A stretch of DNA of 64,000 nucleotides. It comes from Pararhizobium capsulatum DSM 1112 (lineage in GTDB: Bacteria; Pseudomonadota; Alphaproteobacteria; Rhizobiales; Rhizobiaceae). Below are positions 1 through 64,000 of the stretch, in pieces. The stretch spans positions 806,001-870,000 of the forward strand of contig NZ_JAUSVF010000002.1 of NCBI RefSeq assembly GCF_030814475.1, written 5' to 3'. How positions within the stretch are numbered: the first letter of the stretch is position 1; each line of letters starts with the position of its first letter. The translations under genes and the position numbers were made by a program. Under the pieces are notes generated by a model, which searched no databases, had not been told where the DNA came from, and was given only the letters and a program-made list of their open reading frames with translations.

Positions 1-321
1 ATCGTCGCCGGCATCCTGCTGACGGCCGTCGGTGAGGATTTCACGCTGTCCTATGCCGAAGCAAAAAGCGCTTACAATCATGCCGTCGCCATTCTCGGCG
101 GTCCGATCCTGTTTCTGGCGGGAACGGCGTGGATGAAGGCTGCGTCGTCGAGGATCATCCCCTATTCTCACGCTGCCGGCATCGCCTTGTTGGCAGCGTC
201 CGCCCTGCTCGTGCCCTACGCCGCTAATTTCGTGATCCAGGCCGTGGCGACAACGATCCTGCTCCTTGTCGCCCTGTGGGAATATACCGCTCTGAAACGC
301 CCCTCGCAGGCGCCTCAATAG
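1..321 (+). CDS. LtrA-like membrane protein, C-terminal part (partial)
   Basis: The reading frame is open from the first base of the window and stops at 319-321, leaving the last 106 residues of a protein whose start lies outside. The visible part is strongly hydrophobic, with about three membrane segments and a glycine-rich stretch (AILGGPILFLAG) followed by a short basic tail. This arrangement resembles the end of the low temperature requirement protein A (LtrA) family, which are multi-pass inner-membrane proteins of unclear biochemical role. The family call is from memory of the pattern only. An internal ATG at 133 is in the same frame and is not needed as a start. The next gene converges on it with a gap of only 6 nt. 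Confidence 0.55.
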   Translation: MVAGILLTAVGEDFTLSYAEAKSAYNHAVAILGGPILFLAGTAWMKAASSRIIPYSHAAGIALLAASALLVPYAANFVIQAVATTILLLVALWEYTALKRPSQAPQ

Positions 322-327
322 GTTTCG

Positions 328-1944
328 TCAAAGCGCCCGGATTTCCCGGGCGCAGGCCTGGAGGGTCTTGAAGGCCGCATAGCGCTTCGCATGAATGCCG
401 GCCACGACACCCTCGGCAGGCTGATAGACCTTATCAACTTTGGTGAGCGCCATCATCGCCTGATTTGCATCGCCAAACGCTCCGCCAGCGACGGCACCGA
501 GGATGGCCGAGCCCAGCAGCACGGGTTCTTCCGCCACAGTTGCAACGACGGGTTTGCCTGAAGCGTCGGCGAGCAGCTGGCGCACCAGATCGTGCTGTCC
601 CGCGCCGCCACTGATGACAACTTGCTCGACATCAGCCCCGGCACCGGCCTGGGTTTCGATTATCTGGCGCAGGCCGTAGCCGATGCCGCAAAGCCCCGCC
701 ACATAAAGCGCGACAAGGCTTTCGAAATCGCGCTCCATGCCAAGCCCGACGACGGTCGCGCGAGCGTGGGGGTCGGCGAAGGGTGCGCGATTGCCGAGGA
801 ATTCGGGGACGACATGCAGGCCTTCCGCCAGCCGCACGACATCTGAGTTGTTGTCCGTGCGCATTGCTGCAGCATCCGCGATGAGAACCGGAAGCGGTAT
901 ACGCATCTCGGATGCCTTGGATGCAGCATCCGCACTTGCGGGATGAAAAAAGAGAAGCTGGTCGATGGCGGCGCCGGCGGCACTCTGGCCACCCTCGTTG
1001 AGCCACATGCCGGGCACCATGGCAGAATAATAGGGTCCCCAGACGCCGGGCACGAAAACCGGATCGCTCGTGGAGGTCATGGTGCAGGAGGACGTGCCGA
1101 AGACATAGGCAAGGTTCTTTTCCGGCCGGCCGCCAATGCCGACCGTGCCGATACCGCCCGCATGGGCATCGATCATGCCGGCCGCCACGGCGGTTCCCGG
1201 CTTCAGGCCCATAGCCTCTGCCGCAGCCGTGGTGAGCCCCTCACCCAACGGCGTACCGGGTTCGACGATATCAGTGCCGATGCGCGCGAAGGCTTCATCG
1301 ACGAGTTCGTCGAGCCCGATGCCGCGGAAATAGCCAGGGTCCCAGCGCTGTTCATGCGCGAGATACGTCCATTTGCAGGTGACGGTGCAGGTGGAGCGCG
1401 CGAGGTCGCCCGTCGATTTCCAGGTCAGGAAATCGGCGAGATCGAAGAATTGCCATGCCGCGCGGAATATCTGCGGCCGGTTCTCCTTCAGCCACAGGAT
1501 TTTCGGCGTTTCCATTTCCGGCGAGATGCGCCCGCCGACATAACGTAGTACGTCGTGGCCCTGCGCATTGATGCGCTCGGCCTGATCAACGGCGCGATGG
1601 TCCATCCAGACGATGATATCGCGGTTGGCATCTTCGGACGGACCGACGGGGAGCGACTGCCCACCTTCGCCGAGAACCACCAATGAGCAAGTCGCGTCGA
1701 AACCCAGGCCGATGACATCGCCTGCGTTCACTCCGGATGAAGTCACCACCTCGCGCACGATGCTGCAAACGGCATTCCAGATTTCCGAACTCGATTGCTC
1801 GACGATCGAGCCCGCTTCCTTGAACAGCGAGATATCCCGCTTGGCGACAGCCAGCATGCGACCGGAGAGATCGAACAGGCCGGCACGGGCGCTGCCGGTT
1901 CCGACATCGATACCGATGACGTAGCGGGCAGCCTCCGGCGACAT
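328..1944 (-). CDS. FGGY-family pentulokinase, probably D-ribulokinase
   Basis: Predicted to phosphorylate D-ribulose to D-ribulose 5-phosphate after ribitol is oxidised by the dehydrogenase encoded just upstream. The protein of about 538 residues opens with the FGGY phosphate-binding signature (GIDVGTGSARAGLFD), and its second half has the glycine-rich GGAGQHDLVRQLL segment typical of the second FGGY actin-like domain. The frame is open back to a TTG at 2001 and an ATG at 1962. I chose ATG 1944 because AGGAACGAAC lies directly before it, a good Shine-Dalgarno at suitable spacing; the other starts have weaker sites. It is the last gene of the ribitol operon. L-ribulose or xylulose kinase activity is possible from the family alone; the assignment to D-ribulose rests on the neighbour. 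Confidence 0.8.
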   Translation of the reverse strand: MSPEAARYVIGIDVGTGSARAGLFDLSGRMLAVAKRDISLFKEAGSIVEQSSSEIWNAVCSIVREVVTSSGVNAGDVIGLGFDATCSLVVLGEGGQSLPVGPSEDANRDIIVWMDHRAVDQAERINAQGHDVLRYVGGRISPEMETPKILWLKENRPQIFRAAWQFFDLADFLTWKSTGDLARSTCTVTCKWTYLAHEQRWDPGYFRGIGLDELVDEAFARIGTDIVEPGTPLGEGLTTAAAEAMGLKPGTAVAAGMIDAHAGGIGTVGIGGRPEKNLAYVFGTSSCTMTSTSDPVFVPGVWGPYYSAMVPGMWLNEGGQSAAGAAIDQLLFFHPASADAASKASEMRIPLPVLIADAAAMRTDNNSDVVRLAEGLHVVPEFLGNRAPFADPHARATVVGLGMERDFESLVALYVAGLCGIGYGLRQIIETQAGAGADVEQVVISGGAGQHDLVRQLLADASGKPVVATVAEEPVLLGSAILGAVAGGAFGDANQAMMALTKVDKVYQPAEGVVAGIHAKRYAAFKTLQACAREIRAL

Positions 1945-2001
1945 GTTCGTTCCTGTGTTCATGGTCTTCGGGCTCTCACTGGACAAGGGAATGCGAGGCA
2001 A

Positions 2002-2730
2002 TTAGAGATCGACGCTGTTGGGCAGGATCACGAGATCGCGGATCGTCACGTTGCGTGGCCGCGATAGCATGAAGAGAACGGCATCGGCCACTTCCTTTGG
2101 CTGCATCAGGCTTCCATTGGCCAACGCCTCTTCCATCTTGGCCTTCGGCCAATCATCGAGCAGCGCGGTTACGACTGGGCCGGGCAGGACAGCCCCGACG
2201 CGCACGCCATACTGCGCGACCTGGCGGCGGGTGGAGTGGACGAAGGCCTGGACAGCGAATTTCGAGGCCGTGTAGATCGGCTCCCAGACGACCGGGACGA
2301 CCCCGGCGATCGAGCTGGTGAACAGGATATCGCCGGTCTTCTGTTCGATCATGTGCGGCAGGACCGCATGGACGGAACGGAAGGCAGCATTGATGTTGAG
2401 GTTCAGCATACGATCCCAGGCATCCGGGTCACCTTCCACCACCGGTCCACCAATATACGCGCCGGCATTAGCGTGGAAGATGTCGAGCCGGCCCGCAAGC
2501 TCCAGAATGCGTGGCAGCATGCCGGAAACTTCAGCCGGCGCCAGGAGATCGACGACGAGCGGCTTTGCCCGTTCGCCAAGGTCCTTGCAGAGCGCTTCGA
2601 GCTTGTCCTTGGCGCGATCGACAAGAACGACAGTCGCGCCTTCGGCAATCAGCGTGCGGGCGCATTCGAGCCCGATCCCGGAGGCCGCACCGGTAATGGC
2701 GGCCACCTTTCCCGTCATGAGATCAGTCAT
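2002..2730 (-). CDS. rbtD: Ribitol 2-dehydrogenase (SDR family)
   Basis: Oxidises ribitol to D-ribulose with NAD+. The 242-residue protein has the classical SDR layout: the nucleotide-binding TGAASGIG motif near residue 15, HANAG in place of NNAG near residue 88, and the YTASK catalytic pair near residue 155. Long stretches (for example [32 protein letters not shown] and the C-terminal ILPNSVDL) match my memory of the Klebsiella ribitol dehydrogenase almost residue for residue, so this is one of the firmest calls here. AGGAGA lies before ATG 2730. It sits between the importer genes and the pentulokinase, giving a complete uptake-to-D-ribulose-5-phosphate route. Confidence 0.92.
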
Positions 2731-2748
2731 GGAATCTTCTCCTGAATG

Positions 2749-3999
2749 TTATGCGCGGCCGTGGCTGACGCGAGAGCGTCGGGCGAGCGAATCGACGATA
2801 ACGGCGATCGCGAGCACCCCGCCGGTGATCATGTAACGCAGCGACGAGCTGAGATTGAGAAGTGTCAGGCCGTTGGAAATCGCCTGGATGACGATGATCC
2901 CCAGCAGAGCCGAATAGGCGCTGCCGCGGCCACCGAACAGGCTGGTGCCACCGATGACGGCTGCGGCGATCGCGTTCAGGTTGACGTCCCCCGTACCGGC
3001 CTGCTGGCTGGACGAAGCCAGACGCGAGGCCGAGAGGATGCCGCCGAGCGCCGCAAGCGTCGAACACAGCATGAAGGCGCTGAGATAGATGCGGCGCACG
3101 TTGATGCCGGAGCGACGGGCAGCTTCCCGATTGCCGCCAACGGCGAACATGGAGCGTCCCCATTTGGTCTTGGTCAGCGCGTAGTTCAGGATGATCGCCA
3201 GTGCAACGAGCAGGCCGAACATCCACGGCACGCCGCGGCCGAGATTGAGGTAGTAAACCGCAAACTCCAGCGCCAGAGTGAGGACGGCAGCCTTGACGAT
3301 CAGCGTGCTGAGCGGCTGCGACGAGAGATTGACGCTCTGGCGGCGACGGCGGGCGCGCATCCCCGACACAATCATTATGACGCCCGGCAGGAGCGCCAAC
3401 GTATGAGAAACCCAGGCCGGCATGACGAGGATCTGGCCGAAGCGGACGAGTGCCGAGGCATAGGGCAAGTTGATGCTACCTGTCGGCCCCAGGATATAAA
3501 GCTGCATCCCGAGCAGGGCGAGCAGGCCAGCAAGTGTCGCGACGAAACTCGGCATGCCCAGGCGATTGTAGAGAACCGCATAGAGCGCGCCGACAGCGGC
3601 CCCCATGACCAGCGCGGCAAGCAGCGCACCGGCGATCGGCCAGCCGGAATTCACCCAGAGAACACCAATAATCGCGGAGGCAAGGCCGCTCATCGAGCCG
3701 ACGGACAGATCGATTTCGCCGAGCAGCAGAACGCAGACGATGCCGAGCGAGATGATGCCGACCGTTGCACAATCGAAGAGCAGGTTCACGAGATTGTTCG
3801 GGGCAAGAAAAATCGGGTTCAGGATGCTGAACACGGTCGAAATGACGATCAGGCCGACGGCGACAGGTAGCATGCCGAGATCGCCGGAGCGCACCCGGTT
3901 GATGAAGCTGCTGACCATGCCCATGATGCCGTCGTCATGCTTGACGCGTACGTCGCTGCGATCGAGGGTCGGCCCGTCTTTTGAAATCTGCTGGCTCAT
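2749..3999 (-). CDS. Sugar/polyol ABC transporter permease (ribitol importer)
   Basis: Inner-membrane channel of the predicted ribitol importer. The 416-residue protein is about 90 residues longer than RbsC and resembles the longer XylH-type permeases of the CUT2 class: an N-terminal cytoplasmic stretch of about 35 residues, roughly ten hydrophobic segments, and the class motif near the C-terminal third (NREAARRSGINVRRIYLSAF) that contacts the ATPase. A basic loop (ARRRRQ) interrupts the middle. The start codon overlaps the stop of the ATPase gene by 4 nt (ATGA), implying translational coupling. The following gene, the ribitol dehydrogenase, starts 18 nt downstream of its stop. Confidence 0.88.
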   Translation of the reverse strand: MSQQISKDGPTLDRSDVRVKHDDGIMGMVSSFINRVRSGDLGMLPVAVGLIVISTVFSILNPIFLAPNNLVNLLFDCATVGIISLGIVCVLLLGEIDLSVGSMSGLASAIIGVLWVNSGWPIAGALLAALVMGAAVGALYAVLYNRLGMPSFVATLAGLLALLGMQLYILGPTGSINLPYASALVRFGQILVMPAWVSHTLALLPGVIMIVSGMRARRRRQSVNLSSQPLSTLIVKAAVLTLALEFAVYYLNLGRGVPWMFGLLVALAIILNYALTKTKWGRSMFAVGGNREAARRSGINVRRIYLSAFMLCSTLAALGGILSASRLASSSQQAGTGDVNLNAIAAAVIGGTSLFGGRGSAYSALLGIIVIQAISNGLTLLNLSSSLRYMITGGVLAIAVIVDSLARRSRVSHGRA

Positions 4000-4814
4000 G
4001 CGGTGCTCCCGCTCAAATCGGTATGACTGGATTTACGCTCGATGCGGCGCGACACGGAATTTTCCGTGGCGCCGGTGATCGCAGCGACGAGTTCGTGATT
4101 GGAGGCATCAGGACTGAAGATGCCGTTGTTGCGGCCGAGCCGCAGCACCACGACACGGTCCGCGACCGCCCGGACATCCTCCATATTGTGGCTGATGATG
4201 ATGACGCCGAGGCCGCGGTCACGCACGCGCTCAATCAAGTTCAGCACCTCCGCCGTCTGGGCGACACCAAGAGCGGCCGTCGGCTCGTCGAGCATGATGA
4301 TCTTCGGGTCGAGCAGCAGGGAGCGTGCGATGGCGACCGTCTGGCGTTGCCCACCGGAAAGGGAGGCGATCGGCTCCCGGACAGAGGGGATACGCGCGGC
4401 AAGTTCCTTGAGCAGCGTCCAGGCGCGCACCTCCATCGCCACTTCATCGAGGTTCCAAGGCGACATTTCGTGGCCGAGAAAAAGATTGGCGACGACGTCG
4501 AGGTTTTCGCAGAGCGCGAGATCCTGGAACACCGTGGCGATGCCGAGTTCGAGCGCAGCACTCGGGCTATCGAGCGACACTTCCTGGCCGCAGAATTCGA
4601 TCCGCCCCGAGCTTGGCTGGTGAACCCCTGCCAGAACTTTGACCAGTGTCGACTTGCCGGCGCCGTTATCTCCGACGAGGGCGACCACCTCTCCGGCCTT
4701 CACCTCAAGCTCGATATCGGTCAAAGCCGACACCGCGCCAAAATTCTTGGAAACATTGCTTAGCCGCAAAATCGTGCTGCCCTTCTCGGGGAGCGGAATG
4801 CTGTCTCGCACCAT
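3996..4814 (-). CDS. Sugar/polyol ABC transporter ATP-binding protein (ribitol importer)
   Basis: Energises the predicted ribitol importer in the cytoplasm. The 272-residue protein carries a single ABC domain: Walker A GDNGAGKST, signature LSGGQRQ, Walker B IIMLDEPTAA and the switch histidine in IIISHN. One ABC domain is half the size of RbsA/XylG, which carry two, so the transporter presumably uses a homodimer, as in the FrcA-type rhizobial CUT2 systems. The frame is open upstream to 4913, but ATG 4814 has AGAAGAG before it and gives an N-terminus fitting the family; the extra residues upstream would run through the hairpin region after the binding-protein gene. Confidence 0.88.
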   Translation of the reverse strand: MVRDSIPLPEKGSTILRLSNVSKNFGAVSALTDIELEVKAGEVVALVGDNGAGKSTLVKVLAGVHQPSSGRIEFCGQEVSLDSPSAALELGIATVFQDLALCENLDVVANLFLGHEMSPWNLDEVAMEVRAWTLLKELAARIPSVREPIASLSGGQRQTVAIARSLLLDPKIIMLDEPTAALGVAQTAEVLNLIERVRDRGLGVIIISHNMEDVRAVADRVVVLRLGRNNGIFSPDASNHELVAAITGATENSVSRRIERKSSHTDLSGSTA

Positions 4815-4843
4815 GGCGTGCACTCTTCTGTTGATATAGACTT

Positions 4844-4876
4844 GGTGCCCGGCCGGACAAAACCCGACCGGACACC
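4844..4876 (-). promoter_or_regulatory. Intercistronic stem-loop after the ribitol binding-protein gene
   Basis: On the minus-strand RNA, GGUGUCCGGUCGG can pair over all 13 positions with CCGGCCGGGCACC (two U-G pairs) around a 7-nt loop. It begins 9 nt after the stop codon of the binding-protein gene and precedes the ATPase gene. There is no U-run, so partial termination is less likely than 3'-end protection of the upstream message. Confidence 0.6.
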
Positions 4877-4885
4877 CTTGAGAGA

Positions 4886-5932
4886 TTACTGGGTAATCCC
4901 GAGCTTCTTGCAACCCTCGGCATATTCGCCGGTGCAGACCTCTTCCGGGGTCTGGATCTTCTTGTCGAAGATTTCGGCCTTGATGTTCTCCGAGGTGACA
5001 ACCGCCGGCACGAAGAGTTCCGACGGCGTGTTGTAGAGCGTCGACTTCGGTTCCGGCGTTTCGCCCTTGAGAAGGGTCGTCGCAACCTTTGCGGCCGCAG
5101 CAGCAACGATTTCCGATGGCTTGGAGATCGTGTTGTACTGGTCGCCCGAGATGATGAGCTGCAGTGCTGCGATCGTCGCGTCGTTGCCAGTGACTGGCGG
5201 AACCGGATCGACACCACCGGCCTTGAAGGCCGCGATAGCACCGCCACCCGTGCCGTCATTGGCCGCAACCACGCCCTTGATATCGGCGCCGAAGCGGGTG
5301 ATCTGGCCGGCCGCCCATTCCTGAGCCTTCGGCGGTGCCCATTCCGGCGTGTCGAATTCGGCAAGGGTCTTGAAGCCACTGTCCTTCAGGCCGCGATGAA
5401 TGCCGTCGCGGATGAGGCCAGCTGCCGCATCGGTTGGCGAACCATTGATCTGCAACACGCCTGAACCTTCGGCGGCACCGCTGGCCTTCAGGTGATCGAC
5501 GAGCGACTTGGCGATGGCGTAGCCAATTCCTTCGTTGTCGAAAGACACGTAGAAATCGGCCGCCTTGTCCGGGATCGGGCGGTCATAGGCGATGACCTTC
5601 ACATCCTGGGAGTGAGCGATCTCGACGAGCGCGGCAGCGGCGGACGAGTCCACCGGATCAAGCACAATAACCTTGGCGCCTTGGGCGATCACCGAGTTGA
5701 ACTGCTGCTGCTGAAGGGCCGTGTCGGCATTGGCATTCTGGTAGATGACCGTGCAGCTCGCGCAGAGCTTTTCCATCTCCGCCTTGAAGCCCGGATAGTC
5801 ATGTTCCTCATAGCGGGTCGATGCCTGGTCGGGCATCAGGAACGCAACAGTCGCGGCATCCTGCGCCATGGCCGAGCTGGCAAACAGGGCGGATAAGCCG
5901 ACTGTCGCCATCAGAATAGAACGAAATCTCAT
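4886..5932 (-). CDS. Sugar/polyol ABC transporter substrate-binding protein (ribitol importer)
   Basis: Periplasmic receptor of the importer. The 348-residue protein has a clear signal peptide of about 23 residues (MRFRSILMATVGLSALF then ASSAMA-Q), followed by a type-I periplasmic fold of the RbsB/XylF group: the strand VAFLMPDQASTRYEEHD, a domain boundary with KVIAYDRPI, and the ligand-site region VVAANDGTGGGAIAAF. The segment KVIVLDPVDSSAA resembles the XylF pattern, so the ligand is probably a pentose or pentitol. It is the first gene of the operon, next to the palindromic operator. Ribitol as ligand is inferred from the dehydrogenase and kinase in the same operon. Confidence 0.88.
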   Translation of the reverse strand: MRFRSILMATVGLSALFASSAMAQDAATVAFLMPDQASTRYEEHDYPGFKAEMEKLCASCTVIYQNANADTALQQQQFNSVIAQGAKVIVLDPVDSSAAAALVEIAHSQDVKVIAYDRPIPDKAADFYVSFDNEGIGYAIAKSLVDHLKASGAAEGSGVLQINGSPTDAAAGLIRDGIHRGLKDSGFKTLAEFDTPEWAPPKAQEWAAGQITRFGADIKGVVAANDGTGGGAIAAFKAGGVDPVPPVTGNDATIAALQLIISGDQYNTISKPSEIVAAAAAKVATTLLKGETPEPKSTLYNTPSELFVPAVVTSENIKAEIFDKKIQTPEEVCTGEYAEGCKKLGITQ

Positions 5933-6120
5933 AGTCTCCTCCTTAGATAAACGAACCTCGTGTCGAGAGACGCTGTCCGGTTCCTGTCCAGGCTTTCTTG
6001 GAGCCCGCCTTTCCGTTCGAAAGACAAAGCTTCACCGCCACCCCCACTGACGGAATCAGCGCAGGATGATCGTGGATTCTAGCCGGAAGCCTCCCGGTCG
6101 ACCCTCCACAGTCAACCAAA

Positions 6121-6154
6121 TTCATCGATTGAGCACACTTGCTCAATCGATGAA
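6121..6154. promoter_or_regulatory. 34-bp perfect inverted repeat, probable operator of the divergent LacI regulator
   Basis: The left arm TTCATCGATTGAGCA (6121-6135) and right arm TGCTCAATCGATGAA (6140-6154) are exact reverse complements around CACT. The element lies between the divergent ribitol operon (start 5932) and the LacI-family gene (start 6211), about 60-90 nt before the latter. It is longer than a usual LacI-family operator (about 14-20 bp). It has no U-run, so a terminator is unlikely. Confidence 0.7.
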
Positions 6155-6210
6155 GCAACAATTGCCACTTCTCTCCAATAATGTCAAGCTGCCTTGAAAT
6201 GGAGGCCTTC

Positions 6211-7230
6211 GTGACCCGCGTAAAACAGACAAAAAAGACCACCATCTACGATCTGGCCGAGCTTGCCGGCACATCGGCCAGTGCCGTCAGCGCCGTCTTG
6301 AACGGCAACTGGAAGAAGCGCCGGATCAGCAGTCAACTGGCCGAAAAAATCACGAAGATCGCCGAAGAGCAGGGCTATGCGCTTAACATGCAGGCCAGCC
6401 TTCTCAGGCGTGAAAAATCCAAGATCATCGGCATGATCGTGCCCAAATACGACAACCGCTATTTCGGCTCGATCGTTGAGACCTTCGAGACCATGGCGCG
6501 CGAGCGTGGCCTGTTCCCGATCATAACCTGCACCCGTCGCGATCCTGAACTGGAACTGGAAGCCGCCCGGACCATGCTGTCCTATCAGGTGGAATGGATC
6601 GTCTCGACGGGTGCGACAGACCCGGACCGCATCAGCGATCTCTGCGCGACGGCTGGCGTCAGGAGCCTCAATCTCGACCTGCCGGGTTCCAAGGCTCCCT
6701 CCGTCATTTCCGACAACTTTGCCGGCGCAAGAGAACTGACGCGGCGGGTCCTTGCAAATTGCGAGCGCAAACTCGGGGCGGCGTTGCCCCTGATTTTCAT
6801 CGGTGGCCGCGGCAGCGACCATAACACCGCCGAACGTATCCGCGGCTTTCGCGCTGCCCATCAGGACATGGGCGTCTCTATCGACGAAACCCACATCCTT
6901 GCCTGCGGTTATGCCCCGGAAAAAGCTGAAAGCTCGTTGCAGGCACTCGCGGCCTCTGAAGGTGATCTGCCCCGCGGCATGTTTGTCAACTCGACGATTT
7001 CGCTCGAGGGCGTGATGCGCTGGATCAAGCGCTCACATCATTATGACGGCCACTCGCCGATCATCGGCTGCTTCGACTGGGATCCCTTTGCGGCTCTGAT
7101 GGGGGATGAGATCGAAATGGTCCGGCAGGATGTGCCAGCCATGCTCGACGCCGTCTTCCACATTATCGATCATGGCCCGGCGCAGACGACCGTGATCGAA
7201 ATCCCGCCGGTATTCATGGGAACCGGCTAG
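6211..7230 (+). CDS. LacI-family transcriptional regulator (probable ribitol operon repressor)
   Basis: DNA-binding regulator with an N-terminal helix-turn-helix (TIYDLAELAGTSASAVSAVLNGNW), a hinge region reaching KIIGMIVPKYDN, and a sugar-binding-like core ending in FDWDPFAALMGDEIEMVRQDV. The frame is open from ATG 6181, but GTG 6211 is preceded by GGAGG at 6200-6204 with a 6-nt gap, while the upstream ATG has no ribosome-binding site. I therefore prefer the GTG, giving 339 residues. Divergent orientation from the ribitol operon and the palindrome in between make local repression relieved by ribitol or D-ribulose the likely role. Confidence 0.85.
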   Translation: MTRVKQTKKTTIYDLAELAGTSASAVSAVLNGNWKKRRISSQLAEKITKIAEEQGYALNMQASLLRREKSKIIGMIVPKYDNRYFGSIVETFETMARERGLFPIITCTRRDPELELEAARTMLSYQVEWIVSTGATDPDRISDLCATAGVRSLNLDLPGSKAPSVISDNFAGARELTRRVLANCERKLGAALPLIFIGGRGSDHNTAERIRGFRAAHQDMGVSIDETHILACGYAPEKAESSLQALAASEGDLPRGMFVNSTISLEGVMRWIKRSHHYDGHSPIIGCFDWDPFAALMGDEIEMVRQDVPAMLDAVFHIIDHGPAQTTVIEIPPVFMGTG

Positions 7231-7283
7231 AAAATCGAAGCCTACCGAATTAGGTCTCCCAACAGCCTGTCCGGAAAATGGCC

Positions 7284-7309
7284 GGAGCAACCGCCATGGC
7301 GGTTGCTCC
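7284..7309. terminator. Bidirectional terminator-like palindrome
   Basis: A fully symmetric 26-bp palindrome (half GGAGCAACCGCCA) between the convergent LacI gene (ends 7230) and cydX (ends 7333). A strong GC-rich hairpin would form in either transcript. On the minus strand it is followed by GGCCATTTTCC, a short U-run; on the plus strand there is none. Confidence 0.6.
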
Positions 7310-7332
7310 CCTGATCATTCGAACCGCTGCTT

Positions 7333-7461
7333 TCAGCGCTTGGGTAGGGTGCCCCTTGGCTCGCTCTTGGCGCGATCATCCATAAGTTCATACCACATTG
7401 CATTCAGCACGGCGAAAGCGGCGGCCAGGGGCAGGCCGAGTATCCAGGCGAAATACCACAT
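7333..7461 (-). CDS. cydX: Cytochrome bd oxidase small subunit CydX
   Basis: A 42-residue protein, starting MWYFAWILGLPLAAAFAVLN and ending with a charged tail rich in Lys and Arg. The single membrane helix with an N-terminal MWYFAWxLG is the hallmark of CydX (CydX/CbdX family), a stabilising subunit of the cytochrome bd quinol oxidase needed for stable haem d. It lies 12 nt after the cydB stop on the same strand, with AGGAGAAAG upstream of ATG 7461. Length agrees with the family (about 35-45 residues). It closes the cydDCABX operon. Confidence 0.93.
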   Translation of the reverse strand: MWYFAWILGLPLAAAFAVLNAMWYELMDDRAKSEPRGTLPKR

Positions 7462-7473
7462 TCTCTTTCTCCT

Positions 7474-8628
7474 TCAGTAAGCGTGGCCGCTCTTGTCGGT
7501 GACAGACTTCTCGTCGACCTTGCCCCACAGAACCCGGTAGACCCAGGCGGTGTAGGCGAGGATGATCGGCAGGAAGATCACCACGCTTACGAGCATGATG
7601 AACAGCGTCATATGGCTCGATGACGCATCCCAGACCGTCAGGCTCGACTTCGGATCGACCGAGGACGGCAGGATGAACGGGAACATCGACAGGCCGACCG
7701 TCGAAATGATCCCGAAAATCGAGAGCTTGCTGAACAGCAGCGTCGCAACTTCCATCCGGGCCCTGAAGCAGAACCACGTTGCAATTGCACCCAGGAAGCC
7801 GAGCACCGGCGCGATCATCATCCAGGGATGGGTGCCATAATTTGCAAGCCAAGCGCCGGGCTTCACGGCAACGGTCTTCAACAGCGGGTTGGATGGCCCG
7901 ATGGGGCTGACCTCGCTGGTGATTGCATAGCCGTCGATGCCGAAGGACAGCCATAGACCGGCGAGTGCGAAGAGCAGGATAACACCAAGAGCCCCGTAGC
8001 CTCCGAAGCCCCGCGCCCGATCCGCAACCGGGCCGCTCGCCTTCAACACCAGCCAGGCAGCGCCATGGGTAACGAGCATCGCCACGGAAAGCAGGCCGCA
8101 CAGCAGCGCGAAGGGATTAAGCAAGCCGAAGAACGACCCATCATAGAAGATGCGCATGTCATCGGCGAAGCGGAAGGGCACGCCCTGAAGCACATTTCCG
8201 ACCGCCACCCCGAAGATCAGCGACGGCACGAAACCACCGATGAACAGGGCCCAGTCCCAGTTGTTGCGCCATCTCGGGCTTTCCCGCTTCGACCTATACT
8301 TGAAACCCACCGGACGCAGGATGAGCGCAAAGAGGATGGCGAACATCGCTAGATAGAAGCCGGAGAAGGATACCGCATAGAGCGGTGGCCAGGCGGCGAA
8401 GATCGCTCCACCACCGAGGATCAGCCACACCTGATTGCCTTCCCAGACGGGCCCTATAGTGTTGATGGCGATGCGCCGCTCGGTATCCGTCTTGCCGACG
8501 AAGGGCAGAAGCGTGCCGACGCCGAGATCGAAACCGTCCGTGACGGCAAAACCGATCAACAGGATACCAAGCAGCAGCCACCAGATGAGACGCAGGGTTT
8601 GATAGTCGATAAGCTCGTGCAGGATCAT
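7474..8628 (-). CDS. cydB: Cytochrome bd ubiquinol oxidase subunit II
   Basis: Second large subunit of the bd-type terminal oxidase in the inner membrane. The 384-residue protein has the CydB family pattern: [31 protein letters not shown] at the N-terminus, [27 protein letters not shown] in the region facing the haem site, and about nine hydrophobic helices. Length is normal for the family (about 380). It starts 6 nt downstream of the cydA stop. The enzyme reduces oxygen with ubiquinol at high oxygen affinity and without proton pumping, which fits expression under low oxygen. Confidence 0.97.
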
Positions 8629-8634
8629 GGCGCG

Positions 8635-10215
8635 TTACTCCGCGGCTGGCACAATATTGGGGGAAATCAACGTCGCTTCCGGCTCATGGTCCGGTTCGGG
8701 CCCCTGTTTGATCGCCTTGATCATCAGCGTCATCTCGACAACGATCAGGGCGGTATAGAGAACGGCAAAGCCGACAATGGTGAGCAGCACGGTACCGGCG
8801 CCGAGGCTTGAGACAGCCATCGCCGTTGGCAACACCCCTTCGATCACCCAGGGCTGACGGCCGATCTCCGCGACGATCCAACCCGCCTCGATGGCGATCC
8901 ACGGAAGCGGAATGGCAAAAACCGCAATCCGCAGCAGCAAGGGGTAGCGATCAAGATGCCGGCGCGCCGACAGCCAGAAGAACACGGCCGTCAGCAGGAT
9001 GAAGAACATGCCGAGCCCGACCATGATGCGGAACGACCAGAAAAGGGTCGGCACATGGGGGATGGTATCCATCGCCGCCTGCTTGATCTGTGCATCCGTC
9101 GCCTGGCGCGGATCATCGACGTAACGCTTTAAGAGCAGCGCGTAGCCGAGGTCATGACCGAGATCCTCGAACGAGGTTTTGACATCGGCGGCGACTTCGG
9201 TGTTGACCGGTGTTGCGCGGATTTTCGCCAGCGCGTCATAGGCCTTGATGCCGTCGCGGATGCGTTGTTCCGCCTGCAGCTCCAGCTTGTCGATGCCCGG
9301 AATTTCCGTCGTCAGCGAACGGGTGCCGATCAGACCCATGACCCACGGGATATGGACGGCGAAATGGGTTTCGCGTGTTTCCTGATTGGGAAAGCCGAAG
9401 GCCGTAAAGGCAGCGGGCGCCGGCTCGGTTTCCCACATAGCCTCGATGGCGGCGAGCTTCATCTTCTGGTTTTCAGTGGCGAGATAGCCGCTTTCGTCAC
9501 CCAGGACGACGACCGATAGTGCAGAGGCAAGGCCGAAGGAAGCTGCGACCGTCATGGAGCGTTTGGCAAGGTCGATATGCCGGCCCTTCAAAAGATACCA
9601 GGCGGACACGCCGAGCACAAAGATAGACGCACAGACGTAGCCGGCCGAGACCGTGTGTACAAATTTCGCCTGGGCGACGGGATTGAAGACCACGTCATAG
9701 AAGCTGGTGATCTCCATGCGCATCGTCTGCGGATTGAGCGCCGAGCCCACCGGGTTCTGCATCCAGCCATTGGCGACCAGGATCCAGAGCGCCGAGAAAT
9801 TCGAACCAAAGGCCACGCACCAGGTTGCGGTGAGATGGCCGACCTTCGACATCTTGTCCCAGCCGAAGAAGAACAGGCCGACGAAGGTTGCCTCGAGGAA
9901 GAAGGCCATCAGCCCTTCGATCGCCAGCGGCGCCCCGAAGATATCGCCGACATAATAGCTGTAGTAGCTCCAGTTCATGCCGAACTGGAACTCCATGACG
10001 AGGCCGGTGGCCACGCCCAGCACGAAGTTGATGCCGAAGAGCGTACCCCAGAATTTGGTCATCTGGCGCCAGATCTGCCGGCCGGTCATCACATAGGTGG
10101 TTTCCATGATGGCAAGCAGCATGGAAAGCCCAAGTGTCAACGGCACGAAGAGAAAGTGGTAGAGGGCTGTCAGTGCGAACTGAAAGCGAGATAAGGAGAC
10201 GATGTCGAATTCCAT
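8635..10215 (-). CDS. cydA: Cytochrome bd ubiquinol oxidase subunit I
   Basis: Catalytic subunit carrying haems b558, b595 and d and the quinol site. Over 526 residues it shows the family landmarks: the haem-ligand histidine in FALTALYHFLFVPLTLGLS near residue 19, the GRQPW motif (AEIGRQPWVIEGVLPT) that marks true CydA proteins, and the methionine/histidine helices in between. Length matches the E. coli protein (522), consistent with a long quinol loop. It follows cydC by 48 nt and is followed by cydB and cydX, so the oxidase and its assembly exporter appear to form one transcription unit. Confidence 0.97.
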   Translation of the reverse strand: MEFDIVSLSRFQFALTALYHFLFVPLTLGLSMLLAIMETTYVMTGRQIWRQMTKFWGTLFGINFVLGVATGLVMEFQFGMNWSYYSYYVGDIFGAPLAIEGLMAFFLEATFVGLFFFGWDKMSKVGHLTATWCVAFGSNFSALWILVANGWMQNPVGSALNPQTMRMEITSFYDVVFNPVAQAKFVHTVSAGYVCASIFVLGVSAWYLLKGRHIDLAKRSMTVAASFGLASALSVVVLGDESGYLATENQKMKLAAIEAMWETEPAPAAFTAFGFPNQETRETHFAVHIPWVMGLIGTRSLTTEIPGIDKLELQAEQRIRDGIKAYDALAKIRATPVNTEVAADVKTSFEDLGHDLGYALLLKRYVDDPRQATDAQIKQAAMDTIPHVPTLFWSFRIMVGLGMFFILLTAVFFWLSARRHLDRYPLLLRIAVFAIPLPWIAIEAGWIVAEIGRQPWVIEGVLPTAMAVSSLGAGTVLLTIVGFAVLYTALIVVEMTLMIKAIKQGPEPDHEPEATLISPNIVPAAE

Positions 10216-10263
10216 GGCTTCATTCCCATTGGATATCTGGACGGTATACGGATGCGACCGATC

Positions 10264-11952
10264 TCAATCGGATCGGAGGCGTTCGAGCAGGCGTTGAAAT
10301 TCGCTTTCTCCCCGGCGGGCAACCGTTGTCATGCGCCCGTTTTCAAGGAGGATTATGCGGTCGGCGATGGCGGCCTCTCGTTGCATATGCGTGGCGATGA
10401 CCACGGTTATGTCACGCATACCGGCAAGCCGCCCCAGGATGTCGCGGGCAGTTGCCCCATCGACACCCTCGGTTGGCTCGTCGAGCAGCCAGAGCGGTGC
10501 ACCGTGCAGGATCAGCCTTGCCAGCGAAAGCCGTCGCGCCTGACCGGCGGAAAGTCCTGTACCACCCTCTCCGAGGAGTGTGTCGAGCCCGGCAGGAAGT
10601 TCGGCGACATGGACGGCGAGGCCTGCCTGAGACAGCGCATGCCTCAACACATCGTCCCTCGCAGCGGGTGATGCCATGAGCAGGTTGTCGCGCAGGCTGT
10701 CCTTGAACAGTTCCGTCCGCTGGGTCATCAGCGCGCTTTGCCAGTTTGAAACCGTTCCCTGCTCAGGCTCGAGTTCTCCTGCAAGAAGCCCAAGCAAGGT
10801 CGATTTCCCGGCCCCGCTTGCACCGGTGATGGCGATCCTTTCCCCCGGCTCCAGACGAAACGACACGCCGTTGAGTACAGGCAGCGCTGCTCCGGGATAG
10901 CGTGCGGAGACGTTGTCGAGATACAAGGCAGGTGTGCTGCCCCCCTGCCCGGCCTTTGTAGTGGCTGGCTCATGCACGATGTCGGGGGCGATCCTGCGAG
11001 CGGCAAACAGGGTGCGACCGAATTCCAGCGCACCTCGCTTGAGGCCCGCGAAAGGCTCGAACCCGGCCATGACGGCAAGCACCGCCAGGGCCGCGACCGG
11101 CGCGGTTATGGCGCGGTCTTCAACAAGCTGCCCAACGAACCAGAGCGTTGCCGCAAGCAACAGCGCCGAGACGAGACCAAAAGCCAGCGTTGTTCGCGCC
11201 TCGATACGGTTCAGCCTGTCCTCTTCTCGCGCAGCCAGCCCATCGGCGCGCATGATTGCGGCCTGTTGGGCTGCCATTCGTCCGGTCATGAGAAGATCGG
11301 TTCGCCCCGATACCAGATCAATCACCTTCGCGCGCAGGACCTCGATCGCCTTCGCGCGCCGCCGCGAGGCGTTCATGGCGCCTCGGGCAGCGAGAAGCGG
11401 GATGGACAGGCCGGCGGCAGCGAGCAGGAGGCCAACGCCAAGTCCGAGCAACGGATCGATGAAGGCAAGTGCCAATGCCAGCATCAGTGCCGAAAGCAGC
11501 GCGACCGATGCGGGCACGATGATCCTCAGATAAAGCGAATCCAGTGCGTCGATATCCGACGTCAGGCGATGGAGCATCAGGGCGGGCTGCAGGATAAGCC
11601 GCTGGGCGGCTCCGGGCACAGCCACACCGCGGAAGACACGCTCCCGCAGGCCAGCCAGCACGCGCAAGGTCGCATCGTGGGTAGCAATCCTCTCGCCGTA
11701 ACGGCTGGCCGTGCGTGCCAGGGCGAGGAACCGGATGCCGGCGGCAGGGGCAAACACGTCAAAGGCATAGGCGGCAGTGACCGAGAGACCCGCAAGGGCT
11801 GTTGCTGTGATGAACCATCCGGAGACCGCAAGCAGCGCCATTCCAGCCAGCACTGTCGAAAGCGCAAGCAGGGCGCCAACCAGAAGCCGGCCGCGATGAT
11901 CGGCAAGGAAAAGTCGCGCGACGGGTGAGAGGGGAGAAAGCATTCGTCTCAT
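10264..11952 (-). CDS. cydC: Thiol reductant ABC exporter subunit CydC
   Basis: One half of the heterodimeric CydDC exporter, which moves glutathione/cysteine or haem-related cargo to the periplasm and is required for cytochrome bd assembly. The 562-residue protein has six membrane helices (about residues 15-300) and a C-terminal ABC domain with Walker A GASGAGKST, signature LSAGQARR and Walker B WLLDEPTEG followed by IATHM. ATG 11952 overlaps the cydD stop by 4 nt (ATGA); a second ATG at 11943 is also possible. The order cydD-cydC-cydA-cydB-cydX places maturation genes first. Confidence 0.94.
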   Translation of the reverse strand: MRRMLSPLSPVARLFLADHRGRLLVGALLALSTVLAGMALLAVSGWFITATALAGLSVTAAYAFDVFAPAAGIRFLALARTASRYGERIATHDATLRVLAGLRERVFRGVAVPGAAQRLILQPALMLHRLTSDIDALDSLYLRIIVPASVALLSALMLALALAFIDPLLGLGVGLLLAAAGLSIPLLAARGAMNASRRRAKAIEVLRAKVIDLVSGRTDLLMTGRMAAQQAAIMRADGLAAREEDRLNRIEARTTLAFGLVSALLLAATLWFVGQLVEDRAITAPVAALAVLAVMAGFEPFAGLKRGALEFGRTLFAARRIAPDIVHEPATTKAGQGGSTPALYLDNVSARYPGAALPVLNGVSFRLEPGERIAITGASGAGKSTLLGLLAGELEPEQGTVSNWQSALMTQRTELFKDSLRDNLLMASPAARDDVLRHALSQAGLAVHVAELPAGLDTLLGEGGTGLSAGQARRLSLARLILHGAPLWLLDEPTEGVDGATARDILGRLAGMRDITVVIATHMQREAAIADRIILLENGRMTTVARRGESEFQRLLERLRSD

Positions 11953-13631
11953 TCCGCGGCCTCCCGTAGAACCGTACCACCGATCACGACGCTCCGGTCC
12001 ATCTGAGATGCAAGCACGGGATCGTGGGTGGCGACTATCAGGGTACGGTTGCGAGCCAGCCGCTGCAGGCCGGCGATAACCTCGGCTGCCGTCAGGGAAT
12101 CGAGATGAGCCGTGGGTTCATCCGCGAGAATGATGGAACAGTTTTCATCCGCAGCCGCGCGGGCGATGCCAAGCCGAACGATCTCGCCACCCGAGAGCCC
12201 GACGCCGGCTTCTCCAAGGATGCTGTGGCCATGGGCAGCAGCCACCCGTTCAAGACCGGCCACCCTGATGGCCTCGTCAATTGCCCCCCTGGGCAGATCG
12301 CGGCCCATGGCGATATTGCTGCGGATCGTACCCGCGAAAACATGGGTCGCCTGACCGATCCAGCCGATGGTGGCGGGTGTTTGGCGACAATGCGGTTTGC
12401 CGTCGACAAGGACTTGGCCGCTTTGCGGTGTGAGGAACCCGGCGATCAGTCCGAGCACGGTCGACTTGCCCGATCCGCTCGCTCCGACGAGCGCCAGCTT
12501 TTCTCCATGACGCACGGCGATATTCAGAGCATCAAGGATGATGGGACAGTCTGCGGAATAGGCATAGACAACATCTTTGATTACGACGGCATGGCGGCCA
12601 TCCGCCTTGGCGGGCAAAACCGCCGGGTCGGGCATCCGTTGCGCAGTACCCGCCGGTTTGGCCAAACTCTCCAGCGACATACGCGCAGCAACTCCCGCTG
12701 CCTTGTCGTGCCAGACTGCTGAAAGTTCACGCAGCGGCTCGAAGAACGCAGGTGCCAGAAGGAGGATGAAGAGACCCGTGGACAGGTCGAGCGCATCTCC
12801 CCATGTCGCAGCGTTGATGGTGCCGAGGAGCGCGAAACCCACATAGACCGCGATCAGCGCGACGCCGAGCGCGGCGAAGAGCTCCAGCACGGCGGAGGAC
12901 AGAAAGGCGATCCGCAAGACGGCCATCGTGCGGTGCCGCAGGCTGTCTGCATCCCGGCGAAGCCGTTCCGCGGTCATATCCACGGCTTTCAAAGATCGGA
13001 TCGTCGACAGGCCGCGAAGGCGATCGAGCAGGAAGCCGTTCAGGCTGCCGGTTGCCGCCAGTTGTTTTTCGCTGGCTGCCTGGGCACGCCAGCCGATGAG
13101 CGCCATGAACAAGGGAATGAGGGGCGCAGAAATGAGGAGAATGAGAGCCGCCACCCAGGATTGGAAGGCCACGACGGCGAGGAACACCGTCGGAATCGCA
13201 ACCGCCTTCAGTCGGGCAATATTATAGCGTGCAAGATAGGGTAGCAGCATGTCCGCCTGCTCCCCGAGGATGCTGGCGCACTCCCCGGATGCCTTCTCGC
13301 TCGGCGACCGTTCTGACAATCCGGCGGTTGCCGCGGCACGATGCCGACTTAGCTCGGGACGAGCGGCCTTGAAAGAGAGCCGCGTCGCAGCCGCATCCAG
13401 AACGGCGCGCAGCGTGCCAAGCGCTGCGACCGCCAGCGAGACCGGAAGAAGATTTTCGGCTTTGCCTTGCGTCGCCAGTTCCCCGACCGTCGAGGCAATC
13501 AGCCAGGCCTGAGGCGCCCAAAGCACAGCCGCGACGACGGCGACGATACTGGCCAGGACACCACGATGGTCGCCTTTTTCCTTCGAACCCAGCTGCTGAT
13601 CGATGCCTTGCCCCGGTAACTCGGCACTCAT
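11949..13631 (-). CDS. cydD: Thiol reductant ABC exporter subunit CydD
   Basis: Partner of CydC in the thiol exporter. The 560-residue protein has an N-terminal six-helix membrane domain and a C-terminal ABC domain with GASGSGKST (Walker A), the signature LSGGEIVRLG and Walker B IILADEPTAHLD. The frame is open upstream to 13712, but ATG 13631 has AGAGGTGA in front of it, and the extra upstream residues are arginine-rich and unlike the family. It is the first gene of the operon, and its promoter region holds a perfect FNR/FixK-type site at 13716-13729, which suggests induction under oxygen limitation. Confidence 0.93.
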   Translation of the reverse strand: MSAELPGQGIDQQLGSKEKGDHRGVLASIVAVVAAVLWAPQAWLIASTVGELATQGKAENLLPVSLAVAALGTLRAVLDAAATRLSFKAARPELSRHRAAATAGLSERSPSEKASGECASILGEQADMLLPYLARYNIARLKAVAIPTVFLAVVAFQSWVAALILLISAPLIPLFMALIGWRAQAASEKQLAATGSLNGFLLDRLRGLSTIRSLKAVDMTAERLRRDADSLRHRTMAVLRIAFLSSAVLELFAALGVALIAVYVGFALLGTINAATWGDALDLSTGLFILLLAPAFFEPLRELSAVWHDKAAGVAARMSLESLAKPAGTAQRMPDPAVLPAKADGRHAVVIKDVVYAYSADCPIILDALNIAVRHGEKLALVGASGSGKSTVLGLIAGFLTPQSGQVLVDGKPHCRQTPATIGWIGQATHVFAGTIRSNIAMGRDLPRGAIDEAIRVAGLERVAAAHGHSILGEAGVGLSGGEIVRLGIARAAADENCSIILADEPTAHLDSLTAAEVIAGLQRLARNRTLIVATHDPVLASQMDRSVVIGGTVLREAAE

Positions 13632-14014
13632 GGTTGAAGTCACCTCTGCCTTGGTTGAAGGCACGCGCACCGTGCCCCTTCTGCATGGACTTACAGTCTT
13701 ACGGCGTCGCACAAATTGATACGCATCAATCCCGGCCTACATAGGTACGGATAACGCCAAGGTTGCAAGGGAAAATTCACCGTATCCCGGCGCATAAATG
13801 CCGCGGCCTCGGCCCAACCGATTTTTCAGTGAAAGTACCAAGGCTTGATTTGCGCTTAAACGCGGCAAGGCAGCTGGGGGAAGGAAGCGCCATGCGGGAA
13901 CTCGCAACCAACTCTCCGGGTTCGGAGAAATCAGGAAGAGTGGAAACCGAGGGATTTTCACTTCCGGCAAGCGGTATCAATCCACCTTCGACGTCGGAGA
14001 TCGCTATCGAGCCC
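13632..14014. other. Intergenic region upstream of cydD and downstream of the amine dehydrogenase operon
   Basis: A 383-bp gap. The part next to cydD holds the FNR/FixK box. The rest contains short open frames in several phases with no ribosome-binding site or recognisable protein, so I see no gene. There is no evident strong terminator for the amine dehydrogenase operon, which ends at 14015 reading toward this gap. Confidence 0.5.
13716..13729 (-). promoter_or_regulatory. FNR/FixK-type binding site upstream of cydDCABX
   Basis: TTGAT-ACGC-ATCAA is a perfect match to the consensus TTGAT-N4-ATCAA bound by FNR/FixK-family regulators. It is centred about 91 bp before the cydD start codon, a plausible activator position if transcription starts about 40 bp further downstream. 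It agrees with the expected microaerobic induction of cytochrome bd in rhizobia. Confidence 0.8.
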
Positions 14015-14464
14015 TCACGGCCAGGGATATTCGGCGATTTTCGCGCCCTCTGCCTTTAGGCGAGTTACCAACTGTCGCCGGTAGGCGACGACGTCCGGCA
14101 CAGGCTTTGCTCGCCGGGTGGTGACTTCCTCAGCCGTAAACGGAGCGACAATGGATGGGTCACCCCAGCTTTTGACGACATAGTTGAGAACGGCGGCGAT
14201 CTGCGCGTCGCTGAGGCTTGAACCGACGACACCCGGCACATGCATCATATAGGTGCGGCCTTCGTCATCGGCTGCGAATGCATCTATATAGCCCGGAAAC
14301 TGCGGAATGCCGGCATGCGGTAGGCCCTCGCCCGTCTCGGTGTGACAACCGGCGCAGCGCAGCATGTAGTTGAACCGGGCCGAGTGATCCGAAGCCTGGG
14401 CCGACACCGCGACCAGGGCCAGACCACCGCCCAGGAGTGCTGCCAGCCGCGGGCGCCGAGCCAT
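14015..14464 (-). CDS. Monoheme c-type cytochrome in the amine dehydrogenase operon (second)
   Basis: A 149-residue exported protein with a signal sequence starting MARRPRLAALLGGGLALVAV and one haem-binding CAGCH near residue 44. It carries several methionines (YMMHVPG) downstream that could give the distal haem ligand. It belongs to the small class I cytochrome c type. Start ATG 14464 was chosen because GGGAGG precedes it by 9 nt and it lies immediately after the stop of the preceding gene; longer starts would run into that gene. It is the last gene of the operon and probably takes electrons from the amine dehydrogenase or from the other cytochrome. Confidence 0.8.
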   Translation of the reverse strand: MARRPRLAALLGGGLALVAVSAQASDHSARFNYMLRCAGCHTETGEGLPHAGIPQFPGYIDAFAADDEGRTYMMHVPGVVGSSLSDAQIAAVLNYVVKSWGDPSIVAPFTAEEVTTRRAKPVPDVVAYRRQLVTRLKAEGAKIAEYPWP

Positions 14465-14465
14465 G

Positions 14466-14921
14466 TCAATGGCCCTCCCGCATGGCACGCAGCTGTTTAT
14501 GAGCCTGCGGCGCTTTCAGCGCGGCATCGATTGTTGCCGTGTGCGCAAAGCTCCCGAGACCGTTCAAATCCTTGAGCACATAGTTGGCGACGGCCGTCAG
14601 CTCCTCGAGGGAGCCTGCCTCGGTCTGCGGCGGCATGACCAGGCCGATATAGTCGATGCCGTTGGCGCTGATCTTGCCGCTCAGGCCGCCGGCAAGCACG
14701 CCGGCAATGTAGGTCGGCGCCTTGTCGCCAAGGCGTGACCAGAGTGCCGGATCGACGAGCGGCGGCGCAACACCTTCGGTGCCGACGCCCCCCTCTCCGT
14801 GACAGGCTTCGCAAACCGCCACGAACATGTCCTTGCCATGGTCGGCGGCAAGCGCAGGCGCGGGGGAAACAGTGATGAGCGCCATGGCGGCAAGGGCAAA
14901 CAAGCCATGCCGATCACTCAT
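14466..14921 (-). CDS. Monoheme c-type cytochrome in the amine dehydrogenase operon (first)
   Basis: A 151-residue periplasmic protein with signal peptide MSDRHGLFALAAMALITVSP and a cleavage-type ALA-AD boundary, a single CEACH haem site near residue 37 and LVMPPQ as a likely methionine ligand loop. It overlaps the end of the small-subunit gene by 8 nt, so it is translationally coupled to it. Methylamine dehydrogenase operons usually have a copper amicyanin gene (mauC) at this place; here a cytochrome takes it, as I recall for the aromatic amine dehydrogenase (aau) cluster of Alcaligenes. A role as electron acceptor of the dehydrogenase is inferred. Confidence 0.82.
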   Translation of the reverse strand: MSDRHGLFALAAMALITVSPAPALAADHGKDMFVAVCEACHGEGGVGTEGVAPPLVDPALWSRLGDKAPTYIAGVLAGGLSGKISANGIDYIGLVMPPQTEAGSLEELTAVANYVLKDLNGLGSFAHTATIDAALKAPQAHKQLRAMREGH

Positions 14922-15447
14922 CCGCAACACCCACCAGGACGGCAACGGTGCAGTGATAGCCCTTGTCGGTATTGGCCATGCACCAGTTGATGTCGTTGTA
15001 GAGACCCATGCGATAACCGGGACGCTCGCGCTCCGACGTGAAGCAGAAGGTCGAGCCTGAAACAGAGGCCTTGCCGCAGCAGTCGTTGTATGAAACCAGA
15101 TAATCCTTGTTGTCGTTCGGGTTGCGGCAGGTGCCGACCCAGGAGACTTTCGACGCCGAAGAACCCGGCGGGCAGGCCGTGGTGGTGCCACCCGACGTAT
15201 TGCAGAGATTGCCGTCGAGGGCGCAGTAGCGCCAGTAGTCACAGGTGGTTTCGTCCTCGCCCTCTGCGGCGAAGGCAGAGCCGCCGGTCCGGTCGAAGGG
15301 CAGCATGGGCAACAGCGCCCCGCCGATCAGCGCCGCACCCGTCTTGGCGAGCACGCTGCGCCGGCCATACTGGCGGGCCGCATGGCGGCTGCCGGCCTCG
15401 GTAGCCTTGTCCATCAGGCGAAGAAGGCTTTCAATGAACTGTATCAT
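14914..15447 (-). CDS. mauA: TTQ amine dehydrogenase small (light) subunit
   Basis: Catalytic small subunit whose two tryptophans are cross-linked into tryptophan tryptophylquinone. The 177-residue precursor has a twin-arginine leader (QYGRRSVLAK near residue 30) and a cysteine-rich mature part. The TTQ tryptophans correspond to W103 (VSWVGTC) and W155 (INWCMAN), the catalytic aspartate to D122 (NDCCG) and the active-site threonine to T167 (YHCTV). Motifs such as RERPGY and NWCMAN look closer to aromatic amine dehydrogenase (AauA) than to methylamine dehydrogenase. Ten cysteines are present rather than twelve. ATG 15447 is preceded by GGAG; upstream residues in frame are not family-like. Product: aldehyde and ammonia from primary amines in the periplasm. 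Confidence 0.9.
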   Translation of the reverse strand: MIQFIESLLRLMDKATEAGSRHAARQYGRRSVLAKTGAALIGGALLPMLPFDRTGGSAFAAEGEDETTCDYWRYCALDGNLCNTSGGTTTACPPGSSASKVSWVGTCRNPNDNKDYLVSYNDCCGKASVSGSTFCFTSERERPGYRMGLYNDINWCMANTDKGYHCTVAVLVGVADE

Positions 15448-15472
15448 CGTGTGTCTCCGAAGTTTGAAAATG

Positions 15473-16072
15473 TCAGGAATGCGCCGGAGCAGGGGCGTGC
15501 AGGAAACTCTGGATAGAATCGACACCCATTTCGGCGGCGTTGAACAGGCTTTCGAGCTGCTCGCGGCTATTGATCAGGCCCTTGGACCGGACGATACCTT
15601 CGCCGTCGATCAGCACGGCAAATGGCAGGCGCGAGACGCGGTAGGCCATGCCGAGTTCTGCGGAAAGCGCGTAGGGAAATTCCTGCAGCCCGGCCTTTTC
15701 GATGAAGGACTTGTGCTTGGCTTCCTCGCCGTCGCTTGCCAGCACGATGTCGAGCCAGCGGCCTTCGCTGCGGCGCATCGACTGCAGCGCCGGCAGCATC
15801 TTCTTGCAGATCGGGCAGGTGGTCGACAGGAAGAAGACGAGCGTGCTGCGCTGTCCGCGCGGGCCGATATAGATCGCACCGCCATTAAGGCTGGGCAGCG
15901 TGAAATTGAGCGTCGCCTCGCCGATCTTCGGCCCGGAATCATTAACCAGGGCACCGACAGGCGTGACGCGTTCGAACAGCACTCCGATCTGGCGGGCAAG
16001 AGCAAAGATGACGCCGATGAGGACCAGAACCAGGGCCCAGAGCACGACGACGGCAAAGATGAGAGCGTTCAT
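15473..16072 (-). CDS. mauD: Amine dehydrogenase maturation protein MauD (thioredoxin-like)
   Basis: A 199-residue protein with one N-terminal membrane anchor (MNALIFAVVVLWALVLVLIG) and a periplasmic TlpA/thioredoxin-like domain containing CPICKKMLPAL near residue 100. MauD is required to form the six disulfides of the small subunit in methylamine dehydrogenase. A Cys-x-x-Cys redox pair is retained here. It lies directly upstream of the small-subunit gene with a 25-nt gap, the same order (B-E-D-A) as known mau and aau operons. Length agrees with the family (about 200). Confidence 0.9.
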   Translation of the reverse strand: MNALIFAVVVLWALVLVLIGVIFALARQIGVLFERVTPVGALVNDSGPKIGEATLNFTLPSLNGGAIYIGPRGQRSTLVFFLSTTCPICKKMLPALQSMRRSEGRWLDIVLASDGEEAKHKSFIEKAGLQEFPYALSAELGMAYRVSRLPFAVLIDGEGIVRSKGLINSREQLESLFNAAEMGVDSIQSFLHAPAPAHS

Positions 16073-16117
16073 GTTTTTATCCGGCAGTTCGTTGTCAGAA
16101 TGTGCATAGCCGCCCGC

Positions 16118-16663
16118 CTAGCGCGTCAGGCGGCTATGCCCCGCATTGGCGAGCAATTGCTCGATCACCGCATAAATGAGCCAAGCCATGAGACCGCATC
16201 CGAGCGCCACCGCTGCTTCGGCAATACCGAGCGGCCGCTCCGTGACCATGAGCACCATTGCGGCGATCCCGGCGAGAAGCGTGTTGCGCACGAGCAGGGC
16301 TGCCGACAGCGGCTGGTCAGGACCGCCACAGCCACACTCGATCCGGGTGCGACCCCGCCCGATGTTGATGGCGATGCCAGCGGCATAGGTTCCAAGCAGA
16401 AGGATCGCGAGCGACGCAGCGAACCCCGCCGTCATCGGCAGAACCAGCAGCAGCACGGTTGCGATTTCAGCCGCGATCAGCAGGCGTGCGACGGGCTCAA
16501 CCAGACCTTCTGGCAGAAGCTGATAGTCCGCGACATAGCCGGTTAAGGTGCTGAAATCGGAGGCCTTGTGCCATGCGGCCCGCAGGAACAGCAGCGCCGT
16601 GAAGGTGGTGGCGGATGCCGCCACCATGCCCGGAAATGCGGTCTGGAAGACGCCGTCCATCAT
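16118..16663 (-). CDS. mauE: Amine dehydrogenase maturation membrane protein MauE
   Basis: A 181-residue inner-membrane protein with four to five hydrophobic helices, RAAWHKASDF in the first loop and the conserved ECGCGG cysteine motif after a helix, as in MauE and other DoxX/MauE-type redox partners. MauE works with MauD in disulfide formation or export of the small subunit. Its ATG overlaps the stop codon of the large-subunit gene by 4 nt. A 45-nt gap separates it from mauD. The double cysteine suggests that it passes electrons to the CPIC site of MauD, an inference from the pairing of these genes. Confidence 0.88.
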   Translation of the reverse strand: MMDGVFQTAFPGMVAASATTFTALLFLRAAWHKASDFSTLTGYVADYQLLPEGLVEPVARLLIAAEIATVLLLVLPMTAGFAASLAILLLGTYAAGIAINIGRGRTRIECGCGGPDQPLSAALLVRNTLLAGIAAMVLMVTERPLGIAEAAVALGCGLMAWLIYAVIEQLLANAGHSRLTR

Positions 16664-17808
16664 TCGCCTGCGTAAACCAGCGCCGCAAACTTGCCGACGC
16701 TTTCCACCTTGCCGGAAAGCCTGGCCGCAAACTTCGTCGCAGGATCGATGTCGTAGCGGGTCAGGATGCCTTCGTCGTCATTCAAACCGAAGAGCACCGG
16801 TTCCTTGCCCTGCGTCACCGAAATGGACTTCACGCCTTCCACGACCGATCGGTAGAGTACTGTCTTTGTCGAAAGATCAACCGGCCATATTTCATGGGCC
16901 GCATCTTTGTGGCTGCCTTCCTTGGCATCGGGATGCATGGCCACGAAAAGTATGTCGTTGGCTGCGTTATAGGTCATCACCTCGATGCCGCCGGGCGCCC
17001 AGGCGCCCTCCTTGCCTTCGGTGATCGAAAACTTGTCGACGAGCTTTGCCGGACCATCCTTGTCGGCGACCGTATAGACGTTGCCTTTGAAGGACAGGAA
17101 GACGAGATTTTCACCGGCGCGTTCGCTAATCGCATAGAGCGCATCGGTGTCGCTGTCGAAAATCTTCTCGCTCTTTTCGGGGGCGCCGAAGCTGCCATCC
17201 GCCTTGACCGTGAAGGTCTGCATTGTGCCATCACCGCAGAGCGTGGTGAACCGCAGGCCTGATGTTGCCGGATGGACCGACCAGCAGCCCGGCGTCGGCA
17301 CTTCCGCGATCGGCTTTCCGGCCGCCAGATCGACGACGGTGACCGACGTCGCGGGCGTGGCATTCTGCACGAAGGCATATTTCTCATCCGCCGAAAGCTG
17401 CAGCAGGCTCTTCTGCGGAGCCACCTGGGCCATCTTTTCGGAGATGATGATCTCGCGCTTGGCCGACATCGTATCGACGTCAAACTCCTGCAGAACCGCT
17501 TCCGTCGGGCCGGACGTGATACGCTTGGCATAGGCGGATGCCGTGTAGGCTGTCTTCCGGTCCTTGGTCAGGATAAACTGGGTGACAAGGCCGACACTGA
17601 GGATGCCCTTGCGGTCCAGTTCCTTCGCCCCGACCACATTGATGCGGCTCGCGCCGTCCCAGCTCTGGTCGACCGCAAACACGTTCGGACCCGGCTTGAT
17701 CTTCTCAAGGACCGTAACCTTTTCTGGCACGAACTGCTCTTCGGCAAGAGCCTGGCCGGCAGCCATTATGCCGACCATAGCGGTCAGGCCCAGACTGAGA
17801 AAGCGCAT
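16660..17808 (-). CDS. mauB: TTQ amine dehydrogenase large (heavy) subunit
   Basis: Seven-bladed beta-propeller subunit of the periplasmic amine dehydrogenase, 382 residues with signal peptide MRFLSLGLTAMVGIMAAGQA. Segments such as PGCWSVHP, TTLCGDG, FKGNVYTV, APGGIEV and FVAMHPDAKEGSHK resemble the aromatic amine dehydrogenase chain (AauB) more than the methylamine enzyme, where the corresponding stretch lacks the MHPD...HK pattern. The substrate is therefore likely an aromatic or longer primary amine. ATG 17808 follows GGAG at good spacing; the frame upstream to 17874 is not family-like. First gene of the operon, divergent from an AraC regulator. Confidence 0.88.
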   Translation of the reverse strand: MRFLSLGLTAMVGIMAAGQALAEEQFVPEKVTVLEKIKPGPNVFAVDQSWDGASRINVVGAKELDRKGILSVGLVTQFILTKDRKTAYTASAYAKRITSGPTEAVLQEFDVDTMSAKREIIISEKMAQVAPQKSLLQLSADEKYAFVQNATPATSVTVVDLAAGKPIAEVPTPGCWSVHPATSGLRFTTLCGDGTMQTFTVKADGSFGAPEKSEKIFDSDTDALYAISERAGENLVFLSFKGNVYTVADKDGPAKLVDKFSITEGKEGAWAPGGIEVMTYNAANDILFVAMHPDAKEGSHKDAAHEIWPVDLSTKTVLYRSVVEGVKSISVTQGKEPVLFGLNDDEGILTRYDIDPATKFAARLSGKVESVGKFAALVYAGE

Positions 17809-18003
17809 GGTATCGTCTCCATTCGATTGCATTTTGTGCGAAGCTAGAGTCGGTCGACTGGAGAATCTATCCACCCTTCGAAAAGCATTTTGCTTATTAT
17901 TTGAGCACGAGCGCCGTTGCCCATATATCGCTCATTTTTCTCTGGACAGATCCCCTCGGATGATGATTTGTGAACGCTAAAACATAGATCAGGATCCCAT
18001 CGC
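17809..18003. promoter_or_regulatory. Divergent promoter region of the amine dehydrogenase operon and its AraC regulator
   Basis: A 195-bp gap between divergent starts. GCATTTTG occurs twice as a direct repeat (17829-17836 and 17885-17892), the second within the small palindrome AAGCA-TTT-TGCTT. These are candidate AraC half-sites; the assignment is speculative. Confidence 0.35.
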
Positions 18004-18933
18004 ATGTTCAGCCAGCGGTCCTATGAGGACGCGTCAGACCAGGAAAACGCCCTTCCGGGCTGGCAGCAGCAGTATCTGCAGCTGTCTCAAGGCTCCTATG
18101 CCGGCGAGGTCGCCCTGCTGGAACTGAACGGCGTGACAATCATCCGTGAGCGGGTGAATGTGGCGCTCGAACAGTTCTATTCCGCCCCTGACGATTCGCT
18201 GATCTTCTACGGCCACGCCCCGGCATCCGGCGGTTTTTACGTCAACGGCAACCTGCATGGCGGCAGCACGCTCGGCTTCGGCTGTCGATGGTCGGAACGA
18301 TTGGCTGTGAGCCAGTGCATGAGCGACATGGTGATGGTCGTTCTCGATCTCGCGTCGCTCGGCATCCGTCAGCAACCGCCGGTCGGGGTGTTTTCCGGCC
18401 GGTCAGCCAATCAGGCGCAGGGTCTCTACGATTGGCTCGAAACGTTGCTTGATCTCCACGCCCGCGACCACGGCGCGGTCGCCGGACAGACGGAGGACCT
18501 GCTCGCTGATATGATCAAGGATCGGATGACCCTCCTGCTTGAACACGGAGATCTTGCACAGCCGGAAATTCGACATCCGTCCGATCTCAAGGACTATCGC
18601 CTGCTTGTCGACTGGCTCGAAAGCCACCCGCAGGAGCCGGTGACCGTGACCGAACTCTCAGCGGCGCTCAAGCTGCCGGCGGCCCGGCTGCGCAGCGCGT
18701 GCCAGACCTTCACCGGTTACCGGCTGGATGACATCCTGCTGATCCGCCGTCTCAACCACGCCCGCCGCGACCTTATCGCCGCCCGCGACCGTCCGCGAAA
18801 AGTCTCTGACGTCGCGCTGGACTGGGGCTTCTTCCATTGGGGTCGCTTTGCCGCCCGCTATCGCCAGCACTTCGGCGAGACACCCTCTGAAACCGTGCGA
18901 AACTTTGGCAGGCAGACGCTGACTTTCGCCTGA
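18004..18933 (+). CDS. AraC-family transcriptional regulator of the amine dehydrogenase operon
   Basis: A 309-residue protein with an N-terminal sensor-like domain of about 200 residues and a C-terminal AraC DNA-binding domain (residues about 205-305) with two helix-turn-helix units: VTVTELSAALKLPAARLRSACQ and the second around KVSDVALDWGFFHWGRFAARYRQHFGETPSE. ATG 18004 has AGGATC upstream. The N-terminal domain is of the type found in EutR/FeaR-like regulators that sense small effectors. Transcribed divergently from the dehydrogenase genes, it is the probable activator that responds to an amine or its aldehyde; this is inferred from position. Confidence 0.83.
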   Translation: MFSQRSYEDASDQENALPGWQQQYLQLSQGSYAGEVALLELNGVTIIRERVNVALEQFYSAPDDSLIFYGHAPASGGFYVNGNLHGGSTLGFGCRWSERLAVSQCMSDMVMVVLDLASLGIRQQPPVGVFSGRSANQAQGLYDWLETLLDLHARDHGAVAGQTEDLLADMIKDRMTLLLEHGDLAQPEIRHPSDLKDYRLLVDWLESHPQEPVTVTELSAALKLPAARLRSACQTFTGYRLDDILLIRRLNHARRDLIAARDRPRKVSDVALDWGFFHWGRFAARYRQHFGETPSETVRNFGRQTLTFA

Positions 18934-19247
18934 CAATCCTGCCGGCAGCAACTACCTCTCGGATTTCACCATCACGGATCCCTCCTTCATCGCATTGAGG
19001 GTCGGAAGCGTTGCACACGGTAATGTTTCCATTACCGACAACATCTTTTTCCTAAAAATAATCGTCAGGTATGCGCAATACCGCAGCGATACGCTGCGAT
19101 TTCGCATACGATTTTCTTGAATTGTCTTTTTTCGTTTCACCATTCGGGTTTCCGGATTGCGAAAACCATCCCTTGTGGCTGGATTGCTGCGTTACTGCAG
19201 CCAGCCGCTGTGGGAAGGACGCGATCCTTCAACAGCAGGATCAGACA
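18934..19247. promoter_or_regulatory. Long leader upstream of the PAS/TyrR-like regulator operon, with two palindromes
   Basis: A 314-bp gap with no convincing gene. It contains two perfect inverted repeats: CGGTAATG-TTTC-CATTACCG at 19018-19037 and CGCAGCG-ATA-CGCTGCG at 19082-19098. The first could also serve as a hairpin after the AraC gene, since CTTTTT follows about 9 nt later. The second lies about 150 bp before the PAS gene and is a candidate operator. I did not find a convincing sigma-54 (-24/-12) promoter. Confidence 0.45.
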
Positions 19248-20402
19248 ATGAAGAAACCGACGCTGTCCACCGCCGAGCTCGACACCCTCATGATCGATTG
19301 GATCGATGGGGATGGGCACATCTTCGCGATCAATGACTTCGAGGCTCGCGAGCTGGGGATCGAAGCCACCGGCAGTCTGGCGCTGGAGCGCATCTACAGC
19401 AGCACCTCGGCACAATTGCTGAAAGCGATCGCGCGAGGCGAGCAGACAGCCGAGACAAGCTTTCCGGTGTGGATAAATTCACCGCGCTACAGCGAAATCC
19501 CGATGGTCGCGAGCGTCGTCCGCGACGCGACGTGGGGTCTCGCTGTGATCAAACAGGCCCTTTCCCCTGATGTCCTGGGTATCGGCCCGGAACTCGTCGA
19601 ACGTGTCGAAATCCTGTCACAGATGATTGGTGCCGCCACCGAAGCCTGCTGGTGCATCGAGTTTCTGGAGCCGGTGGATACCTCGCTTGCAGAAGAGGAA
19701 ATCGTCAGCCGGATCTTTTCCAACCAAAGCCGCTGGCGGGCCTGCAACGAGGCGATGGCGCGGCTCTACCGCGTGCCGGAAGGCCTCGATTTCAACACCC
19801 AGCCGGTCGCGCGATATTTTCCGGATACCGACATCAACCGCCAGATGATCCGCGATCTCGTTCGCTCGAACTACCGGCTCGATCATGCCGCCGCCGTCGA
19901 CCGCCGGCATGATGGCAGCGAGATTATGGTGGAGAACGATTTTCGGGCTGCGATCAAGGACGGACTTCTCATCCGCCTCTGGGGCACGACACGCGACATC
20001 GGCCCTTACAAACAGCGCGAGCAGCAGCTCTCGGACCGCGCCGACACGATGCTCGACATTCTCAGTGCAACGCCCGATCCAATTCTGGTGATTTCGGAAG
20101 AGGGTATGGTGCTTGCCGCCAATCCGGCAACCGAAGCCGCCTGGGGACGCAGTGCCGAACAGATCCTCGGCCGTTCGATCCAACACTTCATTGAGACACG
20201 GAATGCCGCCGACAAGCTCAGGCACATCGCACTCGAGGACGATGACGGCGAACTGGATCTCGGCATGATCTCGCTCGACGACAGCCGCGATGTCTGGCGC
20301 TTCCGCTCCGCCCTGATGGAGGGCGAGACCCGGCGCTATGTGCTCACTGCCCGACGCAAGACAAAACGACGAACGCGCCGTCTCGCAGAGGAGGCCGTGT
20401 GA
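19248..20402 (+). CDS. PAS-domain protein, probable sensory partner of the downstream AAA+ regulator
   Basis: A 384-residue soluble protein with PAS-like regions: one near the N-terminus (IDWIDGDGHIFAINDFEARELGI), one around residues 145-260 ending in IRLWGTTRDIGPYKQREQQL (a PAC-like motif), and a third starting DILSATPDPILVISEEGMVLAANPATEAAWGRSAEQILGR near residue 275. It ends in a basic tail without histidine kinase, GGDEF or helix-turn-helix domain. ATG 19248 follows AGGATCAGACA; the frame is open to 19071 but that part is not conserved-looking. It overlaps the next gene by a single base (TGATG), so the two are probably made in fixed ratio and may interact. Confidence 0.7.
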   Translation: MKKPTLSTAELDTLMIDWIDGDGHIFAINDFEARELGIEATGSLALERIYSSTSAQLLKAIARGEQTAETSFPVWINSPRYSEIPMVASVVRDATWGLAVIKQALSPDVLGIGPELVERVEILSQMIGAATEACWCIEFLEPVDTSLAEEEIVSRIFSNQSRWRACNEAMARLYRVPEGLDFNTQPVARYFPDTDINRQMIRDLVRSNYRLDHAAAVDRRHDGSEIMVENDFRAAIKDGLLIRLWGTTRDIGPYKQREQQLSDRADTMLDILSATPDPILVISEEGMVLAANPATEAAWGRSAEQILGRSIQHFIETRNAADKLRHIALEDDDGELDLGMISLDDSRDVWRFRSALMEGETRRYVLTARRKTKRRTRRLAEEAV

Positions 20403-21814
20403 TGAAGTTCTACGCCAACGACGTCACCAGTCTCTCCCATCGCCGCCTGCGTCCCGGCTTCATCGATGATCCGCAGTTTGGCACATTCCTCGAAGCGCTG
20501 CCGGATGGTGCAGCCCTGATCGAAGCTGATGGTCGTATCAAGCTGGTCAATGGCAAGCTCGAACTGCTGCTCAACCTCGCCCGCGGCGATCTGGTCGGTT
20601 CCGAACTTGCCAAGCATGCCAAGACCGCCGGTCCGGTGATCCAGAAACTTTCGACAGCCCTGCATCAATTGAAGCGTGTCGAAGTCTCGGGAACGCTGAA
20701 CTCCCAGCGCAGTGTTGTTGCCAACCTTAGCATCCTGCGCACCGCCGATGGCGGCGCCTATGGGGCACTGCTCACCATGCGCGAGGCCAGCCGCCAGTCG
20801 CGCAACGAAGGCTCGGAAAACTTCCGCTTTGACGCCGAGACCGGTAGCGTGACGAGGACAAGCTTCGTCAGGACACCGGAGATCGACGCAATCGTCAAGC
20901 AGGCGGAAACCGCGCTCGATCGCGGCGCGAGCGTGCTGCTGACCGGCGAGACAGGAACCGGAAAGAGTGAAGTCGCCCGGTTGATTGGCAGCGGCAGCGA
21001 GGCGGGGGCTGCACCCTTCGTGCATGTTCGCTGCGGCCTTTTGTCGGATGCCCAGTTCGATGCGGAGATGTTCGGGATCGAACCCGGCTCGGCCATGGAT
21101 ACCTCGACCCGCGGCAAGCTCGGTTATGTCGAGGCGGCCGATGGCGGTATTCTCTTCCTCGATCAAATCACCGATCTCTCGATTGCCGCCCAGTCCAAGC
21201 TGGTAGCCTTCCTCGAAACCCAGACCTTCAGCCGGCTGGGGTCGGCCCAGCGTAGGCAGGCCCGTATCAGGATCATCGCCGCCACCAACGAGAACCTCAC
21301 CGATCTCGTCGCGGCCGGTGCTTTTCGAAGCGACCTCTACTACCGCATTGCCGTCATGCCGTTCGAATTGCCGCCCTTGAGAGAGCAGGCGGGCATGATC
21401 GATGCCCTGATTGAGCATCATCTGCGCAGCCTCAATCTCGGCCGCAAACCCCAACTGCGACTGTCCGCCGAGTTTCTCGCCAAGCTGCACGCCCATTCCT
21501 ATCCGGGCAACATCAGGGAACTGGCCAATATCCTGGAGCGGGTCGCCGCCGTTGCCGACGATGTGGGACGTGCCGAGCATTTCATCGCACCAATGTCTGC
21601 TCTGGAAACACGCTCATCCGTGGCACTGCCTGTTGGGCCGACTACGCCCGAGTCTCTGGAGGCTTCGGCGACACCCTTCAAGGATCTGGTCCAGGAGTTC
21701 GAGACCTGGGTTCTGGAAAAATCCATCGCAGAAAATGGAAGCAAGCGAAGTGCCGCAAAGGCGCTCGGGATCGATATCGCCACCCTCGTCAGGAAGACGA
21801 AACGAAAACGATAG
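20402..21814 (+). CDS. TyrR/PhhR-like PAS-AAA+-HTH transcriptional regulator with altered catalytic motifs
   Basis: A 470-residue regulator: a PAS-like domain (about 25-130), a sigma-54-type AAA+ domain (about 155-345) and a C-terminal Fis-type helix-turn-helix (about 445-465). Walker A GETGTGKS (182-189) and the arginine-finger region FRSDLYYR (308-315) are intact. The GAFTGA loop that contacts sigma-54 is replaced by PGSAMDTS (228-235), and Walker B reads GILFLDQ, with Gln at 255 in place of the hydrolytic Glu. It may thus act through sigma-70, as TyrR does, or as a nucleotide-locked switch. ATG 20402 follows GAGGAGG with a 7-nt gap; GTG 20399 is an alternative. Likely controls the ABC/aldehyde dehydrogenase genes downstream. 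Confidence 0.8.
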   Translation: MKFYANDVTSLSHRRLRPGFIDDPQFGTFLEALPDGAALIEADGRIKLVNGKLELLLNLARGDLVGSELAKHAKTAGPVIQKLSTALHQLKRVEVSGTLNSQRSVVANLSILRTADGGAYGALLTMREASRQSRNEGSENFRFDAETGSVTRTSFVRTPEIDAIVKQAETALDRGASVLLTGETGTGKSEVARLIGSGSEAGAAPFVHVRCGLLSDAQFDAEMFGIEPGSAMDTSTRGKLGYVEAADGGILFLDQITDLSIAAQSKLVAFLETQTFSRLGSAQRRQARIRIIAATNENLTDLVAAGAFRSDLYYRIAVMPFELPPLREQAGMIDALIEHHLRSLNLGRKPQLRLSAEFLAKLHAHSYPGNIRELANILERVAAVADDVGRAEHFIAPMSALETRSSVALPVGPTTPESLEASATPFKDLVQEFETWVLEKSIAENGSKRSAAKALGIDIATLVRKTKRKR

Positions 21815-21842
21815 ACTTCAAAACCACCAAAGGGGAATAAGA

Positions 21843-22901
21843 ATGAGAAAACTCAGCGCATTCACCATCCTTACTATAACCACCGCAAGCCTTCTATCGC
21901 AGGCATATGCTGCCTCCGCAGCCGAGCTGAACATCCTCACCTGGGAGGGATATACGGCCGAGAAATTCATCTCGAAGTTCGAAGCCGCTTCGAGCTGCAA
22001 GGTAACGGCCTCATATGTCGGCTCGAACGACGATTTCGCCGCCAAGCTTGCCGCCGGCGGCGGTGTCTATGACATTATCACCCCCTCGCTCGATACCGTG
22101 CCGATGATGCGGCTTGCAGGCTTCGTCCAGCCGATCGACACGGGAAAGGTCGAGGGTCATGGCGATCTCTACCCGGAATTTTCCAAGTCGGGCGATGTGG
22201 TGGCGGACGGCGAAACCTGGGCCGTTCCGCTGGTCTGGGGCTCGGTTTCACTGATCTATCGCCCGGACAAGTTTGCAACCACGCCGGATTCGATCGGCGT
22301 CCTGTTCGACCCGGCCAACAAGGGCAAGGTTTCGATGTGGGACGACAAGTCCGCGATCTATTGGACCGCCCGCTATCTCGGTTATGACAACGTCTTCGAC
22401 CTGACCGACGAACAGCTGGAAGCGGTCAAGGCCAAGCTCATCGAGCAGAAGCCGCTGGTGCGCAAATACTGGGCCTCGGCCGGCGAACTTACGGAACTGA
22501 TGGCCAACCAGGAGGTCTTCATCTCCAACGCCTGGACAGGCCTCACCAGCAAGGACGTCAACAACCTGAAGAAGGGTTTCGAGGTCGTCGAATTCACTCC
22601 GAAGGAAAAGGCCGAGGGCTGGATGGATTCGATGATGCTGGTGAAAGATACCCCGAACGAGGACTGCGCCTACAAATTCATGTCCTTCATGAACTCGGCG
22701 GACGGTCAGTGTGGCATTGCCGAATCCACCGGCTACTTCCCGGTCAATCCGAAAGCCGTCGCCGGCTGCATGGACGACCAGATGAAGAAGGATCGGCAGG
22801 TCGATAACGTCGAGTTCGTGAAGAGCCTCGTGATGTGGCAGCAGCCCAAGCGCCTCGACAAGTATCTGGAAGTCTGGAACGCCGTGAAGGCCGCTCCCTG
22901 A
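21843..22901 (+). CDS. Polyamine-type ABC transporter substrate-binding protein
   Basis: A 352-residue periplasmic receptor with signal peptide (MRKLSAFTILTITTASLLSQ then AYAASA-AE) followed by the PotD/PotF pattern LNILTWEGYTAEKFISKFE, the ligand-region motif GGGVYDIITPSLDTV and AVPLVWGSVSLIYRPDK. Such proteins bind spermidine, putrescine or related cations. The ligand here is unknown; given the neighbouring amine dehydrogenase and aldehyde dehydrogenase it may be an amine or an amino-acid derivative. ATG 21843 is preceded by AGGGGAA. The gene starts 28 nt after the regulator stop and is followed by a stem-loop and then the ATPase gene. Confidence 0.86.
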   Translation: MRKLSAFTILTITTASLLSQAYAASAAELNILTWEGYTAEKFISKFEAASSCKVTASYVGSNDDFAAKLAAGGGVYDIITPSLDTVPMMRLAGFVQPIDTGKVEGHGDLYPEFSKSGDVVADGETWAVPLVWGSVSLIYRPDKFATTPDSIGVLFDPANKGKVSMWDDKSAIYWTARYLGYDNVFDLTDEQLEAVKAKLIEQKPLVRKYWASAGELTELMANQEVFISNAWTGLTSKDVNNLKKGFEVVEFTPKEKAEGWMDSMMLVKDTPNEDCAYKFMSFMNSADGQCGIAESTGYFPVNPKAVAGCMDDQMKKDRQVDNVEFVKSLVMWQQPKRLDKYLEVWNAVKAAP

Positions 22902-22913
22902 TCCCTTTCCAAT

Positions 22914-22947
22914 GGAGATGCCCCCGCCTTGCGCGCGGGGCGTCTCC
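22914..22947 (+). promoter_or_regulatory. Intercistronic stem-loop after the polyamine-type binding-protein gene
   Basis: GGAGATGCCCC (22914-22924) can pair with GGGGCGTCTCC (22937-22947), 11 pairs with one U-G. It begins 12 nt after the binding-protein stop codon and precedes the ATPase gene. No U-run follows. Confidence 0.55.
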
Positions 22948-22982
22948 CACAAAACGACAGCCAAGAAGTTCGTGGGGAACGT

Positions 22983-24077
22983 ATGACTTCCAACCCGATC
23001 GTGGCGCTTTCCGGCGTCACCAAGACCTATGGGATTTTCACGGCGCTGCACGCCATCGACCTCGATATCGCCGAGGGTGAATTCGTCACACTGCTCGGCC
23101 CGTCCGGCTGCGGCAAGACGACGACGCTGCGGCTGATCGGCGGTTTCGAGCAGGCAAGTACCGGCCGGGTCGCCATCGACGGCAAGGATGTCACCCACAG
23201 CCCGCCCTACCACCGGCCCGTCAACACCGTGTTTCAGGACTATGCGCTCTTTCCCCATATGAGCGTTGCCGAAAATATCGGTTACGGTCTTAGCGTCAAA
23301 TCCAACAATGTACCGAAATCAGAGCGGACCGAGCGCGTGGCCGATACGCTTGCCATGGTCGGGCTGGACGGCATGGCGCATCGCCGCCCGGGCGAGCTTT
23401 CCGGCGGCCAACGCCAGCGCGTCGCCATGGCCCGCGCCATCGTCAGGCGGCCGCGGGTTCTGCTGCTGGACGAGCCACTCTCGGCCCTCGACGTCAAGCT
23501 GCGCGAAGGCATGCAGGTGGAGCTGAAGCGCCTGCACCGGGAACTCGGCATCACCTTCGTCATGGTCACCCATGACCAGACGGAAGCCTTGGCGCTTTCC
23601 GACCGGATCGTGGTGATAAACCAGGGTCGCATCGCCCAGATCGGCTCTCCGACAGATCTCTACGACAATCCGGCAAGTCCCTATGTCGCTGACTTCATCG
23701 GCGCAACGAACCTCATCGATGCCGAGATTATCGGCCAGGAGAATGGCCTGGCCACCCTTCGCCTTGGCAACGGCATGATCATCCGCGGCACTCGCGGCCC
23801 CTCCGCCAAGACGGGCAAGGCGACCATCGGCATACGCCCGGAGCGTTTCCAGACAAACAGTATCGAAGGTCTCAATCCACTCCACTGCACGGTATTGGAA
23901 AGCCTGTTTCAGGGCGATCGTCTGCGCGTCGAACTGGCTCTTGATGGGATCACCAAACCGCTCTTTGCCGAGTTGCCGCGCACGGCCTCCGCCTCGCTGG
24001 ATGTTTATCCCGGCAAAAAAGCCACCTTCTACGTCGATCCGGCCGACATCCTCGTCTTCGAAGGAGACGCCCGATGA
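22983..24077 (+). CDS. Polyamine-type ABC transporter ATP-binding protein
   Basis: A 364-residue PotA-type ATPase: Walker [10 protein letters not shown] near residue 40, the signature [14 protein letters not shown], Walker [13 protein letters not shown] and switch VTHDQTEAL, followed by a C-terminal TOBE regulatory domain from about residue 270 ([11 protein letters not shown]). Start ATG 22983 has GGGGAACGT in front; the upstream in-frame codons pass through the intercistronic stem-loop. The stop overlaps the following permease start by 4 nt. It supplies energy to the importer built from the two permeases that follow. Confidence 0.92.
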
Positions 24078-24943
24078 TGCTGACACGCCGGACATTTCCG
24101 GGTTTCGCCGCCCTTTTCTCGTTTCCTCTGGCGTGGGTGTTGCTGCTGCTGATCGTGCCCTATGGGATTATGATTTCGGTCAGCTTCTGGACGCGGCAGT
24201 TCCCGCTCTTCTACCCCGACTTCCAGTTCGGCAACTACGCCCTGATCTTCTCCGATCCGCAATATACGACGGTCATCCTGCGGACGCTGAAAATCGCCCT
24301 GATCGTCACCGTCTGCGCCCTACTGCTCGGCTATCCACTGGCCTATTTCCTCGTCTTCACCATCCGCTCGGCGGCGCTGCGCAACGCGCTCTACATGCTG
24401 GTGATCGTGCCGCTCTGGGTTTCCTACCTGCTGCGCGCCTATACCTGGAAGATCATCCTCGGCACCGATGGCGCCCTGAATTCCCTGCTGGTCTCGACCG
24501 GCATCGTCGATGCCCCACTCGATATCTTTCTCTACAACCAGACCGCCATGGTCATCACGCTGGTCTATATCTTCGTGCCCTTCATGGTGATGCCGCTGTT
24601 CACGGTCCTGGACAATATTCCTCAGCGCCTGATCGAAGCCTCGGAAGATCTCGGTGTCGGTCCGTTCATGACCTTCTGGAAGGTCATCTTCCCCCTTTCG
24701 CTCGGCGGGGTGATCGCGGGTGCGACCATGACCTTCTGCCTCTCTTTCGGCGATTTCGTCGCCCCAGTCCTCGTCGGCGGCCCGGATGGCACGATGGTCG
24801 CCAACCTGCTGCAAACGCAGTTCGGCGCGGCCCTCAACTGGCCGCTCGGCTCGGCGCTTGCCACGCTCGTTCTGGCCCTGGTGCTGGTGCTTCTACAGAT
24901 TTCGACCCGGCTCGACCGGGCCGGCCACATCGATCTGGCGTGA
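24074..24943 (+). CDS. Polyamine-type ABC transporter permease (PotB-like)
   Basis: A 289-residue inner-membrane protein with six hydrophobic segments. The BPD permease motif [25 protein letters not shown] (about residues 190-215) is the ATPase contact loop, and the N-terminal [25 protein letters not shown] first helix is typical of PotB/PotH. It starts within the ATPase gene (ATGA overlap) and ends 10 nt before the second permease, so the three genes form a tight unit. Ligand specificity cannot be read from the permease. Confidence 0.9.
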
Positions 24944-24953
24944 GGAGAGACCC

Positions 24954-25742
24954 ATGCGTTCTCTGAGATGGTGGCAAAAGGGCATGGTTGGCGTCAGCCT
25001 CGGCGTGCTCGCCTTCCTCTACCTGCCGATCGTCATGCTGGTGATGTTCTCCTTCAACGACAGCAAGGTCACATCCTTTCCGCTCGCCGGCTTCACGCTG
25101 CACTGGTACGAGGCCTTTCTGGCAAACGGCACGATGCTGCGGGCCTTCTGGAACAGCCTCGTCGTCGCCGTCTTTGCCACAGCGCTCAGCGTTGCCATCG
25201 GCGTGACCGCGGCTCTGGCGCTCGATCGCTACGAGTTTCCCGGAAAACGCCTTTTCCAGAACGCCATCCTGCTGCCGCTCAGTCTGCCGGGCATCGTCAC
25301 GGGTATCGCCATGCTGAACTTCTACAAGCAGATCGGCATTCCGCAGAGCCTGACCGCCGTGGTGATCGGCCATGCCACGGCTTTGCTTGGGGTCGTGGTC
25401 TCGCAGGTCATGACGCGGCTTGCCAAGATCAACCGTCGCCAGTTCGAAGCCTCGGCGGACCTAGGCGCGACTCCGGTCGAAACCTTTCGCCGGGTGACGC
25501 TGCCGTCGATCCGCAGCTCGATCATCGGCTCGGCGTTGCTTTGCTTCACGCTCTCATTCGACGAGATCCCCGTCACCTACTTCCTGACAGGTCGCGAAGT
25601 GACCTTGCCGATCTATATCTATTCCACGCTCCGGCGTGGCATCACACCGGAGATCAACGCAATCGGCACCGTGATCGTCGCCGCTTCGTTCATCCTCATC
25701 ATCCTGTCGGTCACGCTGCTGCGTGAACGCGATCAATCATAG
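24954..25742 (+). CDS. Polyamine-type ABC transporter permease (PotC-like)
   Basis: A 262-residue partner permease with six membrane helices, an N-terminal LYLPIVMLVMFSFNDSK motif characteristic of PotC/PotI proteins, and the coupling loop EASADLGATPVETFRRVTLPSIR near residue 175. ATG 24954 has GAGGAGA directly upstream at proper spacing, while the longer open frame extends into the preceding permease gene in another phase. It forms a heterodimer with the preceding PotB-like protein. The aldehyde dehydrogenase gene follows after 21 nt. Confidence 0.9.
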   Translation: MRSLRWWQKGMVGVSLGVLAFLYLPIVMLVMFSFNDSKVTSFPLAGFTLHWYEAFLANGTMLRAFWNSLVVAVFATALSVAIGVTAALALDRYEFPGKRLFQNAILLPLSLPGIVTGIAMLNFYKQIGIPQSLTAVVIGHATALLGVVVSQVMTRLAKINRRQFEASADLGATPVETFRRVTLPSIRSSIIGSALLCFTLSFDEIPVTYFLTGREVTLPIYIYSTLRRGITPEINAIGTVIVAASFILIILSVTLLRERDQS

Positions 25743-25763
25743 TCCATATAAGGGAGAAAGAGC

Positions 25764-27269
25764 ATGGATGCATCGACCTACACCCACGACTTCTGGCGCG
25801 GCAAAGCCTCTGGCCTGAAATTCCGCACTCAGCATTTCATCGACGGCGCTTACGTGCCCTCCGCCGATGGCCGCACCTTCCCGAGCGTTAATCCGGCGAC
25901 CGGCGAGACCATCATCGACGTCGCCCGCGGTGGTGACGCCGAAATCAATCACGCCGTTGCGGTGGCCCGCAAGGCTTTCAAATCCGGCGCATGGTCGCGC
26001 ATGGACCCGCGCGCGCGCATGGCCGTGCTTGAAAAGTTCTCGGCCCTTATCGAAGCCAATGCCGAGGAATTTGCCGTGCTGGACAGCCTCGACATGGGCA
26101 AGCCGGTGATGGACATGATGAACATCGACATCCCCGGCTCGGTCACCAGCCTGAAGTTCTTTGCCGAAACCATCGACAAGATCGAAGGCGCCGTCACCAA
26201 CACAGCCGCCAATGCATTGCACTATATCCTGCGCCAGCCGCTCGGCGTCGTCGGCATCATCGTGCCATGGAACTATCCGCTGATGATGGCGGCGTGGAAG
26301 CTCGGCCCCGCGCTCGCAACCGGTAACTCCGTCGTGCTGAAACCGGCCGAACAATCGCCATTGTCGGCCAATCTCCTCGCCGAACTCTTCATTGAAGCGG
26401 GCGGTCCGGCCGGTGTGCTGAACGTCGTCCATGGTCTTGGCGAGGAAGTCGGCAAGGCGCTGGCGCTGCACAACGACGTCGACAAGATCGCCTTCACCGG
26501 CTCGACTGAAGTCGGCAAGCTGCTGATGATCTATGCCGGCCAATCCAACATGAAGCGGGTGACGACCGAATGCGGCGGCAAGACCCCGCAGATCATTCTC
26601 GGCGACTATGACGACCTCGATACCGCCGTCACCTATGCCGTCAACGGCATCTATGGCAACCAGGGCGAGGTCTGCAATGCCGGCTCCCGCATCCTCGTCG
26701 ACAAGCGCATCCATGACGATTTCGTCGAGCGCTTTGCCGCCCGCACGAAGGAAAACTTCGTGCTCGGCGATCCGCTCAACCCGTCCACGACCATCGGTCC
26801 GCTTGTCACGTCGTCTCACCAGCAGCGCGTGCTGAGCTATATCGATATCGGCCGCAAGGAAGGCGCCTCGCTCAGGTTCGGCGGCGGCACATTCAGCTCC
26901 GCTCCGGCCGGCGCCTATGTCGAGCCGACCCTGTTCACCGGCGTCAACAACACGATGCAAATCGCCCGTGAAGAGATCTTCGGGCCGGTGGCCACCGTCA
27001 TTCCGGTCAATGGTGTCGAAGATGCAATCGAGATCGCCAACGATTCAATCTACGGCCTCGCCGCCTCGATCTGGACCCGCGATATCTCGAAGGCCCACAT
27101 TTTCGCCCGCGATATTGAAGCCGGCGTCGTCTGGGTCAACTGCTTCGACCACGGCGACATGACCTCGATCTGGGGCGGCTACAAGCAGACCGGCAACGGC
27201 CGCGACAAATGCCTGGAAGCGCTGACCCAATACACACAGACGAAATCCGTCTGGGTCAATCTGGGCTGA
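25764..27269 (+). CDS. NAD(P)-dependent aldehyde dehydrogenase (PuuC/GabD-like)
   Basis: A 501-residue ALDH-superfamily enzyme that oxidises an aldehyde to the acid. The catalytic glutamate is E269 in TTECGGKTP (the usual ELGGK reads ECGGK) and the nucleophile is C304 in GEVCNAGSR; the cofactor loop FTGSTEVGK lies at 244-252 and the oxyanion Asn in PWNYP at 168-172. The sequence most resembles gamma-glutamyl-gamma-aminobutyraldehyde and related aminoaldehyde dehydrogenases. It ends the operon with the polyamine-type importer, so it probably oxidises the aldehyde formed by deamination of the imported amine. AGGGAGAAAG precedes ATG 25764. Confidence 0.88.
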   Translation: MDASTYTHDFWRGKASGLKFRTQHFIDGAYVPSADGRTFPSVNPATGETIIDVARGGDAEINHAVAVARKAFKSGAWSRMDPRARMAVLEKFSALIEANAEEFAVLDSLDMGKPVMDMMNIDIPGSVTSLKFFAETIDKIEGAVTNTAANALHYILRQPLGVVGIIVPWNYPLMMAAWKLGPALATGNSVVLKPAEQSPLSANLLAELFIEAGGPAGVLNVVHGLGEEVGKALALHNDVDKIAFTGSTEVGKLLMIYAGQSNMKRVTTECGGKTPQIILGDYDDLDTAVTYAVNGIYGNQGEVCNAGSRILVDKRIHDDFVERFAARTKENFVLGDPLNPSTTIGPLVTSSHQQRVLSYIDIGRKEGASLRFGGGTFSSAPAGAYVEPTLFTGVNNTMQIAREEIFGPVATVIPVNGVEDAIEIANDSIYGLAASIWTRDISKAHIFARDIEAGVVWVNCFDHGDMTSIWGGYKQTGNGRDKCLEALTQYTQTKSVWVNLG

Positions 27270-27292
27270 GCCCAGATACCTTGGCAATCCGT

Positions 27293-27326
27293 CCATCACC
27301 GAACGTCACCAGACATTCGGTGATGG
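27293..27326. terminator. Hairpin between convergent operons
   Basis: CCATCACCGAA and TTCGGTGATGG form a perfect 11-bp stem around a 12-nt loop, in the 67-bp gap between the aldehyde dehydrogenase gene (ends 27269) and the GH4 gene (ends 27337). It can form in both transcripts. No U-run is present, so it is a hairpin with probable terminating or 3'-protecting role. Confidence 0.5.
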
Positions 27327-27336
27327 AGAACATCGA

Positions 27337-28707
27337 TCAGGCAGCCTGGGTCTTCCGAGCGCCCCGTGCCCATTCCGGCAACCATTCACCGTGAGCGGCG
27401 AGCAGGTCGTCGGTCAGCGACCAGATCTGGTCGAGATCGAGTTCGGCGGCCGTGTGAGGGTCCATCATCGCGGCGTGGTAGATGTGCTCGCGGTTTTCCG
27501 TCATCAGCGCCGCAACCGTCAGTTCCTGCACGTTGATGTTGGTGCGGATGAGGGCTGTCAGTTGCGGGGGCAGGTCGCCGATGAAGGTCGGCTGGATGCC
27601 GTTTTCATCGACGAGGCAAGGCACTTCGGCAGCGCAATTGTCCGGCAGCGAGGTGATGCAGCCATTATTGCGCAGATTGCCGTAGATGACCGAGGGTTCG
27701 CCGGTCCAGACCGAGTTCATGATCGAGGAGGCGTATTCCTTCGATTGCGAAACCTCGATCTTTTCGGCGGAACGGTAGGCGGCCGCCTGCCCCTTCCAGC
27801 GCTCCACCTGCTCGATGCAGCGCTTGGGGTATTCATCGAGCGGAATGCCGAATTTCTCGATCAGGTCCTCGCGGCCTTCCTTGATGAAATAGGGCGTGTA
27901 TTCGGCGAAATGCTCGGAGCTTTCGGTGACGAAGTAGCCAAGGCGGGTCAGCATCTCGTAGCGCACCTTGTTGGGGCAACGCGGGTTCCATGTCGGCTTC
28001 GGCGCCCGGCCTTCGCGGTAGCCGCGCACGAGATCGGGGTAGAGATCGCGGTAGGAGCCGTCCGGCTGGCGATGCTCGAATTTCAGGTAGAAGGCCATGT
28101 GGTTGATGCCAGCCGAGCGGTAGCGGATTTCCTCGTAGGGGATATCGAGGTCGTGGGCGAGTTCCATCGCCGTACCCTGGACCGAATGGCAAAGGCCGAC
28201 CTGCTTGATCTTGGGATATTTTTCCGCGATCGCCCAGGTGTTGATCGCCATCGGGTTGACGTATTGCAGCAGGATCGCCTCCGGGCAGACCTGCATCATG
28301 TCCTCGCAGATCCTCCACAGATGCGGCACGGTGCGAAGACCGCGCATGATGCCGCCGACGCCGAGCGTATCGGCGATCGTCTGGCGAAGGCCGTATTTCT
28401 TCGGCACTTCGAAATCGGTGACCGTGCAGGGCTCGTAGCCACCGATCTGGAAAGCAACGACGACGAAGTTTGCGCCTTCCAGCGCCTTGCGCTGGTTGGA
28501 ATGCAGCTCGATCGTCGCCGTGGCACCCAGCGTCGAGATCAGCTTGCGGACGACGACTTCGCTCTCTTCCAGCCGCTGCGGATTGATGTCCATCAGGGCG
28601 ATTTTTGCGCCCGACAGCGCCGGGCGCTGCAGCACGTCGCCGATGATGTTGTTCATAAACACGGTCGAGCCCGCGCCGATAAAGGTAATCTTGGGTTGTC
28701 TGGTCAT
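27337..28707 (-). CDS. GH4-family alpha-glycosidase (alpha-galactosidase/alpha-glucosidase), copy 1
   Basis: A 456-residue NAD+- and metal-dependent glycosidase of family GH4. It shows the N-terminal dinucleotide motif FIGAGSTVF, LMDIN at the end of the second strand, NPMAINTWA, and the metal-binding cysteine/histidine signatures GLCHSVQGT and AGINHMAFY. GH4 enzymes hydrolyse by oxidation at C3 and elimination and need no glutamate pair. The context, an oligosaccharide importer and a second GH4 gene, points to melibiose/raffinose-type alpha-galactosides. Last gene of the operon; it follows the ATPase gene by 17 nt. Confidence 0.88.
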   Translation of the reverse strand: MTRQPKITFIGAGSTVFMNNIIGDVLQRPALSGAKIALMDINPQRLEESEVVVRKLISTLGATATIELHSNQRKALEGANFVVVAFQIGGYEPCTVTDFEVPKKYGLRQTIADTLGVGGIMRGLRTVPHLWRICEDMMQVCPEAILLQYVNPMAINTWAIAEKYPKIKQVGLCHSVQGTAMELAHDLDIPYEEIRYRSAGINHMAFYLKFEHRQPDGSYRDLYPDLVRGYREGRAPKPTWNPRCPNKVRYEMLTRLGYFVTESSEHFAEYTPYFIKEGREDLIEKFGIPLDEYPKRCIEQVERWKGQAAAYRSAEKIEVSQSKEYASSIMNSVWTGEPSVIYGNLRNNGCITSLPDNCAAEVPCLVDENGIQPTFIGDLPPQLTALIRTNINVQELTVAALMTENREHIYHAAMMDPHTAAELDLDQIWSLTDDLLAAHGEWLPEWARGARKTQAA

Positions 28708-28724
28708 GGGATATGCCTCTTGGA

Positions 28725-30395
28725 TTATGCAGCTACTTCGAAGGCGGCGCGGACGAGCCGTTCGGTGTAGGCGGTCTTGGGATGGGTAAGGACGTCTTCG
28801 ACGGGGCCTTCTTCAACGATCTTGCCGTGCTGCATCACCACCACCCGGTGGCAGAGCGCGCGCACGACCTTCAGATCGTGGGAGATGAAGAGGTAGCTCA
28901 GTCCTTTTTCGTCCTGCAGCTTGCGCAGCAGTTCGATGATCTGGGCCTGTACGGAGAGATCGAGCGCCGAAGTCGGCTCGTCGAGCAGGATGAACTCGGG
29001 CTCCAGTGCGACGGCGCGGGCGATGGCGATGCGCTGGCGCTGACCGCCGGAGAACTCATGTGGGAAGCGCGACAGGATATTGGTCGGCAGCCCGGCGCTG
29101 GCCAGCGCCTCGCGGACCCGGTCGAGCCGCTCGTTTCGGTTCGCACCGAGCTTGTTGACGATCAGCCCCTCCTCGATGATCTGGCCGACCGACATGCGCG
29201 GATTGAGCGACGAGAACGGGTCCTGGAAGACGATCTGCATGCGTGAGCGCAATGGCCGCATCTCTTCGCGGGTCTTCTTCTCGATCGACTGGCCATCGAA
29301 CAGGATCTCGCCGCCATCGGCGCGCAGAAGCTTGACCAGCGCCTGCCCGAACGTCGTCTTGCCGGAGCCGGATTCGCCGACGAGGCCGAGCGTTTCATGA
29401 CGATGCAGCTTAATCGACAGGCTGTCGACCGCCACCAGCTCCTTCAGCTGCGGCTTGAAGAAGCCGCCATGCTTGAGCATGAACGACACCTTGACATCGC
29501 GGCCTTCGAGAATGGCCGCAGAGTCCACCGGCATGGGATTGGCGATCCCTTTGGGTTCGGACGACAGCAGGTGGCGCGTATAGGCATGCTGCGGATTGGT
29601 AAACAGCGCCGACGTCGTGTTGTGCTCCTTTACCTCGCCGTTCTGCATCACATAGACGTAATCGGAGAATTGCCGCACCACCGTCAGGTCATGGGTGATC
29701 AGGATCACCGCCATGCCCAACGTCTTCTGCAGATCGCGGATCAGGTTGAGGATCTGCGCCTGCACGGTCACATCGAGCGCCGTCGTCGGCTCATCGGCGA
29801 TCAGTACATCGGGGCTGTTGGCGAGCGCCATGGCGATCATGATGCGCTGGCGCTGGCCGCCGGAAAGCTGGTGCGGATACTGGTTGAGACGGGCTTCGGG
29901 GTCGGGAATCTGCACCTGACGCAGAAGCTCCAGAGTGCGCTGCGTCGCCTGCGCGCGGCTCATCTTCTGGTGCACACGGATCGCCTCGATGATCTGGGCA
30001 CCGATCGTATAGACCGGGTTCAGCGAGCTCATCGGCTCCTGAAAGATCATCGAGATCCGGTTGCCGCGCAGCGCCCTGCGCTGGCGGTCGGAGAACTTCA
30101 GTACGTTCTTGCCGTCATATTCGATGGTGGACCGATCAGCCACCTTGGCACGCTTGGTGAGCAGGCCCATGACGGTGCGGGCCGTCACCGATTTTCCCGA
30201 ACCGGATTCGCCGACCACGGCAATCGTCTCGCCGCGATAGAGCTGGAAGGAAACGTCCTTGACCGCATCCACAATGCCGTTCTCCACCTTGAAGGTCACG
30301 GCGACGTTGCGGGCGTCGATGATCGGCTTGCCGATGGCGGCGGCGTGGTCGTGCCGCTGCTGGGGGGCGAGTGTATTCAATTCCGGGAGCGCCAT
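28725..30395 (-). CDS. Peptide/alpha-galactoside-type ABC transporter double ATP-binding protein
   Basis: A 556-residue protein with two complete ABC domains in one chain, equal to a fusion of DppD and DppF. First domain: [35 protein letters not shown]. Second domain: [34 protein letters not shown]. Each is followed by an oligopeptide-transporter-type C-terminal extension (NPQHAYTRHLL and HPKTAYTERLV). ATG 30395 has AGGAGG at 6-nt spacing; upstream in-frame codons overlap the permease gene. It drives the importer encoded upstream, which by context imports alpha-galactosides, as the rhizobial agp system does, rather than peptides. Confidence 0.9.
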   Translation of the reverse strand: MALPELNTLAPQQRHDHAAAIGKPIIDARNVAVTFKVENGIVDAVKDVSFQLYRGETIAVVGESGSGKSVTARTVMGLLTKRAKVADRSTIEYDGKNVLKFSDRQRRALRGNRISMIFQEPMSSLNPVYTIGAQIIEAIRVHQKMSRAQATQRTLELLRQVQIPDPEARLNQYPHQLSGGQRQRIMIAMALANSPDVLIADEPTTALDVTVQAQILNLIRDLQKTLGMAVILITHDLTVVRQFSDYVYVMQNGEVKEHNTTSALFTNPQHAYTRHLLSSEPKGIANPMPVDSAAILEGRDVKVSFMLKHGGFFKPQLKELVAVDSLSIKLHRHETLGLVGESGSGKTTFGQALVKLLRADGGEILFDGQSIEKKTREEMRPLRSRMQIVFQDPFSSLNPRMSVGQIIEEGLIVNKLGANRNERLDRVREALASAGLPTNILSRFPHEFSGGQRQRIAIARAVALEPEFILLDEPTSALDLSVQAQIIELLRKLQDEKGLSYLFISHDLKVVRALCHRVVVMQHGKIVEEGPVEDVLTHPKTAYTERLVRAAFEVAA

Positions 30396-30408
30396 GGGTG
30401 CCTCCTCC

Positions 30409-31536
30409 TCAATAGGGATCGACAGCATCGCGCAGACCGTCGCCCAGCGCATTGAACGCAAAGACGGTGATCAGCACGAAGGCGACGGGGGACAGGATCC
30501 ACGGATAGGACCCGATGACGGAATAGGTGGCGGTATCCTGCAGCATCAGCCCCCACGACATCAGCGGCGGCTTTACCGCAAAGCCGAGGAAACCGAGGAA
30601 GGATTCGAGCAGCACGACGTTCGGGATCGCCAGCGTCACTGCGACGATGACGTGGCTCATGACATTGGGGAAGATATGCTGGAAGATGATGCGCCGGTCG
30701 GTCGCCCCGATCGCCATCGCCGCCCGGACATAATCGATGCGGGCGAGCGCCAGCGTCTTGCCGCGCACCTCGCGTGACATCTGCGCCCAGCCGAGCGCCG
30801 ACATCACGAAGATGACGAAGGCGAGGAACACATTGGTCGGGGCCGTCACCGGGATCAGCGAGGTCAGCGCCAGATAGAGCGGCAGTTGCGGGAAGGCGAG
30901 CACCAGCTCGACGAAGCGCTGCATCCAGACATCGAAACGGCCGCCGAAATAACCGGAGACCATGCCAACTGTCGTGCCGACGACAGTGACGATGAACACC
31001 ACCGTCAATGCGATCGTCAGCGACACGCGTGAGCCGTAGAAGATTCGCGAGAGCACATCGCGGCCGAACTTGTCGGTACCGAGGAAGTTGACGGGCGTGC
31101 CATCGGTGGCGCCGAAGAAATGCCGCTCCGTGGGCACGAGGCCGAGCAGCTTGTACTTGAAGCCCTTCACGAAGAAGCCAAGCTCCAGCGGATTGGCATA
31201 GTCCGGCCCGACGATCGGCTGGAAGGTGATTGGGTCGAGCTCGGTGCCCTCGCCGACCTTGTAGGTGCGCGGCCAGACAAGACTGCCGTCCTGATCGGTG
31301 ATGCTGATCGTCTGCGGCGGCGCAAAGGCGACACCCGTCAGCTTCGGATCGACTGGAGAGAAGAACTCCGCAAAGATCGTCATCAGCATCAGGAGGCAGA
31401 CGAGCACGAGGCCCATCATGCCGGTCCAGGAATGCTTCAGCCGGCGCCAGACCAGCGCCATATAGGTTTCGTTGTGATGCTGGTCGGGCGGCACCGGCAC
31501 GGAGAGCGTGATGGTCTGCGCGGATTCGAACTTCAT
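30409..31536 (-). CDS. Peptide/alpha-galactoside-type ABC transporter permease (DppC-like)
   Basis: A 375-residue inner-membrane permease. It has an N-terminal helix (TGMMGLVLVCLLMLMTIFAEF), a large periplasmic segment of about 90 residues before FLGTDKFGRDVLSRIFYGSR, and five further helices; the coupling motif AAMAIGATDRRIIFQHIFPNV lies near residue 285. The loop is longer than in DppC (about 300 residues in total), as in the rhizobial alpha-galactoside and YejE-type systems. The start overlaps the upstream permease stop by 4 nt (ATGA). The double ATPase gene follows 13 nt later. Confidence 0.9.
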   Translation of the reverse strand: MKFESAQTITLSVPVPPDQHHNETYMALVWRRLKHSWTGMMGLVLVCLLMLMTIFAEFFSPVDPKLTGVAFAPPQTISITDQDGSLVWPRTYKVGEGTELDPITFQPIVGPDYANPLELGFFVKGFKYKLLGLVPTERHFFGATDGTPVNFLGTDKFGRDVLSRIFYGSRVSLTIALTVVFIVTVVGTTVGMVSGYFGGRFDVWMQRFVELVLAFPQLPLYLALTSLIPVTAPTNVFLAFVIFVMSALGWAQMSREVRGKTLALARIDYVRAAMAIGATDRRIIFQHIFPNVMSHVIVAVTLAIPNVVLLESFLGFLGFAVKPPLMSWGLMLQDTATYSVIGSYPWILSPVAFVLITVFAFNALGDGLRDAVDPY

Positions 31537-32546
31537 GCGTGCGCTCCTCCGCCAAGCCGGACACGCGGATCGAGCATCGCCAGCAGCATGTCGGCGATGA
31601 TGTTGCCGACGATCAGGGTTGCCGACAACACCAGCATGAAGGTGGCGGTGACATAGACGTCACCCACCCACATGGAGCCAACGATGGCCGGGCCGACTGT
31701 CGGCAACGCGAAGATGATCGCGGTCTCGATCTCGCCGGTCAGCATGTAGGGCAGCACGACGCCCTGATACATCACGAGCGGATGCAGGGCGTTGGGCACC
31801 GCGTGACGCAGGATGACCTTGCTTTCGGACAGGCCCTTGGCCCGCGCCGTCTCGACATATTGCGCGTTCAGCGTATCGAGCAGATTGCCGCGCATCACCC
31901 GCATATTGTAGGCGAGACCGCCGAAGGTGGCGATGGCAATAACCGGCCAGACGTGTTTCAGGAGATCGACGAACTTGTCCCAGGACCAGGGCGCGCCGCC
32001 ATATTTGGCGGAGTGGAAGCTGTTGATCTCGGTCACGTTGAAATGGAAGACGAGGATATAGACGATGATCAGCGCCATGAGAAAGCGCGGCACCGTCATG
32101 CCCAGAAACGAGATGCCCGACAGCAGGCTATCGACCCAGGAATATTGCCTGGTAGCGGCCAGAATGCCGAAGGTGATGCCGATGATCGATGCGAGGATGT
32201 GGCAGACCAGCGCCAGCGCCAGCGTCCGGGGCAGGCGTTCGCCGACCACTTCCGACACGGGCTTGTTGTAGAAAAGGCTGTGGCCGAAATCGCCGCGTGT
32301 CAGGATGCCGGTGATCCAGTTGACGTATTGCACCGGTAGCGGCTTATCGAGGCCGTTGGCAATCTTGTAGGCATTGGCCTGGGCGTCGGCTTCATCGAAG
32401 GATGCGCCACCCTGGTTGATGAGCTGCGAGCGGATGTAGTCGCTATAATCTCCCGGCGGCGCCTGGATGATCGCGAAGGTGACGACGCTCAAGACGAAGA
32501 GCACGGGGATTGCGGATGCGATGCGCACAAGCAGAAATCGGAACAT
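31533..32546 (-). CDS. Peptide/alpha-galactoside-type ABC transporter permease (DppB-like)
   Basis: A 337-residue permease with the DppB-type N-terminus (MFRFLLVRIASAIPVLFVLS, then VTFAIIQAPPGDY), a periplasmic loop, DFGHSLFYNKPV, and the coupling motif ETARAKGLSESKVILRHAVPNALHP near residue 240. Six membrane helices are evident. It pairs with the DppC-like subunit encoded next. A gap of 128 bp with two potential stem-loops separates it from the binding-protein gene upstream. Confidence 0.9.
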   Translation of the reverse strand: MFRFLLVRIASAIPVLFVLSVVTFAIIQAPPGDYSDYIRSQLINQGGASFDEADAQANAYKIANGLDKPLPVQYVNWITGILTRGDFGHSLFYNKPVSEVVGERLPRTLALALVCHILASIIGITFGILAATRQYSWVDSLLSGISFLGMTVPRFLMALIIVYILVFHFNVTEINSFHSAKYGGAPWSWDKFVDLLKHVWPVIAIATFGGLAYNMRVMRGNLLDTLNAQYVETARAKGLSESKVILRHAVPNALHPLVMYQGVVLPYMLTGEIETAIIFALPTVGPAIVGSMWVGDVYVTATFMLVLSATLIVGNIIADMLLAMLDPRVRLGGGAHA

Positions 32547-32569
32547 GGCTGTTAGGTTCTCTTGTGTGT

Positions 32570-32660
32570 TGAAGCGTGTCGCGGTCCATCAGGATCGTTT
32601 TCACGCTTCAGTCCTATCTTCTGGGTCTCGCCCCGGCCGCGGTGGTCTGCAGCCGAGGCG
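32570..32660 (-). promoter_or_regulatory. Two intercistronic stem-loops after the alpha-galactoside binding-protein gene
   Basis: On the minus strand, 14 nt after the binding-protein stop, CGCCUCGGC can pair with GCCGGGGCG (arms 32652-32660 and 32629-32637; one U-G). Further on, TGAAGCGTG and CACGCTTCA (arms 32602-32610 and 32570-32578) form a perfect 9-bp stem shortly before the permease gene. Confidence 0.5.
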
Positions 32661-32674
32661 GTCTCTGGGAGAGA

Positions 32675-34762
32675 TCAGTTGATCGGGCCGCCTTCGCCCG
32701 GCTTGCCCGGAAGCTGCTGCGGGAACAGCTCGTAGTCGCCTTGCTTGTCGGCAGCCACGAAGACCCGTTCGCGGATGATCGTATCCTCGGCCCAGTTGAA
32801 CATCATGATCGGCGCGCCGGTCGGGATGTTCGAGAACCGCTTGTTGATGATCAGCGCACCCGGATATTCGGTGAGACCAATGGAGTCGATGTGGGTGGTG
32901 GCCACCCTCTGATAGTCCTTCATCAGCTGCGCCCGCTCGTCATTGTCCTGGCTGCCGATGAACTTGTTGACGATATCGACAAGCTCCTGCTCGAAGGGCA
33001 TCAGGTCAAGCTTTCCGCTTTCCGGCACGCGGTGGTGCCAGCTGGTGCGCGGACCCGTCGCAGCAAGCTGCGGCGTGTTCTGCACTACGGATGCCAGCTC
33101 CGCACCGTTGCGAAGAACGAGCCAGTCGAAGCGGCCGGCATAGTTGGTCGCATCACGCTGCTTGCCATCCAGCGAATTGAGCACGACCCGGATACCAAGC
33201 TGCTCCATCTGACCGACGACACCTTCTGCAAGGTTCTTATCGGTGTTGTAGTCCGACGAAACCAGCAGCACGATCTCGACATCCTTGCCACCCAGCTTGT
33301 CGGCCGGATAGTTGACGAAGCCGTTGCCATCCGTGTCCTTCAGGCCGACCTTTTCAAGTAGTGCCTTCGCACCGTCCAGATCGTAGGGATAGTAGACCGT
33401 CGACTGGCGATCATAGAAGCTCGTGCCAGAGGACAGGCCGCCCGGATAAATCGCGGTGAAAGGTCCCTTGACGAGGGATTCGCCGAGCTTCTTGCGATCG
33501 AGCGCCATGGTGACGGCCTTGCGGAAGTCCTCATTGCGGTTGAGTTCGCGCACAGCCTGCGCCCGTTCGTCGGGTTCGCCCCAGCCATTGCCGGAGAAGT
33601 TCATGCGCAGATTGTAGCCGATCAGGCGGGCGCCGAAGGCGAGACGGGCCGGTGCTGCTTCATCCGCCGCACGCTTCAGGGATTCCACGAAATTTTCCGG
33701 CTGCTCGAGGTTCGAGAAGTCACCGGAACCGGCAATTGCCTGCACGTCGCGGTCGGCCCAAGTCGAGAGCTTGTAGTGCATCTCGTTCAGGTAGGGCAGC
33801 TGGTTGCCGGCTTCGTCAACCTTCCAGTAGTAAGGGTTGCGGCGCAGGACGATGATATCGTCGGAGCGATACTCGACCGGCACCCAGGCGCCCATGACCG
33901 GCATGTTCAGATACTCCGGCGGGAAGCCGTTCTTGTACTGATCGTAGGTCATGTCCTTGTTGTATTTGGGATGCTTGGTCTTCAGGATATGCGCCGGACC
34001 GGGGCAGAAGGTGCCATAGGCCATCGAATAGAGATACTGGCGCGGGAAGGCTTCCTTGAAGGTCCACTCGACCGTGTTGGCATCGATTGCCTTCAGCGTC
34101 GTGCCCTCGCCGAAGGTTTCCGGTGTTGCGCCATTGAGCGGCGAGACGTTCGGGTCGACGACGTTGTCATCCCAGTAGAACATCACGTCTTCCGACGAGA
34201 AGGGAACGCCATCAGACCATTTTGCGCCTTCGATCAGGTGCATGGTCAGCTTGTGGCCGTCCTCGGACCAGTCCCAGCTTTTTGCCAGGTTCGGCAGCGG
34301 CTCGACGTCCTTCGCCTCGACCTGGTAAAGCGGCGCGGTGCGCGTCAGGCATTCGAACATTTCGATGTCGATGCCGCCCCAGCCTTGGGTCTGGCCGGCG
34401 GAATAGTTCCAGCCTTCCGGGCGGCCGCCGACGACGTGGCGCATCGTGTCGCCATAGACGCCGATACCATCCGGCATGTTGCCGGTCTTGAAGACCATCG
34501 GCTCCTTCGGCAGGCGCTCGGCCACCGGCGGCAGCTTGCCGGTCTTGACGAATTTCTCGCTGACCCAATCCGGCTCGTGATACGCGGGCAGCGCCTTGTA
34601 TTCGAGGATGGAATCGCGCGGGACATAGGTGATCTTGCCCTGCGCGGGAAATGGCGGTTGCTCGGGTACAACCGTTGGCTCGGAAGCCCAGGCGTGTACG
34701 GCAAAAGCCGAGACGCCAAGCAAAAGCCCGGCTCTCAGCGTCATGTTGCGAATGGATGTCAT
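32675..34762 (-). CDS. ABC transporter substrate-binding protein, family 5 (alpha-galactoside type)
   Basis: A 695-residue periplasmic binding protein with signal peptide MTSIRNMTLRAGLLLGVSAF and cleavage after AWA. It shows the family-5 features LTRTAPLYQVEAKDVEPLPNLAKSWDWSEDG, the SSEDVMFYWDD segment and the middle ALDRKKLGESLVKG motif. At nearly 700 residues it is longer than DppA (about 535), as in the rhizobial AgpA-type proteins that bind melibiose and raffinose. First of the transporter genes, 112 bp downstream of the second GH4 gene. Ligand inferred from the two GH4 enzymes; direct evidence is lacking. Confidence 0.88.
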   Translation of the reverse strand: MTSIRNMTLRAGLLLGVSAFAVHAWASEPTVVPEQPPFPAQGKITYVPRDSILEYKALPAYHEPDWVSEKFVKTGKLPPVAERLPKEPMVFKTGNMPDGIGVYGDTMRHVVGGRPEGWNYSAGQTQGWGGIDIEMFECLTRTAPLYQVEAKDVEPLPNLAKSWDWSEDGHKLTMHLIEGAKWSDGVPFSSEDVMFYWDDNVVDPNVSPLNGATPETFGEGTTLKAIDANTVEWTFKEAFPRQYLYSMAYGTFCPGPAHILKTKHPKYNKDMTYDQYKNGFPPEYLNMPVMGAWVPVEYRSDDIIVLRRNPYYWKVDEAGNQLPYLNEMHYKLSTWADRDVQAIAGSGDFSNLEQPENFVESLKRAADEAAPARLAFGARLIGYNLRMNFSGNGWGEPDERAQAVRELNRNEDFRKAVTMALDRKKLGESLVKGPFTAIYPGGLSSGTSFYDRQSTVYYPYDLDGAKALLEKVGLKDTDGNGFVNYPADKLGGKDVEIVLLVSSDYNTDKNLAEGVVGQMEQLGIRVVLNSLDGKQRDATNYAGRFDWLVLRNGAELASVVQNTPQLAATGPRTSWHHRVPESGKLDLMPFEQELVDIVNKFIGSQDNDERAQLMKDYQRVATTHIDSIGLTEYPGALIINKRFSNIPTGAPIMMFNWAEDTIIRERVFVAADKQGDYELFPQQLPGKPGEGGPIN

Positions 34763-34874
34763 CGTTCCTCTCTCCCTTATGTTTCACGCCGGCGGACCGG
34801 CTTGCTCCTCAGCATTTCAGTCCGGAGGAAAGGCGCGCGGCTCTCCTTTGCCACTCCCCTTCTCCGTCATTCAC

Positions 34875-36347
34875 TCAGCTTGCAGCGCGCAGCTTCGTCG
34901 CTTCCTTCTCCGCACGCAGTTCGTCGATCGAGCGGACTTCGCGGCGGGCAACGCCGTTCCATTCGCGGGTCTTGACGGTCGGCTTGCTCAGCCGCTCCTT
35001 GGCGGCCGGGATCGCATGGGCGTATTGCGGCAGCCATTCCGCCTGGGCCACGACCATCTCGTCGACCATCTGCCAGACCTCCTCCGGCGTGCAGATGGCG
35101 CCGACCAGGGGATCATGCAGCACGGCGAGCTTCAACAGATCGATATCCCCGGTGATGGCGGCATGCACCGACATGCGCTGGACGTTGATCGAGGAAATGC
35201 AGGTGGCGGCGCAGGCTTCCGGCAGGGTAATGCCGGCGACCATGTTGAGGCCGAAGCGATCGACGAAACCGGGGCTCTCGATGATCGCATCCGACGGCAA
35301 GTTTGTGATGATGCCGTTGTTCTTGACGTTGAAGTGACCGCGATAGACACGCCCCGTCTCCAGCGCTTCAAGAATGTGGCTCGCATGCTCGTTGGAGCGG
35401 CGGGCCGGATCGATCGGCTTGTTGGCGTCTTCCAGAAACTGCGGATATTCGGTCTCGAACCAGTTGCGGGTCTCTGTCGAATGGCGAAGATAGCCGCCAG
35501 TTTCGCCGTGGATCCAGTCGGACATATCGATCCAGCGGGTAATTTCCTCCGGCCGCTTGCGATACCAGGGCAGGTATTCTGACAGGTGGCCGTTGCTCTC
35601 GGTGGAGTAGACGCCAAAACGCTTCAGGACGTCGATGCGCAGCTTTTCCTGCTGCGAGAAAACGGGATGCGCCTCGAAGGCTGCAACCAAATCATCCTTG
35701 CCGATTTTGCGGCCCTTGACGCGCACATCCACGAACCAGGTCTGGTGGTTGATGCCAGAGCAGATGTAATCCAGTTCGCCTTCGCCGGCGCCAAGAATTT
35801 CGGCGATCTGTTCTGCGCCGTGCTGGACGCCGTGGCAGAGGCCGATCGTGTCGACCTTGCCATATTCGATCGCCGCCCAGGTGTTCATCGCCATCGGATT
35901 GGCATAGTTCAGGAATTTTGCGCCCGGTTCGGCCAGTTCGCGGATATCCTTGCAGAAGTCGAGAATGACCGGGATGTTGCGCTGGCCATAGAGGATGCCG
36001 CCAGCGCAGATCGTGTCGCCGACGCACTGGTCGACACCATATTTCAAGGGGATGCGGATGTCGTCGGCATAGGCTGCGAGCCCGCCGACCCGCACGCAGG
36101 AAATAATGTAGCGCGCGCCGGCAATCGCCTCGCGGCGGTCGGTCGATGCCGTGACTTTCGCCGGAAGGTCGTTGGCCTCGACGATCTTGTCGAGGATCGA
36201 CTTGATCATGCCGAGATTGTGCTCGCTCATGTCGGTGAGCGCGAATTCGACATCGCGGAACTCTGGCACGCAGAGAATATCGGTGAAGAGTTTCTTGGTG
36301 AAGCCGACGCTGCCGGCGCCAATAATGGCAATCTTGAAGCTGCTCAT
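34875..36347 (-). CDS. GH4-family alpha-galactosidase, copy 2
   Basis: A 490-residue GH4 enzyme with the NAD+ motif IIGAGSVGFTKKLFTDIL, ALTDM, NYANPMAMNTWA and metal/substrate motifs GLCHGVQHG and SGINHQTWF. Closer in appearance to the bacterial MelA alpha-galactosidases than copy 1. The frame is open upstream to 36419, but ATG 36347 has GAGGACAGC in front and the upstream part lies in the promoter region. First gene of the alpha-galactoside operon and divergent from the AraC regulator. Two GH4 paralogues in one operon suggest different linkage or chain-length preferences. Confidence 0.88.
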   Translation of the reverse strand: MSSFKIAIIGAGSVGFTKKLFTDILCVPEFRDVEFALTDMSEHNLGMIKSILDKIVEANDLPAKVTASTDRREAIAGARYIISCVRVGGLAAYADDIRIPLKYGVDQCVGDTICAGGILYGQRNIPVILDFCKDIRELAEPGAKFLNYANPMAMNTWAAIEYGKVDTIGLCHGVQHGAEQIAEILGAGEGELDYICSGINHQTWFVDVRVKGRKIGKDDLVAAFEAHPVFSQQEKLRIDVLKRFGVYSTESNGHLSEYLPWYRKRPEEITRWIDMSDWIHGETGGYLRHSTETRNWFETEYPQFLEDANKPIDPARRSNEHASHILEALETGRVYRGHFNVKNNGIITNLPSDAIIESPGFVDRFGLNMVAGITLPEACAATCISSINVQRMSVHAAITGDIDLLKLAVLHDPLVGAICTPEEVWQMVDEMVVAQAEWLPQYAHAIPAAKERLSKPTVKTREWNGVARREVRSIDELRAEKEATKLRAAS

Positions 36348-36490
36348 GCTGTCCTCGTCGCTGGTCATTCGGCCGGGAAAAACGAACAGGGTAAATTCAA
36401 TGCACAGAAAACATGGCATTTCTCATGCCACAGCCCTCCCGCTCTCCCTGTCGACGCCGCTCCAACCCGGTCATCTTGCTTTGTTGAGGG

Positions 36491-36534
36491 GCATTATGCG
36501 TATAATGCAGGAGGTCGCCAGAGAGGTATTATGC
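36491..36534. promoter_or_regulatory. Candidate AraC-regulator sites between GH4 operon and AraC gene
   Basis: An inverted repeat GCATTAT-GCGT-ATAATGC (36491-36508) and a direct repeat of ATTATGC (36493-36499 and 36528-36534) lie just before the AraC start in the divergent promoter region. The 35-bp spacing would place the two sites on nearly the same helix face. Confidence 0.45.
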
Positions 36535-36538
36535 TTTT

Positions 36539-37465
36539 ATGGGTAATTTTGTGCTGAAAAAACTGATCGAGAACGGGCCTGTCATGAGGACCGTATCCTT
36601 GCCGCGCGGACGCCACAGCCTCCACACCATGCCGACCAGCACAGGCTATGAAATCCGCACCGACGCCAGCTACGACTGGGACGGGCGCAAGCGCGGCGAA
36701 ACGCCGTTCACGGTACTGCAGCACACGATCGGAGGTGCGGGAAACCTGCGCTACGAGAGCCGCAATTACCGTGTCAAGGAGGGCGAGACCCTACTGGTGC
36801 TGGTACCCCACAACCACCGTTACTGGCTGGAACAAAACGGCCGCTGGGAATTCTTCTGGATTTCCATGAACGGCGAGGAAGCGCTTCGCATCCACAAGGC
36901 GATCCTTGCGACGACCGGCCCGATCCTCAACCTGAAGCCCGAAACTATAGAACGTCTCGCCGATTGCAGCCTGCGGCTGATCTCCGGCGGAGCCGACCAA
37001 CCCGGCAGCGCGTCAGCGATCGCCTATGAGGCGGCGATGGTGCTTTACGACGATGTCTTCGGGTCCCATCCGGTGCTCAGCCAGGAATATCGCACCATGC
37101 AGCACGTCATCGACCATATATCAGCCAATCTGGAAAAGCCGCTTTCCGTCGAGACGCTGGCAGATGTTTCAGGCCTCAGCCGTGCCCATTTCTCACGGGT
37201 ATTTACCACAAGCGAAGGCATCCCGCCGGCGGAGTTCGTGCTGCGCAAGCGTCTGCAGCGGGCGACGAAGCTTCTGACAAAAGCGGCCGATCTTTCGGTG
37301 AAAGAAGTGGCTGTTATGTCCGGCTTCGAAGACCCGAATTATTTTGCCAAAGTGTTCCGTCGCTATTTCGGCGCCAGCCCCACCGAGTTCCGCACAACCG
37401 GCATGTATTCCAGCATCGCGGTTAGAGAACCGCGAGCGGAAACGCCCCTCACTGCAAAAACCTGA
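36539..37465 (+). CDS. AraC-family transcriptional regulator (probable alpha-galactoside operon activator)
   Basis: A 308-residue regulator with an N-terminal cupin-like sugar-sensing domain (HTIGGAGNLRYESRNYRVKEGETLLVLVPHNHRYWLEQNGRWEFFWISMNG) broken here as GAGNLRY through EFFWISMNG, and a C-terminal AraC domain (about 190-290): VETLADVSGLSRAHFSRVF and VKEVAVMSGFEDPNYFAKVF. The start at 36539 lacks a close Shine-Dalgarno; ATG 36584 is an alternative that would shorten the protein by 15 residues. Its divergent position and domain type parallel AgpT of Sinorhizobium, the activator of alpha-galactoside uptake, an analogy from memory. Confidence 0.83.
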   Translation: MGNFVLKKLIENGPVMRTVSLPRGRHSLHTMPTSTGYEIRTDASYDWDGRKRGETPFTVLQHTIGGAGNLRYESRNYRVKEGETLLVLVPHNHRYWLEQNGRWEFFWISMNGEEALRIHKAILATTGPILNLKPETIERLADCSLRLISGGADQPGSASAIAYEAAMVLYDDVFGSHPVLSQEYRTMQHVIDHISANLEKPLSVETLADVSGLSRAHFSRVFTTSEGIPPAEFVLRKRLQRATKLLTKAADLSVKEVAVMSGFEDPNYFAKVFRRYFGASPTEFRTTGMYSSIAVREPRAETPLTAKT

Positions 37466-37479
37466 CGGGGATTTCCCCG
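37466..37479. terminator. Short hairpin between convergent AraC and hutC genes
   Basis: CGGGGA-TT-TCCCCG is a perfect 6-bp stem with a 2-base centre in the 27-bp gap between the convergent genes. It is GC-rich but short, and no U-run follows. Confidence 0.35.
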
Positions 37480-37492
37480 GCTACCTGCCGCG

Positions 37493-38239
37493 TTATTTGG
37501 GTTGCGACGGCGTGAAATTGGCGACGAGAGCGTGACGGTCGCCGGGGTAGATCAGCCGCACATGCGTCACATAGGCGCCATTGCTCCAGGTACGACGCTC
37601 CACGACCAGACAAGCGGTTCCGGCCGCGATACCGAGAGCCGTTGCGATCTGCGCATCCGCCGAGACCGCACGGATTGTATGTTCGGCTGCACTCCATGGC
37701 ACCCGGTTCAGGAGCCAGGGCCCCGGTGCGACATCCTCAAAGCTTTCTTCCGCCGCGTCCGGCACGGCGGAGAGATTGATCAGGCGCTCCTCGACGCAGA
37801 ACGGCCTGTTTGCGGCAAAATGCGTACAGAGTACCTCCAGCACAGGGGCTGCCGTCTCAAGGCTGAGCCGCGATCGATCGTCCGCATTGCTGCGACGCTT
37901 CACCTTCTCGATCAGCTTGTACTCATAGGTGAGGCCAAGAGACTGCACTTCCAGTTTGATATCGCGGATTTCGAGCACCGCGGACTGGGCACGCGGCTGG
38001 GTGACATAGCTTCCGGATTTGCGCCGCCGTTCGATCAGCCCGGTCTTGGCAAGCTGGGTCAACGCCTTGTTCACGGTCATGCGCGAACATTTGTAATGCT
38101 CGGCGAGATCCACCTCGAAGGGAATGCGAAAGCCTGGCTGCCATTCTCCGGAAAGAATACGCTCCTCGATATCGCCGAGAATGCGCTGATGCAGCGACAG
38201 GTCGCTTGCCCCTTCGGCAACCGTTGTCCCCAAATCCAT
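37493..38239 (-). CDS. hutC: GntR-family histidine utilisation repressor HutC
   Basis: A regulator of about 248 residues with an N-terminal winged helix (LHQRILGDIEERILSGEWQPGFRIP, then AEHYKCSRMTVNKALTQLAKTGLI) and a C-terminal UTRA effector domain, ending LVVERRTWSNGAYVTHVRLIYPG. HutC represses hut genes and releases DNA when it binds urocanate. The frame opens at GTG 38260; ATG 38239 is preferred because AGGATGCAGAG precedes it. It lies downstream of hutF on the same strand, separated by a 17-bp-arm inverted repeat. Confidence 0.9.
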   Translation of the reverse strand: MDLGTTVAEGASDLSLHQRILGDIEERILSGEWQPGFRIPFEVDLAEHYKCSRMTVNKALTQLAKTGLIERRRKSGSYVTQPRAQSAVLEIRDIKLEVQSLGLTYEYKLIEKVKRRSNADDRSRLSLETAAPVLEVLCTHFAANRPFCVEERLINLSAVPDAAEESFEDVAPGPWLLNRVPWSAAEHTIRAVSADAQIATALGIAAGTACLVVERRTWSNGAYVTHVRLIYPGDRHALVANFTPSQPK

Positions 38240-38295
38240 CTCTGCATCCTGCGATTTCACGACACGCCCATTCTCATTGAAACCTGATCGCTCCT

Positions 38296-38332
38296 AAAGG
38301 ATGTCTGGTTCAGATTGAACCAGACATCCTTT
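38296..38332. promoter_or_regulatory. Long perfect inverted repeat between hutF and hutC
   Basis: Arms AAAGGATGTCTGGTTCA and TGAACCAGACATCCTTT (17 bp each) flank GAT. It ends in an A-run on one side and a T-run on the other, as for a bidirectional intrinsic terminator, and would end hutF transcripts. An autoregulatory HutC site is the alternative; it shows no obvious match to the palindrome before hutI. Confidence 0.6.
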
Positions 38333-38450
38333 TGATTCTCTTGTTTTCGTTTGTCTTTTCGGGAACACCGGTTCCCACTTTTCTCTGACAACCTCTAGCA
38401 GAAATTTCGGGGCACCGCCCGTGCGAAAAAATTCGTAGCGATCGAGGCGA

Positions 38451-39791
38451 TCATGCCAGCAGATTGGTCATTGCCGAACGGAACCGGGCCGAAATCTCCC
38501 CGCGCTTGCGATGCCGGCCGCCCTCGACCTGTTTCCTGCCGGCCACCCAGACACAATCCGGCTTGGTTCCGTTGGCAAACAGCCAGGAATCGAGCCCTGC
38601 GTCGTCGCGCAGGTCGCCATCCGGCACCTGCAGGCTGACGAAATCCGCCGGACTGCCCACGGCAAGCCCCGTTTTCGCCGCGAGCGCGATACCGCCGCCA
38701 TCCAGGGCGCCGTCGAACAGCGCGCGGCCAGTTGATTGGCCGGGCGCTGCCAGAACGTTGCGCGAGCGGTGCAGCAGGCGCTGCGAATATTCGAGCTGGC
38801 GCAGCTCGTCCGGCAGGCCGATCAGCACGTTGGAATCAGAGCCGATGCCGAACTTGCCGCCCGCCTCCCCGAACAGCACGGCGTTGAATGTGCCGTCACC
38901 AAGATTGGCCTCGGTGATCGGGCAGAGACCGGCAATCGCGCCGCTTTCAGCCATGCGCCGCGTTTCGTCATCGGTCATGTGGGTCGCATGGATCAGGCAC
39001 CAGCGGCTATCGAGGCCAATATTGTCGAGCAGCCATTCTACCGGCCGCACGCCCGACCAGGCGATACAATCCTCGACTTCCTTGACCTGTTCGGCCGCGT
39101 GGATGTGGATCGGCCCGTCCTTTGCCATGGCAACGACATGGGCAAGCTCTTCCGGTGTTACCGCCCGCAGGCTGTGCGGTGCGACGCCGACCCGCCCCTC
39201 GGGCAGATCCTTGACGGCGGCACGGCAGCCCTCGAGCAGACGCTCGAAACTTTCTACGTTGTTGATGAAGCGGCGCTGTCCCTCGTTTGGCGCAGCACCA
39301 CCGAAGGTCGAATGGGCGTAGAAGACGGGAAGCAACGTCAGGCCGATGCCGGTGTCGGAGGCGGCGGACGCAATCCGCTGCCCCATCTCGGCGATATCTG
39401 CGTAGGGGCGACCGTCGATATCGTGGTGCAAATAGTGAAACTCGCCGACGCGGGAAAAGCCCGCTTCCAGCATTTCCATATAAAGCTGGCCGGCAACCGC
39501 CTCGACGTGATCCGGCGTCATCGTCAGCGCGAAGCGGTACATGACATTGCGCCAGCTCCAGAAACTGTCGGTGCCGGGGCCGCGCGTTTCGGCAAGGCCT
39601 GCCATGCCGCGCTGGAAGGCGTGGCTGTGCAGGTTCGGCATGCCGGGGACGAGAATATCGTGACGTTCGTCGCCTGCCTCGGCATCAACGCCAGCGTCCA
39701 GCGAGGCAATCCGCCCACCCGCGATCGTCAACCGTACATCGCTCTGCCATCCCGCCGACGTCAGAGCCGATTTCACATGAATGCTGGTCAA
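38451..39791 (-). CDS. hutF: Formimidoylglutamate deiminase
   Basis: A 446-residue amidohydrolase converting N-formimino-L-glutamate to N-formyl-L-glutamate and ammonia, the step that defines the five-enzyme histidine pathway. It shows the metal-binding HSHAFQRG (after PGMPNL), the histidine in HIHAAEQ, HATHMTDDE and the aspartate in GSDSNVLI. Its presence with hutG (deformylase) shows the organism makes formylglutamate rather than formamide plus glutamate. It is divergent from hutI, with about 100 bp between the starts. Confidence 0.94.
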   Translation of the reverse strand: MTSIHVKSALTSAGWQSDVRLTIAGGRIASLDAGVDAEAGDERHDILVPGMPNLHSHAFQRGMAGLAETRGPGTDSFWSWRNVMYRFALTMTPDHVEAVAGQLYMEMLEAGFSRVGEFHYLHHDIDGRPYADIAEMGQRIASAASDTGIGLTLLPVFYAHSTFGGAAPNEGQRRFINNVESFERLLEGCRAAVKDLPEGRVGVAPHSLRAVTPEELAHVVAMAKDGPIHIHAAEQVKEVEDCIAWSGVRPVEWLLDNIGLDSRWCLIHATHMTDDETRRMAESGAIAGLCPITEANLGDGTFNAVLFGEAGGKFGIGSDSNVLIGLPDELRQLEYSQRLLHRSRNVLAAPGQSTGRALFDGALDGGGIALAAKTGLAVGSPADFVSLQVPDGDLRDDAGLDSWLFANGTKPDCVWVAGRKQVEGGRHRKRGEISARFRSAMTNLLA

Positions 39792-39846
39792 GACCTCATC
39801 CCCTTCCCGACTGCGCGCTCAAAAAAACCACTTGCGCTTCATTTCT

Positions 39847-39862
39847 TTATGTCTATACATAA
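39847..39862. promoter_or_regulatory. Palindromic site between hutF and hutI, candidate HutC operator
   Basis: TTATGT-CTAT-ACATAA, with core TGTCTATACA, is typical in shape for GntR/HutC-family operators. It lies 29 bp before the hutI start and about 56 bp before the hutF start, so it could control both directions. Confidence 0.6.
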
Positions 39863-39890
39863 TAGCACGAAAAGGAAAGGCTAGAAAACG

Positions 39891-41141
39891 ATGTCTTCCG
39901 CAAAATCTGCACCCGACGAGAGCCGACCGCCCGCTTGCGACCGCCTCTGGAAAAACGCCCGACTCGCGACCTTGAACCCCGCCTTGCCGGGTCTTGGCCT
40001 TGTGGAAAACGGCGTCATTGCCGTTCAGGACGGACGCATTCTTTTTGCCGGCGACGCGACGGACCTGCCCTTTCCCATCAAAGACGCAGGCGAGATCATC
40101 GATTGCGAAGGCCGTTGGATTACCCCAGGCCTGATCGACTGCCACACTCATCTCGTCCATGCCGGCGACCGCGCCAACGAATTCGAAATGCGCCTTGCCG
40201 GCGCCACCTATGAGGAAGTCGCCCGTGCCGGCGGCGGCATCGTGTCCTCCGTTCGTTCGCTTCGTAAGGTAAGCGAAGACGACTTGGTGAAGCAGACTCT
40301 CCCCCGGTTGGACGCGCTGATCGCCGAAGGCGTCACCACAGTCGAGATCAAGTCCGGCTATGGCCTCGACCTCGAAAACGAAGCCAAGACCCTGCGCGCC
40401 GCCCGCCGTCTCGGCGAAGAGCGCGATGTCGCCATCCGCACGACCTTCCTCGGCGCCCATGCATTGCCGCCGGAATTCAAGGGCAACCAGGCCGGTTACG
40501 TCGCCAAGATTATCGACGAAATGATGCCGGCCATCGAGGCCGAAGGGCTCGCCGATGCCGTCGACGGCTTTTGCGAGGGCATTGCCTTTTCGACCGACGA
40601 GATGCGGCAGGTGTTCGATGCGGCGAAGGCTCACGGCCTGCCGGTGAAACTGCATGCCGATCAACTTTCCAATCTGCATGGCGCCGCACTTGCCGCCGAA
40701 TACGGTGCGCTCTCGGCCGATCATCTCGAATATACCGATGAAGCCGGCGCGGAAGCGATGGCAAAAAGCGGAACCGTGGCTGTCATCCTGCCCGGCGCCT
40801 TCTATTTCATTCGCGAGACGAAGAAGCCGCCGGTCAATCTTTTCCGCAAGGCAGGCGTCGCTATGGCGATCGCGACCGATAGCAACCCCGGCACCTCGCC
40901 GCTGACATCGCTGTTGCTGACCATGAACATGGCAGCCACACTGTTTGGCATGACGGTCGCCGAATGCATCGCCGGTACGACGCGCGAAGCCGCCCGCGCG
41001 CTCGGTCTCGTCGACGAGGTGGGGACGCTCGAACCCGGCAAATGGGCCGATTTCGCCATCTGGAATATCGATCGGCCCGCCGAACTTGTCTACCGCATGG
41101 GGTTCAACCCGCTCCATGCCCGCATCCGCAACGGACACTGA
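39891..41141 (+). CDS. hutI: Imidazolonepropionase
   Basis: A 416-residue amidohydrolase that opens 4-imidazolone-5-propionate to formimino-glutamate. Family motifs: [25 protein letters not shown] near residue 85 (metal ligands and the substrate-binding RxxE), [22 protein letters not shown] and [10 protein letters not shown]. Length is normal (about 405-420). First gene of the plus-strand hut run, followed by hutH after 51 nt. AAGGAAAGG precedes the ATG. Confidence 0.96.
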
Positions 41142-41192
41142 CATTTCAAGCTGCGTGAGCCCCGCTCCGCGCATCGCATCTGAGGAGTTGCC

Positions 41193-42728
41193 ATGACCCT
41201 TGTTCTTCAGCCGGGCTCTGTCCCGCTCTCGACCCTCGAAACCATCTACTGGACAGGCGAACCCGCCCGTCTCGATCCCTCGTTCGACAAGGGCATCGAG
41301 AAGGCGGCTGCCCGCATCGCCGAGATCGCAGCCGGCAATGCGCCGGTCTACGGCATCAACACCGGCTTCGGCAAACTCGCCTCGATCAAGATCGATGCCG
41401 CCGATGTCGCCACCCTGCAGCGCAACCTGATCCTCTCCCATTGCTGCGGCGTCGGCCAGCCGCTCGCCGAAAACATCGTGCGCCTAATCATGGCGCTGAA
41501 GCTCGTCTCGCTCGGGCGCGGCGCATCGGGCGTCAGGCTCGAACTCGTCCGGCTGATCGAAGGTATGCTCGCCAAGGGTGTCATCCCGGTCATTCCGGAA
41601 AAAGGCTCCGTCGGCGCCTCCGGCGACCTCGCGCCGCTTGCTCATATGGCCGCTGTGATGATGGGTGAAGGCGAAGCATTTTTCGACGGCGAACAGCTCG
41701 ATGGCCGGACCGCGCTCGAACGCGCCGGTCTCGTACCGGTCGTTCTCGCCGCCAAGGAAGGTCTGGCACTCATCAATGGGACACAGGTCTCCACTGCGCT
41801 CGCGCTTGCCGGGCTCTTCCGCGCCCACCGCGCCGCCCAATCGGCCCTGATCACCGGCGCGCTGTCCACCGATGCGGCCATGGGCTCGTCGGCGCCGTTC
41901 CATCCGGATATCCACACGCTGCGCGGCCACAAGGGCCAGATCGATGCCGCCGCCGCCCTGCGTGGCCTGCTCAAGGGCTCGGTGATCCGCGAAAGCCATA
42001 TCGAGGGCGATGAGCGCGTTCAAGACCCCTATTGCATCCGCTGCCAGCCGCAGGTCGATGGCGCCTGCCTCGATCTCCTGCGCTCGGTTGCCCGTACGCT
42101 GGAAATCGAAGCCAACGCAGTCACTGACAATCCGCTGGTGCTATCGGACAATTCCGTCGTCTCCGGCGGCAATTTCCACGCCGAGCCGGTGGCCTTCGCC
42201 GCCGACCAGATCGCTCTTGCCATCTGCGAGATCGGCGCGATTTCCCAGCGCCGCATCGCTCTGCTGGTCGATCCGGCCCTCTCCTATGGTCTGCCGGCCT
42301 TTCTCGCAAAAAAACCGGGTCTCAATTCCGGCCTAATGATCGCCGAAGTGACCTCGGCGGCGCTGATGTCGGAAAACAAGCAGATGTCCCATCCGGCATC
42401 GGTCGATTCCACCCCGACCTCGGCCAATCAGGAAGACCACGTCTCCATGGCCTGCCACGGCGCCCGCCGCCTGCTCCAGATGACTGACAACCTGTTCGCC
42501 ATCATCGGCATAGAGGCCCTGACGGCAGCCCAGGGCATCGATTTCCGTGCACCGCTCGTCACCAGCCCGGAACTCACAGCTGCCATATCAGCGATCCGCA
42601 AGGTCGTGCCCACGCTGGAAATCGACCGCTACATGGCAACCGACCTGAAGGCCGCAAGCGAGCTTATCGCTTCGGGCGGGCTGAATACTGCCGTATCGTC
42701 GGGCATCCTGCCGGTTCTGGAGGCTTGA
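41193..42728 (+). CDS. hutH: Histidine ammonia-lyase
   Basis: Releases ammonia from L-histidine to give urocanate. The 511-residue protein has the self-cyclising Ala-Ser-Gly at residues 142-144 in [14 protein letters not shown], which forms the MIO cofactor, the catalytic tyrosine in [11 protein letters not shown] (Y53), VTDNPLV, and [11 protein letters not shown] at the C-terminal side. Numbering and length agree with the Pseudomonas putida enzyme. It is a complete functional copy, unlike the second HAL-family gene at 47972-49465. Its stop overlaps the start of hutG. Confidence 0.97.
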
Positions 42729-43549
42729 TGATGGCCGTCTTCGAAACAAGACAAGGTTCATCGCCCGTTATCCTCGGCTTCCCCCATACTGGAACCGACG
42801 TCCCCGCCGCCATGTGGGAACGGCTGAACGACAATGGCCGCATCCTTGCCGACACCGACTGGCATATCCATCACCTCTACGATGGCCTGCTGCCGGACGT
42901 GACGACGGTGCGCGCCACCTTCCATCGCTATGTCATCGACGCCAATCGCGATCCGGAAGGCGTCAGCCTCTATCCCGGCCAGAACACCACCGGCCTTATT
43001 CCGGGCACGAATTTCGACGGCGTCTCGATCTGGGCGGATGGTGAAGAGCCGACCGAGGCGGATATCGCCGCCCGGCTTGCCGATTTTTACGCGCCCTACC
43101 ATGCGGCCCTTGCCGCGGAAATCGAACGGGTCAAGGCAATCCACGGCATCGCCGTGCTCTATGACTGCCATTCGATCCGCTCCGACATCCCGTTCCTGTT
43201 CGAAGGCACCCTGCCGGATTTCAACATCGGCACGGATAGCGGCAAGACCTGCGATCCAGCGATCCAGAACGCCGCCGTGGATGTGGCCCTCTATGCGGAC
43301 GGCTACACCAGCATTCTCAATGGCCGTTTCAAGGGCGGCTGGACGACGCGCCACTACGGTCGACCGGAAACCGGCGTCCACGCCATCCAGATGGAGCTGG
43401 CCCAATCCAGCCATCTGACAACCGAGGCCCCGCCCTTCGCGTATGACGCGACAAAGGCGGCCAAGCTTCGCACTCACCTCAAGGACATTCTCACGCGCAT
43501 CGAAGATGCGGCGCTGACACTGGCAAAGCAAACAAGGGGAAGCAAATGA
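42728..43549 (+). CDS. hutG: N-formylglutamate deformylase (formylglutamate amidohydrolase)
   Basis: A 273-residue zinc hydrolase that splits N-formyl-L-glutamate into formate and glutamate, the last step of the pathway. It matches the FGase family with [13 protein letters not shown] near the N-terminus, [20 protein letters not shown] and the [18 protein letters not shown] core. Start candidates are TTG 42725, ATG 42728 and ATG 42731; GGAGG at 42719-42723 favours 42728 or 42731. The gene overlaps hutH upstream and hutU downstream (ATGA), so the hutHGU part is translationally coupled. Confidence 0.95.
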
Positions 43550-45219
43550 CCAATCCTCGTCACAACATCCGCGATGTCCGCGCTGCGCGCGGCACACAAC
43601 TGACAGCGAAATCCTGGATGACCGAAGCGCCGCTTCGCATGCTGATGAACAACCTCGACCCTGAGGTCGCAGAAAACCCGCACGAACTGGTCGTCTACGG
43701 CGGCATCGGCCGTGCCGCCCGCACCTGGGCGGATTTCGACAAGATCGTCGAGACCTTGCGCGATCTCAACGAAGACGAGACGCTGATGGTGCAGTCGGGC
43801 AAGCCGGTTGGCGTGTTCCGCACCCACAAGGACGCACCGCGCGTACTGATCGCCAACTCCAACCTCGTGCCCCACTGGGCGACCTGGGATCATTTCAACG
43901 AGCTGGATAAGAAGGGTCTTGCCATGTACGGCCAGATGACGGCCGGCTCGTGGATCTATATCGGCACGCAGGGCATCGTCCAGGGCACTTACGAGACCTT
44001 TGTCGAGGCCGGACGCCAGCATTATGGCGACAATCTCAGGGGCAAATGGGTGCTGACCGGCGGTCTCGGCGGCATGGGCGGCGCACAGCCGCTGGCGGCC
44101 GTCATGGCCGGCGCCTGCTGCCTTGCGGTCGAATGCAACCCGGATTCGATCGATTTCCGCCTGCGCACCCGCTATGTCGACGAAAAGGCCGAAACGCTGG
44201 ACGAAGCGATGGAGATGATCGCCCGCTGGACCGCTGCTGGCGAAGCGAAATCCGTTGGCCTGCTTGGCAATGCCGCCGAAATCCTGCCGGAAATGGTCCG
44301 CCGCGGCATCCGCCCCGACATGGTCACCGACCAGACCTCGGCCCATGACCCGGTCAACGGCTACCTGCCGAAGGGCTGGACGATGGCGCAGTGGAAGGAA
44401 AAGCGCGAGAGCGATCCGAAGGCCGTCGAAAAGGCCGCCCGCGCCTCCATGCGCGAGCACGTCGAAGCGATGATCGCCTTTCAGGACATGGGCGTGCCAA
44501 CCTTCGACTATGGCAACAACATCCGCCAGGTCGCCAAGGACGAAGGCCTCGAAAACGCCTTCGCCTTCCCGGGCTTTGTTCCCGCCTATATCCGCCCGCT
44601 GTTCTGCCGCGGCATCGGCCCGTTCCGTTGGGCGGCTCTCTCCGGCGATCCGGAGGATATCCGCAAGACCGACGCCAAGGTCAAGGAACTGACACCCGGC
44701 AACAAGCACCTGCACAACTGGCTCGACATGGCTGCCGAGCGCATCGCGTTCCAGGGCCTGCCGGCGCGCATTTGCTGGGTTGGTCTCGGTGACCGCCACC
44801 GCCTCGGTCTCGCCTTCAACGAAATGGTCCGGACCGGCGAGCTTTCCGCCCCCGTCGTCATCGGCCGTGACCATCTGGACAGTGGCTCGGTCGCCTCGCC
44901 GAACCGCGAAACGGAAGCGATGAAGGATGGCTCGGATGCCGTGTCCGACTGGCCGCTCTTGAACGCCCTGCTCAATACTGCATCGGGCGCCACCTGGGTG
45001 TCGCTGCACCATGGCGGCGGCGTCGGCATGGGCTTCTCCCAGCACTCGGGCATCGTCATCTGCGCCGACGGCACCGACGACGCGGCCCGTCGTCTGGAGC
45101 GCGTTCTCTGGAACGACCCGGCAACCGGCGTCATGCGCCATGCCGATGCCGGTTATGACATCGCCATCGATTGCGCCAGGGAAAAGGGTCTCCGGTTGCC
45201 TGGGATTCTTGGGAATTGA
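43546..45219 (+). CDS. hutU: Urocanate hydratase
   Basis: A 557-residue NAD+-dependent urocanase that converts urocanate to imidazolonepropionate. Signatures include the N-terminal [30 protein letters not shown], the glycine-rich NAD region [13 protein letters not shown] and the C-terminal active-site sequence [16 protein letters not shown], with the conserved cysteine in [12 protein letters not shown]. Length equals the family norm. The ATG overlaps the hutG stop by 4 nt. A strong hairpin follows the stop. Confidence 0.97.
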
Positions 45220-45224
45220 GTTAA

Positions 45225-45261
45225 CATCACCGGCGTCGGGTCGTTCTCGACGCCGGTGATG
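45225..45261 (+). promoter_or_regulatory. Strong stem-loop between hutU and hutD
   Basis: CATCACCGGCGTCG and CGACGCCGGTGATG pair perfectly over 14 bp around a 9-nt loop, 5 nt after the hutU stop codon and 33 nt before hutD. There is no U-run. It probably protects the upstream mRNA end or lowers transcription into hutD. Confidence 0.6.
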
Positions 45262-45293
45262 AACGACAAGCACGGCGTCAAAGGAGGTTTGCA

Positions 45294-45860
45294 GTGAAGG
45301 TATTGCGCAACAGCGATTATCGCCGCATGCCGTGGAAGAATGGCGGCGGAGAAACCACCGAGATCGCCGTGTACCCACCGGATGCCGATCTCGCCGGCTT
45401 CGGCTGGCGCATCAGTATGGCGACGGTGGCGAACGACGGGCCGTTTTCGGCTTTCCCCGGTATCGACCGCACCCTCTCGATCCTGAGCGGCGAAGGTGTG
45501 GAACTCGACATCGCGGGTCGTGCACCCACCATGCTCACGCAGTCTTCCGCACCCCTCGCCTTCCCCGCTGATGCGGCCACCTCTGCGCGATTGGTGTCGG
45601 GCACCATCACGGATCTGAACGTTATGACACGGCGCGGGCAATGGTCGCATAGGGTCGAACGCCACCAATTTGAAGGCGAACACCGGCTCGATGCTGAAGG
45701 CGGCGTCACGATGCTGCTTTCGCTGGGAAACCTGCGGATCGACAGTGCCGGTCACGCCGAAGAACTCGGCCGGCTCGATTGCGCCTTTATCGACAGGATC
45801 GTGTCGATCACGTCGGATATGCCGACTGAAGCTTACATCATCCGTATCGTCGAAGGTTGA
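45294..45860 (+). CDS. hutD: HutD family protein
   Basis: A 188-residue cupin-fold protein of the HutD/Ves family, seen by the N-terminal YRRMPWKNGGGETTEI motif, the GWRISMATVANDGPFSAFPGIDRTL block and a jelly-roll-like remainder. HutD proteins occur in hut operons and have been proposed to limit the rate of histidine breakdown by binding formylglutamate or urocanate; the mechanism is not settled. AGGAGG precedes ATG 45294. It ends the plus-strand hut run, and the next gene converges on it with a 6-nt gap. Confidence 0.9.
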   Translation: MKVLRNSDYRRMPWKNGGGETTEIAVYPPDADLAGFGWRISMATVANDGPFSAFPGIDRTLSILSGEGVELDIAGRAPTMLTQSSAPLAFPADAATSARLVSGTITDLNVMTRRGQWSHRVERHQFEGEHRLDAEGGVTMLLSLGNLRIDSAGHAEELGRLDCAFIDRIVSITSDMPTEAYIIRIVEG

Positions 45861-45866
45861 TAGCCA

Positions 45867-46796
45867 TCATTTGCGGGCAAGATGGCCGAGCACATGGCAG
45901 ATCAGCCGGCCGACGACGGTCGCCGTAATGTCGTTGACATCGTTCGCCGGCTGGAACTCGACGATCGAGAAGCCGGCGAGACGGCGTCCGGCCATTCCTG
46001 CTGCGATGAGATCGGTCACTTCCTCCAGCCATAGACCACCGGGCGACAGCGCGTTGATACCCGGGCAGATCGACGGATCGAGCGCGTCGACGTCGATATG
46101 GATCAGCAGCGCACCGTCACGCGGGATGGCATCGGCAATCCCAGCCACACCGCTTGCCCTGACCTGCCGCACCGTCACCAGCCGCGAGCCCCAGGCCCGC
46201 GCCGCCTCGACCTCTTCGCGCCGCGCACTCCCCACCGCACGGATACCGACCTGCGTCATCGAGCGCACGAACGGCAGTTCGGACGCGCGACGCATGGTGC
46301 TGGAATAGCCGAGCGGCTCGTCGCCGATCCGGTCGCGCCAGTCGATATGGGCGTCGATCTGCAGGATATGCAGCGCCTCGACATCGCCAAGGCCCGCCAT
46401 GAAGGGAATGGCCGCCGAATCGTCGCCACCGATCAGGATCGGCACGCCTCCTGCCGCCCGGATATCGCGCGTTACCGCCTCGATGGCCGAGCGGTTGCCC
46501 GCATTGTCGCCGAATGACGTCGCAACATTGCCGAGGTCGAGAACCTCGAAGCCACCATCATTGAGCAACGGCCCGTCGAAATCGAAATCCCAATGGTCAA
46601 TTTGGACGGAAGCCGCCGTGATCGCACGACGCACGGCATCGGGAGCCGCGACGTCAGATGGAATATCGACGGCATTAGGATAGGCCGTTCCATGCACCGC
46701 GCCGAAAAGGACGACCGATCCGGCGGTGGCCTTGGTACCCGACCCTATGCCGAGAAAAGTTTCCATTGCAGGTCGAAGCTTGTAAGCCATGCTCAT
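45867..46796 (-). CDS. Ureohydrolase (agmatinase/arginase family) with altered metal motif
   Basis: A 309-residue manganese-type ureohydrolase by fold. Recognised motifs: GGDDS at 123-127, DAHIDWRD at 148-155 and HIDVDALDPSICPG further on. The first motif normally reads GGDHS, where the histidine binds Mn-A; here codon 126 (46419-46421) is Asp. Other ligands are present. Such enzymes cleave guanidino compounds to urea and an amine; the substrate here is unknown. ATG 46796 overlaps the upstream flavoprotein stop by 4 nt. A longer open frame to 46934 lies inside that gene. It ends the minus-strand operon that begins with the amino-acid importer at 52749. Confidence 0.8.
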   Translation of the reverse strand: MSMAYKLRPAMETFLGIGSGTKATAGSVVLFGAVHGTAYPNAVDIPSDVAAPDAVRRAITAASVQIDHWDFDFDGPLLNDGGFEVLDLGNVATSFGDNAGNRSAIEAVTRDIRAAGGVPILIGGDDSAAIPFMAGLGDVEALHILQIDAHIDWRDRIGDEPLGYSSTMRRASELPFVRSMTQVGIRAVGSARREEVEAARAWGSRLVTVRQVRASGVAGIADAIPRDGALLIHIDVDALDPSICPGINALSPGGLWLEEVTDLIAAGMAGRRLAGFSIVEFQPANDVNDITATVVGRLICHVLGHLARK

Positions 46797-47950
46797 GCCG
46801 CCCGCGCTGCGAGAAACCGGTTCATCGCCGCGAAGGAAAAAGCGCCGATCGGCAGATGCGTGCCGCCTTCCAAAGCCAGATCCGCAAGGATTTCGCCGAC
46901 GACACTGGTGAACTTGAAGCCGTGGCCGGAGCATGGCGAGGCCACGACGACGCGGTTATCACCCGGCAACAGATCGAGCAGGAAATCCTCGCTCGGCAGC
47001 ATGGTATAGCGGCAGGTCGTGGAGCGCACGCGAAGGCCCGCCGCCGCGGGTAGCCGGCGCTTGATGAAGGTGTCTAACAGGTCGGTATCGCGGTCGTTGA
47101 CGTCAGGATTGGGTTGGTTCGGATCGATCGGCTCGCGGAAATGCGCATGACGGCCAACCTTGACGCCATCGACGCCGATCGCCGGAAAACCGAAGAACGA
47201 ACCATTGTCGCCCTCGTCGCGGATGAACACCGGCATGCGCTGCGGCGTGGTAACGAAACCATCTGTCGGCTTATACCATGAAACGACTTGCTTGATCGGC
47301 ACGGCATGTCCGCGCAGATCGGGCACCAGCTCACCGATCCACGAGCCGGTCGCGACGATGACCTTTGCGGCGCTGTAGCGTCCTGTATTCGAGGTGATGA
47401 TGACCCCGCCCGCGCCTGTTTCGATTTCCGTTACCTTTTCGCCGAAGTGCAGGGCAGCACCATCACTGGCTGCCAGTTTAAGATGCCCCATGACGGCCGC
47501 TTCCGGTCGCAGATAGCCACCCTGCGGATCAAGCAGGGCCACCTCGTCCGCATCCAGCGAAAATACCGGAAAACGGCGGCGCATCTCATCCGGCGAAAGG
47601 GTTTCCAGCGGCAGATTGTGGAGCGCACAGCTTTTCAGCGTGCCGCTGACGATCTTGCTGTCCGGCTTGCCGATCTGCAGGACGCCGGTGATCGTCAGGA
47701 TATCCTCGCGCAACCGCGCCTCCAGCGCCCGCCAGTTCTCGTAGGCCCGCTGGAGCAGCGGCACATAGGATGGGTCTTCGAAATATCCGAGGCGGATCAG
47801 TCGGCTGTCGCCGTGCGACGAGCTCAGGGCATGGGCCGGATAGTAGACATCGATGCCGATGACCTTGACGCCCCGGGCAGCCAGATGCGCCAGGGCGGCA
47901 CTGCCCATGGCACCGAGACCAACAACGGCGACGTCGAAATGGGCAGTCAT
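46793..47950 (-). CDS. solA: FAD-dependent N-methyl amino acid oxidase (N-methyl-L-tryptophan / sarcosine oxidase type)
   Basis: A 385-residue flavoprotein of the monomeric sarcosine oxidase / SolA family. It starts with the Rossmann motif VAVVGLGAMGSAALAHLA, has SSSHGDSRLIR near residue 45, the conserved TTCRYTMLPSEDF whose cysteine is the usual covalent FAD attachment point, and SGHGFKFTSVVGE at the C-terminal side. These enzymes demethylate N-methyl amino acids to the amino acid, formaldehyde and hydrogen peroxide, or oxidise cyclic imino acids. The actual substrate is unknown. It is located between the HAL-like and ureohydrolase genes. Confidence 0.85.
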   Translation of the reverse strand: MTAHFDVAVVGLGAMGSAALAHLAARGVKVIGIDVYYPAHALSSSHGDSRLIRLGYFEDPSYVPLLQRAYENWRALEARLREDILTITGVLQIGKPDSKIVSGTLKSCALHNLPLETLSPDEMRRRFPVFSLDADEVALLDPQGGYLRPEAAVMGHLKLAASDGAALHFGEKVTEIETGAGGVIITSNTGRYSAAKVIVATGSWIGELVPDLRGHAVPIKQVVSWYKPTDGFVTTPQRMPVFIRDEGDNGSFFGFPAIGVDGVKVGRHAHFREPIDPNQPNPDVNDRDTDLLDTFIKRRLPAAAGLRVRSTTCRYTMLPSEDFLLDLLPGDNRVVVASPCSGHGFKFTSVVGEILADLALEGGTHLPIGAFSFAAMNRFLAARAA

Positions 47951-47971
47951 GGGTGGTATCCTTTCGGGAGT

Positions 47972-49465
47972 TCACAGGCCGGGCGGCGGGGATGCACGCA
48001 GGAGATCGCGCGCCTTTTCAAGATCCCAGCCGAGCGGCCGGTCGTCTGCGTAGGTTGGCACAGTGGCGCGGATATGGCGGTAGAGCAGATCGGTGCCGAC
48101 AGCCCTGGATGCGACACCGACCTTGAAGTCCTGCGCCTGGGCGGCTGCGGCAAACTCAATACCGAGAATTTGCTCCGCATTGTCGATGACGGCCAGAAGC
48201 TTGTTGGCCGCCGCCGTCGGATGCGCCAGAAAATCCTCCTGCAGTGCTGAGGTGACGCCGCCGTCAAGGCTTGCTGGTGTACCAAGCCGCCGGTTTTCCG
48301 CAGCAAGCGCGGCTGCCGTGTATTGCGCGATCATAAAACCGGAACCCGCACCCGGGTCGGCCGCGAGAAACGACGGAAGATTACTTACCAGAGGGTTGAC
48401 GAGGCGATCGATGCGTCGCTCGCTCATCATCGAAATCTGCGCAATCGCTACGGCAAGGCTATCAAGCGCTTGCGCGAGCGCAGGGGCCACGGCATGGGCC
48501 TCGGAGGAGACGACCGGCGCTTCCGGTGTGCCGGAAACGGCCGGATTGTCGGTAACGGAGGCAAGCTCGCGATCGACGACCGCGCCGGCGAAACCCAGCA
48601 CGTCCCAGCCCGCGCCATGGGCGTGTGGAACCGAGCGAAGGCTCAGCGCATCCTGCGTGCGCGCACCTTTTGCGGCCGCGATCAGGCGGCTGCCAGCCAG
48701 ACGGTCGCGCAGGCTCCGGCCAACCTTTTGGATACCGTCCGACTTGCGCATCGCAAGGACCGCTTCGTCGAAGGCGGCGGCCTGGCAACCGAGCGCCTCG
48801 ATCGTCAGCGTGGCGATAGCATCCGCCCAATCGAGAAACCGCTTCGCCCGCGAAAGTGCCACGGAGCCGAGGCCCGTGGCGCAGGCCGTGCCGTTGACGA
48901 GGCTGAGGCCTTCCTTGGCCTGCAGAACCAACGGCTCGACGCCGATCGCGGTTAGCGCCTCTGCGCCCGTCACCGACTTTCCCTTCAGCCGAGCCGTGCC
49001 TTCGCCAATCAATACCAACGCGATATGGGCGTTATGGCTAAGATAGCCCGCCGATCCCTTGGAGGGGACATCGGGAATGCAGTCTTCGCGGAGAAACAGT
49101 TGCAACCGCGAGACGATCTCCAGCCGTACGCCCGAGTGACCGTGGGAGAAATTGCCGATTTGGGCCGCGATGATGGCACGGACTTCACGCACATCCAGAA
49201 TCCGACCAACACCGCAGGCATGGGACAGGATGATGTTGCGCGACAGCCGGCTTTGCGACGGACGATCGACGACCGTATCGGCCAGCGCCCCGACGCCGGT
49301 GTTGACTCCATAGGCGCGAACACCGCTCTCGACAATCGCCGAGACGATGCGGCTTGCCGTTTCGACACGCGCTACGGCAACATCGGAAAGGGAGAGGGCG
49401 GCACCCTCGGCAACGGCTGCCACGGCGCGCCAGTCGAGCGTCGTCTCAAGCTTGATGGAATGCAC
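47972..49465 (-). CDS. HAL-family (aromatic amino acid lyase-like) protein lacking the MIO-forming triad
   Basis: A 497-residue protein that aligns along its length with histidine ammonia-lyase: AYGVNTGVGAL near residue 51, ILSHACGVG, HGHSGVRLEIV, the AKEGLSLVNGT helix and VTDNPAVSG. At the cofactor site, where hutH in this window has [14 protein letters not shown], it reads GSAGYLSHNAH (137-147): Ala-Ser-Gly is missing and three residues are deleted. The C-terminal QEDHVSM of HutH is QEDFLAH here. It therefore cannot make MIO by the known route, and deamination is doubtful. I recall similar paralogues in other hut or amino-acid loci, so it may be a defined subfamily with a different activity. 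Part of the ABC-importer operon. Confidence 0.82.
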   Translation of the reverse strand: MHSIKLETTLDWRAVAAVAEGAALSLSDVAVARVETASRIVSAIVESGVRAYGVNTGVGALADTVVDRPSQSRLSRNIILSHACGVGRILDVREVRAIIAAQIGNFSHGHSGVRLEIVSRLQLFLREDCIPDVPSKGSAGYLSHNAHIALVLIGEGTARLKGKSVTGAEALTAIGVEPLVLQAKEGLSLVNGTACATGLGSVALSRAKRFLDWADAIATLTIEALGCQAAAFDEAVLAMRKSDGIQKVGRSLRDRLAGSRLIAAAKGARTQDALSLRSVPHAHGAGWDVLGFAGAVVDRELASVTDNPAVSGTPEAPVVSSEAHAVAPALAQALDSLAVAIAQISMMSERRIDRLVNPLVSNLPSFLAADPGAGSGFMIAQYTAAALAAENRRLGTPASLDGGVTSALQEDFLAHPTAAANKLLAVIDNAEQILGIEFAAAAQAQDFKVGVASRAVGTDLLYRHIRATVPTYADDRPLGWDLEKARDLLRASPPPGL

Positions 49466-49467
49466 GA

Positions 49468-50289
49468 TCAGCCTCCGAAATTGCCGATGAACTGACGGAA
49501 GCTGGGCGAACCGCCGGAGCCGAACAGCTCGTCGGGTGCGCCGTCGCTGTCGATTTCGCCGGATTTCATGAAGATCACCCGGTTGGAGACATTGCGGGCA
49601 AAGCTCATTTCGTGAGTGACGACCAGCATGGTCATGCCTTCTTCCGCCAGCGAGCGCATGACGCGCAGCACTTCACCGACCAGTTCCGGATCGAGCGCAG
49701 ACGTGGGTTCATCGAACAGCATGACCTTCGGCTTCATTGCCAGCGACCGGGCGATCGCCGCCCGCTGCTGCTGGCCGCCGGAAAGATGGGCGGGATAGGC
49801 ATGGCGCTTTTCGGCAATGCCGACCTTTTCGAGGAGCGCTTCTGCTTCCGCGATACTTTCCGCCCGCGGCCGCTTCAACACGTGCACTGGCCCCTCGATG
49901 ACGTTTTCGAGGATGGTCATGTGAGACCAGAGATTGAACGACTGGAACACCATGCCGAGCTCGGAGCGGATGCGATCGACCTGCTTACGATTGGCGGGAA
50001 CATTCTTGCCGCCGCGCTGCTGCATCTGGATCAGCTCGCCATCGACGGAGATCTCGCCGTGATCGGCGATCTCCAGTAGGTTGATGCAGCGCAGGAAGGT
50101 CGACTTGCCCGAGCCACTGGCGCCAAGCAGCGAGATGACGTCGCCATCGCGGGCCTCGAGCGAGATGCCGCGCAGCACTTCATGGGTGCCAAAGCTCTTG
50201 CGGATGTTGCGGACGGAAAGCCGAGTCGTGCCTGCCATGGTCGTTCCAGTCTGGTTGAGGGTCGTTTGATTGAGTGGCGCAATGATCAT
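49468..50289 (-). CDS. Polar amino acid ABC transporter ATP-binding protein
   Basis: A HisP/GlnQ-type ATPase with Walker [10 protein letters not shown], signature [15 protein letters not shown], Walker [13 protein letters not shown] and [14 protein letters not shown] 50289 overlaps the stop of the preceding permease by 4 nt and gives 273 residues; ATG 50238 (256 residues) fits the family length better but has a weaker ribosome-binding site. The overlap makes 50289 plausible. The gene ends 2 bp before the HAL-like start. Couples ATP hydrolysis to the importer formed by the two permeases upstream. Confidence 0.92.
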
Positions 50290-50996
50290 CGTTGCGGTAC
50301 CGGGAAAAGCGGTGCCGCGCGGCGGTGCGGGGTCAGCTTGTATTCAAGAAACGCCATGGCCTGCAGGATTATGAAATTGAGAATGAGGTAGATGGCCGCA
50401 GCGCAGAGGAAGACTTCCATCGTGCGGTAGGTCTGCGAGATCAGCCGTTGGGCAACGCCGGTTACTTCCCAGACCGTGACGAGGCTGGCAAGGGCGGTGG
50501 ATTTCACCATCATCACCACCTCGGTCGAATAGGCCGGCAGCGCATGGCGAAAAGCGATCGGGGCAAGGATGCGCCGGGTGAGCAGGAAGCCCGACATGCC
50601 AATCGAACGCGCCGCCTCGATCTCCTTTGCCGGAATGGCCCGCAGGCCAAAGCGGAAGATTTCCGCCGTATAGCCGGCGGTGCAAAGCGCCAGCGACAGG
50701 ACGGCACAGACGAACGGTTCGCGCAGCGCCGGCCACAGGAAGCTGTAGCGGATGAAGCCGAACTGGCCGAGGCCGTAGAAGATCAGGAACATCTGGATCA
50801 AAAGCGGCGAGCCGCGAAAGACGAAGATGTATCCCTTAGCAAAATTGCGGGCGATGGCATTGCCGCTCACTCGCATCCAGACGATAACGAGCGCAAGCAA
50901 TCCGCCGAAGACGATAGCCAGCGCAAACAGCGCCAGCGTCATCGGCAGCGCGGCCAACAGCGTTTTCATGGTCTCGAACATGAAGGCCATATCCAT
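50286..50996 (-). CDS. Polar amino acid ABC transporter permease (HisM-type)
   Basis: A 236-residue inner-membrane permease of the His/Glu/Gln/Arg family, with five hydrophobic helices, [19 protein letters not shown] and the coupling motif [30 protein letters not shown] near residue 140. It forms a heterodimer with the permease encoded upstream. A 30-bp gap separates the two. The substrate is likely a basic or polar amino acid, in keeping with the LAO/HisJ-type binding protein. Confidence 0.9.
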
Positions 50997-51026
50997 GGCT
51001 ATTCTCCTTGATCGGGCTTGGGTTGA

Positions 51027-51749
51027 TCAGGCCTGGCCGAGACTGGTCGGCATGCTGCGGTTGGCGCGTTTTTCGGCGCTGGTGAAAAGCCGGTCGGAGA
51101 AACTTGTCAGGATCAGATAGAGGCAGCCGCCGACGATGAAGAAGACGAAATGCTGTCGTGTGGAGCCTGCCGCGACCTGGCTGGTGCGCATCAGGTCGGC
51201 AAGACCGGTGACCGATACCAGCGCCGAGTCCTTGAGGCTGAGCTGCCAGACATTGCCGATACCCGGGATCGCAAAGCGGAAGACCTGCGGGCCGATGATG
51301 CGGCGCAAGCGCAAGCCCCGGTTCATGCCGATCGCCTGTGCTGCTTCCAGCTCGCCCTTGGGAATGGCGAGAAACGCCCCGCGAAACACTTCCGCCTGAT
51401 AGGCCCCCGAGATGATGCCGACGGCAAGCGAACCGGCCACGAAGGAAGGAAGGCCGAGAAAGCCCTCGTACCCCATCGCCTTGCCGATGGCTGTCACCGC
51501 ACTCGATCCGCCGAAATAGACGAGATAGATGATCAGCAGTTCAGGAACACCCCGGAACACCGTGGTGTAGATCCCGCCGAGAGTTTTTAATGTCTTGCTT
51601 GCGGATAGCTTTGCACTTGCGACAAGAGCACCGATAATGGCGCCGATCAGAAGCGCCACCGCGGTAACGCACAGCGTCATCAATGCCGCCACGAGAAGCA
51701 GCCCGCCCCATCCGGTGGGACCAAATCCGATCAATTGAAATAGTGCCAT
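51027..51749 (-). CDS. Polar amino acid ABC transporter permease (HisQ-type)
   Basis: A 240-residue permease with five to six helices, the TVFRGVPELLIIYLVYFGG motif before the third helix and the coupling loop ELEAAQAIGMNRGLRLRRIIGPQVFRFAIPGIGN. Together with the next permease it forms the channel. It lies 160 bp downstream of the binding-protein gene, across a stem-loop, and its N-terminus (MALFQLIGFGPTGWGGLLLVAAL) is typical of HisQ/OccQ-like subunits of rhizobial opine and basic amino acid importers. Confidence 0.9.
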   Translation of the reverse strand: MALFQLIGFGPTGWGGLLLVAALMTLCVTAVALLIGAIIGALVASAKLSASKTLKTLGGIYTTVFRGVPELLIIYLVYFGGSSAVTAIGKAMGYEGFLGLPSFVAGSLAVGIISGAYQAEVFRGAFLAIPKGELEAAQAIGMNRGLRLRRIIGPQVFRFAIPGIGNVWQLSLKDSALVSVTGLADLMRTSQVAAGSTRQHFVFFIVGGCLYLILTSFSDRLFTSAEKRANRSMPTSLGQA

Positions 51750-51866
51750 GCCGCAGGCATCCCGTCGTTTCCGGGCCTCGTTTCAGGCAAGGCCGGCTTC
51801 CCGATGATCAGGTGAAGTGGAAGGCCGGACCAATTATCAAATTGGAGCGGCCTGTCGCAGCAAAGT

Positions 51867-51902
51867 GTGCCCGCCGCAAGCGAAATAGCAAGCGACGGGC
51901 AC
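51867..51902 (-). promoter_or_regulatory. Intercistronic stem-loop after the amino-acid binding-protein gene
   Basis: GTGCCCG and CGGGCAC are perfect arms. With one wobble position the stem extends inward to GTGCCCGxCGC. It starts 7 nt after the binding-protein stop codon, ahead of the permease genes. No U-run follows. Confidence 0.6.
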
Positions 51903-51909
51903 GTTACAA

Positions 51910-52749
51910 TCAGGGGGTTACGTCGGTCTTGAACCACTTCATCGACAGCGTCTTGATGGTGCCGTCGGCAAGGGCTGCCTCGATAGCCTTGTTGAACATA
52001 TCGCGCAGGTCGGTGTCTGCCTGGCGGATGCCGAGGCCTTCGCCGGACCCGAAGATCGTGCCGCCGATTTCAGGGCCGGTAAATCCGAGTGTGCCATTGG
52101 CTTTCTCGAACGCGGAGATCAGGTAGACGGCATCGTCGAACACGAGGTCGATACGGCCGCTTTCGAGATCGAGGTCGCGTTCCGCGCCGGTCTTGTATTC
52201 GCGCACCGTGGCGATATCGCCGAAGTTGTCATAGATGAACTTCGAATAAACGGTCGCTGCCTGGATGCCGATCGTCTTGCCGGCAAAGGCTTCCTTCATG
52301 GCATCGATTTCCTTGACGCCAGTCGCACCCGGATCGAGCTTGATGACCGTGCCGGTGCCGGCCGCATTGGCGAGCGGGCTATCCTTCAGCGTCGCGAAAG
52401 CAGCGTGGGTATGGGCGTAAGGAATGGTGAAGTCGATGATCTGCTTGCGTTCATCGGTGATCGACAGCGCGTCCATGATCACGTCGAACTTGCCGGCATT
52501 GAGCGCCGGAATCATGCCGTCCCAATCGGACGCGACGAGCGTGCACTCGACTTTCATGTGATCGCAGAGATATTTGGCAAGCTCAGGCTCGAAGCCGCCG
52601 AGCGTGCCGTCCGGATTGGTCAGGTTCCAGGGCGCATAGGCACCCTCGAGCGTGATCGTCACGGTCTTCCAGTCCTTGGCCTGCGCCAGGGGAGCAGACA
52701 AGGTTGCGAAAGCGACGGCACCCGCCATCAGGAATTTGGAAAGGGTCAT
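51910..52749 (-). CDS. Polar amino acid ABC transporter substrate-binding protein (LAO/HisJ type)
   Basis: A 279-residue periplasmic receptor with signal peptide MTLSKFLMAGAVAFATLSAP, cleavage near AQA-KD. The mature start VTITLEGAYAPWNLTNPDGTLGGFEPELA, the DWDGMIPALNAGKFDVIMDALSITDERKQ block and the C-terminal MFNKAIEAALADGTIKTLSMKWF are diagnostic for the lysine-arginine-ornithine/histidine-binding group. It is the promoter-proximal gene of the operon that continues with two permeases, the ATPase, the HAL-like protein, the flavoprotein and the ureohydrolase. The ligand may be a methylated or guanidino amino acid, judged only by the enzymes. Confidence 0.9.
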   Translation of the reverse strand: MTLSKFLMAGAVAFATLSAPLAQAKDWKTVTITLEGAYAPWNLTNPDGTLGGFEPELAKYLCDHMKVECTLVASDWDGMIPALNAGKFDVIMDALSITDERKQIIDFTIPYAHTHAAFATLKDSPLANAAGTGTVIKLDPGATGVKEIDAMKEAFAGKTIGIQAATVYSKFIYDNFGDIATVREYKTGAERDLDLESGRIDLVFDDAVYLISAFEKANGTLGFTGPEIGGTIFGSGEGLGIRQADTDLRDMFNKAIEAALADGTIKTLSMKWFKTDVTP

Positions 52750-52854
52750 GTTCTCGTCCTCTGAGGTTTATCTTCAACAACGTCCACCGATCTTGCGCCG
52801 GCTTTACAAAGGGCCTGATGGATGCGGATAAATGATCCTGAACATCCATGTTGT

Positions 52855-52868
52855 ATATGGTACCATAT
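52855..52868. promoter_or_regulatory. Palindromic operator candidate in front of the second GntR gene
   Basis: ATATGGTACCATAT is perfectly palindromic and lies in the 191-bp gap between the importer operon (start 52749, minus) and the GntR gene (start 52941, plus). The extended form TTGTATATGG (52851-52860) recurs at 53720-53729, just past the GntR stop. Confidence 0.6.
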
Positions 52869-52940
52869 GCATATTTTTATGCTATGCAAGAGGTCGGTCA
52901 CATTTGGATGCAAATTTATATTCGCCCAAGGAATGAGCAG

Positions 52941-53708
52941 ATGAAGCGCAACAACGAACCGAATACTCAACTGAAGTGGGACACCGCCGACAATGACGGC
53001 GCCCCCCTCTATGCCGGCGTCAAGCAGATGATCCTCGACCGCATACAGAGCGGCGAATGGCCCCCGAAACACAGGGTTCCCTCGGAGAACGAACTGGTGG
53101 CGGAACTTGGGGTCAGCAAGATGACCGCCAACCGGGCGCTCCGCGAGCTGGCGAGCGAAGGCGAACTTGTCCGCATCCAGGGCGTCGGTTCCTTTGTGGC
53201 CGAGCGGAAGGGCTATTCCGAACTGTTCGAAGTGCGCAACATTGCCGAGGAAATCAACGAGCGAGGCCATACGCATCAGGCCTCCGTGATCGTTCTGGCA
53301 AACGAGAAAGCCTCCCCGGATGTCGCCGACGCCCTTGGACTGCAGATCGGCGCAGACGTGTTTCATTCGCTGATCGTACACAGCGAAAACGGCGTTCCCG
53401 TCCAGATTGAGGATCGTTTTGTGAACCCCGAGGCTGCGCCCGGTTACCTCGATCAGGATTTCACCACGCTGACGCCCAACGCCTATCTAACGGCGGAGGC
53501 GCCTTTGAGCGGATCCGAACATATCGTCGAAGCTGCAATGCCGCAGCCTTGGGAATGCAAGCTGCTGGTAATCCTGCGCACTGAGCCGTGCCTGCTGATC
53601 CGCCGGCGCACATGGTCGTCAAAACGCGCCGTTTCCTTCGCGCGTCTCGTTTATCCTGGTAACCGCTATCGACTTGAATCGCGCAGCGGAGTGATGTCTG
53701 AGGACTGA
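52941..53708 (+). CDS. GntR-family regulator with UTRA domain (HutC-like), probable repressor of the importer operon
   Basis: A 255-residue regulator: winged helix at the N-terminus (PLYAGVKQMILDRIQSGEW, AELGVSKMTANRALRELASEGEL) and a UTRA ligand domain ending LLIRRRTWSSKRAVSFARLVYPGNR. It is about the same length as HutC at 37493-38239 and clearly a paralogue, so the effector may resemble urocanate. The frame is open from 52848, across the palindrome; ATG 52941 follows AAGGAATGAGCAG and is preferred. Transcribed divergently from the importer/HAL-like/flavoprotein/ureohydrolase operon. Confidence 0.86.
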   Translation: MKRNNEPNTQLKWDTADNDGAPLYAGVKQMILDRIQSGEWPPKHRVPSENELVAELGVSKMTANRALRELASEGELVRIQGVGSFVAERKGYSELFEVRNIAEEINERGHTHQASVIVLANEKASPDVADALGLQIGADVFHSLIVHSENGVPVQIEDRFVNPEAAPGYLDQDFTTLTPNAYLTAEAPLSGSEHIVEAAMPQPWECKLLVILRTEPCLLIRRRTWSSKRAVSFARLVYPGNRYRLESRSGVMSED

Positions 53709-53948
53709 ATAACGATTGGTTGTATATGGAACTAAACGATTAGTTTTCCGCAACCCTTCATCTTGCCATAGCGCCCATAGCGCGCAGCAAGACCACAAAC
53801 TAAGCTCGCCCGATTCCGAGATCAAGCTCCGAATCAACGCGAACATCGACGGCCGGGCTCTGGTGCAAAAACTCGTCGCGCGCCTAATTTGAGCGGCTCG
53901 ACGGCAATCGGGTTTCGGGTAATTAAATCCCTCCCAGCAACCCGCATG

Positions 53949-54947
53949 TCAGGCGGTTTCCCGCTGATCCGTTGCGTCAAAACTCAAGATAAACCGCCAC
54001 AATAGCTGGTGGTCGAAATGCCCTTCTCTCTGGAGCATCCAGTTGAAAGCATATTTCGACGACCACGGCTCCTTGTAGGGGCGCACCGAGGTAGTCGCCT
54101 CGTAGACATCACAAATTGCAGCCATGCGTGCGAAGATAGACAGGTTTGCTCCGGGAACCCTGTTGGGGTAGCCCTTGCCGTCGACGCGCTCATGATGGTT
54201 GAGACAGATATCGAGAACGAGGTCCGGCAGCTGCCCCTGCTGCACAAGAATCTCGTGACCGAGCACGGTGTGGTTCATGATCAGGGCGCGCTCTTCCTCC
54301 GTCAAACCGGAAGGCTTCTGCAGGACCTCCACCGGAATGGCAAGCTTGCCGATATCATGCACGAGGCCCGCAAGCCCCAGGCAACGAACCGTGGCCTCAT
54401 CGAAAGCCATTTCCCGGCCAAGGTGGACAAGAAGCGCCGACACCGCGATGGAATGAAGGAACGTCACCTTGTCTTTCGATTTCAGCCGCGTCATGCCAAG
54501 AAGAATGGAGGGACCATCCTTGACCGAATTGGCAATCTCTCCAGCCACCGCCATGCAAGCCTCGGTATCAAGCTCTGCACCGCTTTGACTTGCAAGGAAA
54601 ACACTCTCCAGGCTGGCTACCGACTCCTGAAGAACCTTGGCTGTCGCGCGCTGCTTTTCAAGTTGAACGACATTGCCGGCGGCCTCCTCCCGGCCGTTTG
54701 CCGAAGCCGCGCTATTCGGCCGTCGTCCATCCCTGTCCAGGCCCTTGGAGGTATTAATGTAGATGCCCGTTACATCGCTTGCCTTCAGCACCTCCACGTC
54801 GCGCTGGCGGCTTACAAGAAAACGCCGCTCAGACGTTGGACTATTCAACCACATGCCTTCCAAAGCTTCGATATACATCCCAACCCGAAGCTCGTGCTTT
54901 TCAATTCTCTTGACCACCGCCCCCTCCAACGTCGTTACAACTTTCAT
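53949..54947 (-). CDS. HD-GYP domain protein (putative cyclic-di-GMP phosphodiesterase)
   Basis: A 332-residue soluble protein. The first 80 residues (RIEKHELRVGMYIEAL, SDVTGIYINTSKG) match the DUF3391 type often found before HD-GYP. The HD-GYP domain spans about residues 150-320, with LVHDIGKLAIP (HD pair) and the GYP motif in NHHERVDGKGYPNRV, both intact; NHTVLGHEIL lies between. Intact motifs suggest real cyclic-di-GMP hydrolysis. The start ATG has no good Shine-Dalgarno, and an inverted repeat ATACAT-CAGA-ATGTAT (54946-54961) overlaps it, so translation may be poor or regulated. It does not belong functionally to the neighbouring operons. Confidence 0.87.
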   Translation of the reverse strand: MKVVTTLEGAVVKRIEKHELRVGMYIEALEGMWLNSPTSERRFLVSRQRDVEVLKASDVTGIYINTSKGLDRDGRRPNSAASANGREEAAGNVVQLEKQRATAKVLQESVASLESVFLASQSGAELDTEACMAVAGEIANSVKDGPSILLGMTRLKSKDKVTFLHSIAVSALLVHLGREMAFDEATVRCLGLAGLVHDIGKLAIPVEVLQKPSGLTEEERALIMNHTVLGHEILVQQGQLPDLVLDICLNHHERVDGKGYPNRVPGANLSIFARMAAICDVYEATTSVRPYKEPWSSKYAFNWMLQREGHFDHQLLWRFILSFDATDQRETA

Positions 54948-55105
54948 ACATCAGAATGTATTAAAATGTACGAAATCGACATTGAGAATTTGATGCGTTG
55001 ATCGATGAAATTGGTTGCAATTGACCCAATGTGACCTGTTGCGGGCCAGCCAAGGCCGACCCGCTTGCATATCAGGAAATCTCGACTGCCTTCACCTCTA
55101 TGCCT

Positions 55106-57121
55106 TTAGCTTTGCGTCCAGATCGCCACGTCCACCGGCGCAAGGTCACGCCCCCCGACGAGGAACGTCGCATCATCCGCCGCCGGCACGGTCGCGGTAA
55201 CGCCGCCATAATTGAAGGCGAAGTGCAGGTTTCCACGGCGAGCAATCCGGAGATCACCGAGGTCCGGCAAGCCCTCGACACCGGCCCAGCCCAACGTGTC
55301 GCCCATCAGCTTCGACAGGAACTCGCCGCGCGGAAGCGTTGCGCAGTAACGCGCCTTGTCGTTGCCGATCACGGCCGGCGTACCCGGGCGATGATCGCCT
55401 TCGAAGGTGGCGAGAACCGTCTCCGTGGTGCGGATTGTCTCGCGCCAGCCGGTCGTCTGGTGGCTGGTGTTGCCATAGAGCACGGTTTCGCGGTGGAAAT
55501 CCGGCAGGGATTCGACGCGGGCGACGCGGAAATCGAGGAGATCGCCCAGCGGGCCGGGCGGAAGATCGGCCGGAATGTGCATGTCGCGGGTCTTGCTGCC
55601 GCTGCGGGCGCCGAACAGCGCCTTGGCGCCCGAAGATTTGAGGCGGGCGATGAAATCCGCATCCGGGATGACGAGATCAGGTGCCAGCAAGAGCTTGTAG
55701 CCTTCGACATCGGAATGCTGGCCGATGAAATCCACGTCGACGCCAAGACGGGCGACGGCCGAATACCAGTCGAGTGCGATGGCCGAGGCGACATAGCCGC
55801 GGCCCTGCGGCAAAGCGCGGGTGGCAAAACGGGATTCATAGTCGAGGAGGATGGCAATCGAAGCCTTGGCCTTTACCTCCCCCTTCGGCAACCTCTTCAT
55901 TTCTTCGGCCACCTGCGCCACTTCGACATATCCCTGATCTTCCTCGCTGTTCGGCAGCAGCAGGCCGGCATGAAACTGCTCCTGTGCAAAGGGTGCCTGG
56001 CGCCAGCGGAAGTAGGAGACCATATCGACGCCATGCGCATAGGCAAGCCAGGTCCACAGCCGCACCATGCCATCGGCAGGCGACTGGTTGTGTGCTGCCC
56101 AATTGACCGGACCCGGCTGCTGCTCCATCACCCAAACGCGGCCACGGCCGACGGCGCGGTAGAGATCGTGGTTGAAGGAGGGCTGGTCGGGATCGCCGAC
56201 GCGCAGGTAGCGCGCCTTGGTCTCCGGGCTTAGGCGGCCGTTGATGAGACCACCCATCGGATAGACGTCCCAGGAAGCGATATCGATATCCTCACCCAGC
56301 TTGTGGTGATCGAAGTCGGTGTTCTGCGACATGAAATTGTGGGTGACGGGACGACCGGGCGAATGGGCGCGGATGATATCGACCTGCGCCTTGTTGAAGC
56401 TCTTCACCTGATCCGACGAGAAGCGGTAATAGTCGACGAGATGGGTTGGCGTCGGCTCCTCGACGAGGTTGTTGGGAAGATCGATTTCCTCGAAGCTGTT
56501 GTAGTGCATGCTCCAGAAGGAGGTGCCCCAGGCGCGGTTCATCTCCTCGATCGTGTCGTAACGCGCGGCAAGCCATTCGCGGAAGGCAAGCTTGGCTTCG
56601 TCAGAATAGCTATGGATCGTATCGTGATCACCATATTCGTTGTCCGTCTGCCAGGCATGCACGAACGGGTTTTCGCCGTAGCGACGCACCATCATCTCGG
56701 TGATGCGGGCCGCTTCGACACGGTAGCGGCGGCTGGAGAAACAGTAATGCCGGCGGGCGCCGAACTTTCTGACAACGCCGTTCTCGCCCACGGGCAGGAT
56801 ATCCGGGTAGCGATCCACCAGCCACTTCGGCGGTGCGGCGGTCGGCGTTCCCAGGATCACCTTAAGGCCAGCATTGCCGAGCACCTCGATCGCCTCGTCC
56901 ATCCACTCCCAGTGCAAGACGCCGGATTGCGGCTCGATCTTTGACCAGGCGAATTCGCCGATGCGCACCCAGGCAAGCCCAAGCTCCACCATGCGGCGCG
57001 CATCCTCGTCCCATTTCTCCCGCGGCCACTGCTCCGGATAATAGCAGACGCCGAGTTCCAGCATGTCGGCATCCTGCCGGCTGGCATCGAAACGGTTCTG
57101 TCGGATAAGCGGCTTGTGCAT
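55106..57121 (-). CDS. Beta-galactosidase, GH42 family
   Basis: A 671-residue cytoplasmic glycosidase (no signal peptide). It has the GH42 start LELGVCYYPEQWPREKWDEDARRM, the catalytic acid/base E162 in WQTDNEYG and the nucleophile E333 in WVMEQQPG, plus SYFRWRQAPFAQEQFHAG near residue 390. Length matches the family (650-690). It hydrolyses beta-galactosides, often short plant or oligosaccharide chains. AAGGACTGAAA precedes the start. A LacI-type site TAAACGTTTA lies about 50 bp upstream, shared with the promoter at 63.6 kb. The preceding gene ends at 57224, so both a separate promoter and read-through are possible. Confidence 0.93.
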   Translation of the reverse strand: MHKPLIRQNRFDASRQDADMLELGVCYYPEQWPREKWDEDARRMVELGLAWVRIGEFAWSKIEPQSGVLHWEWMDEAIEVLGNAGLKVILGTPTAAPPKWLVDRYPDILPVGENGVVRKFGARRHYCFSSRRYRVEAARITEMMVRRYGENPFVHAWQTDNEYGDHDTIHSYSDEAKLAFREWLAARYDTIEEMNRAWGTSFWSMHYNSFEEIDLPNNLVEEPTPTHLVDYYRFSSDQVKSFNKAQVDIIRAHSPGRPVTHNFMSQNTDFDHHKLGEDIDIASWDVYPMGGLINGRLSPETKARYLRVGDPDQPSFNHDLYRAVGRGRVWVMEQQPGPVNWAAHNQSPADGMVRLWTWLAYAHGVDMVSYFRWRQAPFAQEQFHAGLLLPNSEEDQGYVEVAQVAEEMKRLPKGEVKAKASIAILLDYESRFATRALPQGRGYVASAIALDWYSAVARLGVDVDFIGQHSDVEGYKLLLAPDLVIPDADFIARLKSSGAKALFGARSGSKTRDMHIPADLPPGPLGDLLDFRVARVESLPDFHRETVLYGNTSHQTTGWRETIRTTETVLATFEGDHRPGTPAVIGNDKARYCATLPRGEFLSKLMGDTLGWAGVEGLPDLGDLRIARRGNLHFAFNYGGVTATVPAADDATFLVGGRDLAPVDVAIWTQS

Positions 57122-57167
57122 TTTCAGTCCTTCATCATTTCAGGCTCCGGGTGCCTTGTTCGCGATG

Positions 57168-57177
57168 TAAACGTTTA
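57168..57177. promoter_or_regulatory. LacI-type operator upstream of the GH42 gene
   Basis: TAAACGTTTA is a perfect 10-bp palindrome with the AAACGTTT core commonly bound by LacI-family proteins. It lies 47 bp before the GH42 start. The same core occurs twice at 63579-63608. Confidence 0.6.
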
Positions 57178-57223
57178 GATCGCGCAGCAACTTTCCGGAG
57201 AAGTCTCGTGGGACGGGTGCTCT

Positions 57224-60200
57224 TCAGCCCGTCAGTTCAGTCAATGTTTCGTCGAGTGCGGCGAGGAAGCGGTCGCAATCCTCAGCGCTGAAGGGTGCCG
57301 GCGGCTTGACCTTCAGGACGTTGTGGTGCGGGCCTTCGCTCGACAGCAGAATGTGGTGCTTCCGCTTCATCCGGGCGATGACGAAATCAAGCTCTTCAGC
57401 CGCCGGCTCCAGCGTTTCGCGATCGCGCACCAGCTCGATGCCGTTGAACAGGCCGTAGCCGCGCACATCGCCGATGATCGAATGGCGCTCGGCCAGCGCG
57501 CGAGCGCCGTCCATCAGCCGGTCGCCAATGACACGGCAATGATGCATCAGCCGCTCGTCACGGATGACATCCAGCACGGCGAGGCCGATCTCGGCGGATA
57601 CGGGATTGCCGCCGAAGGTGTTGAAGTATTCCATGCCATTGGCGAAGGACGCCGCGATTTCCTCGGTGGTGATGACGGCGGCCATCGGATGGCCGTTGCC
57701 GATCGGCTTGCCGAGGGTAACGATATCCGGCACCACGCCTTGCGTCTCATGCGCCCACATATGGCTACCGACCCGGCCGAAGCCGACCTGCACTTCGTCC
57801 GCTAGGCAAAGACCACCCGCGGCCCGCACATGGGCGTAGGCGTGCTTCAGGTAACTGTCGGGAAGCGGCAGCTGGCCGCCGGTACCGAGAATGCCTTCGC
57901 TAAAGAACAGCGCCGGTTTGCGACCTTCCGCCGAGAGGGCTTCCACCTGAAACCGCACATCTTCAGCGTATTTACGGCCGGCATCGGCATCGCCAGAGCG
58001 GAAGCGGCCGCGATAGAGGTCCGGCATCTCGGCGACGCGCACATGCGCAGGACGTCCCTCACCGCCCTTGCCGGCGAACTTGTAGGGGCTGACGTCGATC
58101 ATGCTCGACAGGTGCCCATGATAGGCGTGATCGACGGTGATGATATCGCGGTTGCCGGTGTAGGCGCGCGCCAGCCGCATCGCAAGATCGTTTGCCTCGC
58201 TGCCGGAGTTGACGAAGAAGCAGACATTCAGCGGATCAGGGAACAGAGCCGTCAGCCGACGGGAATATTCGACCAGCCCGTCGTGCAGGTAGCGTGAATT
58301 GGTATTGAGCTTGCCCATCTGCGCCTGCGCCGCCTTGACGACGCGCGGATGGCAATGGCCGACGTGGCAGACATTGTTGACCATGTCGAGCCAGCGTGTG
58401 CCGGCCTCATCGATGAGGTAAGCCCCCTCGCCACCGACGATCTTCAGCGGCTCCGCAGAATAGGCGATGCTCAGCGAGCGGCCGATGCGGCGATGACGTT
58501 CGCGGACGAGGAAATCCTTGTCCCTGATAACGATAACCGATGCCGGCGTGGAAAAGCCGAAAACGACGCTCGGGTCGGGGCTGATCGACTGCCAGACCTG
58601 CCACTGGTTGCGCACGCCGACGCCGTGCATCTCGCCACCGAGGCCGAGATGATCGGTGACGATCTGGAAATGCAGGTGGGGAGACCAGTTGCCGTTTTCG
58701 GAGGAGGCACCGAAATTACAGAAGGCTTCGCCCACGGAAATGGCCTGTCCTACGAAAAGTTTCTGGACGCTCTGGCGGGAGAGATGACCATACAGCGTCC
58801 AGAAGACATCGCCCTCATCGGTGCGATGTTCGAGCAGAACCGTCGGGCCGAAACCGAAATCGACGGCATCGTCATGGATAAAGGCGACCGTGCCGGCGAA
58901 AGGGGCATGCACCAGCTCGTGAGCGGGCGCAAAGATGTCGATGCCGAGATGCACCGTGCGCCGGGTGCCGACCGAGGCGGTCTCGAAGGCATCGCCCTTG
59001 TAGACGGAGCGGTCCTCGCCGTAGAGGCCGATGGCAAAATCGGCGCCGGCCTGTGCTGCGCGCTCATCGATCAGCCGCTCGGCGCCATCAGCATCGAGCG
59101 TAGCCCAGGCTTCGGCATCCGAACTCATGGCCGTGAGGTCGAGGGCCATCACCTTGGGCTTCGTGACAGCCGGCCGTATGATAGCGGCGAAATCATGGGC
59201 ATTGCGCTCCAGCCAGCGCTCGACGCGTGCTGCATGCGGGATGGGTGAGAAACCGCAGGCATCGCGAATGCGGGCGATCGCGACCTTCCGGTTCTCGCGT
59301 TGAAGACGCTGCAGTTCGCGCCAGACATCCTCCTGGCTGACCAGCAGATAGGTGTTTTCCGGGTTGTCGCGGATCTGCTTGGCGGCCATGCACATGCTGA
59401 CGGCATAGCGGGTGCAGACCAGATCGAAGATCAGCTCCGCTTCGGTTTCGCTGATCGCATTGGCGGCATGATAGGCACCCGCAAGGCGGGCGACCGTCTC
59501 GACGGGATCAGGCGTGCCGATCAGCGCATAGGCGCCGGCAACGGCGATCTCGATGACGCGCCATGTCTCGACCATGTCGCCGAAATCGAGCAGGCCGCTG
59601 ACACGGCCCTCTGCATCGAGCAGCACATTGTAATCATTGGCATCGTTGTGGATGACCTGGCGTGGGCAGGCTTCGAGGCGCGGCAGCACGTTGTTGACGA
59701 AGCGCTCGAGGATGCCCCGCACGCCAGCGCGCTTGCCGGCATCATCGATGAAGACGAGATTTTCGAGGTGCATGTCGGCGCGGCCGATATCCCAGCCATA
59801 GATGCGCTTTGCGCCGGCATGGGAGAAGCCTTCGAGGCTGCGATCCAGCTCGCCCAACAGCCGGCCAAGGGTCACGGCACTCTCCATATTACGGGCAGCG
59901 GATCGCGACCAGACATCGCCCGGAAGCCATGTCAGAAGCCGTGCCGTCCGCGGCCCGCGCAACTCAGTGGTGATAGAGGCCGCTCCCGCCCTATCCGGCA
60001 GCGCACGCGAGACCGACAGATGAGGAGCGGCCTCTGACAGATGATCAAGCACCGCCATCTGCATGCCGAGATCATCGGCTTCGCCCGGTGCGTGCAGCTT
60101 GAGCAGGTAGCGGGCGCCGTCCGCAGCCTCGATCCGGTAGTTGAGATCGTGTTCGCCGGGGAGCGCTGTGATCCTGCCGGCGATGCCGTAGCTGTCACGC

Positions 60201-60256
60201 AGCAGGGCATCGATCGCCTCGATCTCGCCGTCGTGCTTTCTTATCGCTTCGGTCAT
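57224..60256 (-). CDS. Trifunctional fusion: APH-type kinase, M23 peptidase-like domain, class III aminotransferase/phospho-lyase-like domain
   Basis: A 1010-residue soluble protein. Residues 1-345 form an aminoglycoside-phosphotransferase-like kinase with [13 protein letters not shown] (201-213) and LLDFGDM (222-228). Residues about 430-560 form a LytM/M23 domain with HLGID (436-440), YGHLS (489-493) and HLHF (527-530), so the metal ligands are intact though no export signal exists. Residues about 595-1010 are a class III PLP enzyme with DEVQVGFGR and Lys850 in LGKPIGNG, resembling ethanolamine-phosphate phospho-lyase. Kinase plus phospho-lyase could act in sequence on a hydroxylated amine or amino acid such as hydroxylysine. 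ATG 60256 follows AGGAAGGGCGG; the frame upstream overlaps the SDR gene. Confidence 0.85.
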
Positions 60257-60270
60257 TATCCGCCCTTCCT

Positions 60271-60981
60271 TTACCAGGATACCGTCTTGCCGTCGTAAGC
60301 CCGGAAGCTTCCGGTGTCGGCCATTGTCGTTTGATCGATCAGCGCCTTCAGCCCGGCGACACTTTCTGCCACTGCAAGCTGCGCCTGCGCGCCGCCCATG
60401 TCTGTGCGCACCCAGCCCGGATGCAACGAGATGACGGCGATGCCATCGGATCGAAAATCCTGCGCCAGCTTCACCGTCGCCATGTTCAGCGCCGCCTTGG
60501 AGCATCGATAGGCATAGTCGCCATCATCGTCATCAAGCGTGCCTTCGGCGAGCGAGCCGGCGCGGCTGCTGATGCTGACCAGCACCCGACGCTGAGCGGC
60601 GAGGAGGTTTGGCTTGAGGGCTCTTGCGACCAGTAGAGGCGCCAGCGCATTGATGCGCATGACCTCCAGAAAATCATTCGTCTCCAGCGACGACAGGCCA
60701 CCGACGTCACCGCGTATGGCGGCATTGTTGATGACGATGTCGATCGCCTCCCCTTCAAGCCGGCGTCCCAGCGCTTCGATCGAAGCCGCATCCGCCACGT
60801 CGAGCGCTTCGCACAGCATCGAGCCGAGCCCCCCCTCCGGCACCTGCCGCACGCAGGCGATCACCCGCCAGCCGCCGGCGGCATAGGCTTCGGCAAGCGC
60901 ACGGCCGAGCCCGCGCGAAGCACCGGTGACCAGCACCGTGCCGAGGGGGCTTGCCCCGATATCAGCGGTGCTTGACGTCAT
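60271..60981 (-). CDS. SDR-family oxidoreductase (C-factor-like)
   Basis: A 236-residue short-chain dehydrogenase with the nucleotide motif TGASRGLGRAL near residue 19, NNAAIRG in place of NNAG, SSRAG with the catalytic serine region, and the YRCSK catalytic pair, followed by LHPGWVRTDMGG. The short C-terminal half resembles CsgA/C-factor-type members. The substrate is unknown; by context it may reduce or oxidise an intermediate from the amino-acid importer and the kinase/phospho-lyase fusion. Its start overlaps the end of the permease gene by 20 nt, and the fusion gene starts 14 nt after its stop. Confidence 0.84.
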   Translation of the reverse strand: MTSSTADIGASPLGTVLVTGASRGLGRALAEAYAAGGWRVIACVRQVPEGGLGSMLCEALDVADAASIEALGRRLEGEAIDIVINNAAIRGDVGGLSSLETNDFLEVMRINALAPLLVARALKPNLLAAQRRVLVSISSRAGSLAEGTLDDDDGDYAYRCSKAALNMATVKLAQDFRSDGIAVISLHPGWVRTDMGGAQAQLAVAESVAGLKALIDQTTMADTGSFRAYDGKTVSW

Positions 60982-62617
60982 ATTTCTTCTCGATGAGGCT
61001 GATGAGGCTTGCGGCTGCCAGCGTCAGCAGGATGTAGAGGATGGCTGCGGAGTTATAGGGCGCAAAGGGTAGGAAGCTGGCCGACTGGAACTCGCGCATA
61101 CGCTGGGTGATGTCGCGGATCGACAGGATCGACAGCAGCGACGTGTCCTTGAGGATCGCGATCAGCTCGTTGCCGAGAGGCGGAATGACGATGCGAAACG
61201 CCTGCGGCAGGATGATCAGCCGCGCTGTCTGCCAGCGGCTGAGACCCATGCTTGCCGCCGCCTCGATCTGACCGGCGGGGATTGCATTGATGCCCGAGCG
61301 GAAGATTTCGGCAAGATAGGCGGAATAGGCAATCGCCATGGCGACGATACCGCGCACCAGATTGGGCGGATCGAAGACGCCGGCCGTCGCATCCTTCAGC
61401 GCGCCGGAGAGCGGCAGGCCGACATAGAGCACGATCACCAGCATCGGAATACCGCGGATCGTATCGACGATGAATTCGGAACCGATCGACAGCGGATGGC
61501 GATGATGCAGGAAGCCACCGAGCGTGAGAAGCCCCGTGATGATCGCGATCACCGCCAGCGTGATGCCGGCCGCACGGTCACGGTCGTTCAGTGCTTCGGT
61601 GCGCCAGATGCGCGGCCAGTCGGCGGGGACGGAGGCCTCAGGCAGCAGCGCGCCGCTGACATCCTGCTTTTTGCCGATGGCCTCGATCGCCTGCTCGGGG
61701 CTCACGAAAGTGCGCACTGGCGTTTCGGTCGTCGGTCCACCTTCATACTGGCCGAAACGCACGGCGCCGATCAGGCCCGAAGGCGTGTTAGTGATGATGC
61801 CTACCTTGCCATCCAGCGTGCCGGCGAGAACATAGCCGTCACGCGGCTGCAGCAGGAACCACGCGGAAAAGGCGGCAAAGACAAGCGCCGTCGCCACGAA
61901 GATGAAGAGGACTGCGCGGGTGTAGCGCAGTTTGAGGAGACCGACCCAGACGAGCCCCAGAATGGCCGCGAGAATATAGGCCGCGATCGCCGCCCGGATC
62001 GTGGTCGCAAGACCCGAAGCAAAGGCGAGATGGGCAAAGAGAAAGACGAAGGCGAGGCCGGCGCCGTTGATGAGACCAAGCAGCCAGCAGCCAGCCCGGC
62101 GAACAACGCTCTCGACGGGAGCCTCCGCACGGCTGCCCGCAAACAGCAGGCCGAGACCGGCGGCCAACAAAACAGCGTAAGTGGGCCAGACCCAGGCCTC
62201 CACCTGACGCACCATCAGGTCCGCCGCTTCCGTCAGCTGCCGCGGCGTCGCGCCCTTGACCACGAGATCGGATTTGAAAGAATCGACGCCGTTCGCGACG
62301 ACTGACGCGATAAAGGGATGGACGAGATTGCCGGCGAGAATGGCGGCTGTTGCCAATAGGCCGGCGACCCCGACGGCCAAGGTCAGGCGCGGCCGCGCAA
62401 CCTTCATGCGCGACAGGATGAGAACGGCAAAACCGGCGGAAAAGGCGACGGCAAGCAGCAGGAAGCCCGGCACGAAGGCGGACGACCCAAGCTCCACGCC
62501 AAGAATGGCACGCAGCGACCGCTGATAGTCCGCGGAAGAGGCGAACAGATAGACGATGAAGGGCAGCGCGGCGAGGATGACCAGATTGCTGGGTCTTATG
62601 CTTCTGATGAACGACAT
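60962..62617 (-). CDS. Amino acid ABC transporter permease with long N-terminal membrane domain
   Basis: A 551-residue protein. The last 200 residues are a regular polar amino acid permease: GIPMLVIVLYVGLPLSG, EIFRSGINAIPAGQIEAAASMGLSRWQTARLIILPQAFRIVIPPLGNE and a closing LISLIEKKYDVKHR. The first half adds about seven hydrophobic helices and a periplasmic region (DGYVLAGTLDGKVGIITN), a size more like AapQ/BztB subunits than HisM. ATG 62617 has GGAGG 6 nt upstream. It follows the binding-protein gene across a stem-loop. No second permease or ATPase is encoded in this operon. Confidence 0.87.
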   Translation of the reverse strand: MSFIRSIRPSNLVILAALPFIVYLFASSADYQRSLRAILGVELGSSAFVPGFLLLAVAFSAGFAVLILSRMKVARPRLTLAVGVAGLLATAAILAGNLVHPFIASVVANGVDSFKSDLVVKGATPRQLTEAADLMVRQVEAWVWPTYAVLLAAGLGLLFAGSRAEAPVESVVRRAGCWLLGLINGAGLAFVFLFAHLAFASGLATTIRAAIAAYILAAILGLVWVGLLKLRYTRAVLFIFVATALVFAAFSAWFLLQPRDGYVLAGTLDGKVGIITNTPSGLIGAVRFGQYEGGPTTETPVRTFVSPEQAIEAIGKKQDVSGALLPEASVPADWPRIWRTEALNDRDRAAGITLAVIAIITGLLTLGGFLHHRHPLSIGSEFIVDTIRGIPMLVIVLYVGLPLSGALKDATAGVFDPPNLVRGIVAMAIAYSAYLAEIFRSGINAIPAGQIEAAASMGLSRWQTARLIILPQAFRIVIPPLGNELIAILKDTSLLSILSIRDITQRMREFQSASFLPFAPYNSAAILYILLTLAAASLISLIEKKYDVKHR

Positions 62618-62646
62618 TCCGGCCTCCAGCGCCAGCAAAACAATAG

Positions 62647-62671
62647 CGGGAGCGCGGCTTAAGCGCTCCCG
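62647..62671 (-). promoter_or_regulatory. Intercistronic stem-loop after the polar amino-acid binding-protein gene
   Basis: CGGGAGCGC and GCGCTCCCG form a perfect 9-bp stem around a 7-nt loop, 9 nt after the binding-protein stop codon and 29 nt before the permease start. No U-run follows on the minus strand. Confidence 0.6.
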
Positions 62672-62680
62672 TTCAAAGCC

Positions 62681-63427
62681 TTACTTGAGACCCCAGTATT
62701 TGGCGACGAGCTGATCCATCGTGCCATCGTCCTTAATCGCCTTCAGGCCTTCGTTGAAGGCCGCGACGTTCTCGTCGCCCTTGCGGAAGACGAGGCCGAG
62801 CGGATCGGATTCAAGATCCTTGATCGCCGCAACCAAGTCGCCGGCAAACTCGCGCTCGTAGGCCGCCGCATTGGCGCCGTTGATGACAACGCCGTCGACG
62901 TCCCTGTTCTTGAGCGCGATGATTGCGGCGCTGAAGCTGTCATATGCAGCAACGTTTTCCTTGCCGACAACACCTTCGGCAACCTGCGCATCCGTGGTGT
63001 TGGCCTGGGCGGCAAGCTTGCGACCTTCAGACTTAAACTGGTCGAGCGACACATTCTGGTCTTCGGCGCGGGTCAGCACCGCCTGGCTGTTGACGATGTA
63101 GGGATCGGAGAAATCCATCGCCTTCTGGCGCTCTGCGGTAATCGACACGCCCGAGGCCACGAGATCGAAATTGCCCTGGTCGAGGGCGGCGAAGATGCCG
63201 TCCCAGCCGGTCGTGACGAATTCGGCCTGACAGTTGATCTTGGCGCAGATGGCGTTGACCACGTCGACATCGAAGCCGACGATCTGGCCGGAGGCCGGAT
63301 CGACGCTTTCCATCGGCGGCGAGGTGGTATCCGAGCCCACCTTGATCAGCTTGCCGCCAAGATCGGCTGCATGGGCTGCACCAGCCGCAAAGACGGCAAA
63401 CGCGACAGTCGCAAAAAATTTCTTCAT
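62681..63427 (-). CDS. Amino acid ABC transporter substrate-binding protein
   Basis: A 248-residue periplasmic receptor with signal peptide MKKFFATVAFAVFAAGAAHA and mature part DLGGKLIKVGSDTTSPPMESVDPASGQIVGFDVDVV split by family motifs: TTGWDGIFAALDQGNFDLVASGVSIT and the C-terminal FNEGLKAIKDDGTMDQLVAKYWG. This is the family-3 (HisJ/GlnH) type. ATG 63427 is preceded by GAGGAGG; the open frame upstream to 63592 runs through the operator region. First gene of the operon, with two AAACGTTT operators 150-180 bp upstream. Confidence 0.9.
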   Translation of the reverse strand: MKKFFATVAFAVFAAGAAHAADLGGKLIKVGSDTTSPPMESVDPASGQIVGFDVDVVNAICAKINCQAEFVTTGWDGIFAALDQGNFDLVASGVSITAERQKAMDFSDPYIVNSQAVLTRAEDQNVSLDQFKSEGRKLAAQANTTDAQVAEGVVGKENVAAYDSFSAAIIALKNRDVDGVVINGANAAAYEREFAGDLVAAIKDLESDPLGLVFRKGDENVAAFNEGLKAIKDDGTMDQLVAKYWGLK

Positions 63428-63737
63428 GTCTTCCTCCTCAACCGTCGACGCCCGCCACTCCCGGCAACAACGCGACCAAATCCTTCCCAACCACCGAGCG
63501 CAAACACGCCATACTGGTTTCGCAATACGGCGGTACGCAAGCGCGTCCTTGGCTTCCGATGCAGTGATAACAAGTGATATAAACGTTTTCAAGACAAAAT
63601 ATAAACGTTTTTATTTCTATTTTCCCCGCAAGGGCAAATGCAGCAACGGGCGCTTGGACGTCGCCATCTAGCGCTCGCTGATGACCGCCCAAAACCTCAT
63701 GAGATACGGGCACCGCCAATAAACGGCGGCCGGAAAA
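63428..63737. promoter_or_regulatory. Promoter region between the LacI gene and the amino-acid importer operon, with tandem AAACGTTT sites
   Basis: A 310-bp gap without a gene. AAACGTTT occurs at 63579-63586 and 63601-63608, each within ATATAAACGTTTT, 22 bp apart and so on the same face of the helix. A LacI-family gene ends at 63738 on the same strand, upstream of the operon, and is the obvious candidate to bind them. The surrounding sequence is AT-rich, as a promoter would be. Confidence 0.6.
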
Positions 63738-64000
63738 TCAGCCATTCGGCATCACACGATCATCCGAACGCTCAATCAGTTCGGGCATAATCAACGCCTG
63801 CAGCGCTTCCGGCGGCTCGCCTTCCATGCGACGCAGGATGTAACTCCCCAACAGCTCGCTCGGCTGGTGGATCGGCAGGAAATAGGTGGTTATCGGCGGG
63901 GCGAAATACTGGCTGACATTGAGGTCATCCGTCGCGTTGATCACCGCATCGCGCCCATGCACCAGTCCGCGTTCGTGGAAGCCGGAGAAGGCACCGAGCG
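63738..64000 (-). CDS. LacI-family transcriptional regulator, C-terminal part (partial)
   Basis: The frame is open to the end of the window and stops at 63738, giving the last 87 residues of the protein. The visible part, with LGAFSGFHERGLVHGRDA, NATDDLNVSQYFAPPITTYFLP and ELLGSYILRRMEG, matches the end of the sugar-binding core of LacI-type regulators (the segment after the second hinge, with the usual PPLTT-like loop). The DNA-binding domain lies beyond 64000. It precedes the importer/fusion/GH42 operon in the same direction and likely regulates it through the AAACGTTT sites. Confidence 0.82.
   Translation of the reverse strand, partial: LGAFSGFHERGLVHGRDAVINATDDLNVSQYFAPPITTYFLPIHQPSELLGSYILRRMEGEPPEALQALIMPELIERSDDRVMPNG

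Follow-up and report, generated by a model that had tools for sequence, protein, structure and literature searches.

What can a protein of the histidine ammonia-lyase (HAL) family do once it has lost the residues from which its MIO cofactor forms? The question is raised by a gene in a 64,000-nucleotide stretch of Pararhizobium capsulatum DSM 1112 DNA, the whole of which is referred to here as the window (Table 1). The gene has a GTG start and an open frame on the minus strand; its plus-strand reading is broken. Residues 11-466 of the product match PF00221 at 458.7 bits (the Pfam cut-off is 27.3), and the best solved relatives are HALs, at 292.6 bits for 7tqr and 259.1 for the Pseudomonas putida enzyme 1b8f, with ergothionase at 164.4. 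On the NCBIfam hutH equivalog model, the protein falls below the cut-off (452.3 vs. 539.15 bits). Its predicted structure has a mean pLDDT of 91 and a TM-score of 0.91 to 1b8f, i.e., a HAL-like fold. A preliminary description of this DNA had claimed that the Ala-Ser-Gly triad is replaced by GSAGYLSHNAH, making the protein three residues shorter there, and that is what is seen on comparison with 1b8f; the YGVNTG, VTDNP, and QEDF motifs it listed are likewise all present. QEDF, however, is not a hallmark, because among 74 aligned rows of proteins sharing the altered loop (the GYLxH clade), the variable column holds His in 37, Phe in 34, Ile in two, and Met in one.

Table 1. Features of the window around the lyase gene, in base-pair order.
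Feature	Position	Strand	Remarks
Second HutC (37493-38260) and hutF (38451-39791)	37493..39791	-	Both above NCBIfam cut-offs
hut operon	39891..45219	+	hutI 39891-41141, hutH, N-formylglutamate deformylase 42725-43549, hutU 43546-45219; each above its NCBIfam cut-off
Canonical HutH with Ala-Ser-Gly	41193..42728	+	732 vs. 539 bits; ~5 kb from the lyase
hutD/Ves-like gene	45294..45860	+	By likeness; Ves model 73 bits vs. cut-off of 292
Arginase-family ureohydrolase	45867..46790	-	Below agmatinase and HutG cut-offs; start picked by comparison with L005
FAD oxidase, N-methyl-L-tryptophan oxidase (SolA) model	46793..47950	-	21 bp downstream of the lyase; 422 vs. 257 bits
MIO-less HAL-family lyase (GYLxH clade)	47972..49465	-	497 aa; PF00221
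Residues 137-147, GSAGYLSHNAH, in place of the Ala-Ser-Gly-bearing HAL loop	49025..49057	-	From alignment; exact coordinates
ABC transporter ATPase	49468..50289	-	Best model histidine HisP, below its cut-off; 2 bp gap to the lyase
ABC permease	50286..50996	-	By likeness and place
ABC permease	51027..51749	-	By likeness and place
Family-3 (polar amino acid type) substrate-binding protein	51910..52749	-	Relative of >60% identity in 59/80 loci
Palindromic candidate operator GTTGTATATGGTACCATATG	52850..52869		Recurs in related loci
HutC-family repressor	52942..53708	+	Divergent from the operon; 300 vs. 220 bits; longest ORF from 52848, start picked by comparison with L005

The 74-row alignment took every sixth of 240 protein matches and left out ergothionase-like rows as well as L141-L143, which are not HutH. 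The triad occurs in none of the 74 rows but in all 28 HutH rows, and the earlier claim that MIO cannot form here from Ala-Ser-Gly is thus borne out across the clade. Ala-Ser-Gly-D145, Y280, and F329 (HAL numbering) are gone together in all 74, whereas the positions of Y53, H83, N195, Q277, R283, and E414 are kept in every row and that of M382 in 73; the 28 HutH rows keep the complete set. P. putida HutH and the window lyase have in common the fold, the imidazole- and carboxylate-side residues, and a hut setting, but differ in that the former has Ala-Ser-Gly, D145, Y280, and F329, all of which the lyase lacks. The lost positions are presumably the parts that build the MIO cofactor in HAL; the kept ones we take, from work on HAL, to be catalytic, with Y53 as the base. 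Because the latter are fixed in the 74 rows, decay of the gene is unlikely, as had been supposed. Of the two options then left, a new activity is a better fit than a role in binding or regulation. A catalytically dead paralog serving, e.g., histidine sensing or HutH assembly would agree with the loss of the cofactor, but the constancy of the presumed catalytic residues, including the base Y53, in 74/74 rows counts against it, and we consider it quite improbable.

The nearest precedent for the lyase is ergothionase, which is MIO-less and has the same fold. To act as a leaving group, a primary amine requires the MIO electrophile, whereas trimethylammonium does not; an enzyme for the latter could dispense with the triad, D145, Y280, and F329 alike. 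We judge it slightly better than an even chance (about 0.52) that the gene encodes an MIO-independent HAL-fold lyase that takes trimethylamine off hercynine (histidine betaine, N-alpha-trimethyl-L-histidine) and feeds urocanate to the hut pathway. We infer the substrate, leaving group, and product from the kept imidazole and carboxylate residues together with a changed amine side, from the occurrence of more than one kind of betaine-type transporter, and from nearby hut operons, with an ordinary hutU in the three cases tested. A transporter would bring the betaine into the cell, where the lyase would remove trimethylamine from it, yielding urocanate for the hut enzymes. Within the active site, the carboxylate would be bound by R277 and N191 (HAL R283 and N195) and the imidazole by H82, M378, and E410 (HAL H83, M382, and E414), with Y52 (HAL Y53) as the acceptor of the beta proton; we infer that Y141, H144, L274, and Y382, which are fixed in the clade, sit in that part of the pocket neighboring the lost triad, D145, Y280, and F329. 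The adjacent SolA-like oxidase might, at a guess, turn mono- and dimethylhistidine back to histidine. Ergothionase releases trimethylamine from a histidine betaine without MIO (PMC13405746), hercynine is made from histidine during ergothioneine synthesis (PMC7653990), and histidine betaine is reported from a cyanobacterium (PMC3826126); a literature search for bacterial hercynine breakdown found nothing, either for or against.

The altered loop is widespread. Over 200 rows (the query, 119 homologous proteins, and 80 loci), G137, S138, G140, Y141, L142, H144, A146, and H147 are each common to at least 99%. When 398 genomes of the phylum were scanned, 22 besides the window's own had a match of at least 44% identity; the loop was read in 29 matches (lower matches being read in part), with GS[VA]GY[LI]xH in all of these 22 and Ala-Ser-Gly in all seven read at 40% identity or less. 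The motif was found in rhizobia, Pseudomonas, and further proteobacterial families. With the Pseudomonas-group member L126 as the query, GSVGYLTHMAH was present in 120/120 homologs among the matches listed; those named are Pseudomonas or Phytopseudomonas, including P. fluorescens, P. protegens, and P. chlororaphis, and the annotations are histidine ammonia-lyase or HAL/PAL/TAL family ammonia-lyase. L126 itself (8654-10162) scores 544.9 bits on the NCBIfam hutH equivalog model, above the cut-off of 539.15, yet the MIO triad is absent; the model thus takes in part of the clade, and automatic annotation can misname GYLxH proteins. The preliminary description had raised the idea that these proteins form one clade, and a tree of 70 rows with the loop columns removed agrees, in that 34 GYLxH rows lie on one side of a branch with an SH-aLRT of 99. 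On another branch (92) are 31 Ala-Ser-Gly rows, and five ergothionase-like rows fall outside both, although their order is unsure because of long branches; the tree was built by a quick method without bootstrap, and two incomplete sequences (L012_12600 and L073_2) were left out. By these alignments, the GYLxH proteins form a single clade whose scope is far beyond one gene. A further MIO-less loop variant outside strict GYLxH, GSVGYLI[AT]TSH, was seen in PF00221 proteins of five rhizobial genomes (L194, L218, L219, L220, and L221).

One member of the clade probably already has a name. The review PMC8871633 describes five genes between hutU and hutH, namely a permease, an OpuAC binding protein, a permease, an ATPase, and a second histidase. 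In L125, where each gene was checked, a cytosine/purine-type permease, an OpuAC protein, a permease, an ATPase, and a GYLxH lyase are followed by an Ala-Ser-Gly hutH, and in L126, L128, and L134 the lyase likewise lies between hutXWV and hutH (from tblastn and the OpuAC positions). Because the L125 gene order is that described for P. fluorescens, HutH1 of P. fluorescens SBW25 is very probably a member of the clade. According to the same review, hutH1 of P. fluorescens is not needed for growth on histidine, a point in favor of a dead paralog, and HutXWV is involved in taking up histidine, a weak point in the argument from transporters to a betaine. The HutH1-type protein L126 is ~48% identical to the window lyase and keeps QEDH; unlike in the window, no SolA-like oxidase was found alongside the Pseudomonas HutH1-type loci, and the gene order of the window is different.

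Within the window, the lyase comes fifth in a tight operon that runs substrate-binding protein, two permeases, ATPase, lyase, SolA-like oxidase, ureohydrolase, with the HutC gene divergent. Across 80 related loci, a transporter of the polar amino acid type is present in 59, a HutC more than 50% identical in 67, and other hut genes in 29; the SolA-like oxidase lies directly downstream of the lyase in 38 and the ureohydrolase is present in seven. GTTGTATATGG or its complement was found in 47 of the 80, and in 46 it lies between locus positions 1500 and 5000; in the window, it occurs at 52850 and again at 53719. The window contains two HutC-type regulators, one (37493-38260) by hutF and the hut operon and the other (52942-53708) by the lyase operon. 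The window shares its polar amino acid type of transporter with the 59 near loci and with six of 20 distant neighborhoods, which counts against the hercynine reading. These 59 loci and the 38 with the oxidase would suit a different substrate, a histidine carrying another N-substituent (one or two methyl groups, or an opine-like carboxyalkyl group), with the SolA-like oxidase as a partner, and the retention of the imidazole- and carboxylate-side residues would fit as well. However, a secondary or tertiary amine is, by general chemistry, a poorer leaving group without MIO, and tblastn found the oxidase in just one of the 20 distant neighborhoods (L139) and in none of the Agrobacterium-type loci, making such a substrate rather unlikely.

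Other transporters stand beside the lyase elsewhere. An OpuAC-type binding protein precedes it instead in 10 Agrobacterium-type loci; in L061, the one checked with Pfam, OpuAC-type ABC genes are followed by HutC and then the lyase. A fatty-acid-desaturase-family gene, possibly an oxygenase for methylamines, and a phosphonate-binding-like gene lie near the lyase in nine Agrobacterium-type loci (L054, 9512-11316), and a pair similar by annotation occurs in Rhizobium sp. ACO-34A (L088, 8052-9923). In seven Mesorhizobium and Aminobacter loci, neither transporter type was found, and tblastn found no hut gene in these seven or in L135 and L138, which counts against a hercynine substrate. Among the 20 distant neighborhoods, hut catabolic genes lie within ~10 kb of the lyase in 16. 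The gene preceding the lyase is part of a polar amino acid ABC system in six, part of an OpuAC ABC system in 10, of the BCCT type in two (directly before the lyase in L136 and L137), and none of these in two. A transporter gene directly preceding the lyase in 18 of 20, and the existence of copies with no other hut genes nearby, are further arguments against a dead paralog. L136 (1-10037) holds both MIO-less kinds, a GYLxH lyase behind BCCT and, next to an OpuAC transporter, one that is ergothionase-like (GSLGAADLAQLAQ).

Overall, at least 12 of 23 lyase-bearing genomes have an OpuAC or BCCT gene no more than 10 kb from the lyase; in control genomes without the lyase, OpuAC is that close to a PF00221 gene in 2/37 (G351 and G294) and BCCT in 0/37. 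The difference between 12/23 and 2/37 has a Fisher p of 5e-5 with kinship ignored, and eight of the 12 positives are from one family (f44). The controls were hand-picked from scan genomes with lower matches only; their best PF00221 loop, read in 30 of the 37, is Ala-Ser-Gly in all 30. Given the two controls with OpuAC near hutH and the part of HutXWV in histidine uptake, OpuAC need not mean a betaine. All 22 other lyase genomes have a second PF00221 gene (at least 596 bits in 21), a point in favor of the hercynine reading, and in the 13 neighborhoods fetched from them in which a hutH loop was read it is always Ala-Ser-Gly; the lyase is, therefore, no replacement for HutH there. The hutU genes of the window, L125, and L136 pass the hutU cut-off and fall below both thiourocanate hydratase cut-offs.

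Could the clade instead be a second kind of ergothionase, acting on ergothioneine or ergothioneine sulfonate? The HAL fold and the lack of MIO are common to both (Treponema denticola ergothionase, PDB 6s7j/6s7q), and the betaine-type transporters near the lyase also speak for such a substrate. The T. denticola loop, however, is one residue shorter than that of HAL, whereas the clade loop is three shorter; the N195 and M382 positions hold different residues in this ergothionase and in the clade, and the ergothionase has retained Phe at F329. Its K383 (our own count), a lysine we take to be essential, is Tyr (Tyr382) in 34/34 clade rows but Lys in four of the five ergothionase-like rows, and the 70-row loop-free tree did not group the GYLxH rows with it. 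The lyase would work most like ergothionase, but it fails tested features of both HutH and ergothionase.

Gene context also points elsewhere. In the P. capsulatum genome, ergothioneine-utilization genes adjoin not the GYLxH lyase but L004, its fourth PF00221 gene, which has retained the lysine and, among solved structures, matches ergothionase best; L176 (C1:3198000-3213000 of that genome, 3261-8559) is an apparent ergothioneine-utilization cluster comprising L004 and ErtD, ErtE, and thiohydantoin desulfurase, the last three above NCBIfam cut-offs. In 10/10 further rhizobial genomes, an above-cut-off ErtD likewise has, no more than ~300 bp away, a PF00221 gene other than this lyase, scoring 252-277 bits; the three of these neighbors that were read are 82% identical to L004 and have GSIGCADIG, as L004 does. 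In another set, of 30 clade genomes, ErtD passed its cut-off in only four: the P. capsulatum genome, two Rhizobium (with a 281-bit neighbor), and one Agrobacterium vitis, where the neighbor has an Ala-Ser-Gly loop. Agrobacterium is where an ergothioneine substrate has most in its favor. Ergothionase activity is reported for A. radiobacter (PMC7653990), and a 2022 paper on ergothioneine sulfonate catabolism is cited for that species; eight of nine Agrobacterium-type genomes have in PF00221, at E 1e-20, only an Ala-Ser-Gly HutH and the GYLxH lyase, i.e., no other MIO-less gene. These observations count against the hercynine reading, and in Agrobacterium the lyase might act on ergothioneine compounds. 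For the clade as a whole, we nonetheless think such a substrate unlikely, given the lost lysine, the placing and scarcity of ErtD, and the ordinary urocanase encoded by the three neighboring hutU genes tested.

Two more clusters were noted along the way. L177 (C5:80000-96000 of the P. capsulatum genome, 5516-14017) contains an Ala-Ser-Gly HutH2, a urocanase, ErtE, ErtD, and an amidohydrolase; its urocanase scores about the same on the hutU and S-methyl thiourocanate hydratase models, below the cut-off of the latter, and the cluster perhaps serves a modified ergothioneine. L089 (3922-14607, a plasmid of R. leguminosarum CB782) encodes an MIO-less lyase (GSIGAADLAPLAH, the same loop as in L232-L234), with neighbors annotated as histidine utilization repressor, glycine/betaine transporter, CoA transferase, and dehydratase; it is a candidate lyase for some other betaine.

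Returning to hercynine, the wider form of our proposal, at odds just short of even, is that a widespread proteobacterial clade including Pseudomonas HutH1 would be a cofactor-free hercynine trimethylamine-lyase, one that lost MIO separately from ergothionase and offers a second entry to the hut pathway. If this is true, the second histidase gene of Pseudomonas, dispensable in histidine use, would acquire a function, and a common misannotation as histidine ammonia-lyase would be corrected. The clade would be another case of an ammonia-lyase dropping MIO once the leaving group was already good. It would also suggest that rhizobia and pseudomonads use histidine betaine as a nutrient and that bacteria produce trimethylamine from it.
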